Shown here piece after piece: positions 1-64,000 of a DNA stretch of 64,000 bases. Position 1 is the first letter of the stretch. Each line of letters begins with the position of its first letter. This DNA comes from Streptococcus mitis (lineage in GTDB: Bacteria; Bacillota; Bacilli; Lactobacillales; Streptococcaceae). Below the pieces are notes generated by a model. It was not told where the DNA came from, searched no databases, and worked only from the letters and a program-made list of their open reading frames with translations. The position numbers and the translations under genes are program-made. Where the stretch lies: the NCBI RefSeq assembly GCF_013305725.1, contig NZ_CP047883.1, positions 1,405,001 to 1,469,000 on the forward strand, read 5' to 3'.

Positions 1-802
1 TTTTACCATCAGCAAGTGCTGTATTTGGACGGAAACCAACTGCAAGGATAACCATATCCACATCGAAAGTTTCTTTATCAGTAATCAAGCGTTCAACTTT
101 ACCGTCACCCTCAATTGCTTTAACAGTTTGACCAAGCGCCAAGCGGATGTTGTGGTCTTCCAAGTTCTTCGCCATCATTTGTGTAAAGTCCTTGTCATAG
201 TAACCGTTCAAGACAGTATCAACGATATCAACAAGGACAACTTCTTTTCCAAGACGCTCAAAGGCTTCAGCAAGTTCAACACCGATGTAACCACCACCAA
301 CAACGGCGATACGGTCAAGGTGCTGGCTCTTGTCAGCAAGTTTATTGATAACTTCTTCAGCGTTTTGGTACAATTTAACGAATTGTACATTTTCAAGAGT
401 TGCTTTAAATTCGCGGTTTCCTTTAACAATTTCAACACCTTCGATTGGTGGCAAGATTGGTGTAGAACCTGTAGCGAAAATCAATTTCTCGTATGATTCT
501 TTGTGCTCTTTCCCTTCAACTTCTGCTGTAACTACTTTGTTATCATAGTCGATTGAAAGAACTGGTGAATTCATGTATACCTTAGCACCTTTAGCTTCCA
601 ATTTTTCTTTATCAGAATAGAACAAGCCTTCAGCACCATCAATTTGTTCACCAATCCAAAGAGCCATTCCACATCCTAGGAAAGAGATGTTAGAGTTTTG
701 GTCGAATACAACAATTTCGTTCTCATTGCCAAAATTATCCAACATAGTATTAATACATGCTGTACCAGCGTGGTTAGCACCAACTACAACGATTTTACTC
801 AT
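1..802 (-). CDS. nox: NADH oxidase (water-forming), 5' part only
   Basis: This is the N-terminal 267 codons of an FAD-dependent NADH oxidase; the 3' end lies outside the window. The protein begins [17 protein letters not shown], the FAD-binding GxxxxG-type start of the NOX/CoADR family. It has the redox cysteine in the context [10 protein letters not shown] near residue 42, which is reduced by NADH and takes O2 to water in the family. A second Rossmann motif ([13 protein letters not shown], near residue 160) binds NADH. The start is the ATG at 800-802. The protein is cytosolic and regenerates NAD+ under aerobic growth. It is divergent from the apbE operon. Its promoter overlaps a perfect cre match, so CcpA control is likely. 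The identification is firm; only the length is unknown. Confidence 0.95.
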
Positions 803-840
803 AGAAAAATTCCTACCTTCAATTTTAAATTTACCCTTCT

Positions 841-869
841 AGTATAACATTTACTGTTAGCGTTTACAA
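841..869 (-). promoter_or_regulatory. nox promoter
   Basis: On the minus strand a -35 TTGTAA (864-869) and a -10 TATACT (841-846) are separated by 17 bases. They lie about 40 bases ahead of the nox ATG. Confidence 0.75.
855..868 (-). promoter_or_regulatory. cre (CcpA operator) over the nox -35
   Basis: The minus strand reads TGTAAACGCTAACA, which fits the cre consensus TGWAANCGNTNWCA at all 14 positions. It overlaps the nox -35 hexamer, a position expected to affect polymerase binding. CcpA binding is inferred from the match only. Confidence 0.75.
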
Positions 870-991
870 GAGTTTAGCTAATTTTCCCGATTTTTTTGTA
901 AAAAAATGTAAATAATCTGTATTTTATCAGCCTTCCTTACAATTACTCTTTATTTTCTGAGCATATTTCTTGACAAGTTTACAAATTTTAT

Positions 992-1020
992 TTGTGAAAA
1001 CGCTGACTTTATGGTATGCT
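992..1020 (+). promoter_or_regulatory. apbE operon promoter with cre-like site
   Basis: A -35 TTGTGA (992-997) is followed after 17 bases by an extended -10, TGG-TATGCT (-10 hexamer 1015-1020). The spacer holds TGAAAACGCTGACT (995-1008), which matches the cre consensus at 13 of 14 positions. The two divergent operons, nox and apbE, therefore each have a catabolite site inside the promoter. Confidence 0.65.
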
Positions 1021-1110
1021 AGTATCATGGAAAGAAAATGTAAGGGGTTAAATTCAATATAAATTTACAATATTTCAACCTTCTTTTCATAAGAGAAAGG
1101 AGTTGGTAGC

Positions 1111-2034
1111 TTGCCTCTTAGTTCACATTCTGAACGGCTAATGGGGACTACTATCACTATTTCATTAGTAGATGAGCGATCTGATATCTTGCTCCAAAAA
1201 TCTTTTGATTTGCTCAGAGAACTTGAATACCGCTTCAATGCCAATAGCCAAGAATCTGAGTTGATGGAGATTAATTATCAAGCTGGAATAGCTCCTGTCA
1301 AAGTCCATCCAGACCTGTTTGAACTGATTTCACTTGGATTAGAACATAGCCTAGCGCCCTCTAGTCATCTCAACATCAGCATTGGTCCCTTGATTCAAAC
1401 CTGGCGTATCGGTTTTTCAGATGCCAAAGTAGCGCAACCCCAAGAAATTGAATCGGTGCTACCTTTAATCAATCCTCATTCTATAGAGTTAGATTCTTCC
1501 ACTTCCACTGTATTCTTGAAACAGAAAGGAATGAAGATCGATCTTGGTTGTTTAGCCAAGGGTTATAGTGCGGATAAAGTTGCCCAATTTCTTAGAGAAG
1601 AGGGAGTGACATCTGCCTTGATCAATCTGGGAGGGAATATCCTGACTATTGGAAAAAATCAGGCAAGAGGAAATCAGCCTTGGCAAATTGGGATTCAAGA
1701 CCCAGCTAATCCTAGGGGAAATCACTTAATGACCATCCCTGTTGTCAATAAATCTGTCGTGACTTCAGGCATTTATGAACGTCACCTAACAATCGATGGA
1801 AAAGATTACCATCACATTTTTGACAGTCAAACAGGATATCCTGTTGAAACAGAACTTGCTAGTCTGACAATCATCTCTGAAAAATCAGTCGATGGTGAAA
1901 TCTGGACAACTCGATTCTTTGGAGAAAGACCTGCCTCTATCCTCTGGCAAGTCGAAAGTTTGGAGGGAATAGAAGCTATCCTCATCGATAAAGAAGGTCA
2001 CTTAAGCTGTTCTTCAGGAATTCCTACTCTATAG
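1111..2034 (+). CDS. apbE: FAD:protein FMN transferase (ApbE family)
   Basis: ApbE enzymes move the FMN half of FAD onto a Thr or Ser of target proteins, with Mg2+. Family motifs are visible: KIDLGCLAKGYSADKVA (near residue 145), INLGGNILTIG (near 173), and SGIYERHLTIDGKDYHHIFD with TGYP (residues about 215-245). The start is TTG at 1111, 8 bases after AAAGGAG; the ATG at 1141 is an alternative. There is no signal peptide or lipobox, so unlike many ApbE proteins this one should act in the cytoplasm. It leads an operon with two FMN-reductase-like genes, and the second carries a candidate flavinylation tail. At 307 residues it is close to family length without the export signal. Confidence 0.92.
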   Translation: MPLSSHSERLMGTTITISLVDERSDILLQKSFDLLRELEYRFNANSQESELMEINYQAGIAPVKVHPDLFELISLGLEHSLAPSSHLNISIGPLIQTWRIGFSDAKVAQPQEIESVLPLINPHSIELDSSTSTVFLKQKGMKIDLGCLAKGYSADKVAQFLREEGVTSALINLGGNILTIGKNQARGNQPWQIGIQDPANPRGNHLMTIPVVNKSVVTSGIYERHLTIDGKDYHHIFDSQTGYPVETELASLTIISEKSVDGEIWTTRFFGERPASILWQVESLEGIEAILIDKEGHLSCSSGIPTL

Positions 2035-2093
2035 AAATAGATATTTCAATAGAGTTTTAAAATCGTATTATGTAAAAAGAGAAAGGAAATCTC

Positions 2094-2699
2094 ATGTTAA
2101 AACTTATTGCTATTGTTGGAACAAATTCAAAACGTTCTACAAACCGCCAATTGCTTCAATACATGCAAAAACACTTTGCTGAAAAAGCTGAAATTGAGCT
2201 TGTTGAAATTAAAGACATCCCTGTCTTCAACAAACCAGCTGACAAGCAAGTACCTGTTGAAATTCTAGAAATTGCTGCTAAAATTGAAGAGGCAGATGGC
2301 GTTATTATCGGTACTCCTGAGTATGACCACTCTATCCCAGCTGTTTTGATGAGCGCTCTTGCTTGGTTGTCATACGGTATTTACCCTCTTTTGAATAAAC
2401 CAATCATGATTACTGGTGCTTCTTACGGTACGCTTGGTTCATCACGTGCCCAATTACAACTTCGCCAAATCTTGAATGCTCCAGAAATTAAAGCAAGTGT
2501 CCTTCCAGATGAATTCTTGCTTTCACATTCTCTTCAAGCTTTCAACCCAAGTGGAGACCTAGTAGATCTTGATGTTATCAAAAAATTGGATGCTACTTTT
2601 GACGACTTCCGTATCTTTGTAAAAATCACAGAAAAATTGCGCAATGCACAAGCACTACTTCGTAAAGATGCAGAAGACTTTGACTGGGAAAATTTGTAA
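2094..2699 (+). CDS. NADPH-dependent FMN reductase family protein
   Basis: This is a 201-residue flavodoxin-fold reductase. The phosphate-binding loop is GTNSKRSTNRQLL (residues 9-21). The family segment TPEYDHSIPAVLMSALAWLS follows near residue 78, and GASYGTLGSSRAQLQLRQIL near 110. Such proteins bind FMN and pass electrons from NAD(P)H to FMN, quinones or partner proteins. It lies 59 bases after apbE and 18 bases before a longer paralogue, to which it is clearly similar along its whole length. Unlike that paralogue it ends at DFDWENL with no tail. The pair may form a two-component or heteromeric reductase (inference). The physiological acceptor is unknown. Confidence 0.88.
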   Translation: MLKLIAIVGTNSKRSTNRQLLQYMQKHFAEKAEIELVEIKDIPVFNKPADKQVPVEILEIAAKIEEADGVIIGTPEYDHSIPAVLMSALAWLSYGIYPLLNKPIMITGASYGTLGSSRAQLQLRQILNAPEIKASVLPDEFLLSHSLQAFNPSGDLVDLDVIKKLDATFDDFRIFVKITEKLRNAQALLRKDAEDFDWENL

Positions 2700-2717
2700 G
2701 ATAGGAGACCAAAAAGA

Positions 2718-3956
2718 ATGAAATTTGTTGGACTTGTAGGATCAAACTACGATCAATCATATAACCGTAAACTCTTGGAATTCATCCGTCGTCACTTCAA
2801 ACTCAAATTTGAATTAGAAGTTCTTGAAATTGACGAAGTTCCAATGTTTAACCAAGACGAAAAATGGGACGAAAGTTTCCAATTACGTCTTTTGTATAAC
2901 AGAATTACACGTGCTGATGGTGTCATTATCGCTACTCCTGAGCACAACCACACAATCTCAGCTTCTCTTAAATCTGTTCTTGAATGGCTTTCATATGAAG
3001 TTCATCCATTTGAAAACAAACCAGTCATGATTGTGGGTGCTTCTTACTATGACCAAGGTACTTCTCGTGCTCAAGTTCACCTTCGTAAGATTCTTGACGC
3101 TCCAGGTGTCAATGCCTACACACTTCCTGGAAATGAATTCCTTCTTGGTAAAGCCAAAGAAGCTTTTGATGTTAATGGGAATATCATAAATGAAGGAACT
3201 GTTAATTTCCTTGAAACATGCTTGGACAACTTTGTAAAATATGTGGGAGTCGTTTCAAAATTGAAAAAACCAAAACCAATTGAACCAGAAGATTTATATT
3301 GTACAAATTCAATTGCAACTACCATCCAAGGTGTTGATCCAGATGATCCTGAATGGGTAGAAAAAGCAGCTGAGCTTGTTGGAGCTGTCTCTGGAGATAC
3401 TTACGTTAAATTAGACCATGGTATCTTGACAGTTAACCAAATTGATATGTTCTTGAAAGCAATGCCATTTGAATTGACATTTGCAGATGATAACAATCAA
3501 TTCTTGTACTTTAATAACGCACACCAAGACCCAGATACAATGTTTGGTAAACGTGTACGTGCTCAATCAGGAAATAGATTAGGAACAGTACACGGTACAT
3601 TACCAGATTCTAGAATGAAAAACGTTGAATGGGTTGTCGGTGTATTGCGTAACGGAGATCAAGAATATGTCCGTACAATTGTGCCAGGAACACCTGAAGG
3701 TGTTATTAATACCCATAATTACCAAGCAATGTACTATCCAGATGGTTCATATGCTGGAATTAATGAAATTATCTTTAATTTCCAACCATGGCTTGACTGG
3801 TACCTCAATACAACTGGTCAACGTTTAGTCGGTGGAAATGCTGCAGCTCCTGCTGGAGGACATGGCGGAGCAGATGCCACATCTGGAGCTTCTGATGCAG
3901 GTGATGCCGGTGGTCACGGTGGTGGCGCAGACGCTACATCTGGCGCAAGTAACTAA
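2718..3956 (+). CDS. FMN reductase with PAS-like domain and repeated flavinylation-motif tail
   Basis: The 412-residue protein has three parts. Residues 1-190 are a flavodoxin-like NADPH:FMN reductase (GSNYDQSYNRKLL; ATPEHNHTISASLKSVLEWL). Residues about 235-365 look like a PAS domain related to DUF438/PAS_10 proteins (QIDMFLKAMPFELTFAD, then FNFQPWLDWYL). Residues about 372-412 are a Gly/Ala/His tail. The tail contains DATSGAS twice, at residues 386-392 (3873-3893) and 405-411 (3930-3950). Each copy fits Dxx(S/T)GA(S/T), the sequence modified by ApbE, whose gene starts the operon. The likely acceptors are Ser392 and Ser411. The tail may thus carry FMN covalently; that is inference from the motif and neighbour. 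A terminator follows directly. Confidence 0.85.
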   Translation: MKFVGLVGSNYDQSYNRKLLEFIRRHFKLKFELEVLEIDEVPMFNQDEKWDESFQLRLLYNRITRADGVIIATPEHNHTISASLKSVLEWLSYEVHPFENKPVMIVGASYYDQGTSRAQVHLRKILDAPGVNAYTLPGNEFLLGKAKEAFDVNGNIINEGTVNFLETCLDNFVKYVGVVSKLKKPKPIEPEDLYCTNSIATTIQGVDPDDPEWVEKAAELVGAVSGDTYVKLDHGILTVNQIDMFLKAMPFELTFADDNNQFLYFNNAHQDPDTMFGKRVRAQSGNRLGTVHGTLPDSRMKNVEWVVGVLRNGDQEYVRTIVPGTPEGVINTHNYQAMYYPDGSYAGINEIIFNFQPWLDWYLNTTGQRLVGGNAAAPAGGHGGADATSGASDAGDAGGHGGGADATSGASN

Positions 3957-3963
3957 TACTTTT

Positions 3964-3987
3964 AGGAACCATTTTGGTTCCTTTTTT
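3964..3987 (+). terminator. Terminator of the apbE operon
   Basis: AGGAACC and GGTTCCT form a 7-bp stem with a 5-base loop, followed by a T run. It begins 8 bases after the last gene. Confidence 0.85.
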
Positions 3988-3993
3988 AGTGAC

Positions 3994-4026
3994 AAAAGAC
4001 TAGCAGTTTGTGTCTGCTAGTCTTTT
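3994..4026. terminator. Perfect 13-bp hairpin between converging genes
   Basis: AAAAGACTAGCAG pairs perfectly with CTGCTAGTCTTTT across a 7-base loop. It sits between the end of the apbE operon and the end of the minus-strand DUF896 gene, and it probably stops transcription of the latter. Confidence 0.7.
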
Positions 4027-4068
4027 GATTATTATTTCATCTATCTTTGTTAAAAGAAAGAATACTTA

Positions 4069-4326
4069 TTATGAATTTGGATCATCGAGACTACGGCCAT
4101 GTAAACCTTTTTCACGTTGGACTTGACGTAATTTTTCTGGTGTAACATCGTTTCCTTCTTCGTCCACAATTTTGATTCCCTCAATGTGGTGACGAACAGA
4201 GCGACGATAACCTTCGATGTACTCCTCACGTAGTTTGGCTTGTTCTACTTTTTCTTCTGGGGTCAAGCCTTCTGTTTTTTTCTTTTTAGCAAGCTCGTTG
4301 ATACGATCAATTTTTTTCTGATCCAT
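4069..4326 (-). CDS. DUF896 (YnzC-like) small protein
   Basis: This is an 85-residue charged, mostly helical cytosolic protein, [20 protein letters not shown], with the DUF896 pattern ELAxKxKxxGLTxEEKxEQxxLRxEYI. The ribosome site AAAGGAG lies 5 bases before the ATG. It is 41 bases downstream of glyS and probably shares its transcript. The molecular role of the family is not established; B. subtilis YnzC-type proteins are small and of unclear function. Confidence 0.88.
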
Positions 4327-4367
4327 TTCTTCTCCTTTGTGATAAGATAAAGTCCGTTTATCAAATT

Positions 4368-6404
4368 TTATTTAGTGTTAATTTGGTTAAATCGTGCAAG
4401 TTTAGCTGCTTTTTGAGTTAAATGAGACAAGATAGCCAAACGATTTTGACGGACAGCCTGATCTTCGGCCATAACCATAGTATTTTCAAAGAAGGCATCA
4501 ATAACTGGACTAAGCGCAAAGAGCTGTTTCAATTGCTGACTTGCAGATCCTGATAAAACGAGTGTTTCTACCGCTTCTGCCAAGGCTTTCTCTTCTTCTT
4601 TTTCAAAGAGAGCTGGATCAACCGTGTCGGATCCTTCTGCCTTCTCAGCCAAGTTAAAGGCACGTGAAAGTGATTCAACAGATGGTTTGAAGTCTTCTTC
4701 CTTGCTTGCTTCTACGAGAGCACTTGCCGCTTCCAACATATCCGCCACAACAAAGTTTGATCCTGCAAGAACGGCATCCTTGATATCTTTTGGAGTAGAG
4801 CCCATCATCTTATCAACACGAGCCTTGATAAAGTCCATAACCTCTGTCTTATTCTCATAAGTCAAGCTGTCAAATTTCAAAGCATAAAGGCTATCAATCA
4901 ACTCATCCATAGCAATGTGCCAACCAAAGGCATCCAAGATACGAACCACACCTTGGGTCGCACGACGAAGGGCATAAGGGTCATTAGAACCTGATGGAAT
5001 CAAGCCTACTGAGAAGAAACTCAAAATCGTATCCAATTTGTCTGCAATAGATAGAATGGCTCCAACCTTGCTCTCTGGAAGTTCTCCTTCGGCTGATGTA
5101 GGCATGTAGTGTTCACGAATAGCAACTGCCACCGCTGGAGTTTCCCCAGCAAGAAGGGCATATTTCTCACCCATAATTCCTTGGAGCTCGTCAAATTCGC
5201 CAACCATACCTGTCAACAAGTCAAACTTGTAAATAGCTGCTGCACGGGCTAGGTCAATCGTTTCATCCGCTGACAAACCAGCTTTTTCTGCCAAGAGAAT
5301 AGCAATCTGACCTGTACGAATCATGTGTTCGCGAAGGGAACCAATCTTCTCATGGAAGGTGACATTGTTTAATTTTTCAACAAGATCTGAAATCACCAAT
5401 TTTTGATCTTCACGCCAGAAGAATTCACCGTCTTCCAAGCGGGCTACTAAGACTTTTTCATTTCCTTTAATGACATTTTCCAAATACTCTGCGTTTCCAT
5501 TACGAACAGAAATGAAGTTGGGCAAGAGTTTACCGTCTTGATCACGAACAACAAAGTAACGTTGGTGTTCTTTCATTGAGGTCACCAAAACTTCTTCTGG
5601 AACTTCAAGGTATTTGGCATCAAAACTTCCCATAAAGGCAGTTGGGTATTCAACCAAGTTCAAGACTTCATTAAGCAAGTCCGCATCAATTTCGATATGT
5701 ACACCATGCTCAACTTCGATTGCTTTGATTTGATCAACAATCATTTGCTCTCGTTCACGAGGATCCGTGATTACAAACTGCTTACGAAGGTCTTCTTCGT
5801 AGCTCAATGCTGACTGAATTTTGGTTTCTTTCCCCAAGAAACGATGACCACGGCTCACACGACCTCCCTTGATATCAAGGAAATCCAAATCAAACTCTTC
5901 TTCATCTAAAAGAACAGTTAAAGTGTGAACAGGACGAATGTATTCAAAGCTATTTCCAGCCCAGTGCATGCTGACAGGGAAAGTCAGTGACTTCAAGACA
6001 TCCACAACACCTGGAACAATGGCTTCAACTGCTTGACCAATTTCTTCCTTAGTGACATAGACATATTCTTCACCCTTGATTTCACGGAATTCGATATCTT
6101 CAACAGTCAAGCCTTTTCCACGGACAAATCCTTGAGCTGCTTTGGTGAAATTTCCATCGCTATCCAAGGCAATTTTCTTTGCTGGACCCTTGAAATCTTC
6201 TGTCAAATCAGACTGTTTGTCTGCAAGACCAGTCACACGAACAGCCAAACGACGTGGTGTTGAGAAGGTTTGAATAGCTTCAAAAGACAGACGGTTCTCC
6301 TTGAGGAAGGCTGCCATTTTTTCGCCTAGTTGTTTTTCACTTGGTGTGACAACATAGGCTGGTAATTCTTCAAGACCGAGTTCTACTAATAAGTTTTTTG
6401 TCAT
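4368..6404 (-). CDS. glyS: Glycyl-tRNA synthetase beta subunit
   Basis: The 678-residue GlyS joins GlyQ in the alpha2beta2 bacterial glycyl-tRNA synthetase. The N-terminus [19 protein letters not shown] and the segment [10 protein letters not shown] (near residue 50) are typical. [14 protein letters not shown] is in the middle, and the C-terminal part is the helical anticodon-binding region ([12 protein letters not shown]). Length matches the family. It is downstream of glyQ, but the two genes are separated by about 260 bases that contain a palindromic repeat, which is unusual spacing for this pair. A glycine T-box controls the transcript from upstream of glyQ. Confidence 0.97.
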
Positions 6405-6437
6405 GTTTTTTCCTTTACATTTTCTTCAATCTTTTTT

Positions 6438-6609
6438 GATATGCACCTTAGGTACTGGGGACGTCGCTAACTAACTTTGTGAGTCTGTATGGAAATCTAA
6501 TACTAAATTGATCAAGATTTCCAACAGTCTCATCAAAGTGGATTTAGCTGACTAATTTTTGAACCTAAGGTTTCAAAAATCCCCACATAACAGTACGGCG
6601 GTGCATATC
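6438..6609. repeat. 172-bp imperfect palindromic element (MITE-like) between glyQ and glyS
   Basis: The ends are perfect 10-bp inverted repeats, GATATGCACC (6438-6447) and GGTGCATATC (6600-6609). Pairing continues inward with gaps: GTACT against AGTAC, then GGGGA against TCCCC. The centre pairs GAGTCTGTATGGAAATC with GATTTCCAACAGTCTC. Nearly the whole element can fold as one long hairpin. TA dinucleotides at the outer ends would suit a TA-target element, but I see no clear larger target duplication. I do not recognise it as BOX. Confidence 0.6.
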
Positions 6610-6615
6610 CCTCTA

Positions 6616-6632
6616 GCAAGTCTTCGACTTGC
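6616..6632. other. Small hairpin after glyQ
   Basis: GCAAGTC and GACTTGC form a perfect 7-bp stem with a 3-base loop in the glyQ-glyS spacer. There is no T run on the minus-strand side, so it is more likely an RNA processing or stability hairpin than a terminator. Confidence 0.4.
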
Positions 6633-6663
6633 CTCTAACGATTTTAGAGCACAATATTACTCA

Positions 6664-7581
6664 CTATTCTGCGTCTTCTGCTAAGAGTTTAGCTCGTGTT
6701 GCTTCATCTAAAAGTGGGTAGCCTAGGCGTTTGCGTTCTGCGACAAAGGTTTTGGCTACGACACGGGCCAAGTTGCGGATACGAGCGATATAGCCTGCAC
6801 GCTCGGTTACGGATACGGCACCACGCGCATCAAGCAGATTAAAGGTATGTGAACATTTGAGAACATAGTCATAGGCAGGGTGCACCAATCCTTCTTCCAA
6901 GGCACGACCAGCTTCTTTTTCAAACTTATCAAAGTTTTCCAGCAACATTTCTTGATCCGAAATTTCAAATGAATATTTTGAGTGCTCATACTCAGGCTGG
7001 ATAAAGATTTCTCCGTATTTTACACCATCAGCCCACTCGATATCATAGACAGAATCTACTTCTTGGATGTAAGAAGCCAAGCGTTCCAAACCATAGGTAA
7101 CTTCCGCAGTCACAGGGCCAGTGGCCAATCCACCGACTTGTTGGAAATAAGTGAACTGAGTGATTTCCATCCCATCAAGCCAAACTTCCCAACCAAGACC
7201 AGCTGAACCAGTAGATGGATTTTCCCAGTTGTCCTCAACAAAACGGATATCGTGCTCCAAAGGATTGATTCCCAATTTTTCCAAAGACTCAAGGTAAAGT
7301 TCCTGGATATTTGATGGAGATGGCTTCATGACCACTTGGAATTGGTGGTGTTGGTATAGACGGTTAGGGTTTTCCCCGTAACGACCGTCAGCAGGACGAC
7401 GTGATGGCTCTACATACGCTGCATTCCATGGCTCAGGTCCGATAGCACGAAGGAAAGTGTAAGGACTCATTGTCCCCGCACCTTTTTCATTATCATAAGC
7501 CTGCATAAGCATACAACCTTGGTCATTCCAAAATTGTTGCAAAGTCAAAATAATTTCTTGAAATGTTAATTTCTTAGACAT
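6664..7581 (-). CDS. glyQ: Glycyl-tRNA synthetase alpha subunit
   Basis: The 305-residue catalytic subunit activates glycine. It has the typical run [17 protein letters not shown] at the N-terminus, [20 protein letters not shown] near residue 30, [19 protein letters not shown] near 55, and [13 protein letters not shown] near 150. The start is the ATG at 7581, with AAGGAG 8 bases upstream. An in-frame ATG 36 bases further upstream would add residues foreign to the family. A T-box riboswitch and a partly duplicated leader lie upstream. The first seven codons (MSKKLTF) are also present in a second copy inside that leader. Confidence 0.97.
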
Positions 7582-7670
7582 TGAATACTCCTTAATAAAA
7601 ATGATTTCTTGCGACACGAGTCTGCCTCGTCGATTATACGAGGCAAGACGAGTTAGTACTGCGTCTAGCT
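7561..7670 (-). repeat. Leader duplication, copy B (attached to glyQ)
   Basis: This segment holds a hairpin, a ribosome site and the first codons of glyQ. It repeats the layout of 7736-7843 with many substitutions. In the hairpin, CCTCGT pairs with ACGAGG here, while the other copy has TCTAGT with ACTAGG. The changes on the two arms keep pairing, which supports a real RNA structure. It may be the proximal part of the regulated glyQ leader. Confidence 0.6.
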
Positions 7671-7735
7671 CAGCACCCTAGTGCTGAGCGTGGGGCAGTC
7701 CGACTGTAAGGAGGTTTCTGCCACTGATGCAGTGG
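7668..7735 (-). other. Chain of three hairpins between the leader copies
   Basis: GCTCAGCAC pairs with GTGCTGAGC (7668-7689), CAGTC with GACTG (7696-7706), and CCACTG with CAGTGG (7721-7735). All stems are perfect. The segment separates the two leader copies and is not explained by a known element. Confidence 0.45.
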
Positions 7736-7755
7736 AAAGTCAATTTTTTAGACAT
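7678..7755 (-). CDS. Putative 25-codon leader ORF (duplicate of glyQ start)
   Basis: An AAAAAGGAG site precedes ATG (7753-7755) by a normal distance. The reading frame begins MSKKLTF, identical to the start of GlyQ, then diverges (HCISGRNLL...) and stops after 25 codons. It looks like a leftover from duplication of the leader and the glyQ start. It could be translated and could attract ribosomes ahead of glyQ, or it could be inert. No conserved product is recognised. Confidence 0.3.
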   Translation of the reverse strand: MSKKLTFHCISGRNLLTVGLPHAQH

Positions 7756-7843
7756 TGTTTACTCCTTTTTCTATAAATTACTTGCGACACGAGTCTGCCT
7801 AGTCAATCTTACTAGACAAGACCAGTTAGTACTGCTTCTAGCT
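7736..7843 (-). repeat. Leader duplication, copy A (distal to glyQ)
   Basis: This is the upstream copy of the segment seen at 7561-7670. It contains the shared run AGACTCGTGTCGCAAG, a covarying hairpin, a ribosome site and ATGTCTAAAAAATTGAC. The order and spacing of parts match copy B. Confidence 0.6.
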
Positions 7844-7938
7844 TAAACAGACCTAAAGCAGTAGGACTATATAGAAAATCAAAGACTGATTTTCTTAAAA
7901 GAAGACTCAGGTTCAAAATCAAAAAGAACCGAATTTCA

Positions 7939-8104
7939 ACACCCAAGCCTTGCGACTAGGGGCGTCAGAAACGCGGTTCCACCCTAATTTATTACTTCAT
8001 TGTTTTTAAAAATACTACAGAAAGCGCCAGTTCTTTATTTTGCCCTACTTGGCTCCCACTATCCCAAGCTCGCTTGAAGAACGCCATAAGACTTTCTTTC
8101 CTCC
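7939..8104 (-). promoter_or_regulatory. Glycine T-box riboswitch leader of glyQS
   Basis: The minus strand carries the T-box sequence AGGGTGGAACCGCG (7972-7985). Its antiterminator pairing is visible: AGGG with CCCT and GCG with CGC, leaving the 7-base bulge that binds the uncharged tRNA end. A competing stem uses ACGCCCC with GGGTGT (7939-7965). Stem I is formed by AGAAAG and CTTTCT, and its internal loop shows a GGC (8026-8028), a glycine specifier codon. T-box RNAs sense uncharged tRNA and raise expression of the synthetase. The U run after the competing stem is weak, so the exact terminator is uncertain. Confidence 0.85.
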
Positions 8105-8110
8105 TGACTA

Positions 8111-8139
8111 TTATATCAGAATTGTAACATACTGTAAAT
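8111..8139 (-). promoter_or_regulatory. glyQS promoter
   Basis: A -35 TTTACA (8134-8139) and a perfect -10 TATAAT (8111-8116) are 17 bases apart, just ahead of the T-box leader. Confidence 0.8.
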
Positions 8140-8169
8140 CAAAAACTATAGAAAGATGTATTGTATTCT

Positions 8170-11100
8170 CTACTCACTTTTTAAAAAAGTTGCAAGTCCA
8201 ATAACTGACAATAAGAGAGAAATTCCTGAAATACTTAGAATAATAGAAATCATGTTATTCTCACCAGTGACTGGTAATTGTTTTCCTTCTTTGTTGACTG
8301 TAGCTAAAAGCACTTGTTGACCACTTCCAGCTAGTGTTTTATTCTCATGCTTAACTTCTATATTGGAATGATGTATTGCAATTGATGTAGCTTTCTCAAT
8401 TTTATCATTGCTAATTGAAGACTTAATAGTTGAGACTTGTCTATTGTGACTTACTAATTTAACAGGTTGCACTTGAGAAACTGGCTTAATCGTTACAACT
8501 GGTTTAGTTGGAATAACTGGCTTAATCGTTACAACTGGTTTAGTTGAAATAACTGGCTTAATCGTTACAACTGGTTTAGTTGAAATAACTGGCTTAATCG
8601 TTACAACTGGTTTAGTTGAAATAACTGGCTTAATCGTTACAACTGGTTTAGTTGGAATAACTGGTTTAATCGTTACAACTGGTTTAGTTGGAATAACTGG
8701 CTTAATCGTTACAACTGGTTTAGTTGGAGTAGCTGGTTTAATCGTTACAACTGGTTTAGTTGGAATAACTGGTTTAATCGTTACAACTGGTTTAGTTGGA
8801 ATAACTGGCTTAATTGTTACAACTGGTTTAGTTGGAATAACTGGCTTAATCGTTACAACTGGTTTAGTTGGAATAACTGGCTTGATCGTTACAACTGGTT
8901 TAGTTGGAATAACTGGTTTAGCTGGAATAACTGGATTAACTGGTGCAACTGGTTTGGTTGGAATCTCTACTTTATTAGCCTTAAGTTTTACAGCTGTCTC
9001 TTTTAGAGCATTGATTACTGCATTAATTTGTTCTTGACTAGCTTCTGCATTTTCCAAAAGTAGCTTAGCTTTGTTGAAAATAAGATTATATGCATCTTTC
9101 TCCTCTTTGCTAGCTGTCAAAAATCTTGGATCTTTGTCTTGGAACTTCACTTCATCCACGATAACATTTTTTAGGCTCATGAAATCTGTTTCTTTCCCAT
9201 TCAGCTGGTCTTGTGCTTTCAAGAAAGCGGTCAATAGACGGTCGATTTCATCTTGAGTTATCAAATCTTTTGTAATTAATAATGCCAAGAGTTTAAATTC
9301 ACGATCATATTGACCTTTGAGTTCTTGATTAGAATTTATATATTTACCTTTTTTAACTGTCTCAGCATATGCTTTAATAGCATTCTTCAATGATGTGATA
9401 TCAGATTCCTTACCATCCAATGTTTGCATAGCAGACTCTAAAGCCTTAACAATTTGGTCAATTTTATCTTGGTTAAGTTTACTTCCCAATGCTAGTTGCG
9501 CATCTTTGACACTTTGATCAAAAATCTCTTTTAACTTCTGTTTTGTATTATAATATCTCGGAGTTTTAACTACTTCCATTTGTTTATTTAAAGCTGCAAT
9601 CAGAGCTAACTTAGAAACAACTGAAAGTGACAAAACATTATTTTTACCAAACAAAACTTTAAATGGTTGAAGATTATCGAGTAATTCATAACCGTTGGAT
9701 AGATTTACAAGAACTTTATATTCACCAGTAACCACTTTCTTACCATAAGAATGTTTACCATATGTTTCAGCTGGCAAGACTTGACTCTGACCGTCTTCAC
9801 CTACTAAAGTAATCGTTGTAGTTCCAGGAACAGCTTGATTAAAGCCAACCGTTACTGGGGCATATTTCATTTTGTTAGCCAAGAAGGTAATAGTTTGAAA
9901 ACTATTTTCTTTCGTTAAATCAAATTCCTTAGATAGAGCACTCACAAATTTCAACTCTGTACGGTCATAGCTAAAAATTTCTGCAACATAATGCCCAAAT
10001 TTCAAGAAATTAATATCTTTTGACTTATCAACAGTTACATATTGTCCTTCGCTATTTTTAATGCGATAAACATAAGTTGTATCAATCTCATCGTTGGTTT
10101 TATTGTTTAGTATAGCAATTTTTACACGACCACTATTTTCTTCACCTACAAGATCTTTGAGAGATATAAAATCTACATTTCCCGCAAAGTCTTCTACATA
10201 ATAGAAGATTTTCGATTTATCAATGTTCTTAGGAAGTGTATAACTACCATCTTCATTTTGTTTGATAATTTGATACTGTTCGATTTCTGAATCTGTCGCC
10301 TCTCTATTTTCAGAAGGACGAATATAAAAGACTTTTTCTAGAAGAATTCCGCCATTTCCTACATCCTGAGGTTTACGAGCTATAAATTGTTCTTGATCTT
10401 TTTGAGAACGAATATATCCCGAAGTAATCAGAGGTTTTTGTGTATCGATTTGAATTTTAAATGTTGTATATTGTTCCTCAGCTCCAGGGACATCTGGCTT
10501 ATAACTAATAACATAGTCATAAATTCCATCAGAAACTCGATTTCCATTAGAATCCTGTCCTCCCCAAGCTGTTTTATCTACAATATAACTTCTTGGATTT
10601 CTAGTATCGCCATCAAAATAATTTTTTACAAGGTCTGTTGGACGACTTTGCCAAATAGGCTGACTGTGTGTTGTATCCGATGAATCATAAACAGTCGCAC
10701 GAAGATTTACCAAGTTTCTATAGACAAGAGTTTTAAACCGAACAGAATCTTTATTGCCATCCTCATTTGGCGAGATAGCAAGCCGGATGTTCCCCTTTTC
10801 ATCTAATTGAAGATGGTATTTTCCTTCAGCATCTTGTTTCACTCCGAGTACAGTCACTCGATTGCCTTGACGCTCTGCTTTTAAAACATTTACATCATTT
10901 TCAGAACTTGTTAAATAAGTTGCATCGTCTGAAGGTGAAATTCCTGGATTATCTTTATCAATTTCAGAGTAAAATCCACTGTTTCCTTCCTTAATCAATT
11001 GATAAATTGGTTTTTCAATTGCAGGTAGATTTTGGAATTCTCCCTTAAATCCCATAAATGGTAAACCAATAACAGAACCATCATCTGCAGGATTGACAAA

Positions 11101-13341
11101 TCTAACAAATCCTTCTAGAAAATATCCATTTGGCATTATTTTGCTAAGTTCTTCAGTAAACTTACTTGTATCTACACTAACTGTTACCGTCCTCGTACTA
11201 TGAGCTTTCACAGTTACTTCAGGCCAAACTGTTTCAGTTAGTTTTCGTGGACGGAGAGTGAATTTCCCTTCTTCAACTTCGTCCGTATTTGTATTTACAA
11301 TCATCTTCAATGTTTGGTCTTTATCCGAAATATTATGAATTGTAACTTCAAAGGTAAATTTATCACCAACATTGCCAAGAGTAACACTTGGATAGTTATT
11401 TGCACCTGTTACAAATAAATCTGTGCTTGTTGCCGCCATCGTGTCAACTACGCCAGCACCTTGCTGACGTGGAGAAGTATAGGCTCCAGTTTGTTTATTA
11501 AAATGTGGTTTTGCAGTAGACATAATTAAAGCTTTTACAATCTCTGAAATTTGACTAGCTGATAATTCAGGATGTTTTTTCGCTAAATATTCTTTGACTA
11601 ATGCTGCGACACCAGCTACATGAGGAGCCGCCATACTTGTTCCACTGATACTTCCATAGCTATTGTCGTTAAATGATGAATAGATATTTCCGCCAGGTGC
11701 AGTAACATCTGGTTTCAATTGTCCATCAGTTGTAACTCCCCAACTTGAAAAATCTGATAATTGGTCTGCAACGTCTGATTTACGATTATCCATCTTGTGA
11801 TTAAAGACAATTTTATACTGACCAGACTTAAGAATTTCACCATAATGTTTTGAAATAAAGACAGATGGGATTTTCTTAGCATCACCTGTAACAGACATAC
11901 TAACATTTGCACCTTCAACGTTGTTATAAATTAAAACTCCAGCTGCACCATGTTGAAGAGCATTTTTAATCTTATCAGAAAAATTAATTTTACCACGTTG
12001 AATCAGTGCTAACTTGCCTCTTACATCAATATTAGCAAAATCTTCTTCACGACCAATACCTGCTGCTACATATTCGTATTCTTTCCCTTTTTCAAAATCT
12101 TTTTCTGTTTCAGGTCTATTAAAATCAAACTTACCATAATCAAGGGTAGCGTCATTTTCTAAACCTTTTACTTCAAAGACTTCAGTAGTTAGAATTTTAT
12201 TATTAATCGAAGCAACAGAAATTGAATCTTCTACTGTAGAAGGATTTCCTACGAGACCATAATCAGGATTTGCTGCCAATGGTTGTGAAAAACCTCTACC
12301 GAAAGTATTACTATTACCAGCGGCAATAACAACAGATACTCCTTTAGCGCGTGCTCTTTTTACTGCATCAATGATATCTGAACCTGCATCTACCGTTGAA
12401 CCCGCACCTGCACCCAAACTCATATTGATCACATCTGCACCTAGTGCAACTGCATCATCAATAGCTTTTACATAGAGGGCAGATGCTGTAGTTTTATCTC
12501 TGTCTGAAAAAACTCTCATAAACATAATTTGAGCTTCTGGCGCCACCCCATAAACCTTCTCAGAATTCGGGGCTTTATTAACAGGATTTCCAGCTACAAT
12601 CCCAGTAACATGCATTCCATGAGACTCTTTTTCAGCTTCTTTTATATTATCAGTTCCATCAAAGTAATCATAAGCATATACTACTTTATCACTGTACCAT
12701 TTCCCATAGTCAATACCAGCAGCCTTTTTAGCTTTTTCGATATCATCCTGATTTTTAAATTTCGCCTTTGACGGATCAGAAATACGCAAAACCTCATGAT
12801 TCAAATCAAGACCTGAATCTATAACAGCGACTACAGTTCCTTGTCCTTTATGTCCTGCTTCCCAGGTTTTAGGGACAGTAATAATTTCATTACTGGAGAT
12901 ACTGTTTGGCTTTTCTTTATGTTCACCTTGAGATAACGACTGTGATTGTAAATTTTCCGAAGAAGAATTACTTTTCACTGTTGATTCTTCCTTCTTCTCT
13001 TCACTTTTTATAGCAGTCGTTTCTTTCTGTGTGGTTACATTCTTGTCTGACTTATTATCTCTATATTCTATAGAATCATCTTGTTTCAATGATTCTGTCA
13101 CTTCCGTTTTTTCCTTCGAAGAAGAATTTAGAGCATTCTTGTCAGCCGTGACTGGCGGTGCGAGCTTATTTGAATCATCTAATTTATTAGTCGTTACAGC
13201 ATGTGTAACTTGATTGGATGTTTCAAATTTTCCCTCATCGGCACTAACCTGTGCGAAAGTAAATCCGAATGCAAAGACCGTTAGCAGAAAAATCGTTGCT
13301 ACTTGGTACTTTTTATGACAAAAATCTTTGCAATCTCCCAT
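8170..13341 (-). CDS. LPXTG-anchored subtilisin-like serine protease
   Basis: This 1723-residue cell-wall S8 protease belongs to the PrtS/C5a-peptidase-like group. A signal peptide (hydrophobic residues about 15-34, ending VSADEG) lacks the YSIRK motif. A low-complexity Ser/Glu/Lys stretch follows. The catalytic residues are Asp175 (AVIDSGLD), His241 (SHGMHVTG) and Ser569 (SGTSMAAPH), with Asn in IAAGNS. A PA-type insert lies near residues 400-510, and Fn3-like domains follow. Three FIVAR-like helical repeats come next, then a 12-fold PTKPVVTIKPVI spacer. The end is LPVTG, a hydrophobic helix and a short charged tail. Substrates cannot be read from sequence. A CodY box in the promoter ties it to amino acid supply. 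Its position between glyQ and pgdA is probably accessory. Confidence 0.93.
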   Translation of the reverse strand: MGDCKDFCHKKYQVATIFLLTVFAFGFTFAQVSADEGKFETSNQVTHAVTTNKLDDSNKLAPPVTADKNALNSSSKEKTEVTESLKQDDSIEYRDNKSDKNVTTQKETTAIKSEEKKEESTVKSNSSSENLQSQSLSQGEHKEKPNSISSNEIITVPKTWEAGHKGQGTVVAVIDSGLDLNHEVLRISDPSKAKFKNQDDIEKAKKAAGIDYGKWYSDKVVYAYDYFDGTDNIKEAEKESHGMHVTGIVAGNPVNKAPNSEKVYGVAPEAQIMFMRVFSDRDKTTASALYVKAIDDAVALGADVINMSLGAGAGSTVDAGSDIIDAVKRARAKGVSVVIAAGNSNTFGRGFSQPLAANPDYGLVGNPSTVEDSISVASINNKILTTEVFEVKGLENDATLDYGKFDFNRPETEKDFEKGKEYEYVAAGIGREEDFANIDVRGKLALIQRGKINFSDKIKNALQHGAAGVLIYNNVEGANVSMSVTGDAKKIPSVFISKHYGEILKSGQYKIVFNHKMDNRKSDVADQLSDFSSWGVTTDGQLKPDVTAPGGNIYSSFNDNSYGSISGTSMAAPHVAGVAALVKEYLAKKHPELSASQISEIVKALIMSTAKPHFNKQTGAYTSPRQQGAGVVDTMAATSTDLFVTGANNYPSVTLGNVGDKFTFEVTIHNISDKDQTLKMIVNTNTDEVEEGKFTLRPRKLTETVWPEVTVKAHSTRTVTVSVDTSKFTEELSKIMPNGYFLEGFVRFVNPADDGSVIGLPFMGFKGEFQNLPAIEKPIYQLIKEGNSGFYSEIDKDNPGISPSDDATYLTSSENDVNVLKAERQGNRVTVLGVKQDAEGKYHLQLDEKGNIRLAISPNEDGNKDSVRFKTLVYRNLVNLRATVYDSSDTTHSQPIWQSRPTDLVKNYFDGDTRNPRSYIVDKTAWGGQDSNGNRVSDGIYDYVISYKPDVPGAEEQYTTFKIQIDTQKPLITSGYIRSQKDQEQFIARKPQDVGNGGILLEKVFYIRPSENREATDSEIEQYQIIKQNEDGSYTLPKNIDKSKIFYYVEDFAGNVDFISLKDLVGEENSGRVKIAILNNKTNDEIDTTYVYRIKNSEGQYVTVDKSKDINFLKFGHYVAEIFSYDRTELKFVSALSKEFDLTKENSFQTITFLANKMKYAPVTVGFNQAVPGTTTITLVGEDGQSQVLPAETYGKHSYGKKVVTGEYKVLVNLSNGYELLDNLQPFKVLFGKNNVLSLSVVSKLALIAALNKQMEVVKTPRYYNTKQKLKEIFDQSVKDAQLALGSKLNQDKIDQIVKALESAMQTLDGKESDITSLKNAIKAYAETVKKGKYINSNQELKGQYDREFKLLALLITKDLITQDEIDRLLTAFLKAQDQLNGKETDFMSLKNVIVDEVKFQDKDPRFLTASKEEKDAYNLIFNKAKLLLENAEASQEQINAVINALKETAVKLKANKVEIPTKPVAPVNPVIPAKPVIPTKPVVTIKPVIPTKPVVTIKPVIPTKPVVTIKPVIPTKPVVTIKPVIPTKPVVTIKPATPTKPVVTIKPVIPTKPVVTIKPVIPTKPVVTIKPVISTKPVVTIKPVISTKPVVTIKPVISTKPVVTIKPVIPTKPVVTIKPVSQVQPVKLVSHNRQVSTIKSSISNDKIEKATSIAIHHSNIEVKHENKTLAGSGQQVLLATVNKEGKQLPVTGENNMISIILSISGISLLLSVIGLATFLKSE
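8481..8912 (-). repeat. Twelve 36-bp tandem repeats in the protease wall-spanning region
   Basis: Twelve in-frame copies encode IPTKPVVTIKPV, with Ser for Pro in three adjacent units and Ala-Thr at one junction. Nearly identical DNA suggests recent expansion, so copy number probably varies between strains. The Pro-rich unit would act as a stiff stalk through the wall. Confidence 0.92.
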
Positions 13342-13372
13342 AAAATCACTCCTTTTTATTTAAATTAAAAGT

Positions 13373-13405
13373 ATTATATACCAAATTATCAGAAAATTCT
13401 ATCAA
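13373..13405 (-). promoter_or_regulatory. Protease promoter with CodY box
   Basis: The -10 region reads TATATAAT. A TTGATA lies 19-21 bases upstream, which is long for a -35. Between them, 13384-13398 reads AATTTTCTGATAATT on the minus strand, a 14/15 match to the CodY consensus AATTTTCWGAAAATT. The same 15 bases sit at the same place in the livJ promoter. CodY repression in amino acid excess is inferred. Confidence 0.7.
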
Positions 13406-13466
13406 AAACTTATTTTGTAACAAAATTGTAATATTAACCAATCCTATCATGATATTTAAACATAAA

Positions 13467-13502
13467 AAAATTTAGCCTCGATTAATACAAGACTAAATTT
13501 AT
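13467..13502 (-). terminator. pgdA terminator
   Basis: An imperfect stem (TTTAGTCTTG with CGAGGCTAAA) is followed by a run of T on the minus strand, about 45 bases after the pgdA stop. Confidence 0.75.
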
Positions 13503-13548
13503 TTATTGAAAAATTACTTACGATTTAATTAGTTATTCAGCAAAAATC

Positions 13549-14940
13549 TTACTGATCACGGTCATAGAATAGTTCATGTGCTTTTAATCGTGAATTAAGC
13601 ATTTCAGGAACTGTAACAAAGTGATATCCTTGCTCTTTTAGATAATCTATAATCTTTGGTAAAGCATTCACTGTTTCAGCATGGATATCATGCATTAAGA
13701 TAATCGAACCATTACGAACTTGACGTTGAATCTCTGTCAAAATAGATGCTTCATTTTTACTCTTCCAGTCCAGACTATCGACATCCCACATAATAAAGCT
13801 CAAATCGAGGCTATTGCGAATGTCGTCTGTAATGGCTCCATAAGGGGGGCGCATAAGTTTGGAGCTAGACCCCAACACTTTAGTTAGCGCATCTTCAGTA
13901 TCAGTAATCTGTTTTTTAGCTTCATCAAGCGAAAGTTTTGAAAGCACTGGATGGCTCCAACTATGGTTCCCAATGACATGACCATCTGCTTTCATGCGTT
14001 TCAATATCTCTTCATTGCCAGAAACATTCTTACCTAAAACAAAGAAAGTTGCCTTGATACCATACTTAGAAAGTGTATCTAATGCTTGATTTGTCGTCGC
14101 AGGATTTGGTCCATCATCAAAAGTTAAAGCTACTACTTTTTGATTTTTCTTTTCATAATAAGCCTTATAAAGTTCGGCATCCTTATCTAATAAATAAGAG
14201 GATTGTACTACATCAAAGAAACTGGATACTGGCAAGGCAATCTCATCTATATTTTCCACTTCCTGACTTGGATAAAGGATAATTTGACTATCCTTGTAAT
14301 CAAAATTCCATGCAGACAAATCTTGATCAGAAAAGCTTTTAACAAGCTGATCAATCTTTTCTTGCTCTAATTTTTTATCTTTTAAGAAAGAGGTAAGTTC
14401 TTTTAGCAATATCTCCTTTGCCTTACTAGAATCTGAAAATAATTGATCCAGGGTAAATAATTTACCATCCTCAGTCAAATATACTTTTCCAAAGGAAGTT
14501 TTCTCTGTCTCCTCTACCTTAGAATTAGACAAATCATAGATTTGCTTGCTTATACTGTGTGTGATAATTCCCTTTAAAACTGAATCTAGTTTCTCTGTAT
14601 AATAAAAAACAAGGTTATCTTTATCTTCTAATTTATCTTTAATATCCTGATTAATCTTATCTTTTATTGAAGGAATAAGCTCATTTCCTTTGAGGGGATA
14701 ATAAACAATAATCTCAGCCTGGCCTTTTTTAAAGCTTTCCTTCTGACTTCCTTCATTGAAAAGTTGATCTTTTTCATTTTTAATGGTTTGGATAGTTTCT
14801 TCAAAGGTATATTTTTGGAAAATCTTATAGCCGATTGCACCGCCTAGGAGAATCATCGCCAATCCCAAAATTCCTACAAAAACGAGTAAAATACTTCTCT
14901 TTTTAGCGTGACTACTACGGTTTGTTCTATTTTTCTTCAT
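13549..14940 (-). CDS. pgdA: Peptidoglycan N-acetylglucosamine deacetylase
   Basis: PgdA removes acetyl groups from wall GlcNAc and so gives lysozyme resistance. The 463 residues, the length I recall for pneumococcal PgdA, start with a positively charged segment and one membrane helix ([20 protein letters not shown]). An extracellular alpha/beta region follows, then the NodB domain. NodB motifs are TFDDGPNP (Asp-Asp, near residue 275), GNHSWSHP (metal His pair, near 326), RPPYGA (near 366), WDVDSLDW (near 391) and ILMHDIH (near 417). There is no Shine-Dalgarno sequence before the ATG. The -10 box ends only 6 bases upstream, so the mRNA is probably leaderless. Confidence 0.96.
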
Positions 14941-14946
14941 ATTTAC

Positions 14947-14975
14947 ATGATATCAAAACCAAGCATTAATTTCAA
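14947..14975 (-). promoter_or_regulatory. pgdA promoter, leaderless layout
   Basis: TTGAAA (14970-14975), 17 bases, then TGA-TATCAT (-10 at 14947-14952). GTAAAT separates the -10 from ATG, which places the start of transcription at or next to the A of ATG. Confidence 0.7.
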
Positions 14976-15011
14976 TGATAAACAAGCAATCTCATGACTT
15001 TTGAGCAAAGA

Positions 15012-15039
15012 AAAAAGCTTAGAATAAACTAAGCTTTTT
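15012..15039. terminator. ezrA terminator overlapping the stop codon
   Basis: AAAAAGCTTAG and CTAAGCTTTTT make a perfect 11-bp stem with a 6-base loop. It overlaps the last codon of ezrA. Confidence 0.85.
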
Positions 15040-16765
15040 AGAAACGAATCGTCTCACGTGTTTTCTCATAAGAAGATACAAAACGATTTGTAACACCAGG
15101 CTCTGCAACTTCCAAAGCTTGCGAAATCTTATCAAATGAAGCATGATAATCAAATTCTTTTTCAAAAATTTCTAATGATTCATTAAAGGCTTCTTGAATT
15201 CGTTCATCAAATGAGCGGTAACGGTTCGAATACTGTAGCAATTGTTCTGTCAATGTTGCATATTGAACAATATTATATGTTTCTTCTTCAAGTGCTTCCA
15301 TGTCATTCGTTGTAATTTCAAGAATTCGATTCACTGATTCAACATCAACTAGTTCTTGCTCTAACTCTGACATTAATTCTTCTGTGTTATGACTCGCAGT
15401 GAAGAAGATTTTCAAGAAACTTTGTGGAATCCCTGGTAAATTTCTCTTTTCCATATAACGTTTGATCGTATGCAAGCGATTCACATAAACATTTGCTTTT
15501 TGACGAGCATTAATGTCATCTTTCTCAACCTGCGCAAGACGTTGGCTAACAGAAATCTGCTCATCTTCAATCTCTTTAAGTTGGCTTTGGAGAGCTTCTA
15601 ATTGCTCCTCCAAAACAGAATATGCTTGAGTTGGTTCTGACTGATCTTCAATAACATCCATAACCGCAGTCTCAAGAGCAGATAAATCAGCTTGAATACG
15701 ACGAACATGACTCGCATCTGTTTCCGGCAGAAGATAAGTTTGACTCAAACGTTCAAGATCCTGAACAAGGACTTTATTATTTTCCTTTACATGATTGAGA
15801 TAGGTTGGAAGTGTTGAAAGAAGACTTTCAACAACTTTCTGAGCCGCAATTTCACGAGTAAAAATATCATAAAGTGAATTAATTTCTTCTTGAATTTGAG
15901 TATTTTCATACTCTGCATTATCCAATTCCAATTGACGAATATTTTCTTGATTCTTTTTCAAGGATTCATACAAGAGTTGGAAACGTGACTCGATATCTGT
16001 TTCTGTGAAATGGTAATTAGCATCTAATAATTTACGGTAACCTTCTTCCAAATCCACTAACTGATCAGGTAAAGTACTTGTTAGAGTTGTTACAAGACCT
16101 GGAACACGGTCAACAATATGTGTTAAAGCAAGAATATGATTTTCAGTAGCATCCAGAATAGCTGCTGCTTCAACTGGGTCTCCCGAAGAATTCAAGGTAA
16201 CAAATTGAGAGAATTCAGATTGAATGTTTTCCAATTGCTTCTCAATTTCTGGAAGAGCTTGTCCATATTTCTCTGAATCTTCTTCGACAGTATTTTGAAG
16301 CGATTCAAACAAATCTAAAGCATGTAAAACACGTCCACTGTTTTTAGACTCTTGTTTTTCAAGTTCAGATAAGGCATTACGAATTGATGTAATATCTTCT
16401 TCAATCAAATCAATTTGACTTTCAATTTGATCAATCTTATGTGTTGCTTTAAAGAAACGGAAAGAATTATTATAACTTTCTGCCTCGAAGATGTTATTTT
16501 CAATATCAGCGAACGAATTCAAAGATAAGTCTACCCATTTTTGATTCCATTCACGAAAGGCCACTTGGCTTTGACCAATCAAATGCATATTTTTTACTGC
16601 TTCGACCTCATCATTAACAGGAAGATTATAGAGCTGTTCTTTTCTTTCTTCAAGACCTGTTAATCTAGTCACGTTTCGCTTGCGTAGAAAAATAGCTGCT
16701 ACATAAGCCAGAATCAAAATGACTGCAATCGCAACCATTAGATAAATTAGTTGTCCATTAGACAT
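15038..16765 (-). CDS. ezrA: Septation ring formation regulator EzrA
   Basis: EzrA is a membrane-anchored regulator of FtsZ rings in Gram-positives. The 575 residues begin with a short outside segment and one transmembrane helix (LIYLMVAIAVILILAYVAAIF, residues about 6-26), then RKRN. The rest is a cytoplasmic rod of spectrin-like coiled coils rich in Glu, Gln and Leu. The length and membrane topology fit the family. The start has AAAGGAG upstream. It lies 85 bases after gyrB and has its own extended -10. In cocci it also helps coordinate peripheral and septal wall growth. Confidence 0.96.
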   Translation of the reverse strand: MSNGQLIYLMVAIAVILILAYVAAIFLRKRNVTRLTGLEERKEQLYNLPVNDEVEAVKNMHLIGQSQVAFREWNQKWVDLSLNSFADIENNIFEAESYNNSFRFFKATHKIDQIESQIDLIEEDITSIRNALSELEKQESKNSGRVLHALDLFESLQNTVEEDSEKYGQALPEIEKQLENIQSEFSQFVTLNSSGDPVEAAAILDATENHILALTHIVDRVPGLVTTLTSTLPDQLVDLEEGYRKLLDANYHFTETDIESRFQLLYESLKKNQENIRQLELDNAEYENTQIQEEINSLYDIFTREIAAQKVVESLLSTLPTYLNHVKENNKVLVQDLERLSQTYLLPETDASHVRRIQADLSALETAVMDVIEDQSEPTQAYSVLEEQLEALQSQLKEIEDEQISVSQRLAQVEKDDINARQKANVYVNRLHTIKRYMEKRNLPGIPQSFLKIFFTASHNTEELMSELEQELVDVESVNRILEITTNDMEALEEETYNIVQYATLTEQLLQYSNRYRSFDERIQEAFNESLEIFEKEFDYHASFDKISQALEVAEPGVTNRFVSSYEKTRETIRF

Positions 16766-16800
16766 ATTAAACTCCTTTTATACTAGAAACAATCGTAATG

Positions 16801-16809
16801 ATTATATCA
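16801..16809 (-). promoter_or_regulatory. ezrA extended -10
   Basis: The minus strand reads TGATATAAT between gyrB and ezrA. No good -35 is seen. Just upstream is a direct repeat of GGGAAAT next to the gyrB stop codon. Confidence 0.55.
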
Positions 16810-16850
16810 TATTTTTTAAACCATGGGAACCATTTCCCATTTCCCATTTT

Positions 16851-19375
<2,525 letters not shown>

Positions 19376-19382
19376 ACCCTTC

Positions 19383-19391
19383 ATTATAGCA
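19383..19391 (-). promoter_or_regulatory. Promoter of the HAD-gyrB operon, leaderless layout
   Basis: The minus strand has an extended -10, TGC-TATAAT (hexamer 19383-19388). The ATG at 19375 follows after 7 bases. The -35 (TCGCTT at 17 bases) is poor. Confidence 0.6.
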
Positions 19392-19433
19392 TTTTTTTAT
19401 GAAAAAAGCGATGATTTCCTAGATTTTTCCAAG

Positions 19434-19462
19434 TAAAAAAACGAGAGAATAGCTCCCGTTTT
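19434..19462. terminator. Bidirectional hairpin after the DJ-1 gene
   Basis: The minus strand reads AACGGGAG, a 5-base loop, CTCTCGTT, and a run of T. It separates the DJ-1 gene from the HAD-gyrB promoter. Confidence 0.8.
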
Positions 19463-20015
19463 ACTGATTTTTACCAAAGACATCTCGATAGAGCATTCCT
19501 GTTCGTAAACTCTCTGCGTCTCCTCCTAATTGCTCCACCAACTCGTAGGCAAAGGCAAGGGCTGTTGAAGGACCTCGACTGGTTGTCAAATGACCATCTA
19601 CCACTACTGTTTCCTTGACGTAGTGACCATCAAGGATTTGCTCTTGAACGCCGTCATAGCAAGTGTACTGCTTATTTTTCAATAGCCCTGCTTGATTGAG
19701 GGCAATTGGCGCAGCACAAATGGCTGCCAGTTTTTTTCCTTCTCGTTCGAAGCTTTGCAACTCTTTCATCAAGGCCTGATTATCACGTAAATGTGCAGAA
19801 CCAGGCATCCCTCCAGGAAGAACAATCATATCATAGGCTGATAAATCTCCATCAAAGACACGATCTGCTCTTACTTGGATTGCATGCGAACCCGTCACTT
19901 GCTCTTCAAAACCAACCATATCACAAGTAATATTTGCACGACGCAAGACATCTACAACTGTCAAAGCTTCAATTTCTTCAAAGCCTTGAGCTAACATAAC
20001 TGCTACTTTTACCAT
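19461..20015 (-). CDS. DJ-1/PfpI family protein (ThiJ-like)
   Basis: The 184-residue protein is of the DJ-1/YajL class. It has AQGFEEIEALTVVDVLRRA at the N-terminus, including the conserved Glu near residue 14. The nucleophile-elbow cysteine is in AAICAAPIAL, near residue 100. TSRGPSTALAFAYELVEQL near residue 148 is characteristic. Members act in oxidative or carbonyl stress (glyoxalase, deglycase or chaperone activities are debated); the older ThiJ label is misleading. It lies 10 bases downstream of the RodA/FtsW gene and is probably co-transcribed with it. AAGGAGAAA precedes the start. Confidence 0.92.
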   Translation of the reverse strand: MVKVAVMLAQGFEEIEALTVVDVLRRANITCDMVGFEEQVTGSHAIQVRADRVFDGDLSAYDMIVLPGGMPGSAHLRDNQALMKELQSFEREGKKLAAICAAPIALNQAGLLKNKQYTCYDGVQEQILDGHYVKETVVVDGHLTTSRGPSTALAFAYELVEQLGGDAESLRTGMLYRDVFGKNQ

Positions 20016-20025
20016 GATTTTCTCC

Positions 20026-21249
20026 TTATTTGATTTGTTTTAATACAACCTTTTTCCGCTTGAATGGGACTTTCTCGCTCTTTTCTTCAGCTAGATTTGT
20101 CTGGTAACTCATAGATAAAAGCAAGCCAACGCCAATTAAGTTACTAATAATAGCCGACCCCCCTTGAGAAATGAAAGGCAATGGAATCCCAGTCAAGGGA
20201 AGTAAGCCTGTCACAGCACCGATATTTTCAAATATATGAAAGAGTAGCATCATGATAAATCCAGTCGAAATATAGGTATAGAACTGGTTATTCGATTTTA
20301 GTGTTATCTTTAGCATACGATAGATGAGAAGCAGATATAAAGCGATAACAAAAACAGAACCGATAAAACCAAAGTCTTCAGCAATAACAGTGAAAATCAT
20401 ATCTGACTCTCGAACCGGAATCAGAAGATTCGATACATTGAATCCTTGACCAAACAAACCACCACTACCAATCGCAATCTGCCCTTGAGCCTGCTGATAA
20501 GTGGTTGTTTGGGCAAAGTCAAAAGGATTAAGCCAAGCTAGAATTCGATTAATTTGATAGGTTGGCATCCCAATCTGATGTAAGAAGGCACGTCCATCCT
20601 TACTCAAAAAAATTGCAAGAAAACCGACTACACTAGTAACTCCTGTTGCAAAAACTGGGATAATAATTTTCCAAGAAACTCCTGATAATAAAACGATTCC
20701 TGAAAAGATAGCCACAAAAACCAAGGCTGTACCTAAGTCACTCTGAAGAGCTAAGAGAACTAGAATCGGAATAGTAAAAACAATCATCCAGCCTATCAAT
20801 AGAAAATCCAAAGGAATTGTGCGTCGCCATTCCTTATGTTTTTGAGTAAATTGGACAATAATTCTTGCCAAAATCAAGATATAAGAAATTTTCATAAACT
20901 CTGAAGGTTGGAAGAGTGTTGCGCCCCCAATGGATACCCAGTTCTTAGCCCCAGTTGAAGCTACAAGACTTGGATTATAAAAAACCAGTGGTAAGACCAT
21001 CAAAGCTAAACCAAGAGCATATAGATAAGGGGTAATTTTCCAAAGAAATTCTGTATTAAAGAGCATGACCACAAAACCAATCACAAGTCCCAAGGCAATC
21101 CAGGCGACCTGCTGCCCTAAAATGGGTAAAATATTGTTCGGATAATCATGACTAACGGCAATATAAATAGCCACCACGCCGATAACCAGTAGCAAAAATA
21201 CTGGCAGGAGCAAACTATAATCGACTCTAGAGTCGAGAGAACGTTTCAT
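20026..21249 (-). CDS. rodA: SEDS-family cell-wall polymerase (RodA/FtsW type)
   Basis: The 407-residue SEDS protein has about ten membrane helices. SEDS proteins polymerise lipid II with a class B PBP. Family marks include SGGATLFQPSEF near residue 105 (Glu), LALQSDLGTALVF near 160 (Asp), and the late segment TGIPLPFISQGGSAIISNLIGVGLLLS. The start chosen is MKRSLDSRVDY with AAAGGTGA upstream; a longer frame overlaps dinG and has no family support. It begins 4 bases after dinG. Length and the missing FtsW-type long tail favour the elongation protein RodA over FtsW. Confidence 0.93.
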   Translation of the reverse strand: MKRSLDSRVDYSLLLPVFLLLVIGVVAIYIAVSHDYPNNILPILGQQVAWIALGLVIGFVVMLFNTEFLWKITPYLYALGLALMVLPLVFYNPSLVASTGAKNWVSIGGATLFQPSEFMKISYILILARIIVQFTQKHKEWRRTIPLDFLLIGWMIVFTIPILVLLALQSDLGTALVFVAIFSGIVLLSGVSWKIIIPVFATGVTSVVGFLAIFLSKDGRAFLHQIGMPTYQINRILAWLNPFDFAQTTTYQQAQGQIAIGSGGLFGQGFNVSNLLIPVRESDMIFTVIAEDFGFIGSVFVIALYLLLIYRMLKITLKSNNQFYTYISTGFIMMLLFHIFENIGAVTGLLPLTGIPLPFISQGGSAIISNLIGVGLLLSMSYQTNLAEEKSEKVPFKRKKVVLKQIK

Positions 21250-21253
21250 ATAT

Positions 21254-23737
21254 TCACCTTTTCTCTTTCTTAGATTTTTCATTTTTGTTGTTTTGGAGGA
21301 AATCAATAACAGTAGAGGTAATCTGTTTTCTATTCACCTCTCTGATAGTTCTTTCCTTCGCTAAAGCTTGTCTAATCTGTTTACCATATCGTTTATGAAC
21401 AATTCGACTATCCAATATCACAGCAATGGAAGCTTGTTCCTCTTTTCTAATTGTTCTACCCAAAGCCTGTTTGAGACGAATAATGGCCATTGGCAACTGA
21501 TAATCATAGAAAGGATTCTTCCCTTCCTGACGCAATTCATGATTTAATTTTCGTGTTAAAGGTTCTTGGGGATTTTGGAAAGGCAATCGAGGAATTACTT
21601 GAATAACGCAAGGATGGGTAGAAAAATCAACCCCCTCCCAGAAACTTCCTGTTCCAAGTAAGATTTGTCGCTCTCCTTTTTCAAAACGTTTCTTCAGCTG
21701 ACTGGGTTCCCCATTTTTATATTGGGCTAAATGAGGATGGTCTAGTAAATCTGACACTGCTAACAGTAATTCTTTCGACGTAAATAGAACAAGCAAAGGC
21801 TCTTGAAACGCCTGTAAGGAATGGATAACTGATGTAACCTCTTCTGCATAATCTAAAGGAGAATGTTCAGTTACTAACGGAAAATCATTTACTAATAGAA
21901 CTTCTTGCTGCTTCTGTTGTAAAGATTTAACTGTAATAAGTGGAGCTTCAGTAAATCCTAATAAGTCCGCTAAAGAAACTCTATTACTGATTTCAAGAGT
22001 GGCAGATACGCCAAGTACTCTGCAATCTTCTGGCAATAAATCTGCTAGTAGAAAGCGGCCTTTTTTACTTGAGCAGATTAAGACATCCTTACTTGACTTC
22101 TCAGCTGTTGCCAGCCAAAATTCACGGTCCGATGTAAAAAAGTGCGTCATATCTCTATACTCGGGAAGATTTAACTCAGAAAAATGCTGGCGTAAGGTTT
22201 CAAGAGAATCTAACCACTTGTCATTCTTAAGTCCTGAGTAAAACTGATCTATCAAATAGCGACATTCAAACCCGATACTCTCAAGCAACCGTCTCTGAAT
22301 AAGATCTTTTTCTGTTTCCAAGGACTTTTCAACTTGTGTTACTAAATCATCGAGAAGATAAGACTCTTGGGCGAGATTTTCAAGGGCAATCAGCATTTTT
22401 TGAGCTTCATCTATGATTACCAAGCGATTGTTGACAAACTCTGGATCGTCCTCTAAACGTGTTACCAGATAAGCGTGATTGGTTAACAAAAGGCGACTCG
22501 ATTTAGCCCTATCTTGACTGCGTTGCCAGAAGTCCTCAGAACTAAATAAACTTGTTTTTGAAAGTTTTCCATCATGGACAAGTTCAGGTATGAAATGTTG
22601 ATAACGATACAGCTGCCCGATTTCATCTAAGTCACCTGTTTCTGTCTCTGTTAACCAAATCAAGATTTGCATTTTAAAGCGTGTGAATAGGCGGTTAGAC
22701 TCTGGCCTATGAAGTACTTTATAAAAATTATCGAGTTTCAAATAATTTTGAGGTCCCTTAAGACTATGAATATCAATATGAAAAGTATCTTTTAATTGAC
22801 TTCCTTCTTCTTGCATAATTTGATTTTGAAGGATTTTGGTAGGAACACTAACAAGGATACCCCCTTCACTTTCCATGCTCAAAGCTGGCAGTAGGTAACC
22901 ATAAGTCTTTCCAAGTCCCGTTTGGGCTTGAATAAACGCAGTTTTCTGTTCCTTTAATAACTGCTCAACTTTTTCTGCAAATTCAACTTGCTGAGGGCGT
23001 TCATCCAAGTCTAATAAGGAAATATTTTTAGTAAAATCCTTAGATAGCTTACGTGGTTTTAAAGACTTACTTTTCTTTCTTAGAAAGAGTCCATGGAACT
23101 CCATCAAATCGTGAGAAGAAAGGAGGGACTGGCGCTGATATACTTCTTCAATCACTAAATAAGTTTCATAAAGGAGATTATCCGCAAAATTTAACAACGT
23201 TTCTAAAAGTCCTTTTGGTAACTGAAAAAGTTTTTGACGCATAAAAAGCAAAAGCTCTGCTGTTGCTTGTGCATCAGAGAGAGCGGTGTGGGCGTGGTCT
23301 AACTTAATCCCTAATTCTTGACAGAGAATGCCGAGATTGTACTTTTCAAACTGAGGGTACAAAACCTGTGCTAACTCAACGGTATCTACTCGTGGAGTTC
23401 TCAATTCATAACCTTCAAAAAATAAGTACTCTGCCAGAAGATTTGCATCAAACTGTACATTGTGCGCGACAAAAACACCATCCTTGACCAGTTCAAAAAT
23501 CCTTCCAGCTACCTGTGAAAACTCTGGAGCAACTGCCAACCGTTGATCAGTCAAACCTGTTAATTCTTTTATATGAGAATCCAAGGGTTCATGAGGATTG
23601 ATGTCAGTCCCATACTGATCGACGATTTCACCATTTTCAATCACCACAATACCCACTTGAATAATTTTTGCCTTGCTTCCGGTGCTAGTGGCCTCTAAAT
23701 CAACAACCACATACCGCTCAGTTCTCGAATTCATCAT
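21254..23737 (-). CDS. dinG: DinG-type exonuclease/helicase
   Basis: The protein is about 827 residues. An N-terminal DnaQ-like exonuclease (VDLEATSTG near residue 12; HNVQFDANLL; HTALSDAQATAEL) is fused to an XPD/DinG-like superfamily 2 domain with Walker A TGLGKTYGYLLPAL and a DEAQ box (VIIDEAQKM). Later motifs include GVSATLE, GTGSFWEGVDFS and QALGRTIRKEEQ. I see no iron-sulphur cysteine quartet, as expected for the Firmicute form, which in S. aureus behaves as a 3'-5' exonuclease rather than a helicase. Two adjacent ATG codons start it, and there is no ribosome site. The -10 box ends 5 bases before the first ATG. Confidence 0.95.
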   Translation of the reverse strand: MMNSRTERYVVVDLEATSTGSKAKIIQVGIVVIENGEIVDQYGTDINPHEPLDSHIKELTGLTDQRLAVAPEFSQVAGRIFELVKDGVFVAHNVQFDANLLAEYLFFEGYELRTPRVDTVELAQVLYPQFEKYNLGILCQELGIKLDHAHTALSDAQATAELLLFMRQKLFQLPKGLLETLLNFADNLLYETYLVIEEVYQRQSLLSSHDLMEFHGLFLRKKSKSLKPRKLSKDFTKNISLLDLDERPQQVEFAEKVEQLLKEQKTAFIQAQTGLGKTYGYLLPALSMESEGGILVSVPTKILQNQIMQEEGSQLKDTFHIDIHSLKGPQNYLKLDNFYKVLHRPESNRLFTRFKMQILIWLTETETGDLDEIGQLYRYQHFIPELVHDGKLSKTSLFSSEDFWQRSQDRAKSSRLLLTNHAYLVTRLEDDPEFVNNRLVIIDEAQKMLIALENLAQESYLLDDLVTQVEKSLETEKDLIQRRLLESIGFECRYLIDQFYSGLKNDKWLDSLETLRQHFSELNLPEYRDMTHFFTSDREFWLATAEKSSKDVLICSSKKGRFLLADLLPEDCRVLGVSATLEISNRVSLADLLGFTEAPLITVKSLQQKQQEVLLVNDFPLVTEHSPLDYAEEVTSVIHSLQAFQEPLLVLFTSKELLLAVSDLLDHPHLAQYKNGEPSQLKKRFEKGERQILLGTGSFWEGVDFSTHPCVIQVIPRLPFQNPQEPLTRKLNHELRQEGKNPFYDYQLPMAIIRLKQALGRTIRKEEQASIAVILDSRIVHKRYGKQIRQALAKERTIREVNRKQITSTVIDFLQNNKNEKSKKEKR

Positions 23738-23742
23738 TAAAA

Positions 23743-23751
23743 ATTATATCA
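23743..23751 (-). promoter_or_regulatory. dinG promoter, leaderless layout
   Basis: The minus strand reads TGA-TATAAT, then TTTTA, then ATGATG. Transcription should start at about the first ATG. The -35 is weak. Confidence 0.6.
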
Positions 23752-23857
23752 AAAAAAGCCCTGTTTGACACTCCTTAACTTCGATAGAAAAATCTCTTTG
23801 CTTGAAAAAATTTTTATAAAATGTTTGAATAGTATTATACAGAAAAGGAGAAATAGG

Positions 23858-24043
23858 ATGAACCCATTAGATTTGTTTAATCAAGTAAAAGAGTTAATCG
23901 AAACAAAAGATTTCGAAGCTGCTAAAACATTTATTGCAGAAAATCAAGAACAGCTTGGAGAATACTTCTCCCAAGCTCAGCAGTTGATTTCTGGTTCTGA
24001 AGGTCTAGATGGCCTCGTTGGAAAGATTAAAGGATTTTTCTAA
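23858..24043 (+). CDS. Small conserved-looking protein, 61 residues
   Basis: MNPLDLFNQVKELIETKDFEAAKTF continues as an amphipathic helical protein ending LVGKIKGFF. The start is set by AAAGGAG 9 bases upstream; an upstream in-frame ATG gives an implausible N-terminus. I do not recognise a functional family. It stands alone on the plus strand between dinG and nnrD and is closed by a strong terminator, so it is very probably a real gene. Confidence 0.75.
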   Translation: MNPLDLFNQVKELIETKDFEAAKTFIAENQEQLGEYFSQAQQLISGSEGLDGLVGKIKGFF

Positions 24044-24050
24044 AAGATAT

Positions 24051-24081
24051 AAAGGCGCCTGAAACTATCAGGTGCCTTTTT
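24051..24081. terminator. Bidirectional terminator between converging genes
   Basis: AAAGGCGCCTGA pairs with TCAGGTGCCTTT (one wobble) around a 5-base loop, with T runs on both strands. It overlaps the stop codon of nnrD. Confidence 0.9.
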
Positions 24082-24919
24082 GAGATATTTTTTTCATTAT
24101 TTTGGGCAGATAAGAGCTGATTTCCGTCGGCAAGACCACATAATGTTCTTGAGATAGTTCTTGGGCTATTGCTGAATGAAGATGAGTCGCTACTGCCACA
24201 CGTTCGTAGAGACTGGCCTGTCGAAATTGGCCTGCAAATCCTGCAATCATTCCAGCTAGTGTATCTCCCATACCACCAGTCGCCTGATAGGGACCGCCAA
24301 CCTGTAACTGGTAACAATCAGACTGGCCAGCTTGCCAAATACGAGTAGCTGGACCTTTCTCCACCAAAATTGTTCCTTGAGGAAAGGAAGTCAGGGCACT
24401 AGCTGTTGCATCTTCGTTTTGCTTTTCAATAGCAATACCAGACAGCTTTTCCCATTCTTTTTGGTGGGGAGTTAGGATAAGCTGGTTAGATGGAAACGAC
24501 AAACTTGTCCTAGCAAGAATGGTTAAGGCCCCTCCGTCTACAATCAAAGTCTGATTCTTTTTTAAGCTAGCAAAGACCTGTTTTACTAGACTTTCTCCAA
24601 AAGCATCGTCTCGTAAACCAGGCCCCACTAAGACCACTTCTGCCTTCTCCAACTGCTCTTTTAACAATTGCTGGTCTTGCAGAGAAAAGGCCATAGCCTC
24701 AGGTAAATGATTGTGCAAAGCTGGGATATTTTCCCTATCTGTTCCAACAGTCACCAAACCAGCTCCACTTTTAACAGCTGCCAAAGCAGCCATGATGATG
24801 GCACCACCATAAGGATACGTCCCACCAAGCAACAGCAAACGGCCATAGTCTCCTTTATGACTAGAACGAGGACGTTCAATAATGACTTTTTCTAATAATG
24901 CTTGCTCAATCACTCTCAT
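24068..24919 (-). CDS. nnrD: ADP-dependent (S)-NAD(P)H-hydrate dehydratase
   Basis: The enzyme repairs hydrated NADH/NADPH using ADP. The 283 residues form a ribokinase-like fold with LLLLGGTYPYGGAIIMAALAA (residues about 26-46), VGPGLRDDAFG near 98, TPHQKEWEKLSG near 158, and the catalytic GGMGDTLAGMIAGF near 217. The epimerase domain (NnrE) found fused in many bacteria is absent. The start MRVIEQ is supported by an AGAGG site and by a -10 box only 20 bases upstream (24939-24944). It converges on the 61-residue gene. Confidence 0.93.
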   Translation of the reverse strand: MRVIEQALLEKVIIERPRSSHKGDYGRLLLLGGTYPYGGAIIMAALAAVKSGAGLVTVGTDRENIPALHNHLPEAMAFSLQDQQLLKEQLEKAEVVLVGPGLRDDAFGESLVKQVFASLKKNQTLIVDGGALTILARTSLSFPSNQLILTPHQKEWEKLSGIAIEKQNEDATASALTSFPQGTILVEKGPATRIWQAGQSDCYQLQVGGPYQATGGMGDTLAGMIAGFAGQFRQASLYERVAVATHLHSAIAQELSQEHYVVLPTEISSYLPKIMKKISQKGT

Positions 24920-24938
24920 CGTTTTTTCCTCTCTATTC

Positions 24939-24944
24939 ATTATA
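24939..24944 (-). promoter_or_regulatory. nnrD -10 box
   Basis: TATAAT on the minus strand lies 20 bases before the ATG. The -35 is not clear. Confidence 0.5.
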
Positions 24945-25002
24945 CTATAAAGTCTATCCACCTTGCATCTTAAATATAAATCTCTTCGTTCATATAGAAG
25001 AA

Positions 25003-25021
25003 GAGGGGACAAAGCCCCTCT
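25003..25021. terminator. Hairpin in the bgaA-nnrD spacer
   Basis: GAGGGG and CCCCTC form a stem with a short loop. On the minus strand it is followed by a pyrimidine-rich stretch, TTCTTCT. It could end the bgaA transcript. The 24945-25177 spacer otherwise shows no gene. Confidence 0.5.
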
Positions 25022-25076
25022 ACTCACCTTTCGTCCAAACGCGAAAGTAAACGATTCCATTTTTACTAGTAAAGAC

Positions 25077-25100
25077 GGAGAGGCCTAATTGGTCCTCTCC
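25077..25100. terminator. Second hairpin downstream of bgaA
   Basis: GGAGAGG and CCTCTCC form a stem around GCC/GGT inner bases, about 80 bases after the bgaA stop. The U run is weak. Confidence 0.45.
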
Positions 25101-25177
25101 ATCTATTCGACTCATTTATCGATTCATTTTTTATCTTCTACTAATCTATACAAATAGAATGGTATTAGACGCACAGA

Positions 25178-28100
25178 CTAATCCTCTTTGCGTTTTGCAG
25201 TTAATAAAGCTGCTGATAAGGCCAAGGTAACACCTGCCAAGAAAATAGCTGTTTCTGACTGTTTTTCACCAGTTTCTGGCAATCTCTTGTCTTCTTTAAC
25301 AACTTGAACTGGTACTTCTGGAGCCTGAGCTTTTTCTAACGAACTTAGTTTAAACTCTGGTTTTTCTACTGTCGGTGCTGGTTGGTCACCTACGGTTGAC
25401 AATGGACCTGTATACTCTGGTAGTTCATGTTTCAAGGCCATAACGGAGTTGACTCCACCTTGGAACTCTGGTTTCTCTACTGTTGGAGTGGCTTGATCGC
25501 CTACGGTAGCTAGAACTCCTGTGTATTCTGGAACTTCATTGACCGCTGCTTCTACAAAGTTAGAACCACCTTTAAATTCTGGAACTTCGTTTACTGCTGC
25601 TTCTACAAAGTTAGCACTGCCTTTGAATTCTGGAACTTCATTGACCGCTGCTTCTACAAAGCTAGCACCGCCTTTGAATTCTGGAACTTCGTTTACCGCT
25701 GCTTCTACAAAGTTAGCACCGTCTTTGAATTCTGGAACTTCATTGACTGCTGCTTCTACAAAGTTAGCACTGCCTTTGAATTCTGGAACTTCGTTTACTG
25801 GCGCAGGTTCCTCACCCTTACTATTTGAAATAGATGGTTTTACTCCTATCTCAATAATACGATCTTGAGCTTTTCTTTGTTCAGAATGAACAAGAGTTCT
25901 AGTAGTTCCTGATACTTGAATATAGTCAACTTTTTCTCCAGCTTGTCCTTCAGAAACTACACGACGTTTACCTTGAGCAAGTTCAGGAGTTTCACGAATA
26001 ACTTCTTTAAACGGAAGCGGAGTCTTTTCAATTTCCAAACTTGGAGTTTCTGCTACTAAATTCTTAACGCCTTCTGTCGGTGTTGTTTGGAAGGTAGACT
26101 TAAAGTGTAAACGATATTCTTTCACCAAATTTCCTTCTTTGGAAACAAGACGAACGAGTGTTGGAAGATTTGTATTTCCATGATCCACTACTGTGACTAC
26201 TCCATGTCCACTAGTTGTCGCAGTGACTTTTGGTTTAGTTCCCATTGTTGTTAGGGTGTACTCTGTCACATTTGGATCAAAGTTTTCCAATGATTTTCCA
26301 TCGATCGAAATAGTCGCTGATGGTGTTTCGACTTCTGCTTCCTTGCCTGCAGAGTAGGCTGTAAATTCGACTACTGCTAGCCCGTTAGTAGTAGACTTAC
26401 GAGTCATTTGAGCACGAATAGCTGTCGCTTGAACCGGTTCAAAGTTAAACTCGATTGGTTTCCCAGCTACTAATTCTCCAGAAGCTTTGTAAGGAATTGG
26501 TGCCCAATTTTCTGCCTTGTTAAATGGATGATCAGCATTTTCTTCATAACGAGAGATAGTAGTTGGTTCTGTAAAGGCAGGGCCAATATATCTTTCTAGA
26601 ACCATTTTCTCTGGGGCATCTGTTCCACTGTCTTTAAAGAACTGAATGGCTACTTTTCCAATAGACTGAGAGGCAATTTTACCATCCTTCTTAAAGAGTA
26701 GTCCGACAGAAGTTTCTTCATTTTTCGGAGTACGAGACCAGTTTGTCCAACGTCCCTCCTCATTAAATTTTCCATCATTGATATAGAAAATTCTATCATG
26801 TGAAGCTGCTTGTGTATCGTTCGTTGTCGAAGCAAAGGCTTTAGAATCCGTTTCATTGTTGCTTGGATTTTCTGAAATGACTTGATTTACTTTAGAAACA
26901 ACTGTCACCTGCATTTTAGTGGTTAGATTTGTACCAATGACATGACCGGTAATTTCAAATGTTCCCTCATGCTCTGTCGCATGTTCAGGAATAGCATCCC
27001 ACTTCACTGCCAGTTTATCTGTAGTCCAAGTATTTGAAGTTGGATAATAAACAGTGACTTCTGATGGAAGTTGAAGGGTATCTCCGAGCTTCAAAGTAGT
27101 TGCACCATTTTCAGCTGCTAAAGGTAGACTTGTATCTTTTTCATCATTACGGTAGATCCGATATTCTTTTAAAATAGTGCCATCTTCAGCCTTCAAAATA
27201 AGACGTGTTGCACCTTTTGGACTGGTTGCAGGAACAACTGTTACCAAACCATTATTGCTAGCTGTTGCAGTGATTTCTTTGCTAGATTGAGGAATATAGT
27301 AATCGGTCTTAGATGGATTAAAGTGTTCAAGATCCTTGCCATCTACCTTGATAGAAATCTCTGAACTTGTAGAGCTTACTACCTTGTTTCCAAGGACAGT
27401 TAGCTCTGTCAGACCAACACCTGAAGTTCCATCAGCCTTCTTCATACGAATACGAACAGCATAGGTTTCTACCTTGTCAAATGTGAAGTGATTTGTTTGA
27501 GTTGCAGATAGCTGACTTGGAGCATGTAAGTTTTCAACTACTTTCCAATTGTCTGGATTATTAAATGGATGATTGCTATCTCGTTGCGCATGACTGACAT
27601 CACTTGGTAAATCAGGAATTTCTTTACCTACATAATATTCAACTACATATTCTTTTGGAAGACCAATTGCTCCATCAGTATAGAAATCAACTGATAAATT
27701 ATTGACAAAACGTTTCGTCAAGTCTCCTGAATTACCAAACAAGATAGAAGCCCAATCATTATCAGTATTTGTTCTCCAAGTAGTCCATCTATTTTTAGCA
27801 TCTGTTGACGTTCTTGACACAGTCAGGTCGTTCAAGGCATTAGCTGAGTCATCTCCTCCTGTATTGGATACAATGGCAGCTGGCAATTGCGAACCTGTCC
27901 ATTGTTTAGAGATATTATTCCCAGCAACAACTTGACTAGATACTCGAACATGAGCTTTAGTGGTCAGACTGCTACCCACTAAACGACCATTGATTTCATA
28001 GACTCCTTCTGTTTGACTAAAGTTGGCTGGAACCTGATCCCAAACTACATCTTTATAGATAGTTGTTCCATTAGAATGGTAAGCACGAACATTAGCTGGC

Positions 28101-31100
28101 AATTGAACTGTCTCACCCTTAGGAAGAGTAAGGCTGATTTCCTCTGCAACTTGCAAGCCTTCAACTGTCACCGTTGCTTGAGCTTCAATATCTGTGCCTT
28201 CTACATGTCCTTTAAGCGTAAAGCTATGATAATGTCCCAATTCTTTTTCATCTACCTTGTCCCAAGTTACAGATACTTTGCGTGGTAAGCCCTTATCAAA
28301 TTCTGCTCCAACTTCTTTAGGTAGATTCGGTTGCTGATTAATGTCTGTAGAAATAGATACAGGATGAAGTTTCAAAATCTTCTTGCTGACTTTATTTTCT
28401 TTAATCACCACTTCAGTAGTTACAGATTCTGTTTTCTCTGTTTGATTATCGATCCGAGGTGTCAAAGTCACTCTTCCCTTAGTATAGAGCAACAAGTTCT
28501 GTCCATTCACCTCAAGATGCCCACCATCAGATGATTTAGCTTCTAAGTGAATATCTGAAGCTGAAAATTCTGTTTGAGAACCATCCTCATAACTACCAAT
28601 GACACGATAAGTTAAGACCTGATCTTCAGTAGCAGTTTCTTTTCCTTCCACAACTACTTCCAAACGTTTCAAGGCAGGAGCTTCCTTCACAAACTGAATT
28701 AGGTAAGTTTGAACCAAGTCACCCTTTTGGTCACTCAAGAAGACAGAGGCCTGATAACCATTATCAGCAGAAGCTTGCTGAACAGTTACTTGATAACCAG
28801 TAGTCTGAGCTCCAACACTTGGAATTGTTCCAGTGTAAGGAAGAGATACACGATAATAAGTCTTGCCAGACTCGAAGTTCTCAAGAGCTTTATCCCCAAC
28901 AGTAAGTCCTGTAATGCTACTTGTTGTTTCCTTACTGCTTGCGATAAAGGTGGCAGTCACTTCACGGTCGTCATCTACCAATTTACCAATAGCCTCCGTA
29001 CGTCCCCCTTCCTTGGTCAAAGCAGCAGGATCTTTCAAGGTCCAAGAAACAACATCAGTATCAATCAAACTACCATCTGTCAGAACAGCTGTGACTGTTT
29101 TATCCAAATCAGCTGCAGTTGTACCAACTGGTACTGTAGCAACTTTTGGTAACCATCTATCTAAGGCAATCACTTTTACAAGTGCCTCAGCTTTGGTTTC
29201 CAAACCTTCTACACGTCCAGATACTTTCTTCTCACCTGCGCTTGTAAGTAAGTCAGCTGGCACGTCCCAAGTTACAGACTTCTCTTCAACACTACCATCA
29301 CTATAAATAGCTGTTACTGTCTGAGGTAATACAGGATTTGTGCTAACATCAGTTGTTGCTTTTACAGGAGCATAGGATACAAAGTGACGGTTTTCTTTCT
29401 TACCAGACACAGTTGCGACCGTTGCGCTATCAGAAGTTAAGCCAGCAGAATCTGCATAAAGAGTAAATTTACCTTCTTTTTCTGTTGATTTTACAATGAC
29501 AACCCCTTTACCATTGAAAGCACGTCTTTGCCATGTCCCATCTGCTTGAGCTTTGTAGCGCTCACGGCTAGCTTGTTCTCCATTATCCACACCAACAATC
29601 TGTCCCTGACCATGAAGATTGAAATGAACAAGATTGTTAGCTGTCGGAACCACATTCCCATCGCCATCAACAATTTCGTAATGGATGTAGGATAGGTCTT
29701 TTCCATCTGCAGTGATAACATGCTCTTCTTTAGTCAGACGAACCCTTGCTGGCTCCCCAGCAGTTGTCACACTATCACGCGCAATTTCGTTGCCTTTTTC
29801 ATCTCGAGCAATCGCAGTCAGTGTGCCTGGTTGGTATTTCACAAGCCACTCAAGATACAATTCACTTGGTTTAGCCCCCTCATGATATGGACGTCCATCT
29901 TCTGTCGTTTTCTTAGTAAATTCCTTTTTACCAAGCGACTCACCATTTAAGAACAATTCGACACTTGCAGCATTTGAGAAGGTACGAACCGGAACCTTTC
30001 CATCGACCAGCATCTTGCGATCCTTAAGTGTCTCTTCAGTCCAGTTCCAATGTGGTAAAATGCGAACAGTTGGCTTTTCTTTAGCACTATACCATTCACT
30101 ACGGTAAAGGTAAAAATCATTCTTCGGTAAACCAGCCGTATCGATGATGCCGAAGTAAGAGCTCTTCACAGGTGTATTATCTTGGTTATGCCATGGAGTT
30201 GGTTCACCGATATAGTCAATTCCTGTCCAGATAAATTGTCCAGCATAGCCAGCGCGATCACGGTCAAAAGTCCATGACTCAGTAGCTGTTCTTCCCCATC
30301 CAACACGGTCATTACCATAGTCAGATTGTTCATAGTGACGATTTGGACGGTTATCGTGTCCAAGGATTTGAGCAGGATTGTAATAAGAATCACGCGTTCT
30401 AGTAGCTGAAGAGGTTTCAGAACCATAAATGAGCCAGTCTGGATGCGCTCTACGAACCGCATCATAAAAACGTTCACCATAGTTCATACCGACAGCATCC
30501 ATGATTTCTGCAACTTTTAAGAAATCACCTGTTGCTGCACGACTAAATTTATTCTCACCCATGGTAACATAACGTTCGGTATCAATCGCTTTAATGACAG
30601 CCTTCAAACGTTTAGCAGTTTCGATAGAACGAGGACTACCATTTGCCTCTTCTACTTCATTTCCAAGAGACCACATGACGATAGACGGATTGTTCTTATC
30701 ACGTTCTACCATTGTTCTAAGATCAAAATCAGACCACTTCTCCCCCTTCTTAGCTTCAGGATGAGTTGCATCTTGATCAAAGAACCGTCCATAGTCGTAA
30801 GTCTTCTTGCCACCATACCAAGTATCAAAAGCTTCCTCTTGCACCAAAAGACCTAAACTAGCTGCAGCATCAAGCAACTGAGGACTAGCTGGATTGTGGG
30901 TTGTTCGAATAGAGTTAACCCCCATATCTTTCAGGAGTTTTAATTTCCGATAGGTAGCCTTATAATTCTCTTCTGCACCCAAAGCTCCATTGTCATGGTG
31001 AATACTTACTCCGTGGAATTTCATGCGTTCACCATTCAGAGAGAAACCATCCTTAGCAGTCCAATTGAAATAACGGTAACCAAATGTATCTTCTGTTACA

Positions 31101-32491
31101 TCAACTAGTTGACCTTCTTTATAAACCTTTGTTTTCAGCACATACAGTTGAGGATGATAACTTTTTGTCGTCCAAAGAGTTGGTTTATTAACTAGGATTG
31201 TTTGTCTGAAATCTGCAACTTCATTTTCTGCTAAATTCTTCGTTTCAGAGCGCACTAATTCTGAAACAACCTTGCCTTCCTTAGTAAAGATTTGTTGTTC
31301 CACAAAGACTTTAGCAGCCTTCTTATCCGTATTTTTAATCTTACTTTGAACCTGTGTTTCAACATTCCCTTCTTTTTGCTCAGCAAGTTTTGGAGTAGTG
31401 ATATGATTACCATTTTCGGCAACATGGACTTTATCACGATAACTAAGAGTTACATCACGATAAATCCCACTTCCTGAATACCAACGACTACTTGGTTGCT
31501 TATTGGTCACTTGAACAGTAATTGAATTTTCACTACCATCCTTGTTTAAAAATTCTGTGATATCATATGAAAAATGATTATAGCCACTTGGATAATGTCC
31601 TATAAATTTACCATTTACATAGACCTTTGAATCCATGTAAACCCCATCAAAATTGATACGAACATCCTTATTCTTGTCTGCTTCATTTAATGTGAAAGTC
31701 TTACGATACCAAGCTGTTCCACCATTTAACTGTCCACCTTCATTACGCGCGGGAGATTTGTGATCAAAGTCAAAATAAATACTCCAATCATGAGGAAGAT
31801 TCAATTTAGACCAGTCATGAACATCCACATCTTTTTTTGAAAAATCTCCTTGGGCATTTAGTTTAAAATACCAATCTTTATTAAAATCTTGTTTTCGATC
31901 CGATAATAGCTGTTTTTCCTTTTCAACTTCAGCTTTGTTTGACTCTCCAGATAGTGCTTGCGATTTTTCAGAAGAAGGTTTGATCTCAGTGTCTGCTTTC
32001 ACTTGGTCCTTTTCAGAAGTTTTTTTAGAATCCTCTTTTACTTCTGTTCCAGCTGTTACTGCAGATTCAACAGGCTTTGGATTTGTCTCTTCAGATTTCT
32101 GTTTGTCCTCAGTTTTGGTTCTTTCTTCTACTTTATTTGGAGTTTCCACTTTAGGACTAGCCAATTCATGACTACCATCGTTAGCAGGTCTAGTAGTTTC
32201 TGTATCCTTAGTCACTTTATCTTCTGTCGACTCAGCTTTGGGTTTTACAAACTCACGCCCGCCATTCTCATCAGCCTTTGCGATAGCAGCTGCCACATCA
32301 TCAGGAAGCTTATCTAAAGGCTGAGGTTGATGAACAGTTGTTTCTTCTGTTTGAGTATTGGATGAAGCCACTTCCTCAGCTTGTACAGCTGAAATACCAA
32401 ATATACTAGCCCCAATCATTACAGATGCCGCACCTATTGCAAATTTACGAATGCTATAATGACAACGTTTATCAAAAAGTCTTTTGTTCAT
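25178..32491 (-). CDS. bgaA: Surface beta-galactosidase BgaA, LPXTG-anchored
   Basis: This 2437-residue wall enzyme releases terminal beta-1,4-galactose from host glycans and also acts as an adhesin in pneumococcus. In order it has a YSIRK signal (YSIRKFAIGAASVMIG), a charged spacer to about residue 190, GH2 sugar-binding and Ig domains (about 205-500), and the GH2 barrel. The acid/base is Glu612 (SLGNEVEE) and the nucleophile Glu692 (YGSETSS). Several Big-type Ig repeats follow, with two CBM71-like modules (NISKQWTGSQLP and the segment around GRWTNWSRTP). Next come G5-like sequence, five 17-residue repeats and LPETG. It is longer than the roughly 2230-residue pneumococcal protein I recall. 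The start is MNKRLF, preceded by GAGG. A cre-like site lies in its leader. Confidence 0.96.
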   Translation of the reverse strand: MNKRLFDKRCHYSIRKFAIGAASVMIGASIFGISAVQAEEVASSNTQTEETTVHQPQPLDKLPDDVAAAIAKADENGGREFVKPKAESTEDKVTKDTETTRPANDGSHELASPKVETPNKVEERTKTEDKQKSEETNPKPVESAVTAGTEVKEDSKKTSEKDQVKADTEIKPSSEKSQALSGESNKAEVEKEKQLLSDRKQDFNKDWYFKLNAQGDFSKKDVDVHDWSKLNLPHDWSIYFDFDHKSPARNEGGQLNGGTAWYRKTFTLNEADKNKDVRINFDGVYMDSKVYVNGKFIGHYPSGYNHFSYDITEFLNKDGSENSITVQVTNKQPSSRWYSGSGIYRDVTLSYRDKVHVAENGNHITTPKLAEQKEGNVETQVQSKIKNTDKKAAKVFVEQQIFTKEGKVVSELVRSETKNLAENEVADFRQTILVNKPTLWTTKSYHPQLYVLKTKVYKEGQLVDVTEDTFGYRYFNWTAKDGFSLNGERMKFHGVSIHHDNGALGAEENYKATYRKLKLLKDMGVNSIRTTHNPASPQLLDAAASLGLLVQEEAFDTWYGGKKTYDYGRFFDQDATHPEAKKGEKWSDFDLRTMVERDKNNPSIVMWSLGNEVEEANGSPRSIETAKRLKAVIKAIDTERYVTMGENKFSRAATGDFLKVAEIMDAVGMNYGERFYDAVRRAHPDWLIYGSETSSATRTRDSYYNPAQILGHDNRPNRHYEQSDYGNDRVGWGRTATESWTFDRDRAGYAGQFIWTGIDYIGEPTPWHNQDNTPVKSSYFGIIDTAGLPKNDFYLYRSEWYSAKEKPTVRILPHWNWTEETLKDRKMLVDGKVPVRTFSNAASVELFLNGESLGKKEFTKKTTEDGRPYHEGAKPSELYLEWLVKYQPGTLTAIARDEKGNEIARDSVTTAGEPARVRLTKEEHVITADGKDLSYIHYEIVDGDGNVVPTANNLVHFNLHGQGQIVGVDNGEQASRERYKAQADGTWQRRAFNGKGVVIVKSTEKEGKFTLYADSAGLTSDSATVATVSGKKENRHFVSYAPVKATTDVSTNPVLPQTVTAIYSDGSVEEKSVTWDVPADLLTSAGEKKVSGRVEGLETKAEALVKVIALDRWLPKVATVPVGTTAADLDKTVTAVLTDGSLIDTDVVSWTLKDPAALTKEGGRTEAIGKLVDDDREVTATFIASSKETTSSITGLTVGDKALENFESGKTYYRVSLPYTGTIPSVGAQTTGYQVTVQQASADNGYQASVFLSDQKGDLVQTYLIQFVKEAPALKRLEVVVEGKETATEDQVLTYRVIGSYEDGSQTEFSASDIHLEAKSSDGGHLEVNGQNLLLYTKGRVTLTPRIDNQTEKTESVTTEVVIKENKVSKKILKLHPVSISTDINQQPNLPKEVGAEFDKGLPRKVSVTWDKVDEKELGHYHSFTLKGHVEGTDIEAQATVTVEGLQVAEEISLTLPKGETVQLPANVRAYHSNGTTIYKDVVWDQVPANFSQTEGVYEINGRLVGSSLTTKAHVRVSSQVVAGNNISKQWTGSQLPAAIVSNTGGDDSANALNDLTVSRTSTDAKNRWTTWRTNTDNDWASILFGNSGDLTKRFVNNLSVDFYTDGAIGLPKEYVVEYYVGKEIPDLPSDVSHAQRDSNHPFNNPDNWKVVENLHAPSQLSATQTNHFTFDKVETYAVRIRMKKADGTSGVGLTELTVLGNKVVSSTSSEISIKVDGKDLEHFNPSKTDYYIPQSSKEITATASNNGLVTVVPATSPKGATRLILKAEDGTILKEYRIYRNDEKDTSLPLAAENGATTLKLGDTLQLPSEVTVYYPTSNTWTTDKLAVKWDAIPEHATEHEGTFEITGHVIGTNLTTKMQVTVVSKVNQVISENPSNNETDSKAFASTTNDTQAASHDRIFYINDGKFNEEGRWTNWSRTPKNEETSVGLLFKKDGKIASQSIGKVAIQFFKDSGTDAPEKMVLERYIGPAFTEPTTISRYEENADHPFNKAENWAPIPYKASGELVAGKPIEFNFEPVQATAIRAQMTRKSTTNGLAVVEFTAYSAGKEAEVETPSATISIDGKSLENFDPNVTEYTLTTMGTKPKVTATTSGHGVVTVVDHGNTNLPTLVRLVSKEGNLVKEYRLHFKSTFQTTPTEGVKNLVAETPSLEIEKTPLPFKEVIRETPELAQGKRRVVSEGQAGEKVDYIQVSGTTRTLVHSEQRKAQDRIIEIGVKPSISNSKGEEPAPVNEVPEFKGSANFVEAAVNEVPEFKDGANFVEAAVNEVPEFKGGASFVEAAVNEVPEFKGSANFVEAAVNEVPEFKGGSNFVEAAVNEVPEYTGVLATVGDQATPTVEKPEFQGGVNSVMALKHELPEYTGPLSTVGDQPAPTVEKPEFKLSSLEKAQAPEVPVQVVKEDKRLPETGEKQSETAIFLAGVTLALSAALLTAKRKED
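25541..25795 (-). repeat. Five 51-bp tandem repeats near the BgaA C-terminus
   Basis: Five in-frame units encode NEVPEFKGGANFVEAAV-like sequences, varying at Gly/Ser/Asp and Asn/Ser positions. A related pair with EYTG and VGDQ(A/P)PTVEKPEF follows. The region lies just ahead of the LPETG anchor and probably acts as a wall spacer. Confidence 0.9.
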
Positions 32492-32521
32492 TAAAATCCT
32501 CATTTCTTTTTCTTGATACAA

Positions 32522-32535
32522 AGTAAGCGTTTACT
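32522..32535 (-). promoter_or_regulatory. cre-like site in the bgaA leader
   Basis: The minus strand reads AGTAAACGCTTACT, 12 of 14 cre positions and nearly a perfect palindrome. It lies about 50 bases after the -10, where CcpA would act as a roadblock. This fits sugar repression of a glycosidase. Confidence 0.65.
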
Positions 32536-32586
32536 TTATTTTAAAAAATAACCTCCTTCTGAATACACAAACAAGTACCAAGTTCG

Positions 32587-32616
32587 ATAATATATTTTAT
32601 ATATTGAATATATCAA
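32587..32616 (-). promoter_or_regulatory. bgaA promoter
   Basis: TTGATA (32611-32616), 18 bases, TATTAT (32587-32592). The spacer is very AT-rich. Confidence 0.6.
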
Positions 32617-32833
32617 AACACACCTAAAATTGCAATCATTTTCCATCAATTTAACCTAATAAAATGGTATGCAAGATAAGTTCATTCAAAAGAAATAGGT
32701 GCAATGAAAGTAGCTTTCTATTCTAGACTCTTTCCAATACAAATTTCATTCCATTAATAGCATTTTCATACTTCAAATTTATAGTTTATGGATTCATATC
32801 ATCATAGACTGCATTCATTTACATACACTACAT
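32617..32833. other. Intergenic, no gene seen
   Basis: AT-rich spacer between the bgaA promoter and the folD terminator. I found no reading frame with a ribosome site, no tRNA and no recognised repeat. Confidence 0.5.
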
Positions 32834-32869
32834 AAAAAGAAGGTAAAACATTATTCTACCTTCTTTTTT
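32834..32869. terminator. folD terminator
   Basis: AAAAAGAAGGTA and TACCTTCTTTTTT make a perfect 12-bp stem with flanking A and T runs, 2 bases after the folD stop. Confidence 0.9.
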
Positions 32870-32870
32870 C

Positions 32871-33728
32871 CTATTTTCTATCCAATGTCCGAAGTGCTGC
32901 CTGATAGGTTTGCTCCATCAGCATGGTAATGGTCATAGGACCGACACCTCCAGGAACTGGCGTAATATGGCTAGCAAGTGGGGCAACTGCCTCATAATCA
33001 ACATCCCCACAGAGCTTACCATCTTCATCGCGGTTCATCCCGACATCGATGACAACTGCACCTGGTTTTACAAAGTCAGCAGTCACAAACTTGGCACGAC
33101 CGATTGCAACAACCAGAATATCTGCTTTAGCAGCCACCTTGGCAAGATTATGAGTACGTGAATGGGTCAAAGTCACTGTAGCATTCTTTGCCAAAAGAAG
33201 CTGGGCCATAGGTTTTCCAACAATATTGGAACGACCGATGACGACCGCATTTTTACCTTCCAAGTCAATCCCGTATTCATGGAACATTTCCATAATTCCT
33301 GCAGGTGTAGAAGGAATCATGACTGGATGACCAGACCAAAGACGCCCCATGTTTAGGGGATGGAAACCATCTACGTCCTTTTCAGGATCAATAGCTAATA
33401 AAACTGCCTCTTCGTCAATATGTTTTGGTAATGGTAACTGGACCAAAATTCCATGCCAAGCTGGATCTTGATTGTATTTGGCAATCAAGTCTAACAATTC
33501 CTCTTGAGTAATGGTATCTGGAACTCGCACAACTTCACTACGGAATCCAGCCGCAAGGGCTGACCTCTCCTTGTTACGAACGTAGACTTGGCTGGCAGGA
33601 TTGTCCCCAACCAAAATCACTACCAAACCAGGTACTAGCCCCGTTTCTGCCTTTAATCTTGCAGTCTTTTCAGCCAGCTGTCCTTGTAACTTCGCTGCTA
33701 GAGCCTTCCCATCAATAATCTGTGTCAT
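32871..33728 (-). CDS. folD: Methylenetetrahydrofolate dehydrogenase/cyclohydrolase
   Basis: The 285-residue bifunctional FolD interconverts 5,10-methylene-, methenyl- and 10-formyl-THF with NADP+. Visible marks are [18 protein letters not shown] near residue 40 (catalytic Lys in YVRNK), [13 protein letters not shown] near 96, [14 protein letters not shown] near 121, [17 protein letters not shown] near 165, and the ending [19 protein letters not shown]. The start [13 protein letters not shown] fits the family; a longer upstream frame runs into the promoter. It stands as a single gene with its own extended -10 and terminator. Confidence 0.97.
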
Positions 33729-33758
33729 ATCACTTCTCTTTTCTTTCAAATATCTTCC

Positions 33759-33767
33759 ATTATACCA
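33759..33767 (-). promoter_or_regulatory. folD extended -10
   Basis: TGGTATAAT on the minus strand, about 30 bases before the ATG. No recognisable -35. Confidence 0.6.
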
Positions 33768-33827
33768 AAAACTACTGGTCCCCTCTAACACTTCTTTCCT
33801 AGGCTATCCTATAGTTTCAAACTATAA

Positions 33828-33852
33828 GAAAAAGCTCTGGTCGAGCTTTTCA
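33828..33852. terminator. Terminator of the amino acid ABC operon
   Basis: GAAAAGCTC and GAGCTTTTTC form a stem about 30 bases after the ATPase gene on the minus strand. Next to it, 33810-33826 is a perfect 17-bp palindrome centred on C (TATAGTTTCAAACTATA). Confidence 0.7.
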
Positions 33853-33881
33853 CTAATCTTGTCTTGAAATTTTAAAATAGA

Positions 33882-34616
33882 TTATAAAACCTTACTCAAG
33901 AAGTCTTTAGTCCGTTGTTCTTGGGTTTGTTCAAAAATCTGTTCTGGTGTTCCGTCTTCAACAACCACACCGTCTGCCATAAAGATAACACGGTCTGCCA
34001 CCTCACGAGCAAATCCCATTTCATGTGTTACGATAACCATAGTCATCCCTGACTTAGCAAGGTCTTGCATAACAGCCAATACCTCACCTACCATTTCAGG
34101 GTCCAAGGCTGAAGTTGGCTCGTCAAAAAGCAAAACATCAGGTTCCATAGCTAAACCACGCGCAATAGCAATCCGCTGTTGCTGACCACCTGACAAACTC
34201 TGTGGATAAGCAGTTGCCTTATCTGGTAAACCAACTTTTTCCAAAAGCTCTTGGGCTCTCTCCTCAGCAACTGCCTTGCTCTCACCTTTGGTCTTGATAG
34301 GTGACAAGGTGATATTTTCCATCACAGTCATATTAGGAAAAAGATTAAATTGTTGGAAAACCATGCCCATCTTCTCACGCATGGCAAACAGGTCATTCTT
34401 CTTGTCCGTAATATCAACTCCCTCAAAGATAACCTTACCCTTGGTCGCTTCTTCCAACAAATTCATAGAGCGAAGCAAGGTAGATTTCCCACTCCCTGAA
34501 GGACCGATAATAACGACAACCTCTCCACGTTTAATCTCGAGATTGATGCCCTTCAATACTTCATTCTTTCCAAAGGATTTATGTAAATTTTCAATTTTTA
34601 TCAAGGTTTCTGTCAT
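33882..34616 (-). CDS. Polar amino acid ABC transporter, ATPase
   Basis: The 244-residue ATPase is of the GlnQ/HisP type (PAAT family). Walker A is GPSGSGKST (residues about 37-45), the Q loop is in [12 protein letters not shown], the signature is [16 protein letters not shown], Walker B is [15 protein letters not shown], and the H loop is in VTHEMGF. It overlaps the permease gene by one base, the stop and start sharing it (TAATG-type junction). No solute-binding protein is encoded beside it. The substrate (glutamine, glutamate, cystine or other) cannot be read from this subunit. Confidence 0.95.
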
Positions 34617-35299
34617 TATTTCTTATCTCCTTGTCCCATACGTTTTTCAAAAGCTTTCAAGGCTACTGTCAAAATAGAGGTCATAATCAAGTAATAAAAG
34701 GCTGCAAATAAAAGTGGTGTTAAAGGTAGATAGGTTGTTGTAGAAACTGTTGTAGCCCCATTCCATAACTCCATAACACCGATAGCTGATAAGAGGGAAC
34801 TATCCTTGATAATAGTGATAAATTCGTTCCCCAATGCTGGCAAGATATTTTTGATTGCTTGTGGCAAAATCACATAGCGCATCGCATTTTTAGGACGAAT
34901 CCCTAAAGAATAGGCCGCCTCTAACTGACCTTTTGGAACCGCATTAATCCCAGCACGAACAGTCTCAGAAACATAGGCACCACTGTTCATAGAGATAATC
35001 AAAATCCCTGGAATCAGACGAGAAAGATCAACACCCAAAATTCCAACCTGAATAGTCGGAGCATTGATGTGCATAAGGGCAAAGGCAATCATAATCTGAA
35101 CCATCATCGGTGTCCCGCGGAAAATCCAAACGTACAAGTTGGCGAGCCAAACAAGCGGTTTAAACTTTGAACGTTGCCCAAAAGCCAAGACAACACCCAA
35201 AATAGTCCCAAAAAAGACAACACAGATAGAAATGAGAACCGTCACGACAGCCCCATAGTTAAAATAAGGTAAATACTTAGGTAAAAAAGAAAAATTCAT
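34616..35299 (-). CDS. Polar amino acid ABC transporter, permease
   Basis: The 227-residue permease is of the HisM/GlnP type, with about five membrane helices. The PAAT start [20 protein letters not shown] is followed by the cytoplasmic EAA loop [25 protein letters not shown], whose GQxEAAxSLG is diagnostic. The start is chosen at 35299 by family alignment. The ribosome site is poor (AGAAAGCAG), and an upstream in-frame start exists. There is no fused substrate-binding domain, so the binding protein must be encoded elsewhere or be shared. Confidence 0.93.
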
Positions 35300-35333
35300 A
35301 GTCACACTGCTTTCTAAAATAGAATACTGTATG

Positions 35334-35362
35334 ATTATAACATGTATTGAATTAAAATTCAA
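35334..35362 (-). promoter_or_regulatory. Promoter of the amino acid ABC operon
   Basis: TTGAAT (35357-35362), 17 bases, and an extended -10 TGT-TATAAT (hexamer 35334-35339). Confidence 0.75.
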
Positions 35363-35450
35363 ATCTTTTGTCTAATTTATTCAAAAAACCTTTAAGCTAG
35401 TAGAATTAGCGAGAAATCTTAGTTTTTTCTAGGCAAGTTGACCTCCTTTA

Positions 35451-35459
35451 TGGTAAAAT
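35451..35459 (+). promoter_or_regulatory. Extended -10 of the DUF1797 gene
   Basis: TGGTAAAAT about 30 bases before the start. The TTGACC at 35438 is too close (10 bases) to be its -35. Confidence 0.5.
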
Positions 35460-35489
35460 AGTAACGATAAGAAATGAAGGAGAATCAAA

Positions 35490-35720
35490 ATGGAATCACA
35501 TTTGGTTAGAATCATCAACCGCCTTGAAGCAATGACAAAAGACGGTGGAAATTTAAAACGTAATTTTGAACGCGAAGGAGTTGTTGTTGCAGAAGTTGCA
35601 TACAGCCACGACGAAGAAAACGGCTCAATCTTTACCCTTCGTGATGTCGAAGCTCGCGAAACTTATACGTTTGACAGCATTGACTTGATTGCAATGGAGA
35701 TTTACGAACTCCTTTACTAA
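35490..35720 (+). CDS. DUF1797 (YkuJ-like) protein
   Basis: The 76-residue cytosolic protein is MESHLVRIINRLEAMTKDGG ... FDSIDLIAMEIYELLY. The ending FDxIDxxxxEIxELL is the hallmark of the YkuJ family, small alpha/beta proteins of unknown function. AAGGAG lies before the ATG. It is monocistronic, with a terminator downstream. The minus-strand shadow frame over its end has no support. Confidence 0.88.
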   Translation: MESHLVRIINRLEAMTKDGGNLKRNFEREGVVVAEVAYSHDEENGSIFTLRDVEARETYTFDSIDLIAMEIYELLY

Positions 35721-35757
35721 TACAAAACAAGCTGGGATTACACCCTGCATGTCTAAC

Positions 35758-35793
35758 CAAAATCCTTTTTGTCTCACAAATAGGATTTTTTTA
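35758..35793 (+). terminator. Terminator of the DUF1797 gene
   Basis: An imperfect stem (AAATCC...TTTGT with ACAAA...GGATTT) is followed by seven T. Confidence 0.75.
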
Positions 35794-35852
35794 TAGTCCA
35801 AATCCACAAATATTTTCATTATAATAACTTCTCAAAGCCTCAATCTTTTTAC

Positions 35853-35880
35853 TTGATTTACACCCCAATCCTGTTATAAT
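35853..35880 (+). promoter_or_regulatory. clpE promoter
   Basis: TTGATT (35853-35858), 16 bases, TATAAT (35875-35880), with an extended TG. Confidence 0.75.
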
Positions 35881-35893
35881 GAGAGTATAGAAA

Positions 35894-35910
35894 TTTGACT
35901 ATTATTGACC
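35894..35910 (+). promoter_or_regulatory. CtsR box of clpE
   Basis: TTTGACTATTATTGACC is the inverse of the CtsR heptad repeat (RGTCAAANANRGTCAAA) with one mismatch in 17. It starts 14 bases after the -10, over the start of transcription. A further TTGACC/GGTCAA inverted pair follows at 35905-35924. Confidence 0.8.
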
Positions 35911-35950
35911 TTTGGACAGGTCAAGCTAAAGAAAGAAATGAGGTAGATGT

Positions 35951-38209
35951 ATGCTTTGTCAAAACTGTAAAATCAATGACTCAACAATTCATCTTTATAC
36001 CAATCTCAATGGAAAGCAAAAACAAATTGACCTCTGTCAAAACTGCTATAAGATTATCAAGACAGATCCTAACAATAGCCTCTTTAAAGGTATAACTGAT
36101 CTGAACAATCGTGACTTTGATCCTTTCGGTGATTTCTTCAATGACCTAAATAATTTTAGACCTTCTAGCAATACTCCTCCGACTCCCCCAACCCAATCAG
36201 GTAGAGGTTACGGTGGAAATGGCGGTTATGGTTCCCAAAATCGTGGACCTGCTCAAACTCCTCCACCAAGCCAAGAAAAAGGCCTGCTGGAAGAATTTGG
36301 TATCAACGTAACTGAAATTGCCCGTCGTGGAGATATTGACCCCGTTATTGGGCGCGACGATGAGATTATCCGTGTCATAGAAATTCTCAATCGCAGAACC
36401 AAGAATAATCCTGTTCTTATCGGTGAACCAGGTGTCGGAAAAACTGCCGTTGTCGAAGGTCTAGCTCAGAAAGTAGTTGATGGAGATGTTCCCCATAAAC
36501 TACAAGGCAAACAAGTCATCCGTCTGGATGTGGTTAGCCTAGTTCAAGGAACGGGTATCCGTGGACAATTTGAAGAACGCATGCAAAAACTCATGGAAGA
36601 AATTCGCAAACGTGAGGATATCATCCTCTTTATCGATGAAATCCATGAAATTGTCGGTGCTGGTTCTGCAGGCGATGGCAATATGGATGCAGGAAATATC
36701 CTCAAGCCCGCCCTTGCTCGTGGAGAACTGCAATTGGTCGGTGCTACTACCCTCAATGAATACCGTATCATTGAAAAGGATGCAGCCCTAGAGCGTCGTA
36801 TGCAACCTGTTAAGGTCGATGAACCAACAGTGGAAGAAACAATCACTATCCTCAAAGGAATTCAAAAGAAATACGAAGACTACCACCACGTTCAGTATAC
36901 CGATGCTGCAATTGAAGCAGCTGCAACTCTTTCCAATCGCTACATCCAAGATCGCTTCTTGCCTGACAAGGCCATCGACCTCCTGGATGAAGCTGGTTCT
37001 AAGATGAACTTGACCTTGAATTTTGTCGATCCTAAAGTAATTGATCAGCGCTTGATTGAGGCTGAAAATCTCAAATCTCAAGCTACACGAGAGGAAGATT
37101 TTGAGAAGGCGGCTTATTTCCGCGACCAGATTGCCAAGTATAAGGAAATGCAAAAGAAAAAGGTCACAGACCAAGATACTCCTATCATCAGTGAGAAAAC
37201 CATTGAGCACATTATCGAGCAGAAAACCAACATTCCTGTTGGCGATTTGAAAGAGAAAGAACAATCTCAACTCATCCATCTAGCTGAAGACCTCAAGTCT
37301 CATGTTATTGGACAGGACGATGCAGTTGATAAGATAGCCAAGGCTATTCGCCGTAATCGTGTCGGTCTCGGTACGCCTAACCGCCCAATCGGAAGCTTCC
37401 TCTTCGTCGGACCAACTGGTGTCGGTAAGACAGAACTTTCCAAACAACTAGCCATTGAACTTTTTGGTTCTGCTGACAGCATGATTCGCTTTGATATGAG
37501 TGAATATATGGAAAAACACAGTGTGGCGAAATTAGTCGGTGCCCCTCCAGGTTATGTCGGCTATGACGAGGCTGGGCAATTAACTGAAAAAGTCCGCCGC
37601 AATCCCTACTCTCTTATTCTCTTGGATGAAGTAGAGAAAGCCCATCCAGATGTCATGCATATGTTCCTTCAAGTCTTGGACGATGGTCGTTTAACAGATG
37701 GACAAGGACGTACCGTTAGCTTCAAGGACGCCATCATCATCATGACTTCAAATGCAGGTACAGGTAAGGCAGAAGCCAGCGTTGGATTTGGGGCTGCTAG
37801 AGAAGGACGTACCAACTCTGTTCTCGGTGAACTCGGTAACTTCTTTAGCCCAGAGTTTATGAACCGTTTTGATGGTATTATCGAATTTAAGGCTCTCAGC
37901 AAGGACAACCTCCTTCAGATTGTCGAGCTTATGCTTGCAGACGTTAACAAGCGCCTTTCTAGCAACAACATTCATTTAGATGTAACTGAAAAGGTCAAGG
38001 AAAAATTAGTTGACCTCGGTTATGATCCAAAAATGGGGGCGCGGCCACTCCGTCGTACCATTCAAGACCATATTGAAGATGCTATCACAGACTACTACCT
38101 TGAAAACCCAAGTGAAAAAGACCTCAAGGCAGTTATGACCAGCAAGGGCAACATTCAGATTAAATCTGCCAAAAAAGCTGAAGTAAAAACTTCTGAAAAA
38201 GAAGTATAA
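35951..38209 (+). CDS. clpE: ATP-dependent Clp protease ATPase ClpE
   Basis: ClpE is the Firmicute HSP100 unfoldase with an N-terminal zinc finger ([10 protein letters not shown] and LCQNCYKI, two CxxC pairs, residues 3-34). A Gly/Pro/Asn-rich linker leads to AAA-1 ([27 protein letters not shown]). A UVR-type coiled segment ([17 protein letters not shown], near residue 378) follows, then AAA-2 ([29 protein letters not shown]). It feeds unfolded proteins to ClpP, encoded at 58797-59387. GAGGT precedes the start. Heat and stress control by CtsR is supported by the operator upstream. At 752 residues it has the expected length. Confidence 0.98.
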
Positions 38210-38217
38210 ATCCTATA

Positions 38218-38255
38218 GAAAAGGAGTAGAAAATGAAAATTTTCTGCTCCTTTTT
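38218..38255 (+). terminator. clpE terminator
   Basis: AAAGGAGTAGAAAAT pairs with ATTTTCTGCTCCTTT (one wobble) around GAAA, followed by T's. Confidence 0.9.
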
Positions 38256-38275
38256 ATTAAAATAACTATAAATTC

Positions 38276-38304
38276 TTGACAGCTCGGTCTTTGTCCATTA
38301 AGAT
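38276..38304 (+). promoter_or_regulatory. Promoter of the Nudix gene
   Basis: Perfect -35 TTGACA (38276-38281), 17 bases, -10 TAAGAT (38299-38304). Confidence 0.75.
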
Positions 38305-38338
38305 AATAATAAAGATAATAAATAATGAGGAAAATCCA

Positions 38339-38791
38339 ATGGCAAACCCAACTTTCGGAGAAAAGAAAGCAAATACAGACTATGTTTCACGCTATGGCGT
38401 ATATGCAGTTATCCCTGATGCTGAACAAAAACAAATTGTTCTTGTTCAAGCACCTAATGGTGCTTGGTTCCTACCAGGTGGCGAAATTGAAGCAGGTGAA
38501 AACCATCAGGAAGCCCTAAAACGTGAATTGATTGAAGAGCTTGGCTTCACAGCTGAAATTGGTACCTATTACGGACAAGCTGACGAATATTTCTACTCTC
38601 GTCACCGTGACACCTACTACTACAATCCTGCCTACCTCTATGAAGCGACTTCTTTCAAAGAAGTGCAAAAGCCACTAGAAGACTTTAATCATATTGCCTG
38701 GTTCCCTATTGACAAGGCTATTGAAAATCTCAAACGTGGTAGCCATAAATGGGCCATCGAATCTTGGAAAAAACAGCATAAGATTGGCTAA
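38339..38791 (+). CDS. Nudix hydrolase
   Basis: The 150-residue MutT-like protein has a complete Nudix box: G-GEIEAGENHQEALKRE-LIEELGF around residues 47-69, which holds the catalytic RELIEEL for metal binding. It hydrolyses a nucleoside diphosphate linked to some other group; the substrate is not predictable. The start MANPTFGEKK follows GAGGAAAA. It is monocistronic or co-transcribed with the DUF1827 gene 57 bases downstream. Confidence 0.92.
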   Translation: MANPTFGEKKANTDYVSRYGVYAVIPDAEQKQIVLVQAPNGAWFLPGGEIEAGENHQEALKRELIEELGFTAEIGTYYGQADEYFYSRHRDTYYYNPAYLYEATSFKEVQKPLEDFNHIAWFPIDKAIENLKRGSHKWAIESWKKQHKIG

Positions 38792-38814
38792 ATCAAGCCA
38801 CTTTATTCAAAAAG

Positions 38815-38823
38815 TGCTATAAT
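38815..38823 (+). promoter_or_regulatory. Extended -10 of the DUF1827 gene
   Basis: TGCTATAAT, 25 bases before the ATG. Confidence 0.6.
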
Positions 38824-38848
38824 AGAATTAGAAATCGGAGGAAATGTT

Positions 38849-39148
38849 ATGAAGCTTATCAATACGACAAACTCACACTCGCAACTTGTAAAAAGCCAGC
38901 TAGAAAGTACAGATGCAACCCTTGTTGAGGTCTATTCTGCAGGTAATACAGATGTTATTTTTACCCAAGCTCCGCTTCACTATGAAATCCTCATCTCAAA
39001 CAAACACCGCGCTATTCGCGAACCTGAAATCGAAGCTATTCAAGAATTTTTCTTGAAACGTAAAATTGATAAGGACTCTATTGATGAAGCCAATATCAAA
39101 ACCCTCTATTCAGAAAAATTAATTGGAATTTCGATTCCAACCAAATAA
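38849..39148 (+). CDS. DUF1827 family protein
   Basis: The 99-residue cytosolic protein begins MKLINTTNSHSQLVKSQLES. It is short, alpha/beta in pattern, with no transmembrane helix. The sequence agrees with a family found in streptococci and relatives that has no known function. CGGAGG precedes the ATG. A long terminator follows. Confidence 0.85.
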   Translation: MKLINTTNSHSQLVKSQLESTDATLVEVYSAGNTDVIFTQAPLHYEILISNKHRAIREPEIEAIQEFFLKRKIDKDSIDEANIKTLYSEKLIGISIPTK

Positions 39149-39152
39149 AATC

Positions 39153-39232
39153 TTGGAGAGATTAAAAAGTCTTTTAAACCTTATGGAACAAAATTGGGTT
39201 TATTTAGCTTTTTAAATCATCTCCAATTTTTT
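39153..39232 (+). terminator. Long-looped terminator after the DUF1827 gene
   Basis: TTGGAGAGATTAAAAAG pairs with CTTTTTAAATCATCTCCAA around a loop of about 38 bases, which holds a smaller stem (AAACC with GGGTTT). Six T's follow. Confidence 0.75.
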
Positions 39233-39282
39233 ATCTTGAAATCACATTATATAAGATTTTATAGCTAACAAAGGAGACAAGT

Positions 39283-39918
39283 ATGGGAGACATGATATAT
39301 CGAGAGGCAAGACTTGAAGAATACGAAAAAATTGGAAAATTATTAGCCAATTCCTTTCTTGACTATCCCTTTTTAACGATTATAACTGATGATTTAAAGA
39401 AACCTGATTATTATCCTAATTTTGTAGAAACATTACAAACATTGCTCACTAGAGTCTATATTAAAAAAGGAAACTGTTTAGTTGCAGAACAAGATGGAGA
39501 ATTACTAGCAGTCGCCCTTTTGCAACAAAAAGATTTCTGTATACTATCCTATCTACAAAATGGTGGGACAAACATTTTTCGATACATTCGACCACGAAAT
39601 CTTTTTAAATACTTTGACTTTGTAAAACGTTCTAAGAAGCATTTAGAAGAATCTGGAGAGTTTGATTGGTATTTGATGACTTTAGCTGTCAATACAGCAA
39701 GTAAGGGGCAGGGAATAGGCAGTACTTTTCTGACACAAGGGATTGAACCCTATGTCAAATCAAAAGGCTGTAAGCACTTGGGTCTCATTACCAGCACAGC
39801 AAGAAATGCCTCATTCTACGAAAAAAACGATTATGGACTACTAGACTTTATGGAGCTAGAATACGGATCAAAATCAATTGGTAACTGGGTATTTTTAAAA
39901 ACAATAAATAAATTATAA
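39283..39918 (+). CDS. GNAT-family N-acetyltransferase
   Basis: The 211-residue GNAT protein has its acetyl-CoA loop in LAVNTASKGQGIGSTFLTQGI near residue 140 (Q/RxxGxG/A pattern). It resembles the COG0454/RimI-like group with a long N-terminal half. The C-terminal part has LGLITSTARNASFYEKNDYG, common in GNATs. AAAGGAGA precedes the ATG. The substrate is unknown. The upstream half is more AT-rich than its neighbours, which hints at acquisition but is weak evidence. Confidence 0.88.
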   Translation: MGDMIYREARLEEYEKIGKLLANSFLDYPFLTIITDDLKKPDYYPNFVETLQTLLTRVYIKKGNCLVAEQDGELLAVALLQQKDFCILSYLQNGGTNIFRYIRPRNLFKYFDFVKRSKKHLEESGEFDWYLMTLAVNTASKGQGIGSTFLTQGIEPYVKSKGCKHLGLITSTARNASFYEKNDYGLLDFMELEYGSKSIGNWVFLKTINKL

Positions 39919-39969
39919 CAGACTAGCAATTTACAAATCCTATTTAAATAAGGATAACTTATATTTATA

Positions 39970-39997
39970 AAAACCAACGTTCAAAACGTTGGTTTTC
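39970..39997. terminator. Bidirectional terminator between the GNAT gene and metK
   Basis: AAAACCAACGTT and AACGTTGGTTTT form a perfect 12-bp stem with a 4-base loop. Confidence 0.9.
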
Positions 39998-40001
39998 TTA
40001 T

Positions 40002-41192
40002 CTATTTTACAGCTTCTTTCAAAGCATCTACCTTATCCAAACGTTCCCATGGAAGGTCAATATCTGTACGTCCCATGTGTCCATAAGCCGCTGTTTGACG
40101 GTAAATTGGACGTTTAAGATCCAGCATTTGGATAATTCCTGCCGGGCGAAGATCAAAGATTTGACGCGCTGCTTTTTCAAGCTTGCTTTCAGCTACCGTT
40201 CCAGTACCAAAAGTATCGATACGAACGGAAACTGGTTGGGCCACACCGATGGCATAGGCCAATTGCACTTCTGCCTTCTTAGCAAGACCTGCTGCAACGA
40301 TGTTCTTGGCAATGTAGCGAGCCGCATAAGAAGCTGAACGGTCCACTTTAGTCGCATCCTTACCAGAGAAGGCACCTCCACCATGACGAGAGTAGCCACC
40401 ATAGGTATCCACGATGATCTTACGACCAGTCAAACCTGAATCCCCTTGAGGTCCACCGATTACAAAGCGACCAGTTGGATTGATGAAGAATTTGGTTTGC
40501 TCATCCAAGTAAGAAGCTGGAATAACTTCCTTGATAACCTTGCTAATCACATCATTGTGAATTTGTTCATTGCTAATTTCTGGATCGTGCTGAGTGGAAA
40601 TAACGACTGTATCCACACGTACTGGACGGTCATTTTCATCATACTCAACTGTAACTTGTGATTTAGCATCAGGACGAAGATAACTGATTTCACCAGACTT
40701 ACGAAGTTCTGCCAAACGACGAACCAACTTGTGGCTGAGTGAGATTGGCAATGGCATGAGTTCTTCTGTCTCATCCACTGCAAACCCAAACATGAGCCCT
40801 TGGTCTCCAGCACCAATCAAGTCAAGCGGATCTTGGTCTGCATTCCCACGTACCTCCAAGGCTTCGTTAACACCTTGGGCAATATCAGGAGATTGTTCTA
40901 CCAAAGATGGATGTACTCCTACAGTCTCAGCAGAAAAACCATATTCTGTATTAGTGTAGCCAATCTCTGCAATGGTATCACGAACCACACGGTTAATATC
41001 CACATAGGCATTTGTAGATATTTCACCAAAAACATGGACTGAACCAGTATATACAGCTGTCTCCGCAGCAACGTGCGCCTCTGGATCTTTAGCTAAAATA
41101 GCATCCAAAATCGCATCTGAAATTTGGTCTGCAATCTTATCTGGATGCCCCTCAGATACAGATTCAGACGTGAATAATTTACGTTCTGACAT
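40002..41192 (-). CDS. metK: S-adenosylmethionine synthetase
   Basis: MetK makes SAM from ATP and methionine. The 396 residues carry [15 protein letters not shown] at the N-terminus, [16 protein letters not shown] near residue 127, the P-loop-like [21 protein letters not shown] near 257, and [23 protein letters not shown] sequence near 280. Length is normal. The ribosome site is an unusually G-rich AAGGGGGGA, and the leader folds as a SAM-responsive S_MK element, so SAM probably shuts off its own translation. Confidence 0.98.
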
Positions 41193-41199
41193 AAAAATG

Positions 41200-41270
41200 T
41201 CCCCCCTTAAAAATAGTGTTATAGAGTTACAAAGTACTGATAGGTATTTTCATTTTCTAAGAGTTACAAC
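41200..41270 (-). promoter_or_regulatory. Probable S_MK box (SAM-III) riboswitch of metK
   Basis: GUUGUAA (near 41270) can pair with UUGUAAC (near 41226) through five Watson-Crick and two wobble pairs. CUCUU, just after the first strand, can pair with AAGGG of the G-rich ribosome site (CCCCCC on the plus strand at 41201-41206). AGUACUUUGUAAC resembles the conserved 3' half of known S_MK boxes. In that class SAM binding hides the ribosome site. The assignment rests on pairing by eye. Confidence 0.6.
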
Positions 41271-41277
41271 GCGTAAG

Positions 41278-41402
41278 AAATAAAAACGATACTTTTTTAT
41301 TTCTGAAGCTAGTAAGGCGCATAGGGTGACCGCCTTATAGCGGCAACCGTAAAATGACGAGCGACTACTTTAGAGCCGTCATTCTTTGCGAGTTACGACT
41401 CG
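41278..41402 (-). other. Structured metK leader upstream of the riboswitch
   Basis: Several stems are visible: GAGT/ACTC (41390-41401), AATGACG-GC with GCTCGTCATT (41353-41383), TAAGGCG/CGCCTTA (41313-41337) and AAATAAAAA/TTTTTATTT (41278-41302). The leader is about 250 bases in all, longer than the riboswitch needs. I cannot assign this part to a class. Confidence 0.5.
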
Positions 41403-41454
41403 AAACAAAAAAATAGAAATTTCTACCATCTTATCGGGACTATATAACTTTATC

Positions 41455-41463
41455 ATTATACCA
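41455..41463 (-). promoter_or_regulatory. metK extended -10
   Basis: TGGTATAAT on the minus strand, about 260 bases before the ATG. Confidence 0.6.
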
Positions 41464-41527
41464 TTTTTTAACGCAATTTACAGTCTTTAATGTAGTGTTT
41501 CTGTTTAGATAGTTCGTTCTCATAAAT

Positions 41528-41555
41528 AAAAAAAGTTGGAGCTCAGTACTCCAAC
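41528..41555 (-). terminator. Terminator of the DEAD-box helicase gene
   Basis: The minus strand reads GTTGGAGT, loop, AGCTCCAAC, then seven T's. Confidence 0.85.
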
Positions 41556-41563
41556 AATTACTA

Positions 41564-42907
41564 TTAAAATGTTTGGCGTTTTGCTTTACGCGCTGCACGA
41601 CCGCGAGCACGATTTTCAGCGCGCTTGGTTTTGCGGCGCTTTTCATCAACCGCCCATTGAATTTTCTTCTTATAACCTGGTTTGACTTTTTTCTTTTTCT
41701 TTTTAACCAAACCGATCATTTCGATATCAAGTTTATCTTGTTTTTTCTCACGGTTGGCACGACGATCACGGTCATAAGTATCTTGAAATTCCCCGTCTTT
41801 GACCATCTTAGGAGTAAACTTGATTCCCAACTTCTCCAACTCACGGATATCCGAGTCATCACTTGGCTGATAAAGGGTAATAGCTGTACCTGGTAGGCCA
41901 TTTCTTCCAGTACGACCAACACGGTGCACAAAGAAAGATAAATCTTGCGGAATGGCATCATTGATGACATGACTAACACCTTCAATGTCAATTCCACGCG
42001 CTGCCAAATCTGTTGCGACAATATACTCAAAATCTAGATTTTTTACCTGATTCATGATTCTCTTGCGTTCACGAGGGGCAATATCCCCATGGATTTTTGC
42101 CACCTTCAAGCCTTGAGCAGTCAGATATGAATGCAATTCATCAGCACGCGTTTTAGTGTTAACAAAAATCATTGCCAAATACGGTTGCATCAACTGAGTC
42201 AACTGGTAAATTTGAGCATTCTTATCTCGGCCCTTGGTCGAAATCAACCAATTATCAATAGTATCAGAAATAACCGTTTTGGTCCTGATTTTCTCCATAA
42301 CAGGATTTGATAAGTATTTTTTCAAGAATGGTTGCAGTTTTTGTGGAATAGTAGCTGAGAAGACCATGAACTGTAGGTCTTTTGGAAGGCTACCAGCAAT
42401 CTTATCAACAGTTTCCAAGAATCCCATATCCAAGGTCATATCAGCCTCATCGACCACAAAGGTCTTAGCCTTATGAATAACTAAACCACCAGATTTAACC
42501 AAGTCATAGATACGGCCTGGCGTACCGATAACAATATGAGGTTGGTTGCTTGCCAATTTGTCAATCTGGCGAGCCTTATCTGTACCACCCACGTAATTAA
42601 CCACACGAACTTCCACCTCTGAGTGGGCTGCAATCTGACGAGCTGCTTGGTAAATCTGAGTAGCCAACTCACGGCTCGGTGCCGTAATCACTGCCTGTAC
42701 ACTATCACCAGCTTCATCTAGTTGCTGGAAAATCGGTAACAAGAATGTATGAGTCTTACCTGAACCTGTTTTTGATTCACCGACTAGGTCACGACCGGCC
42801 AAAACAATAGGAATCAACTTATCTTGCACCTCTGTTGGAGTTGTAAATTTCAACTCCTCCAAGGCTTCTCTAATATAGTTTTTAAATTGAAATTTCGTAA
42901 ATGACAT
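41564..42907 (-). CDS. DEAD-box RNA helicase (CshB-like)
   Basis: The 447-residue ATP-dependent RNA helicase shows the Q motif FTTPTEVQDKLIP, motif I SKTGSGKTHTFLLP (near residue 44), TPGRIYD, motif II VDEADMTLD (near 152), motif III SATIP, FVNTKTRADEL, and motif VI HRVGRTGRNG (near 335). The C-terminal 70 residues are very basic (KKKKKKVKPGYKKK), as in helicases that work on structured or ribosomal RNA. It has its own extended -10 at 42936-42944, about 30 bases upstream, and a GAGG ribosome site. Confidence 0.95.
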   Translation of the reverse strand: MSFTKFQFKNYIREALEELKFTTPTEVQDKLIPIVLAGRDLVGESKTGSGKTHTFLLPIFQQLDEAGDSVQAVITAPSRELATQIYQAARQIAAHSEVEVRVVNYVGGTDKARQIDKLASNQPHIVIGTPGRIYDLVKSGGLVIHKAKTFVVDEADMTLDMGFLETVDKIAGSLPKDLQFMVFSATIPQKLQPFLKKYLSNPVMEKIRTKTVISDTIDNWLISTKGRDKNAQIYQLTQLMQPYLAMIFVNTKTRADELHSYLTAQGLKVAKIHGDIAPRERKRIMNQVKNLDFEYIVATDLAARGIDIEGVSHVINDAIPQDLSFFVHRVGRTGRNGLPGTAITLYQPSDDSDIRELEKLGIKFTPKMVKDGEFQDTYDRDRRANREKKQDKLDIEMIGLVKKKKKKVKPGYKKKIQWAVDEKRRKTKRAENRARGRAARKAKRQTF

Positions 42908-42935
42908 AATATCCTCGATTCTATCTATCTTATCA

Positions 42936-42944
42936 ATTATACCA
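42936..42944 (-). promoter_or_regulatory. Extended -10 of the helicase gene
   Basis: TGGTATAAT on the minus strand. Confidence 0.55.
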
Positions 42945-43005
42945 TATTTTATTCCATTACAGTAGTCTCACTTATTTAGGCTATTTCCAGTAGCTTTTCT
43001 AGTCA

Positions 43006-43044
43006 GAAAAAGGCTGGAATGTTATAATTCCAACCTCTTTTCAG
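43006..43044 (-). terminator. Terminator after the EEP-domain gene
   Basis: GAGGTTGGAAT and ATTCCAGCCTTTTT (with one wobble) form the stem on the minus strand. Confidence 0.85.
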
Positions 43045-43047
43045 TCC

Positions 43048-43863
43048 TTATTTCCAGTTTAAAATAGCATTCAAGCCATAGTGATCACTAACTTGTGGAC
43101 TCTTGTTACCATCAAATACGACATGTAAATTTCCCACCGCTAACTCTTTGGTAGTAAAAACATAGTCGATTCGAAGGGGTTCTGTGTTCCCCTTCCAGCC
43201 ATCAATTTCTGGTGGAACAGTATAGCTACCACTTTTCTCTTGAGCAACTTCAAATGCGTCTTGTAAGCCTAATGGACTAGCTAAAATAGCTTGGTAACCT
43301 TCCTGACCAGCTGGGTTGTTGAAATCTCCAGCAAGCAAAAGTGGCCTGTTCAATTCTTTCAAGGCAGTTTCAAATCGTGCCCATTCTTCTTGGAACCCTT
43401 TATCCCACCAAGAAAGGTGGACACTTGCAACTGCAAGCTCGTTACCATCAACTACAGTTTCAGCCAAGGCAACACGACGAGTATGATAATCTGTTGGATC
43501 ATCCACATCTGAAACCAAAATTTCTCTTGCTTCAATAGGTGTTTTAGACAAGATAGCCACACCTTCATGGTAGCGGTCATAACCGATATGGTTATAGGCC
43601 CAAGTCCAGTAGTAATCTTTTCCTTGCTCTGATAACTTTTCAACCAAAAGTCTAACATAATGGTCTTGGTGAATAGGCTCAGCTGCTGGCAAAGCTTGAT
43701 AAAGGTCATTAACCTCGACCTCTGGTGAAGTGATCTCCTGATTGATTTCTTGGAAACAAATCAAATCATAATCTTTATCAAGAATATCTTCAAGCAAGAG
43801 CTGGAATTTTTCCTCAGCTTCTTTTTCCATCCAGCTATGAGTATTGAGTGTTAAAAATTTCAT
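43048..43863 (-). CDS. Endonuclease/exonuclease/phosphatase family protein (RgfB-like)
   Basis: The 271-residue protein has the EEP fold. Catalytic-site segments are LTLNTHSW (Asn), FQEIN (Glu38 region), SVHLSWWDKG (His near residue 167), AGDFNNPAG (Asp-Asn near 197) and the ending SDHYGLNAIL (Asp-His). The family includes the streptococcal RgfB regulator-associated protein and the enterococcal maltose-6-phosphate phosphatase MapP. Lying 51 bases downstream of the glucose PTS gene, a sugar-phosphate phosphatase role is attractive but unproven. There is no signal peptide. AGGAGAAAA precedes the ATG. Confidence 0.88.
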   Translation of the reverse strand: MKFLTLNTHSWMEKEAEEKFQLLLEDILDKDYDLICFQEINQEITSPEVEVNDLYQALPAAEPIHQDHYVRLLVEKLSEQGKDYYWTWAYNHIGYDRYHEGVAILSKTPIEAREILVSDVDDPTDYHTRRVALAETVVDGNELAVASVHLSWWDKGFQEEWARFETALKELNRPLLLAGDFNNPAGQEGYQAILASPLGLQDAFEVAQEKSGSYTVPPEIDGWKGNTEPLRIDYVFTTKELAVGNLHVVFDGNKSPQVSDHYGLNAILNWK

Positions 43864-43914
43864 GCTTTTCTCCTAAAACAAGAGGTTGGAAAACAGCTTC
43901 CAACCTCAAGTGTA

Positions 43915-46095
43915 TTACAATTCTACTTTAGCAACTGCTGTTTTAGCTGCAAGAGAACCTGTTTTTTCTAATTTAACTGATTTAATAGCTTCAGCATTTG
44001 TGAAGACAACCACTGTTGAAGTTTCACGATCTGCTGCACGGATAGCATCCAAGTCAGCTGTGACAAGAAGATCACCTGCTACAACTTTTTGTCCTTCAGC
44101 TACATGAACAGTAAATGGTTTTCCTTCAAGACTTACTGTGTCCAAACCAATGTGAACCAATACTTCAAGACCTGATTCAGTCACAAGACCAAGAGCATGT
44201 TTTGTAGGGAAGATGCTTGATACAGTACCTGAAACTGGAGATACAATGTTTCCATTTGCAGGTTCTACAGCAAATCCGTCACCCATCATTTTTTGAGCAA
44301 ATACTGGATCTTTCACTTGTTCCAAGGCAACAACTTGACCGTCTGCTACTGAGTAAACTTCCTCAGTAAGACCTTTGAAGTGAACAGTGTTTTGTTGCGC
44401 TTCTGTCATTTGACTTGGAAGAGTTTCAGGAATAATTTCACCTGAATCAAGGATATCTTGGATATCAGATTTCAATACGTCTGCTTTTGGACCGTAGATA
44501 GCTTGAACCCCTTGTCCTTTCATGACAAGACCCATAGCTCCTTCTGCTTTCCATTGCTCTGCATTTCCTACTTTATCAGCATCTTTAACAGTTACACGAA
44601 GACGAGTCATACATGCGTCAACATCAACGATGTTTGCACGTCCACCAAGAAGGTTAATAATGTTTACAGCTTGAGAACCTGCTGCAACTTTCACTTCGCT
44701 GCTAGCTTCTTCTGAACCTTCAGCAGTTTCGTAGTTTCCGTTACGCCCTGGAGTTGCGTAGTTGAATTTTTGAATCATGAAGTTTGCGATAAAGTACATG
44801 ATTACGGCAAAGAGAACAGTTACCCAGATAAAGTTAACAATATCCATACCGATACCAGCGCTAATCGCAATAGGTGTACGAGTCAAGAACTCGATTGAAC
44901 CGAATGAGTGCATACGTAGGTTCACGACGTCAGCCATAGCGAAGGCCGCACCTTGAACAAGTGAGTAAACAAGATACATAGGTGTTGCGACGAACATAAA
45001 CATGTATTCGATTGGTTCAGTAACCCCTGTCAAGAATGTTGCAAGAGCAGTTGCAATCATCATACCTTTGTATTTGTGTTTCTTATCAGCATCAACATTA
45101 CGGTAGATAGCCACAATCACACCCATCAAGATACCGAATGAACCGATCATTTGTCCAACTTTGAAACGAGCTGGGTGAACAGTATCTAACAATTGTTGGT
45201 AGTGACTTGCATCTGTACCTTTAAGGTTAACAAGGTCTGTTACCCATGCAAGCCATAGTGGGTCTTGACCAAATACTTGAGTACCTTTAGCTGCACCCGT
45301 CAAAATCTCATAAGTACCACCAAGAGCTGTGTAGTTCATTGGGATTGTCAACATGTGGTGGAGACCAAATGGCAAGAGCAAACGTTCCAAAGTACCATAC
45401 AAGAATGGTGCAAGGATTGGAGCAGTTTCTTGTGAGTTGGCAATCCAGATACCAAAGCTATTGATACCTGTTTGAACTACTGGCCAAAAGGCAGCAAGTA
45501 GAATTGCAGCGATTGCTGAACGAAGAATAACTACAAATGGTACGAAACGTTTCCCGTTGAAGAATGAAAGTGCATCAGGAAGTTTACGGAAGTTGTAGTA
45601 TTTGTTGTAAGCAGTTGCCCCTACAAAACCTGAGATGATCCCTACGAACACACCCATGTTCAAGGCAGGTGCTTCCATAACGCTAATGAAGTAATCAGCA
45701 ACTTTGATTGATCCACCAAAGAGAGTTGTTACCATAGCTTCTGGATTTTTCAACATATCTCCTGATACGCCAAAGATTGTACCAGTGATACGGTTAATCA
45801 AGATGAAGGCAAGACCAGCGGCGAAAGCACCACCAGCACGTTCTTTAGCCCAGCTTCCTCCAATTGCTAGGGCAAACAAAATGTGAAGGTTACCGATAAC
45901 CCCCCAACCAATTTGCTCAAGAATCCCACCTGTGATGACAAGTGGTGCAAAAGTTGGGTTAATCATCACAAGTGACTTACCGATTGAAATCATCAAACCA
46001 GCAGCCGGCATAACCGCGATAACCACCATCAAAGCCTTACCGAATTTTTGCCAAAACTCGAAAGACAAGACATTTTTGAATGTATCTTTCATCAT
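43915..46095 (-). CDS. ptsG: Glucose-type PTS permease EIICBA
   Basis: The 726-residue phosphotransferase permease takes up and phosphorylates glucose-type sugars. The order is IIC (membrane, residues about 1-430; GVTEPIEYMFMFVATPMYLVYS is diagnostic), IIB (about 465-540; phospho-Cys in VDACMTRLRVTV) and IIA (about 580-726; GDGFAVEPANGNIVSPVSGTV and phospho-His in LVHIGLDTVSL). The start is ATGATG with AAAGGAG upstream. The leader holds a 25-bp cre-type palindrome. Confidence 0.95.
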   Translation of the reverse strand: MMKDTFKNVLSFEFWQKFGKALMVVIAVMPAAGLMISIGKSLVMINPTFAPLVITGGILEQIGWGVIGNLHILFALAIGGSWAKERAGGAFAAGLAFILINRITGTIFGVSGDMLKNPEAMVTTLFGGSIKVADYFISVMEAPALNMGVFVGIISGFVGATAYNKYYNFRKLPDALSFFNGKRFVPFVVILRSAIAAILLAAFWPVVQTGINSFGIWIANSQETAPILAPFLYGTLERLLLPFGLHHMLTIPMNYTALGGTYEILTGAAKGTQVFGQDPLWLAWVTDLVNLKGTDASHYQQLLDTVHPARFKVGQMIGSFGILMGVIVAIYRNVDADKKHKYKGMMIATALATFLTGVTEPIEYMFMFVATPMYLVYSLVQGAAFAMADVVNLRMHSFGSIEFLTRTPIAISAGIGMDIVNFIWVTVLFAVIMYFIANFMIQKFNYATPGRNGNYETAEGSEEASSEVKVAAGSQAVNIINLLGGRANIVDVDACMTRLRVTVKDADKVGNAEQWKAEGAMGLVMKGQGVQAIYGPKADVLKSDIQDILDSGEIIPETLPSQMTEAQQNTVHFKGLTEEVYSVADGQVVALEQVKDPVFAQKMMGDGFAVEPANGNIVSPVSGTVSSIFPTKHALGLVTESGLEVLVHIGLDTVSLEGKPFTVHVAEGQKVVAGDLLVTADLDAIRAADRETSTVVVFTNAEAIKSVKLEKTGSLAAKTAVAKVEL

Positions 46096-46120
46096 TCAAA
46101 TCTCCTTTATTTTTATTTAG

Positions 46121-46145
46121 GCAAACGTTTTACGAAAACGTTTGC
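46121..46145. promoter_or_regulatory. 25-bp palindrome (cre-type) in the ptsG leader
   Basis: GCAAACGTTTT and AAAACGTTTGC are perfect 11-bp arms around ACG. Two overlapping partial cre matches are present, the better at 12 of 14 positions. It lies about 15-40 bases after the predicted transcription start, so it may be a CcpA roadblock, a binding site for another regulator, or an RNA hairpin of the antitermination kind. Confidence 0.65.
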
Positions 46146-46161
46146 ACTTAGCTATGTATTA

Positions 46162-46189
46162 ATTATACCACTTTATTTTTTTTTGTAAA
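46162..46189 (-). promoter_or_regulatory. ptsG promoter
   Basis: TTTACA (46184-46189), 16 bases, extended -10 TGG-TATAAT (hexamer 46162-46167). Confidence 0.7.
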
Positions 46190-46212
46190 GGCTTTTATAA
46201 AAAAAAGAAAGA

Positions 46213-46243
46213 AAAAAGAGAAAGTTTTTACACTTCCTCTTTT
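46213..46243 (-). terminator. ftsEX terminator
   Basis: AAAGAGGAAGT and ACTTTCTCTTT (minus strand) form an imperfect stem followed by T's, about 40 bases after ftsX. Confidence 0.7.
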
Positions 46244-46283
46244 ATATTTACATTATTATTCTGGCATTTCAAGAAATATAGTA

Positions 46284-47210
46284 TTAAATCTTTAGGAAAC
46301 GTCTCATTGATATACCAGATCCAATTGAACCAATAAAGATACCGATAACAAAAAGAAGTGCAATCATGAGAGGTATAAATATATCTGGTGTAATCATTGA
46401 CAAGTTTTGCCCAATCAATGATTTATTTACAGATTGATAAACCATATTGTAAACAAAGAAAACTAAAACTGATGGGATTGCAGCACCAAACAAACCGATA
46501 AAGGCACCTTCTAATAAGAATGGACCTCTGATATAACCATTTTTAGCCCCCACCAAACGCATGATTTGAATTTCACGACTACGTGAAATGATTGTAATAC
46601 GAATAGTGTTGGAAATTAAGAACACTGCTATAAAGATCAACAGACCAGCTATAACTAATCCCCAAACACGAATGAAGGAAGCAAGTTGGAAAAGACGCTG
46701 GGTATTTGCACCGCCATCTTGAACTTCTGACACACCTTCAATTTTTTTAGCCTCTTCAGCTACTTTTTGGACATCACTTGGGGTATTTGTATCTACTACG
46801 TAAGCATCGTAGAGTGGATTGGCATCCCCTTCAAAAACTTTCCAATCATCGCCCATCGTTTCAGTTAATTTCTGGTACTGCTCTTCTTTACTTGAGAAGG
46901 TAACACTTTTAACAGTGGGCATAGCTTTCAAAGCATCATATACCTTATGGTAATCATTATTGGTTACTGTTTGACCTTCTTTTACAATAGTCTCACTATT
47001 GTCGGCTACATCCTTACGAATGTAAACCATCACTCGGACATTGTTTTCAATATCGGTAGCCAATTTTGCCGTGTTAAAAATAACAGATGCAAACAAGGCA
47101 ACAAGTGTCAAAGTAATCATAACCGAACTAACAGCAGCAACTGTCATCCAGCCATTTCGTTTCAAACTTTTTAATGATTCAAATAAATGACGAAAAAATC
47201 TACTAATCAT
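46284..47210 (-). CDS. ftsX: Cell division protein FtsX
   Basis: The 308-residue membrane protein joins FtsE and, in pneumococcus, controls the PcsB hydrolase. There is a cytoplasmic start (MISRFFRHLFESLKSLKRNGWM), one helix, and a large outer loop (about residues 50-170). Three more helices with LVGAKNGYIRGPFLLEGAFIGLFG follow, typical of FtsX. The start overlaps the ftsE stop by 8 bases, a translational-coupling layout. Longer upstream starts lie inside ftsE and are rejected. Confidence 0.95.
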   Translation of the reverse strand: MISRFFRHLFESLKSLKRNGWMTVAAVSSVMITLTLVALFASVIFNTAKLATDIENNVRVMVYIRKDVADNSETIVKEGQTVTNNDYHKVYDALKAMPTVKSVTFSSKEEQYQKLTETMGDDWKVFEGDANPLYDAYVVDTNTPSDVQKVAEEAKKIEGVSEVQDGGANTQRLFQLASFIRVWGLVIAGLLIFIAVFLISNTIRITIISRSREIQIMRLVGAKNGYIRGPFLLEGAFIGLFGAAIPSVLVFFVYNMVYQSVNKSLIGQNLSMITPDIFIPLMIALLFVIGIFIGSIGSGISMRRFLKI

Positions 47211-47895
47211 CGTATCCATATTCTCCTTTAGCTTCGTCACGAACGACACGGCCATTTTCAATGGCAATGACACGGTGGCGCAAGGTATTTACAATCTGAC
47301 TGTTGTGGGTAGCCATCAAGACAGTTGTACCTTGGAGATTGATGCGTTCCAACAAATTCATGATCTCCCATGAATTATCCGGGTCCAAGTTTCCTGTTGG
47401 TTCGTCCGCAATCAATACTTTGGGATTGTTTACAATAGCACGTGCAATCGCAATCCGTTGTTGTTCTCCCCCCGAAAGTTCATTTGGAAAAGAACGAACC
47501 TTATGCTTCAATCCAACCAAGTCTAAAACTTCCATAACACGTTTTTTGATATTACGGCGACTCTCACCAATAACTTCCATTGCATAGGCAATATTTTCAT
47601 AGACGGTTTTCTTTGGCAAGAGTTTATAGTCTTGGAAGACCACCCCAACACTACGACGTAGAAGCGGAATATCTTTCTTCTTGATTTTAACTAGATTAAA
47701 ATCTGCTACTGTTAAGCTTCCTTTTTCGATTTTGACTTCTCGGTACAAAGCTCTAATAAATGTTGACTTTCCTGCTCCTGAAGGTCCTACGATGTAAACA
47801 AATTCCCCTGGTTGAACGCTTACCGAAACACCACGTAGGGCAGTCGTTCCGTTGTCGTATTTTTTGACGACATCTCTCATTTCAATAATTGACAT
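47203..47895 (-). CDS. ftsE: Cell division ATP-binding protein FtsE
   Basis: The 230-residue ABC ATPase has Walker A GPSGAGKST (near residue 36), the signature [16 protein letters not shown], Walker B VLIADEPTGNLDPDNS, and the H loop in MATHNSQIV. ALRGVSVSVQPGEFVYIVG is typical of FtsE. It lies 17 bases after prfB, and the prfB-ftsE-ftsX order is common in Firmicutes. It works with FtsX at the septum to activate peptidoglycan hydrolysis. Confidence 0.97.
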   Translation of the reverse strand: MSIIEMRDVVKKYDNGTTALRGVSVSVQPGEFVYIVGPSGAGKSTFIRALYREVKIEKGSLTVADFNLVKIKKKDIPLLRRSVGVVFQDYKLLPKKTVYENIAYAMEVIGESRRNIKKRVMEVLDLVGLKHKVRSFPNELSGGEQQRIAIARAIVNNPKVLIADEPTGNLDPDNSWEIMNLLERINLQGTTVLMATHNSQIVNTLRHRVIAIENGRVVRDEAKGEYGYDD

Positions 47896-47912
47896 GTGAG
47901 TTCCTTTCTATC

Positions 47913-49008
47913 TTAGCTAATTCGCCACTTGAGATAGGCATCAATAAAACCATCTAGGTCTCCATCCATAACCTTATCTACTTGTGCAACTTCAAAGCTA
48001 GTTCGGTGATCTTTTACCATAGTATATGGCGTGAAAACATATGAACGGATTTGGCTTCCCCATGTGATTTCCTTTTTCTCACCCTTGAGGGAATCAACTT
48101 CCGCAGCTTTCTTTTCTTGCTCCATTTGATAGAGCTTAGCCTGCAACATCTTCATGGCACGATCTCTATTTCCATATTGGGTACGATCCACTGTTGATTG
48201 GACCACAGTTCCCGTAGGAATGTGTGTCAAACGCACACCTGTTGAAACCTTATTGACGTTTTGTCCACCAGCACCACCTGAACGGAAAGTATCCATCTTG
48301 ATATCATCTTCACGGATTTCCACTTCAATGGTATCATCCAATTCTGGCATTACTTCCACCGATGTGAAAGAGGTATGGCGACGTTTAGCAGAGTCAAATG
48401 GTGAAATTCGCACCAAACGGTGAACACCCATTTCTGACTTGAGAAGGCCATAGGCATTAGGCCCTTCAAATGATAGGGTTACTGACTTAATACCAGCTTC
48501 ATCTCCTGCTTGGTAATCCAAAACTTCTACTTTAAATCCTTTGGCATTTCCATAGCGAGTGTACATACGAAGTAACATATCACCCCAGTCCTGAGCTTCA
48601 GTACCACCTGATCCTGGATGGATTTCCAAAATCGCATTATTATGGTCATAAGGTTCTGACAAGAGAAGGGTCATCTCATAGCTAGTCATCATTTTATCGA
48701 GTTCTGATAACTGTGCAACCAATTCTTCATGCACTGACTCATCTTCAGCTAAAAAGTCTAATAAAATTTCAACTTCATCCTGCAACTCTTCCATTTTGTG
48801 GAATGTGTTGTAGGTGTTTTTTAATTCATTTAATTCTTGCGACGTTTTTTGGGCCGCGATATTATCGTTCCAAAAATCAGGTTCTGTCATCTTGTTTTCC
48901 AAGATGGCAATCTCTTCCTCTAGACCCTCGAGGTCAAAGAGACCCCCTGAAAGAAGCTAATTTTTCACGATTTGCGTCAATTTTCTGACGAATTTCTGAA
49001 ATGTCCAT
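47913..49008 (-). CDS. prfB: Peptide chain release factor 2, with programmed +1 frameshift
   Basis: RF2 (364 residues after frameshift) recognises UGA and UAA. The zero-frame start at 49008 encodes 24 codons, [20 protein letters not shown] then RGSL, and meets TGA at 48934-48936. The main frame then continues [16 protein letters not shown]. The anticodon tripeptide SPF is in [15 protein letters not shown], and the GGQ is in [16 protein letters not shown]. The total length is not a multiple of three, as expected. Low RF2 lets the ribosome slip, giving autoregulation. A -10 (49034-49042) and GGAG lie upstream. Confidence 0.97.
48934..48948 (-). promoter_or_regulatory. prfB frameshift site
   Basis: The minus strand reads AGGGGGTCTCTTTGA. 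The Shine-Dalgarno-like AGGGGG, the CTT slippery codon and the in-frame TGA have the spacing conserved in bacterial prfB. C follows the TGA. Confidence 0.95.
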
Positions 49009-49033
49009 AAATACTCCTTTTTTATATCGTTTT

Positions 49034-49042
49034 ATTATACCA
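49034..49042 (-). promoter_or_regulatory. prfB extended -10
   Basis: TGGTATAAT on the minus strand, 26 bases before the zero-frame ATG. Confidence 0.6.
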
Positions 49043-49090
49043 TAATCTATCATTTCTTTCCATTTTTTGCTCTAATCCCTTATTGCACGC

Positions 49091-49112
49091 AAAAAGAAGC
49101 CTTTCGGCTTCC
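49091..49112 (-). terminator. Terminator after the CBS-ACT gene
   Basis: GAAGCC, GAAA loop, GGCTTC, then T's on the minus strand. Confidence 0.85.
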
Positions 49113-49116
49113 CTTC

Positions 49117-49773
49117 TTACAAGACTTTTGCTGAAGTTCGAGTAATTTCTTCTACTTGAATATTCTCTGATTCAAATTTTTCTTTCAAGGCTGGTAAATC
49201 AATTGAGCCATCGATTTGTACTTCGATAATCACCTTGCCATCTTTTCGTGGAATATTGACTGTATGGGAGATATTCAAATTTTCTTCTACAATCAAAGAA
49301 ACAATCTTTCCGAGAACACCGACTTCATCTTCAGTAACAAAGCGCACACGAATTCCTTCTTCACCATAGCCAGCAATTTCAAGAAAGGCTTGGAAAACGT
49401 CACGGTCAGTAATAACACCATAGACTTGATGGTTATCAACAACAGGAAGAATACCAATCTTGTTTTTCAGCATCAGATAAGTTGCATCTTCTAGACTAGC
49501 ATAACCTGAAACAGTAACAACATCTCGAATCATGACATCTTTTACTTTGGTCTTATTTAGAAGATAATTCATCTCATAGATAGAAAGACTGGTTGCTTTT
49601 GATGGACTAGCTTGCGCAATGGTTCCTTCAGTTACCAAACCAACCAATTGATCATTTTCGATAACAGGCAAGCGATGCAATCCTTGCTCTCTCATTAAAT
49701 CTGCTGCATGAGATACAGTTGTATCTGGACTAATATAAACTACCTTACGGGTCATAAAATCTTTAACTGCCAT
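49117..49773 (-). CDS. CBS-pair and ACT domain protein (AcuB-like)
   Basis: The 218-residue protein has two CBS domains (residues about 1-60 and 75-135; HRLPVIENDQLVGLVTEG and GILPVVDNHQVYGVITDRDV). A C-terminal ACT domain follows (FVTEDEVGVLGKIVSLIVEENLNI). CBS pairs bind adenine nucleotides, and ACT domains bind amino acids or other small ligands. It is often called AcuB, but there is no acetoin operon here, so that name implies nothing. It has its own promoter, TTGATA-17-TATAAT (49803-49831), and lies between prfB and the NCS1 operon. Confidence 0.88.
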   Translation of the reverse strand: MAVKDFMTRKVVYISPDTTVSHAADLMREQGLHRLPVIENDQLVGLVTEGTIAQASPSKATSLSIYEMNYLLNKTKVKDVMIRDVVTVSGYASLEDATYLMLKNKIGILPVVDNHQVYGVITDRDVFQAFLEIAGYGEEGIRVRFVTEDEVGVLGKIVSLIVEENLNISHTVNIPRKDGKVIIEVQIDGSIDLPALKEKFESENIQVEEITRTSAKVL

Positions 49774-49802
49774 GAGACTTCTCCTTTTCTATTCTTATCC
49801 CT

Positions 49803-49831
49803 ATTATACAATCTTTTTGTAAATCTATCAA
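49803..49831 (-). promoter_or_regulatory. Promoter of the CBS-ACT gene
   Basis: TTGATA (49826-49831), 17 bases, TATAAT (49803-49808). Confidence 0.75.
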
Positions 49832-49900
49832 ACGCTTACATTTCTTTTTCAAAATTTTGAATAATCAGAGAAGTTTTCATAAAATGCCAGTATAAATTAA

Positions 49901-49920
49901 GAGGGAACCTTAGTCCCCTC
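49901..49920 (-). terminator. Possible terminator of the NCS1 operon
   Basis: GAGGGGAC and GTTCCCTC (minus strand) form a short stem just after the permease gene. The following T stretch is broken. Confidence 0.5.
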
Positions 49921-49925
49921 TCTTC

Positions 49926-51353
49926 TTAAATCGTAACAGTGTCTCGATCTTTTATCATATAACGTCTCAATGGGGTAAGACTAGCTAGCCAGTATAATAG
50001 GCCTCCGAATATCGCCGTAAAACCACTACCCGTTGTGACTAAGAAAATTGGACTTTGAATTTGTGCTGTTACAGGGTTGTAAACAAATAGTACTGCTACC
50101 AATAAAGAGATAAATACACAAGACAAGCCAACCAAGTTAAATCCCTTAGTAAACTCGTAAGCGTCATGACCTTCAAGGAAATAGGCTGAACGCAAGTCGA
50201 GTTTTCGTTTTCTTAAGATAAAGTAATCGACAACAATCATACCAATAATTGGCCCCTGAATATAAGCAGCTAGGGAGATGAAGGATCCGAAATACTCTTC
50301 CACTCCTCCCCAGATGGTGAGTAGACTCACGTAAATCATGGCAATCCAAACCATTAGCTTATAACTTACTTTAGGCATCCCACTTTTTACAATCATACAG
50401 TTCACGTATGATCCTGTCCCTTGGGTTCCAATATTGGCAAAGGCTACTAGTAGTAGACTTAGGAGTGCAAAGGCTGGAGTGCTTAGAGTTGATAGCATTG
50501 TTGTTGGATCACTTTCATAAACACCTGTTTTGACAAACATGGCTAGAGCCATAACTCCACCAGTCGCAACGAAGAATGGAGCCACAACTCCGTATGATAA
50601 GGCTGTAGCCCAATAACCACTGCGTTCTGATTTTGCTAAACGTGGTAAAACCAATGCCTGTGTAGACCAAGAGAAAGCAAAGGCAACATTTCCTTCCCCG
50701 GAGAGCATGAAGCGTTCTAATGGTGTCAAATCTCCTTGGGTGGCTGGTTGAATATTCATAATATCAGTTATGGGAACGGCGACAAAGCAGATTCCAACGA
50801 TAATCAGACCGACAATCAACAAGGCGATAACCAAGAAACGATTGGTCCATTTAATCACTTCTGGACCTCCAAGAGCTATGAGAGTACCGAGAAGAACACA
50901 GAGGGTACCGAGAATAGGCGCCCATACTCCCTTTTCTAAACCAAGACCAAAATTGTTTGCCAAATGGATCATAGAACTGGCAAAAAGATTGGCCGCAACA
51001 GCATACCAGCCAAAGTTAGCCAAGCTAATAATGGTTGATAACAGGGCTACACCTCTTTTTCCTAGAACAGCTCTCAACCAAATCCATAAATCAATTCCAT
51101 ATTTAACGGCAAACAAAATAGGAAGACATTCAATAAAGACCCAGATAATGTTAAAGCTGAAAATATTAATCAACATTTGATTAAAGGTCAAATATTGAGC
51201 TACATAAGCCCCTTGGGTATAACACCAAGTTGCGATGGCAAAACCACTTGTCGATAGAAAGAGATCCCAAAAAGAATACTGACGATCCTTATTGGTCATG
51301 GGGACAATTCCTGTTATGGTTTCTTGTTGGATATAGTCATTCATTTGAGACAT
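49926..51353 (-). CDS. NCS1-family permease (cytosine/purine/thiamine-type)
   Basis: The 475-residue membrane protein has about twelve helices by eye. The NCS1 pattern is seen in DRQYSFWDLFLSTSGFAIATW at the N-terminus, ANFGWYAVAANLFASSMI near residue 115, and YIQGPIIGMIVVDYFILRKRK near 365. NCS1 members carry nucleobases, hydantoins, thiamine precursors, pyridoxine or related nitrogen compounds by Na+ or H+ symport. Here it is the third gene of an operon with a LicC-LicA-like fusion, 1 base from a 61-residue membrane protein. It may import the compound that the fusion enzyme phosphorylates (inference). GGGAGG precedes the ATG. Confidence 0.9.
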   Translation of the reverse strand: MSQMNDYIQQETITGIVPMTNKDRQYSFWDLFLSTSGFAIATWCYTQGAYVAQYLTFNQMLINIFSFNIIWVFIECLPILFAVKYGIDLWIWLRAVLGKRGVALLSTIISLANFGWYAVAANLFASSMIHLANNFGLGLEKGVWAPILGTLCVLLGTLIALGGPEVIKWTNRFLVIALLIVGLIIVGICFVAVPITDIMNIQPATQGDLTPLERFMLSGEGNVAFAFSWSTQALVLPRLAKSERSGYWATALSYGVVAPFFVATGGVMALAMFVKTGVYESDPTTMLSTLSTPAFALLSLLLVAFANIGTQGTGSYVNCMIVKSGMPKVSYKLMVWIAMIYVSLLTIWGGVEEYFGSFISLAAYIQGPIIGMIVVDYFILRKRKLDLRSAYFLEGHDAYEFTKGFNLVGLSCVFISLLVAVLFVYNPVTAQIQSPIFLVTTGSGFTAIFGGLLYWLASLTPLRRYMIKDRDTVTI

Positions 51354-51354
51354 G

Positions 51355-51540
51355 TTATTGAATTCCTCCCGTCATTGCTAAGATAATCAAAACAAGGTTG
51401 ATTAGGACAAAGAAGATGATTAAAATGAAATCACTTTTTAGAAATGGTTGAACAAACTCGTAGTTTGGTGACTCCATTTCTTCCAATCTTCTCTTTGTTT
51501 CAGTTGCTACTAATTCTTCAATTTCGGATGTAGTTTTCAT
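51355..51540 (-). CDS. 61-residue single-helix membrane protein, likely transporter accessory subunit
   Basis: The protein has a charged N-terminal half (MKTTSEIEELVATETKRRLE) and one membrane helix, DFILIIFFVLINLVLIILAM (residues about 38-57). Single non-coding bases separate it from both the enzyme gene and the permease gene. GGGAGG, inside the end of the upstream gene, is its ribosome site. Small helices encoded next to solute symporters (for example DUF485 or DUF997 proteins with SSS symporters) are known; an equivalent for an NCS1 permease is my inference. A longer upstream start inside the enzyme gene is rejected. Confidence 0.8.
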   Translation of the reverse strand: MKTTSEIEELVATETKRRLEEMESPNYEFVQPFLKSDFILIIFFVLINLVLIILAMTGGIQ

Positions 51541-51541
51541 C

Positions 51542-53320
51542 TTAGTTTTCCTCCCTATACAAATCAAGGGCCAGTTGTCCATATTGTTTAGTATAACGAT
51601 ACCAGATGTAGAGAAACTCACCAACTGGTTTTCCGACACTCTCCTGGAACAAAGCCCATAAGAACCAATAATATGAGGTCACTGCTACATAAGCTAAGTA
51701 GTGACGTTTGGTTTTCTTATCTGGTACTTCTTGTAGATAAATTTCAAGTACTTTTTCTGCGTCCTCTACAGTGTAGTTGGAACAAGCGATAAAAGTTCCC
51801 AAATCTCCTGCCGGCTCTCCCATTCCAGAATATTCCCAATCAATCAAGCTCATTTCACCTGCTTCATTCAACAAAAAATTGGGACTATAGGAATCACCAT
51901 GACAAAGAACAACCTGTTTCGGATCATTCTGTAAATAGTTTTTGAGAATTGAAACAGTTTCATCCAATTCCTCGAGACCATCAAACTCAAATCGATTTCT
52001 AGCTTTCAATTTTTCTCTAAAATCATTAATTCCCTCAAATTGATCAAAGGAATGTCCCGTTTTTTCTCCAGATTGGTGCAAGCATCTCAAGAGGTCCATT
52101 GCTTTTGTCACATCATCCCAATTTTCATAATCAAGTTGCTTAGCATTGGGAATAAATTCTGAAATTTTCCAGCCCTCATACTTGTTCATAGCTACAAAGG
52201 TACGGTCAATCTCTAATTTTGCGGCAATTTCCATAGAAACTGCTTCACTAGCTCGATCAATATAATTTTCAGTTCCCCTGCCCGGATGACGGTAAACATA
52301 TTTTTTCCCTATACAGTCAAATGAAAATGAAGTGTTGGTTAACCCATCTTTTAAAGGCTTGATATTGACAATATCTGATGCCACACACTTTAGTGTCTTA
52401 CAGATATTATCAATAATAGCTGAGTCTGCATTTATCAAATAACGTTCATCAAATTGACGTAGTTCATCTAGTGAATCAAACTCTTTAACAATATCCGATG
52501 AATAGTGACGAGCTTCTAAAAGGAGTTCCTTGACATGGCGACTATAGTAATCCTCCCAAAGCTGTTCCCGATAAGGTTCGTGCTGAAACTCGGTTTCTAA
52601 TATTTCTTTGAATTTCTCGCTAAATGCACGGTCAAAATACACGTGCCCCACCATGGCCCAAGAATTTTCCCCACCAATCTTGATATCAGTGATTGTGTGA
52701 TTAGAGTCCTCTATAGCACAATATTCGTCCGTTTGACCTTCTGCAAATATAGTCGAGTAGTAACCTCTATAAATATATTGCTCAAAGGGATTTTCCACAA
52801 AATAATTATCCGATGAACAAATATAAGTGTTGGAAAGTTGATCTTTAACCAACATAAGAGACGAACAGTTATTATATTTGTAGTAATCATTGTTCACTAC
52901 AATTTTTACACCAAATTTCTCAGCAAGATAGAACATTTTTTCTTGTAGATAGCCTACAATAACGGTGATATCCTCTATTCCTGCTTCTTGCAGTTGTCTA
53001 ATTTCCCTCTCAATCAAGCGTTCACCCTTAACTTGAAGCAATCCTTTTGGAATTTCATAAGATAAGGGAGCAAAACGACTACTCATGCCAGCAGCCATTA
53101 TAATAGCATTTTCTACTCGATAGGGGTCTAAAACTTTCTGGCCTAGTTCAGTTAAGTGATGCTCCTCATCAATCCACTTCTCTTCTTTCAATTTTTTCAC
53201 CAATGCATTAACTGTACCTAAAGATAGATCTAGCTTTTCAGCTAACTGCCTCTGAGTGAAGGTCTTTTCTTTATGTATCAACATAAAACGCAAAAGTTTA
53301 AATTGTTTTTCTGTTACCAT
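51542..53320 (-). CDS. Winged-helix / LicC-like cytidylyltransferase / LicA-like kinase fusion
   Basis: The 592-residue protein has three parts. Residues 1-68 are a winged helix-turn-helix (FTQRQLAEKLDLSLGTVNAL is the HTH). Residues 70-300 resemble LicC, with AIIMAAGMSSRFAPL then PKGLLQVKGE, and DNYF at 171 like the LicC active-site Asp. Residues about 305-592 are a choline/ethanolamine-kinase (LicA) domain with LCHGDSYSPNF (His474, Asp476, Asn481) and LIDWEYSGMGEP (Asp494). One chain could thus phosphorylate an amino alcohol and convert it to the CDP form. The usual LicB and LicD genes are absent; an NCS1 permease is in the operon. Choline, ethanolamine or a thiamine-like compound are all possible substrates. 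Confidence 0.88.
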   Translation of the reverse strand: MVTEKQFKLLRFMLIHKEKTFTQRQLAEKLDLSLGTVNALVKKLKEEKWIDEEHHLTELGQKVLDPYRVENAIIMAAGMSSRFAPLSYEIPKGLLQVKGERLIEREIRQLQEAGIEDITVIVGYLQEKMFYLAEKFGVKIVVNNDYYKYNNCSSLMLVKDQLSNTYICSSDNYFVENPFEQYIYRGYYSTIFAEGQTDEYCAIEDSNHTITDIKIGGENSWAMVGHVYFDRAFSEKFKEILETEFQHEPYREQLWEDYYSRHVKELLLEARHYSSDIVKEFDSLDELRQFDERYLINADSAIIDNICKTLKCVASDIVNIKPLKDGLTNTSFSFDCIGKKYVYRHPGRGTENYIDRASEAVSMEIAAKLEIDRTFVAMNKYEGWKISEFIPNAKQLDYENWDDVTKAMDLLRCLHQSGEKTGHSFDQFEGINDFREKLKARNRFEFDGLEELDETVSILKNYLQNDPKQVVLCHGDSYSPNFLLNEAGEMSLIDWEYSGMGEPAGDLGTFIACSNYTVEDAEKVLEIYLQEVPDKKTKRHYLAYVAVTSYYWFLWALFQESVGKPVGEFLYIWYRYTKQYGQLALDLYREEN

Positions 53321-53355
53321 TTCTTAGTCCTCCTGTTCAATTTTTAATTATCCAT

Positions 53356-53384
53356 ATTATAATATGAACAAAAACAAATGTCAA
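53356..53384 (-). promoter_or_regulatory. Consensus promoter of the fusion-NCS1 operon
   Basis: Perfect TTGACA (53379-53384), 17 bases, perfect TATAAT (53356-53361). The -10 lies inside a 14-bp perfect palindrome, CATATTATAATATG (53353-53366). This could be an operator for the winged-helix domain encoded in the first gene. Confidence 0.85.
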
Positions 53385-53454
53385 TTCAAACACGAAATCA
53401 TCTAAGTAAAATTGAGACACCATTTCATTTATTTCCAAAATTCAAATATAAACG

Positions 53455-53476
53455 AAAAAGCTCCTAAGTTGGAGCT
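53455..53476. terminator. Hairpin terminator downstream of livF
   Basis: AGCTCC and GGAGCT with a 6-base loop, followed by T's on the minus strand. It is the second terminator after the liv operon. Confidence 0.7.
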
Positions 53477-53662
53477 CCAGAACATTTTATCATCTGATGA
53501 TTAGAAAAGTAATTCCTTGTTATATGATGATTGTTTGACCATCTTCATATAACGATTGAAACGTCCCCTGGATTTGATGACTGCTTCGCAATCTTTATTT
53601 GCAACCTAAACTAGTCTCCCAGACTATGCAAAGATTGCTTACGCAATCTCCATCTGCCGACT
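53477..53662. other. Non-coding stretch with several inverted repeats
   Basis: No gene is seen. GTTATATGA and TCATATAAC are perfect 9-bp arms (53519-53553). GATTGCGTAAGCAATC (around 53630-53645) forms a small stem, and the GATTGC(G) motif recurs around 53585. It may be the remnant of a repeat element at the boundary between the liv operon and the NCS1 cassette. Confidence 0.4.
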
Positions 53663-53685
53663 AAAAAGGTCCCCCGGACCTTTTT
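53663..53685. terminator. livJHMGF terminator
   Basis: AAAAAGGTCC and GGACCTTTTT are perfect 10-bp arms with a 3-base loop, overlapping the livF stop codon. Confidence 0.9.
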
Positions 53686-54394
53686 AACCACCCAGATATG
53701 CTTTTCTGACTTCTTCTGATGAAGCGAGTTCTTTTCCTGTTCCTGATAGAACGATTTTCCCTGTTTCCAATACATAGCCTCGGTCAGAGATTGCGAGTGC
53801 TTTATTGGCATTTTGTTCAATCAAGAGGACGGTTGTTCCTTGTTTCTGGATGTCTTGAATGATATCAAAAATCTCTTGGATAAAGATTGGGGCAAGTCCC
53901 ATTGATGGTTCATCTAAAAGAAGAAGTTTTGGTGTTGACATGAGGGCGCGTCCCATGGCAAGCATTTGCTGTTCTCCCCCTGAAAGAGTAGCTGCATCTT
54001 GGTTCTTCCGTTCTTCAAGACGTGGGAAGCGTGAGAAAACTTTCTTCAAATTAGCTTGATTTTCTTCACGATTTTTCTTTAAGAAAGCTCCCATTTCTAG
54101 ATTTTCCATAACAGTCAAGCCAGGAAAGACGTGGCGTCCTTCTGGTACTTGTGAAAGACCACCTGCTACGATTTTCTGAGCTGGCATTTTTTGGATTTCT
54201 TGACCTAAAAATTCAATCTTTCCTGAACTCGGTCTAACCAAACCAGACAAGGTACGGAGAATGGTTGTTTTACCAGCACCATTGGCACCGATAAGGGAAA
54301 CAACTTCTCCTTCATTCACTTCAAAGCTTACATCACGGACTGCTTGGATCATGCCGTAATGCACAGAAAGATTATCAACTTTTAACATAGACAT
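53684..54394 (-). CDS. livF: Branched-chain amino acid ABC transporter ATPase LivF
   Basis: The 236-residue ATPase has NLSVHYGMIQAVRDVSFEVNEG, Walker A GANGAGKTT, the signature LSGGEQQMLAMGRALM, and Walker B LLLLDEPSMGLAPIFIQEIF. The SMGLAP sequence is typical of LivF. The start overlaps the livG stop by one base. It is last of the five-gene uptake operon for leucine, isoleucine and valine. Confidence 0.97.
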   Translation of the reverse strand: MSMLKVDNLSVHYGMIQAVRDVSFEVNEGEVVSLIGANGAGKTTILRTLSGLVRPSSGKIEFLGQEIQKMPAQKIVAGGLSQVPEGRHVFPGLTVMENLEMGAFLKKNREENQANLKKVFSRFPRLEERKNQDAATLSGGEQQMLAMGRALMSTPKLLLLDEPSMGLAPIFIQEIFDIIQDIQKQGTTVLLIEQNANKALAISDRGYVLETGKIVLSGTGKELASSEEVRKAYLGG

Positions 54395-55158
54395 TAGGCT
54401 TCACCTCCTAGATAAGCTTCGATAACGCGTTTATTGGTCTTAATTTCGTCAGGAGTTCCTTGTGCAATCAAACGGCCATACTCAAGTACGTAGATACGTT
54501 CTGTTACTTCCATGACCAGATTCATATCGTGTTCAATCAGCATGATTGTAATCTTAAATTCATCTTTGATGCGACGAATTAACTCAGTCAATTCGGCTGT
54601 TTCCTGCGGGTTCATACCTGCGGCTGGTTCATCCAAAAAGAGAATTTTAGGTTCCGTAGCGAGAGCACGAACAATTTCCAAACGACGTTGTTGGCCGTAG
54701 GCAAGATTTTTAGCAAGAGTCTCTGCATCACCATCTAAATCAAAAATTTTCAGCAATTCCAAGGCTTTAGCCTTTAATTCTTTTTCACTCTTGTAAAAAG
54801 CTGGTAGGCGTAAGAAACTAGCAAAAACATGTTGTTTGTGATGGTTGCCAAAGGCAATCAAAACATTATCCAAAACCGTTAAATCTTTAAAGAGACGGAT
54901 ATTTTGGAATGTACGTCCAAGTCCCAAAGAAGCAATCTTATAAGGTGACTTTCCATTCAAAAGGTGACCATCTAGGGTTACTGTTCCCTCACTTGGTTCA
55001 TAAACACCCGTCAAGAGGTTGAAAAGGGTGGTTTTCCCAGCTCCGTTTGGACCGATTAGTCCAACCAATTCCCCTTCGTTCAATTCAAGAGTCACATCTC
55101 CAACAGCTGTTAGACCGCCAAAATGTTTGGTTAACTGTTTTACTTCAAGTAATGCCAT
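54394..55158 (-). CDS. livG: Branched-chain amino acid ABC transporter ATPase LivG
   Basis: The 254-residue ATPase has LTKHFGGLTAVGDVTLELNEG, Walker A GPNGAGKTT, GLGRTFQNIRLFKDLTVLDN (the LivG-specific Q-loop region), a variant signature LAYGQQRRLEIVRALA, and Walker B ILFLDEPAAGMNPQE. The C-terminal VIEAYLGGEA is characteristic of LivG. One-base overlaps join it to livM and livF. Confidence 0.97.
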   Translation of the reverse strand: MALLEVKQLTKHFGGLTAVGDVTLELNEGELVGLIGPNGAGKTTLFNLLTGVYEPSEGTVTLDGHLLNGKSPYKIASLGLGRTFQNIRLFKDLTVLDNVLIAFGNHHKQHVFASFLRLPAFYKSEKELKAKALELLKIFDLDGDAETLAKNLAYGQQRRLEIVRALATEPKILFLDEPAAGMNPQETAELTELIRRIKDEFKITIMLIEHDMNLVMEVTERIYVLEYGRLIAQGTPDEIKTNKRVIEAYLGGEA

Positions 55159-56114
55159 TAGTTTTGTTCCTCCTTCTTAGATTTTTTAAAGAAACGTGAT
55201 AGGCTCAATTCCCATGTTCCAAGAAGTCCGCCTGGTCTGAAAATCATTACCAATACCAAAGCCAAAGCGTAGATAATCATACGCACGCTAGCAACATCTT
55301 GGAGAAGCATATTCAAAATTCCCAGAACAATAGCTGAAACGATTGCACCTGTAATGGAACCAAGTCCACCAAATACAACAATAATCAAAACATTGATTGA
55401 GTTGATGAAAGTGTAATCTTTCGGTACAACTGAACCGATAAATCCTGCCTGAAGTGACCCTGCAATACTTGCAGTAATGGCACCAAAGACAAAGGCGATG
55501 ATTTTAATTTTAGTCGTATTAACCCCAACTGACTCAGCAGCGATTTCATCCTCACGAACAGAAAGGGTTGAACGACCAATTGGACTACGCAAGAAGTTCA
55601 AGGTTGCAATAGTTGTAATCACGACAAAGAAGTAAACCATTTGCCAAGTTGTAAAGTTAGGAATTCCCAAGATACCTGCCGCACCATTTGTAAGGCTTCC
55701 GCCATTGATGATAAAGATACGGATAATTTCAGAAACACCTAGAGTCGCCACCGCAAGGTAATCCCCCTTCAAGCGCAAGGTTGGAATTCCGACAAGCAAG
55801 GCAACTGCTCCTGAAAGCAAAGCCCCTATCAGCATAGCTCCAAAGAAGGCACCGTAGGTTGGTGATTTAGATCCAATAATAGCAGCGGCATAGGCACCAA
55901 TCGCCATGAAACCAGCATGCCCAAGTGAAAATTGTCCTGAAAAACCAACGATTAAGTTGAGACCAACAGCCAAAATAATATTAATTCCAATTTGTTGTAA
56001 AATCTGTACATAGAATAGGTTGAGTACTCCGACTGAAACCAGTACACTAATCAAGCCATAGCCAGCTAATAAAAGGAGTAACCATAGAATATTAACTTTT
56101 AAATTTTCCTTCAT
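55158..56114 (-). CDS. livM: Branched-chain amino acid ABC transporter permease LivM
   Basis: The 318-residue inner-membrane subunit has about nine helices. It carries LNLIVGFSGQFSLGHAGFMAIGAY near residue 50, the GxSGQxSLGHAxF motif of LivM. The cytoplasmic EAA-like segment SPIGRSTLSVREDEIAAESVGVN is near residue 178. It pairs with LivH to form the channel. It lies 3 bases after livH. Confidence 0.96.
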   Translation of the reverse strand: MKENLKVNILWLLLLLAGYGLISVLVSVGVLNLFYVQILQQIGINIILAVGLNLIVGFSGQFSLGHAGFMAIGAYAAAIIGSKSPTYGAFFGAMLIGALLSGAVALLVGIPTLRLKGDYLAVATLGVSEIIRIFIINGGSLTNGAAGILGIPNFTTWQMVYFFVVITTIATLNFLRSPIGRSTLSVREDEIAAESVGVNTTKIKIIAFVFGAITASIAGSLQAGFIGSVVPKDYTFINSINVLIIVVFGGLGSITGAIVSAIVLGILNMLLQDVASVRMIIYALALVLVMIFRPGGLLGTWELSLSRFFKKSKKEEQN

Positions 56115-56117
56115 CGT

Positions 56118-56996
56118 TTACACCTTCTCTTTCACATTTTTACCAAGAATACCTGCTGGGCGGACAATCAAGATCAACAACAGGATTCCATAAACAATGG
56201 CATCACGGAAGTCTGACATTCCAAAGGCTGTCGCAAAAGTTTCCAATAAACCAATCACAAAACCACCAAGAGCCGCACCAGGAATAATCCCGATACCACC
56301 AAGTACTGCGGCAACGAAAGACTTAAGACCTGGAGTAACCCCCATCAAAGGCTCAAGAGAGTTATAATAGAGGGCAATCAGAACACCAGCTGCACCAGCA
56401 AGAGCTGAACCCAAAGCAAAGGTAAAGCTGATAGTACGGTTTACATTGATCCCCATCAATTGTGCCGCATCGCTATCTACAGATACAGCACGCATGGCTT
56501 TCCCCATCTTTGTTTTTTGGACAATGACTTGTAACAAAATCATCAAAATCAAGGAAATGGCCAAGATCATTAACTGCACATTTGTTAAGCTGATTGGTCC
56601 CAAATCATAGCGAACTGTTTGAATCGCTTGAGGGAAGGCACGGGTATTGGCACCAACCAGATAGACCATCCCATACTCCAATAGGAAAGAAACCCCAATA
56701 GCCGTAATCAAAACAGCAATACGAGTAGAGTGACGCAAAGGTCGGTAAGCAAGGAACTCAATCACGACACCAAGAATGGCTGTCGCTAACATAGCTACAA
56801 TAAGAGCTACAAAGAAATTCATTTGGAAAGAATTAATCAAGAAATAACCGATAAAGGCTCCCATCATATAAATATCACCGTGGGCGAAGTTGATGAGCTT
56901 GATAATTCCGTAAACCATGGTATATCCTAGGGCTAACAGCGCATAAACACTACCTAGAATCAAACCATTTACTAGTTGTTGGAGCATAAGATTCAC
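56118..56996 (-). CDS. livH: Branched-chain amino acid ABC transporter permease LivH
   Basis: The 292-residue permease has about eight helices. Typical sequence is QQLVNGLILGSVYALLALGY, then YGIIKLINFAHGDIYMMGAF, with the EAA segment KMGKAMRAVSVDSDAAQLMG near residue 165. The gap to livJ is about 210 bases and contains a BOX element, so livH-livF may be expressed less than livJ. Confidence 0.97.
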   Translation of the reverse strand: MNLMLQQLVNGLILGSVYALLALGYTMVYGIIKLINFAHGDIYMMGAFIGYFLINSFQMNFFVALIVAMLATAILGVVIEFLAYRPLRHSTRIAVLITAIGVSFLLEYGMVYLVGANTRAFPQAIQTVRYDLGPISLTNVQLMILAISLILMILLQVIVQKTKMGKAMRAVSVDSDAAQLMGINVNRTISFTFALGSALAGAAGVLIALYYNSLEPLMGVTPGLKSFVAAVLGGIGIIPGAALGGFVIGLLETFATAFGMSDFRDAIVYGILLLILIVRPAGILGKNVKEKV

Positions 56997-57046
56997 TCTT
57001 TCTATTTATAATTTCGAGGGTTTTCCCTCACTTTTTATAAGTTCTT

Positions 57047-57153
57047 ATACTCAATAAAAATCAAAGAGCAAACTAGGAAACTAGCCACAGGCTGTACTTG
57101 AGTACGGCAAGGCGACGTTGACGCAGTTTGAATTTGATTTTTGAAGAGTATTA
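57047..57153. repeat. BOX element (boxA-boxC, no boxB)
   Basis: The 107-bp element has inverted ends (ATACTC...GAGTAT, with TTTGATTTTT and AAAAATCAAA). Inside, TACGGCAAGGCGACGTTGACG is the boxA core used in BOX-PCR, with one difference. TCAAAGAGCAAACTAG is the boxC part. It sits between livJ and livH and probably folds into a hairpin in the operon mRNA. Confidence 0.9.
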
Positions 57154-57159
57154 AACATC

Positions 57160-57196
57160 GAAACAGGGAGTGAGTCAGAGGCTCATTCCCTATTTC
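57160..57196 (-). terminator. Attenuator or terminator after livJ
   Basis: GAAATAGGGAATGAG pairs with CTCACTCCCTGTTTC on the minus strand. There is no long T run, so it may be a partial terminator or a stabiliser that makes livJ more abundant than the rest. Confidence 0.6.
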
Positions 57197-57208
57197 AACA
57201 TTTTTCTA

Positions 57209-58369
57209 TTATGGTTTTACAACTTCTGCTGCTTCAACCTTACCATTGTTCATGGTCATCATGTAAGCAGTTTTGACTGTGTTGTGGTCTGCATCAAAGC
57301 TTGTTTGACCAGTTACACCTTCAAAATCTTTTGTTTTAGCAAGGTTATCCTTGATTTCACCAGAGTTTTTAGCACCTTTTGCTGCGTTTGCTACAAGGTG
57401 AACTGAATCATAAGCCAAGGCTGCAAATGTTGAAGGCTCTTCGTTGTACTTAGCACGATAAGCATCAAGGAAGGCTTTTGCTTTAGCTGAAACTTCTACA
57501 GTAGTTGAGAAACCTGAGATAAAGTAGATGTTTGATGCTTTTTCAGCAGTTGCTTGTTGTACAAACTCTTCACCGTTAAATCCATCACCACCAACGATTG
57601 GTTTGTCAATTCCCATACCACGCGCTTGGTTTACAATTTTACCAGCTTCAGTGTAGTAACCAGGAACGATGATAGCATCAAAGTCTTTCCCTTTCATTTT
57701 TGTAAGGGCTGCTTGGAAGTCTGTGTCACCTGCTACGAAAGTTTCATCTGCAACGATTTCACCTTTGTAAGCTTCACGGAAGGCTTTGGCAATATCTTTA
57801 GCATAGTCGCTGGCATTGTCAGTGTAAAGAACAACTTTCTTAGCTTGCAATTTTTCAGAAACATAGTTTGAGATAATTTTTCCTTGGAAGCTATCTTGGA
57901 AAGTTCCGATAAAGAGGTAATCTTGACCTTTAGTCAATCCATCTTGAGTCGCACTTGGCGAAATCAATGGAACACCTGCTTTTGTAGCGTTCGCTACCGC
58001 AGCTGCAGTCGCACCAGATGTCGCAGGTCCTACGATTGCTGATACTTTAGATTGAGTTACAAGGTTAGTTGTTACTGAAGCCGCCTCAGCTGTTTCAGAC
58101 TTATTATCTTTATCGACTACTTCGATTTGTTTTCCGTCGATACCACCTGCTGCATTGATTTCATCAACGGCCAATTGGGCACCTTTTTGTTCAGATGTAC
58201 CGTAAGCTGCTACGGCACCAGTTTCCTCGAAGTTAAATCCGATTTTGATTGTCTTTTCATCTACTGAGTTACCAGCAGCGTTTGACGCTCCAGACTTCAC
58301 TTCTCCACAGGCTGCAAGAAGTGCTACACTTGCAAGCGCCACAAACGATAGGGCAAATTTTTTCTTCAT
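57209..58369 (-). CDS. livJ: Branched-chain amino acid binding lipoprotein LivJ
   Basis: The 386-residue surface lipoprotein captures branched-chain amino acids for LivHMGF. The signal MKKKFALSFVALASVALLAAC ends in the lipobox LAAC, with Cys21 lipidated. The mature part is a type I periplasmic-binding fold (KIGFNFEETGAVAAYGTSEQ, then IVGPATSGATAAAVANATKA). AAGGAGAC precedes this start; an extra upstream frame of 41 codons is rejected. The promoter holds a CodY box. Confidence 0.96.
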   Translation of the reverse strand: MKKKFALSFVALASVALLAACGEVKSGASNAAGNSVDEKTIKIGFNFEETGAVAAYGTSEQKGAQLAVDEINAAGGIDGKQIEVVDKDNKSETAEAASVTTNLVTQSKVSAIVGPATSGATAAAVANATKAGVPLISPSATQDGLTKGQDYLFIGTFQDSFQGKIISNYVSEKLQAKKVVLYTDNASDYAKDIAKAFREAYKGEIVADETFVAGDTDFQAALTKMKGKDFDAIIVPGYYTEAGKIVNQARGMGIDKPIVGGDGFNGEEFVQQATAEKASNIYFISGFSTTVEVSAKAKAFLDAYRAKYNEEPSTFAALAYDSVHLVANAAKGAKNSGEIKDNLAKTKDFEGVTGQTSFDADHNTVKTAYMMTMNNGKVEAAEVVKP

Positions 58370-58405
58370 CTTTTTTGTCTCCTTATTCTTAAATAGCATG
58401 TTAAG

Positions 58406-58434
58406 AATATACCGAATTATCAGAAAATTGTCAA
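58406..58434 (-). promoter_or_regulatory. livJ promoter with CodY box
   Basis: TTGACA (58429-58434), 17 bases, TATATT (58406-58411). The spacer carries AATTTTCTGATAATT (58415-58429), 14 of 15 to the CodY consensus. CodY bound here would block polymerase when branched-chain amino acids are plentiful. The promoter overlaps the end of ylbG. Confidence 0.8.
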
Positions 58435-58718
58435 CACTTTTCTTGAACTTTTTCGATGATAACGTTTTCCCTTCGATAAAGATTGCCCACAAAGGGTGTT
58501 TCCAACTCTTGGATATGACAAACTCTGACTTTTTTTATAAACTTTTCCTTGCCCAAGCGCCCGACCAATTGCTCCATTTCTTGAGTTGGAACATAGAGTT
58601 GTAAGTAACGATGTTTCTTGGAATGATAGGTAATATCTCCATAATCCTGCAGTTTTTTTGCATCACGATTATAGTAAAGATAGATAATCAAGCCAGATCG
58701 ATTGACTTTTTCAAACAT
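58431..58718 (-). CDS. DUF2129 (YlbG-like, UPF0298) protein
   Basis: The 95-residue cytosolic protein begins [20 protein letters not shown] and contains [16 protein letters not shown]. This pattern (R-GLIVY, YHSKK-KYVxLY) is the YlbG family, conserved in Firmicutes, function not established. It has its own extended -10 (58750-58758) and AGAGGA ribosome site. Its 3' end contains the -35 of livJ. Confidence 0.88.
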
Positions 58719-58749
58719 GATAAATCCTCTTTCTAAGAAATCTCCCCCT

Positions 58750-58758
58750 ATTATACCA
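58750..58758 (-). promoter_or_regulatory. Extended -10 of the ylbG-like gene
   Basis: TGGTATAAT on the minus strand, 32 bases before the ATG and abutting the clpP terminator. Confidence 0.55.
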
Positions 58759-58784
58759 AAAAAAGCAAACTCAGTCGAGTTTGC
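58758..58784 (-). terminator. clpP terminator
   Basis: GCAAACTCGACTGAGTTTGC (perfect 8-bp stem) followed by seven T's on the minus strand. Confidence 0.9.
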
Positions 58785-58796
58785 CTTCTTTAATCA

Positions 58797-59387
58797 TTAG
58801 TTCAATGAATTGTTGGCCATGATTTCATCAATAAAGCCATATTCAAGTGTTTCTTGGGCGCTCATCCAATTATCGCGTTCTGCATCTGCATGGACTTTTT
58901 CGATTGACTGACCTGAATTTTCAGCCAAGATTTTTTCCAAGATGTTACGAGTTTTGAGCAAGTGTTCTGCAGCAATCGCCATATCGGTTTGTTGAGTACC
59001 ACCACCTGTACCACCCATTGGTTGGTGGATCATATACTCTGCATTTGGAAGCATGAAACGTTTGCCTTTTGCTCCACTTGATGCAATGACCGTCCCCATA
59101 GATGCAGCCATCCCCATAACGATAGTTTGGACATCTGCCTTGATAAAGTTCATGGTATCAACGATTGCCAAACCAGCTGAAACTGAACCACCAGGTGTAT
59201 TGACATAAAGGTAAATATCTTTTGTACTGTCTTGGGCATCCAAGAAAAGCAATTGGGCAATAACAGAGTTAGCCATATTGTCTTCAACTGGACCTGTCAG
59301 CATGATGATGCGGTCTTTGAGAAGACGTGAGTAAATATCGTAGGAACGTTCTCCACGACTTGTTTGTTCAATAACTACAGGAATCAT
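58797..59387 (-). CDS. clpP: ATP-dependent Clp protease proteolytic subunit
   Basis: The 196-residue ClpP has its catalytic Ser96 in [13 protein letters not shown] and His121 in [11 protein letters not shown]; the Asp follows near residue 172. [15 protein letters not shown] is typical. It forms the double heptameric chamber served by ClpE (encoded in this window), ClpC, ClpX or ClpL. AAAGGAGAA precedes the ATG. A perfect CtsR operator lies over its promoter. Confidence 0.98.
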
Positions 59388-59441
59388 TCATTTCTCCTTT
59401 TGAGTTTTAATTTTGTTGGTCAAATGACTGAAGATAAGACT

Positions 59442-59471
59442 ATTATAATATCTTGGTCAAAAAAGGTCAAA
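59442..59471 (-). promoter_or_regulatory. clpP promoter with perfect CtsR box
   Basis: TTGACC (59465-59470), 17 bases, TATAAT (59442-59447). The plus strand at 59455-59471 reads GGTCAAAAAAGGTCAAA, a full match to the CtsR consensus RGTCAAANANRGTCAAA, overlapping the -35. An extra half site GGTCAAA is at 59418-59424. Confidence 0.9.
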
Positions 59472-59560
59472 TTTTTGCTCTGTTTTCATCAGACAGAAAC
59501 AAAAATTCAACCTCCTTTCACGACTGGAAATTCTTTTCCAATTCATTCTTCTTTTCGATT

Positions 59561-60190
59561 TTATTTCGTACCGAACAAGCGGTCCCCAGCATCCCCAAGA
59601 CCTGGAACGATATAACCGTGTTCGTTCAAGCGTTCATCCAAGGCTGCTGTAAAGATTTCTACATCTGGATGAGCTTCTTGAAGGGCTTTTACACCTTCTG
59701 GAGCAGATACAAGGCAGACAAATTTGATATTTGACGCGCCACGTTTTTTAAGAGAATCAACAGCTAAGATTGCTGAGCCACCTGTTGCCAACATTGGGTC
59801 TACGACAAAAATTTGACGTTGGTCAATATCTTCAGGCAATTTCACCAAGTACTCAACTGGTTGAAGCGTTTCTTCATCACGGTACATACCGATGTGGCCA
59901 ACTTTAGCAGCTGGAACCAAGCTCAAAAGTCCATCCACCATCCCGATACCTGCACGCAAGATTGGAACGATAGCCAATTTCTTACCTGCCAATTGTTTTT
60001 GAACTGTTTTTGTGATTGGTGTTTCGATTTCTACATCTTCTAGTGGAAGATCACGAAGTACTTCATACCCCATCAACATTGCAATCTCATCTACTAGCTC
60101 ACGAAAAGCTTTTGTAGAAGTATCTGTACGACGCAAGATTGACAATTTGTGTTGAATCAGTGGATGATTAATAACTTCAATTTTTCCCAT
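59561..60190 (-). CDS. upp: Uracil phosphoribosyltransferase
   Basis: The 209-residue salvage enzyme makes UMP from uracil and PRPP. It has [20 protein letters not shown] at the N-terminus, [12 protein letters not shown] near residue 74, the PRPP loop [12 protein letters not shown] near 128, and the uracil-binding end [16 protein letters not shown]. The start [10 protein letters not shown] has AAGGAA upstream. It has its own extended -10 (60224-60232). Confidence 0.97.
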
Positions 60191-60223
60191 TTTTGGAATT
60201 CCTTCTTTCAATTTATTCTTCTT

Positions 60224-60232
60224 ATTATACCA
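60224..60232 (-). promoter_or_regulatory. upp extended -10
   Basis: TGGTATAAT on the minus strand, 33 bases before the start. Confidence 0.55.
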
Positions 60233-60260
60233 AAAAACGGTTTAAAAATCTTTCTAAACC
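60232..60260 (-). terminator. Terminator after comEB
   Basis: GGTTTAGAAAG...TTTTTAAACC (6-bp core stem) followed by GTTTTTT on the minus strand. It runs into the upp promoter. Confidence 0.75.
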
Positions 60261-60279
60261 ATTTATTTTTGATAATTTT

Positions 60280-60747
60280 TCACATTAAATCAGCCTCTTT
60301 AAGAGCTGTCTGTACTGTCTCAAGTGGTAAATGGGTCAATTCTGTTCCTTTTTCTTGATAGAGGTATTGGGCGTAGTCGTCCATTCGGTACTGGTTGATA
60401 TAAACCACGCGCTTGCAGCCGACCTGCAGCAATTGTTTTGTACAGTTGAGACAAGGAAAATGGGTCACATAGGCTGTAAAGCCTTTAGGAACACCACGTT
60501 CTGCACCTTGAAGGATAGCATTAACCTCAGCGTGAAGGGTGCGAACACAGTGGCCTTCGATGACCAGACATTCGTGATCAATACAATGCTCGGTTCCTGA
60601 CACCGAACCATTGTAACCAGTGGAAATAACCTTATTATCTTTTACCAGAATCGCGCCCACTTTGGCACGTTTACAAGTGGAACGATTGGCAATTAGTAGA
60701 GCTTGGGCTGCAAAATACTCATCCCATGCTAGTCTTTCTTCAGTCAT
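60280..60747 (-). CDS. comEB: Deoxycytidylate deaminase (ComEB family)
   Basis: The 155-residue zinc deaminase has the catalytic HAEVNAIL (residues about 71-78; Glu is the proton shuttle) and the zinc pair PCLNC near residue 98. The N-terminal TCKRAKVGAILVKDNKVISTGYNGS is family-typical. It converts dCMP to dUMP for thymidylate synthesis. It is 18 bases downstream of the TetR gene and shares its promoter; the transcript ends before upp. Confidence 0.95.
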   Translation of the reverse strand: MTEERLAWDEYFAAQALLIANRSTCKRAKVGAILVKDNKVISTGYNGSVSGTEHCIDHECLVIEGHCVRTLHAEVNAILQGAERGVPKGFTAYVTHFPCLNCTKQLLQVGCKRVVYINQYRMDDYAQYLYQEKGTELTHLPLETVQTALKEADLM

Positions 60748-60765
60748 ATCTCTTCTCCTTTTTCT

Positions 60766-61323
60766 CTATTTTTTAAAAAATGGTAACCGTAAATCTGCAA
60801 TCTTTTCAGCAGGTACCTTCATGCCATCCTTGATCCATTTTAAAAGGACTGAGACGATGGCTGAACTCCAGAAGGAATGAAGATAAGAGCTGACACCTTT
60901 TGATTTTCCATGGTATTTTTCCAGAAACTCCTGCATGGCTTGGACAAAGATTTTTTCCAGATGGTAATCCAAGGCCAGTTGAATCACTCTGGCTTCCTTT
61001 CTTGCTTCTCGAAAAAGGTGAACCCAGACCAGATAAAGGTCTGTCTTTAAATCATAATGATGCAACTGTTCCATAATATTGTGGACAGTTCGTTTAAAGA
61101 CGCTTTCTAAAATCTCCTCTTTAGAATCATAATTGCGATAAAAAGCCGCACGCGAAACGCCTGCACGTTTGACCAATTCAGAAATACTAATCTTGGTCAA
61201 GTCCTTTTTTTCCAAGAGCTGCAAGAGGGCTGTTTCGATGGCTTCTCTAGTTAATAAATTGGATTCTTGGTTTGATTTTCTGAGATTTTCAAGAGATTTT
61301 TCAGAGATTCTACGTTCAGACAT
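60766..61323 (-). CDS. TetR-family regulator
   Basis: The 185-residue repressor has an N-terminal HTH (LTKISISELVKRAGVSRAAFYRNYDSKEEILES, residues about 38-70), with the YRNYDSKEEIL recognition end typical of TetR proteins. The C-terminal part resembles the TetR_C dihydroxyacetone/YvdT-like ligand domain. It is divergent from degV, and the gap holds a strong inverted repeat that covers its own -35. It is probably autoregulated and may also control degV. The ligand is unknown. The ribosome site is weak. Confidence 0.92.
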   Translation of the reverse strand: MSERRISEKSLENLRKSNQESNLLTREAIETALLQLLEKKDLTKISISELVKRAGVSRAAFYRNYDSKEEILESVFKRTVHNIMEQLHHYDLKTDLYLVWVHLFREARKEARVIQLALDYHLEKIFVQAMQEFLEKYHGKSKGVSSYLHSFWSSAIVSVLLKWIKDGMKVPAEKIADLRLPFFKK

Positions 61324-61382
61324 AACATTTTCTTTCTACTTGTCACAACAGACAGATGAGGCTTTTGTTTCAAGGGTTTTCA

Positions 61383-61391
61383 TGATATAAT
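61383..61391 (+). promoter_or_regulatory. degV extended -10
   Basis: TGATATAAT, 57 bases before the degV ATG. Its transcript would pass through the inverted repeat at 61410. Confidence 0.55.
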
Positions 61392-61418
61392 TGTAAAAAA
61401 AGACAGAACCTTTGTCAA
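61390..61418 (-). promoter_or_regulatory. tetR-comEB promoter
   Basis: TTGACA (61413-61418), 17 bases, TACAAT (61390-61395) on the minus strand. Confidence 0.8.
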
Positions 61419-61434
61419 TGTATAACTGACAAAG
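61410..61434. promoter_or_regulatory. Likely TetR operator
   Basis: CTTTGTCA and TGACAAAG are perfect 8-bp arms separated by 9 bases. The repeat covers the -35 of the regulator's own promoter and the leader of degV. It fits a TetR dimer site. Confidence 0.75.
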
Positions 61435-61447
61435 ATGGAGAATTTCT

Positions 61448-63524
<2,077 letters not shown>

Positions 63525-63572
63525 ATCTAAATTATTCAATGGCTAAATCAGCCCCAAAAGAAAGGAACTACT

Positions 63573-64000
63573 TTGGAACATATTATCTTGTTAAGGGGAG
63601 TTACTCCTAATGGAAAAAATGCTATCCCTAAAATGTCTTATCTAGTAGATATCTTGACAGAAGCTGGTTTTCAACAAGTTCGAACCTATATTCAAAGTGG
63701 GAATATCATTCTTGAAAGTGACTTAGATTTAGAAAAAATACGAGAACGTGTCCATACTCTAATAAATGAAAATATTGGTGCTGACTTAAAAATGGTAATC
63801 AAGAACAAAAGTGATTTTAAAAAAATTGTCCAAGAAAACCCGTTTGAAGAACACTATCTTTATGACCGTATACACGTGATTTTTTATCAAGAATCTATTC
63901 AAAGTCTCCCTTTAGAAAAATTGAAAATTGATTATGGTGAAGAAGAAATTTGTATCGGTAACCATTGTCTTTACCTCTATCTCCCTAGAACTGCAAAACA
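63573..64000 (+). CDS. DUF1697 family protein, 5' part only
   Basis: The frame is open from TTG at 63573 to the end of the window (142 codons). It begins EHIILLRGVTPNGKNAIPKM after the start and continues LVDILTEAGFQQVRTYIQSG then NIIL, the DUF1697 pattern (LLRGINVGGxNxIxM, YIQSGNVxF). AAAGGA lies 6 bases before the TTG. The function of the family is unknown. The ending is outside the window. Confidence 0.88.
   Translation, partial: MEHIILLRGVTPNGKNAIPKMSYLVDILTEAGFQQVRTYIQSGNIILESDLDLEKIRERVHTLINENIGADLKMVIKNKSDFKKIVQENPFEEHYLYDRIHVIFYQESIQSLPLEKLKIDYGEEEICIGNHCLYLYLPRTAK

Follow-up and report, generated by a model that had tools for sequence, protein, structure and literature searches.

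The apbE operon of Streptococcus mitis, in a stretch of 64,000 nucleotides that was analysed at its full length (the window), probably encodes a heterodimeric NADH:FMN reductase, P2:P3, in which a PAS domain and tail flavinylated by ApbE serve as a tethered-FMN relay. P3 contains two exact, conserved copies of the D-x-x-[S/T]-G-A-[S/T] motif of ApbE substrates, and a signal-less ApbE, the sole ApbE of the genome, adjoins P3. That P3 itself is flavinylated, that its tail acts as a relay and what the acceptor would be are all inferred. Flavinylated C-terminal motifs of FMN_red proteins are known; what is new is the connection between LjPAS and FRedA/B of L. johnsonii, P2/P3 and the ApbE heptads, which we found unconnected in open-access print. 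If true, this would mean that ApbE flavinylation not only prevents flavin loss outside the cell, but also builds cytosolic, mobile flavin carriers with multiple sites. It would also explain a conserved streptococcal, enterococcal and lactobacillal gene set for the handling of NADH and perhaps of oxygen, and assays of LjPAS, which has been published as modulating H2O2 output, would have to include ApbE.

The apbE operon and its products

The features of the operon are collected in Table 1. The apbE gene is probably co-transcribed with the neighbouring genes for P2 and P3, which are adjacent paralogues with 41% identity. The N-terminus of ApbE has neither a hydrophobic stretch nor a lipobox nor a signal peptide, in agreement with the cytosolic location assigned to it in the preliminary description, and P3 opens straight with its FMN_red domain, without a signal. 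Among the fold matches listed, the structural kin of this domain are ChrR/YieF and FerB, and the nearest solved fold to the PAS_10 domain is 2qkp, the C-terminal domain of SMU_1151c. The extent of the operon (1111-3956), the positions of both DATSGAS copies, the flexible tail with two acceptor sites and the PAS-containing soluble FMN reductase, all described earlier, were recovered from the sequence, the Pfam matches and the low pLDDT of the tail. The cre sites that had been described at this operon and at the divergent gene are also present as cre-like sequences, by what we take to be the consensus, but the step from these sites to aerobic redox balance is weak.

Table 1. Features of the apbE operon and its surroundings (positions in the window)
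Feature	Position	Strand	Basis
Cre-like sequence upstream of divergent nox (name as in the preliminary description)	855..868	-	consensus as we take it to be
Cre-like sequence upstream of apbE	995..1008	+	consensus as we take it to be
apbE, FAD:protein FMN transferase, 307 aa, TTG start	1111..2034	+	ORF; Pfam ApbE E=6e-77
P2, FMN_red protein without tail, 201 aa	2094..2699	+	ORF; Pfam FMN_red E=5e-35
P3, FMN_red + PAS_10 + disordered tail, 412 aa; predicted ApbE substrate	2718..3956	+	ORF; Pfam
FMN_red domain of P3, residues 1-147	2718..3158	+	Pfam E=8e-34
PAS_10 domain of P3, residues 242-355	3441..3782	+	Pfam E=3e-21
Gly/Ala/His tail of P3, residues 375-412	3840..3953	+	predicted disordered, pLDDT <50
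First heptad DATSGAS, residues 386-392; predicted FMN site Ser392 (codon 3891-3893)	3873..3893	+	
Second heptad DATSGAS, residues 405-411; predicted FMN site Ser411 (codon 3948-3950)	3930..3950	+	
Terminator-like stem-loop and T-run 3' of P3	3964..3982	+	

Conservation of the heptads and association with ApbE

The back-translated pattern D..[ST]GA[ST] had 18 matches in the 2.09-Mb genome, compared to 2 for a reversed-pattern control. Among frames open for at least 60 codons in the 3-kb loci around all 18 matches, P3 was the sole in-frame carrier of the heptad, with two copies. The genome has no FMN_bind (PF04205) protein, and there is no FMN_bind domain in P3; thus, the heptad scan of open frames and the FMN_bind search yielded no second ApbE target in this genome. 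Two other Streptococcus genomes contain three and four in-frame single heptads, in frames that by eye seem unrelated, and a single heptad is therefore ordinary; a conserved heptad pair within one tail is not. The two 21-base copies in P3 agree at 15 of their 21 positions and at 2 of the 7 codons and are thus not a recent DNA duplication. In 80 loci, the best 80 of 191 relatives, two strict heptads per tail were found in 71 cases, one in 8 and none in 1. We then counted residues in 71 distinct DNA tails with at least two heptad-like units (L072, which has a run of N, was left out, and another DNA tail contained a single unit): D1, A2, T3, A6 and S7 show no variation in either copy, Gly5 is found in 70 of 71 tails in both, and Ser4 in 70 and 65 of 71, respectively, whereas the codons vary and the heptads are separated by 24 distinct linkers of 10-15 residues. 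A chance origin of the pair is ruled out by the genome scan, the control and the conservation among relatives.

The strict form DxxSGAS is not the sole form of the heptad, and this assumption was dropped, because 11 of the 60 P3-like proteins tabulated (340-560 aa, scores above 250 bits) have only variant heptads, with Ser (or Ala) at position 5; L307 has only copies of the DxxASAS type. A published Gly-to-Ala substitution in the ApbE motif left about 50% modification, suggesting that the position-5 variants could still be partly modified. A heptapeptide tag at a terminus is enough for modification by ApbE, which prefers Thr over Ser as the acceptor; both predicted acceptor residues of P3 are Ser.

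In a genus sample of 147 genomes, ApbE is present in 121 of 121 genomes that bear P3, and the three genomes without ApbE are all without P3, as well. It should be noted that the count of 121 takes in partial or broken P3 genes (G014, G015, G064, G077, G109, G125 and G134), that G052, in which a P3-like frame ends at the contig edge, was scored as lacking P3, and that the presence lists, here and in the order sample below, were matched by reading. In an order sample (Lactobacillales), ApbE is present in 93 of 93 P3-bearing genomes and in 222 of 246 genomes overall (Fisher p=7e-6, phylogeny ignored); 17 genomes are common to both samples, and Streptococcus contributes 27 of the 93. Three ApbE-less genomes (G188, G275 and G329) keep both reductase genes, with a P3 orthologue of 201-206 aa that has neither PAS domain nor tail. 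These short orthologues fall within the P3 clade (99/96); thus, the PAS-tail module was probably lost. Tail-less reductase pairs are also found in G291 and G343, both of which have ApbE elsewhere in the genome. The preliminary description had counted homologues that keep apbE and lack the heptad as evidence against modification. Such cases are mostly the Gly5-to-Ser/Ala variants; the nearest true cases are L225, a P3-like protein with apbE in the stretch and with Asp gone from both copies (NAVSSAS, HAVSGAS), and L185 and L187, in which FMN_red adjoins ApbE and DADTGST is the sole heptad-like motif. L189 encodes a heptad-bearing FMN_red protein and a PAS-like protein, with no apbE in the stretch examined.

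Proposed carrier modules, proposed mechanism and alternatives

The PAS-tail module is not confined to P3. LjPAS-like Lactobacillus proteins of 244-247 aa align to P3 from about residue 190, and 7 of the 8 examined have three heptad-like units; L257, which is also LjPAS-like, has no heptads. Proteins of the L238 type (28.0 kDa for L238) are putatively matched to LjPAS by domain, mass, separate locus and FRedA/B neighbourhood, with the genus taken from database names. In these Lactobacillus, apbE lies beside FRedA/B in 3 of 3 FRed loci examined. At least one strict heptad is present in 86 of the 92 database relatives examined (P0124-P0215, part of 120 among the matches listed, with 203 found); P0181 and P0215 are of normal length and have no heptad, and neither has a double PAS protein of genome G231. 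P0123 (882 aa) combines one FMN_red with three PAS_10 domains and has heptad-like units after each, and L175 has 6 strict heptads, the maximum among the P3 relatives. We tentatively suggest, at somewhat less than even confidence, that in lactic acid bacteria PAS_10 with a heptad tail forms a portable cytosolic carrier domain for multiple flavins, fused (P3), triplicated or free-standing (LjPAS). ApbE would load it with up to several FMNs, and these would be the tethered second substrate for NADH:FMN reductases of the heterodimeric type; the LjPAS "brake" on L. johnsonii H2O2 would then have been assayed without its flavins when it was published, and would in truth be the electron acceptor of the enzyme.

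The proposed mechanism is as follows. P2 and P3 would together form a soluble NADH:FMN reductase, a heterodimer by kinship to FRedA/FRedB and HcrA/HcrB, and P3 would be a reductase fused to a carrier module, i.e., PAS_10 and, behind it, a disordered arm that bears the two acceptor heptads. Cytosolic ApbE would transfer one FMN from FAD to Ser392 and another to Ser411. Electrons from NADH would pass to non-covalent FMN at the P2:P3 interface, and from there to the tethered FMNs of the tail, acting as mobile, undiluted second substrates in the manner of a swinging arm. The tail FMNs would in turn reduce an acceptor, either O2, with superoxide or H2O2 as the product, as in L. johnsonii, or another partner or ligand at the PAS domain. 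The reductant was described earlier as NADPH; it is probably NADH, since this is the only reductant used by L. johnsonii FRedA/B (PMC4500961). Less probably, the terminal acceptor is not oxygen but an organic compound, comparable to the cinnamates of HcrB: pairs of the HcrA/HcrB type are nearest to P2/P3 among the types in our tree and HcrB reduces hydroxycinnamates, whereas P3 has neither the FAD_binding_2 nor the FMN_bind domain of the HcrB-like P0122.

The tail might instead only tether the prosthetic FMN of the FMN_red site, with the extra heptads as back-ups. Huang et al. interpret the Lactococcus proteins in this way, as far as the available part of that paper goes (PMC11334425), and such anchoring is consistent with the weak FMN binding of FRedA/B (KD about 2 uM; isolated with 0.58 FMN per dimer; PMC4500961) and with L192 and L196, from genera of the same family, in which one heptad directly follows FMN_red without a PAS domain. 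We consider it rather unlikely, given that the PAS domain sits between the FMN_red site and the tail in P3, that the Lactobacillus heptads are on a separate protein, and that heptads outnumber FMN_red sites in L175 and in P0123. It appears improbable that the PAS domain is a sensor, which would bind the tail FMN or another ligand and tune heterodimer assembly by redox or oxygen sensing, as proposed for LjPAS. There is no signalling output domain, the two to several heptads per PAS exceed the need of one ligand pocket, and the titles of the best structural kin, 2qkp and 3cax, call them uncharacterised or name no more than a domain. Such a role would nevertheless fit the slowing of FRedA/B assembly in vitro by LjPAS, which is not reported as a substrate (PMC4500961), the response of its gene to oxygen, the heme or flavin bound by other PAS folds, and seven polar PAS residues (N259, N260, Q261, H292, H333, N349 and E350) that are invariant among 65 aligned relatives. 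It is highly improbable that the P3 tail is unmodified in the cell and that ApbE serves another protein: although two streptococci have a cytosolic ApbE without an evident target, the search of this genome showed no other in-frame heptad and no FMN_bind protein, the heptads are conserved and are lost together with ApbE, and relatives are flavinylated.

Comparison with known systems

In the open-access literature, with subscription papers mostly outside, our searches showed neither a covalent flavin reported for P3 or any PAS-tail protein nor a paper that links ApbE with LjPAS or a PAS-FMN_red fusion; open-access searches for DUF438 PAS, covalent hydroxycinnamate reductase, and ApbE with Streptococcus NADH oxidase gave nothing useful. 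The novelty previously seen in the motif on such a tail is not supported: the available part of Huang et al. 2024 (mSystems, PMC11334425) reports apbE-linked FMN_red proteins, mostly in Firmicutes, whose C-terminal extension is unstructured and contains one to two motifs. For two such proteins, from L. lactis and L. taiwanensis, flavinylation was reported on the basis of UV-illuminated SDS-PAGE gels, with Ala mutants as controls. The Lactococcus proteins resemble P3 in PF03358 (FMN_red), in the C-terminal extension with the motif and in apbE in the cluster. The portion of the account available names no PAS domain or partner subunit; in contrast, P3 has PAS_10 between reductase and tail and is paired with P2, and in its relatives there are as many as six strict heptads, or the tail belongs to a PAS protein of its own.

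FRedA/FRedB of L. johnsonii form a heterodimer that oxidises NADH and forms H2O2, at a rate altered by LjPAS (Valladares et al. 2015, PMC4500961). The same authors noted that LjPAS is fused to an FMN reductase in other lactic acid bacteria; the main text of that paper contains 0 occurrences of ApbE and 0 of covalent. Both systems have two adjacent FMN_red proteins plus PAS_10, which in P3 is fused, and P2/P3 look like a fused form of FRedA/FRedB and LjPAS. HcrB of L. plantarum reduces hydroxycinnamates and an HcrA/HcrB heterodimer has been proposed (reviewed in PMC10295242, as far as its available part goes); there, too, a large FMN_red fusion has a small FMN_red protein as its neighbour and partner. 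By analogy with the published FRedA/FRedB and the proposed HcrA/HcrB heterodimers, P2 is probably the partner subunit of P3, as had been suspected for the shorter paralogue. In the tree, P2 groups with HcrA-like proteins (100/98) and P3 is beside HcrB-like proteins (88/89), both names being given by architecture; Lactobacillus FRed_second groups with a sister set (84/73), and FRed_first has no resolved placement. The HcrB-like P0122 has, after FMN_red, a heptad-bearing FMN_bind and FAD_binding_2, whereas P3 has PAS_10 and the tail instead. P3 was thus rejected as an HcrB- or fumarate-reductase-like protein, being kin by the FMN_red domain only. The Flavin-tag (reviewed in PMC12052999), like P3, presents a heptad for ApbE at a flexible terminus, where modification of P3 is predicted; the tag is engineered and has seven residues, whereas the P3 heptads are natural, repeated and conserved.

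The apbE array and the heptads of P3

The host genome (2.09 Mb) is that of a Streptococcus near S. mitis, and P3, the 412-aa product of the third gene, is 99% identical in the five top named loci, all S. mitis, among the best 80 of 191 relatives. P2, the 201-aa FMN_red protein, occurs in every one of these 80 named streptococcal loci; apbE is missing from the fetched stretch of one, L043 (S. vestibularis), leaving 79, and 76 have the divergent gene, by a manual count in which some loci stop early. The apbE/P2 and P2/P3 gaps are 59 and 18 bases. A distant PAS_10 homologue lies away from this locus in the host genome, inside a 467-aa open frame (G000:C1:406943-407317).

Features of the array and the divergent gene (window positions)
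Feature	Position	Arrangement	Basis
apbE, encodes ApbE (PF02424)	1111-2034	first of three head-to-tail genes	Pfam domain
P2, FMN_red protein	2094-2699	second of three head-to-tail genes	Pfam domain
P3, FMN_red + PAS_10 + tail	2718-3956	third of three head-to-tail genes	Pfam domains
Terminator-like hairpin	3964-3982	closes three-gene array	
Pyr_redox_2 flavoprotein ('nox' of the preliminary description)	start 802	divergent	Pfam domain

The preliminary description placed ApbE beside a reductase with a twice-repeated ApbE target motif (heptad, D-x-x-[S/T]-G-A-[S/T]) on its C-terminal tail, and this reading was right: the P3 heptads are real. The pattern has 18 DNA matches genome-wide, and the only ones in frame (frames open for at least 60 codons) are the two of P3. 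Their codons differ at 5 of 7 positions, and across 71 distinct DNA tails the heptad residues are near-invariant, while codons and linker vary. Among the best 80 of 191 loci, the second copy is DATAGAS in two S. pneumoniae records (L014, L017) and five other loci; in L039 (strain DD10), the copies read DATASAS and DATSSAS. In the AlphaFold2 model (mean pLDDT 84.4, pTM 0.73), most of residues 1-374 are confident and the chain is unstructured thereafter. The host genome has a single ApbE gene and lacks any FMN_bind protein.

The claim of novelty was too strong, as FMN_red tail flavinylation was already known (PMC11334425). A paired reductase plus PAS protein was known as well (PMC4500961). In the open-access literature searched, we found nothing that joins the two. 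Apparently new are heptads on PAS proteins, heptad multiplicity, the triplicated module and co-loss with ApbE.

Co-occurrence with ApbE and rearrangements of the module

At a cut-off of E below 1e-100, 121 of 147 Streptococcus genomes have P3; each of these also has ApbE, which is missing from 3 of the 26 genomes lacking P3. With E below 1e-90, P3 was present in 93 of 246 Lactobacillales genomes, again all with ApbE (222/246 overall), the two presence lists being matched by eye. Two streptococci without P3 (L259 in G088, L258 in G044) have a cytosolic ApbE between genes named by eye as purine permease and thymidine kinase, with no heptad protein adjoining it.

Of 60 P3-like proteins found beyond Streptococcus, a strict heptad occurs at least once in 48; a further 11 have just a variant with Ser/Ala at position 5, and one has neither. 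Heptad-like units number 0 (1 protein), 1 (1), 2 (19), 3 (28), 4 (10) or 7 (1, six of them strict). The fetched stretches contain apbE in 49/60 and P2 in 58/60 cases. All tail copies read D-x-x-[ST]-S-A-[ST], with apbE in the stretch, in L163, L165, L168, L204, L223, L226, L227, L228, L232 and L236; perhaps the local ApbE matches this Gly5-to-Ser form.

In the same-family genera g65 and g71, which may be Lactococcus and kin, L184, L186, L188 and L189 have 2-4 heptad-like units on the FMN_red tail, and their PAS-like protein is encoded separately and bears no heptads (PAS Pfam-confirmed for L184 only); L181, L183, L191, L192, L194 and L196 have a single heptad and no PAS in the fetched stretch. 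P0123 (882 aa; L160:3497-6145) combines one FMN_red with three PAS_10 domains. Strict heptads lie behind FMN_red and behind the second and third PAS domains, and the first PAS is followed by Ser5 variants alone. Three genomes without ApbE retain both FMN_red genes, the second encoding 201-206 aa without PAS or tail and placed by the tree within the P3 clade. Two more tail-less pairs (L303, L304) have ApbE elsewhere in the genome, outside the fetched locus.

PAS-tail proteins of lactobacilli

The more interesting lead comes from the lactobacilli. Lactobacillus-like genomes (g9, genus name taken from database relatives) encode FRedA and FRedB without a tail, with apbE nearby in all three FRed loci fetched (L251, L252, L253; apbE of L251 is cut by the end of its stretch). 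Elsewhere these genomes encode a 244-247-aa PAS protein. Three heptad-like units occur on 7 of 8 fetched PAS proteins (L238-L243, L256), and a strict heptad on 86 of 92 database relatives examined. The eighth fetched protein, L257:2834-3517, bears no heptads, and its tail diverges from those of its kin in a way that resembles a frame shift. Lactobacillus-like genomes also encode a smaller PAS protein of 178-182 aa, with a single heptad at the C-terminus (L254:2714-3250, L244:2587-3135).

A putative tethered-flavin relay and its published relatives

In the tree, P2 clusters with HcrA-like and P3 lies beside HcrB-like reductases (named by architecture); among the latter, P0122 has FMN_red, FMN_bind with a heptad, then FAD_binding_2. 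HcrA is proposed to stabilise the heterodimer with HcrB, and the review that says so likens the two to the coupled L. johnsonii FMN reductases (PMC10295242). In that species FRedA and FRedB pair as a heterodimer, which uses NADH but not NADPH, forms H2O2 and holds FMN loosely, and its assembly is slowed by LjPAS (PMC4500961). Together with the kinship of P2 and P3, these facts point to one common design, in which a paired FMN_red module serves as input, FMN held covalently is the intermediate, and the output varies. In our reading, P3 and LjPAS-like proteins would carry the intermediate FMN on a floppy arm behind the PAS domain. The relay would run from NADH input to site FMN, as suggested by the published relatives, and thence, we infer, to arm FMN and an acceptor. 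Flavinylation of P3 is predicted from the motif, ApbE co-occurrence and the Lactococcus result.

The g9 PAS protein is a putative counterpart of L. johnsonii LjPAS, agreeing with it in domain content and in its mass of 28.0 kDa. LjPAS of the 2015 study, produced in E. coli, was probably unflavinylated, because the main text names neither ApbE nor covalent flavin (PMC4500961); without its flavins, a carrier could appear as an inhibitor.
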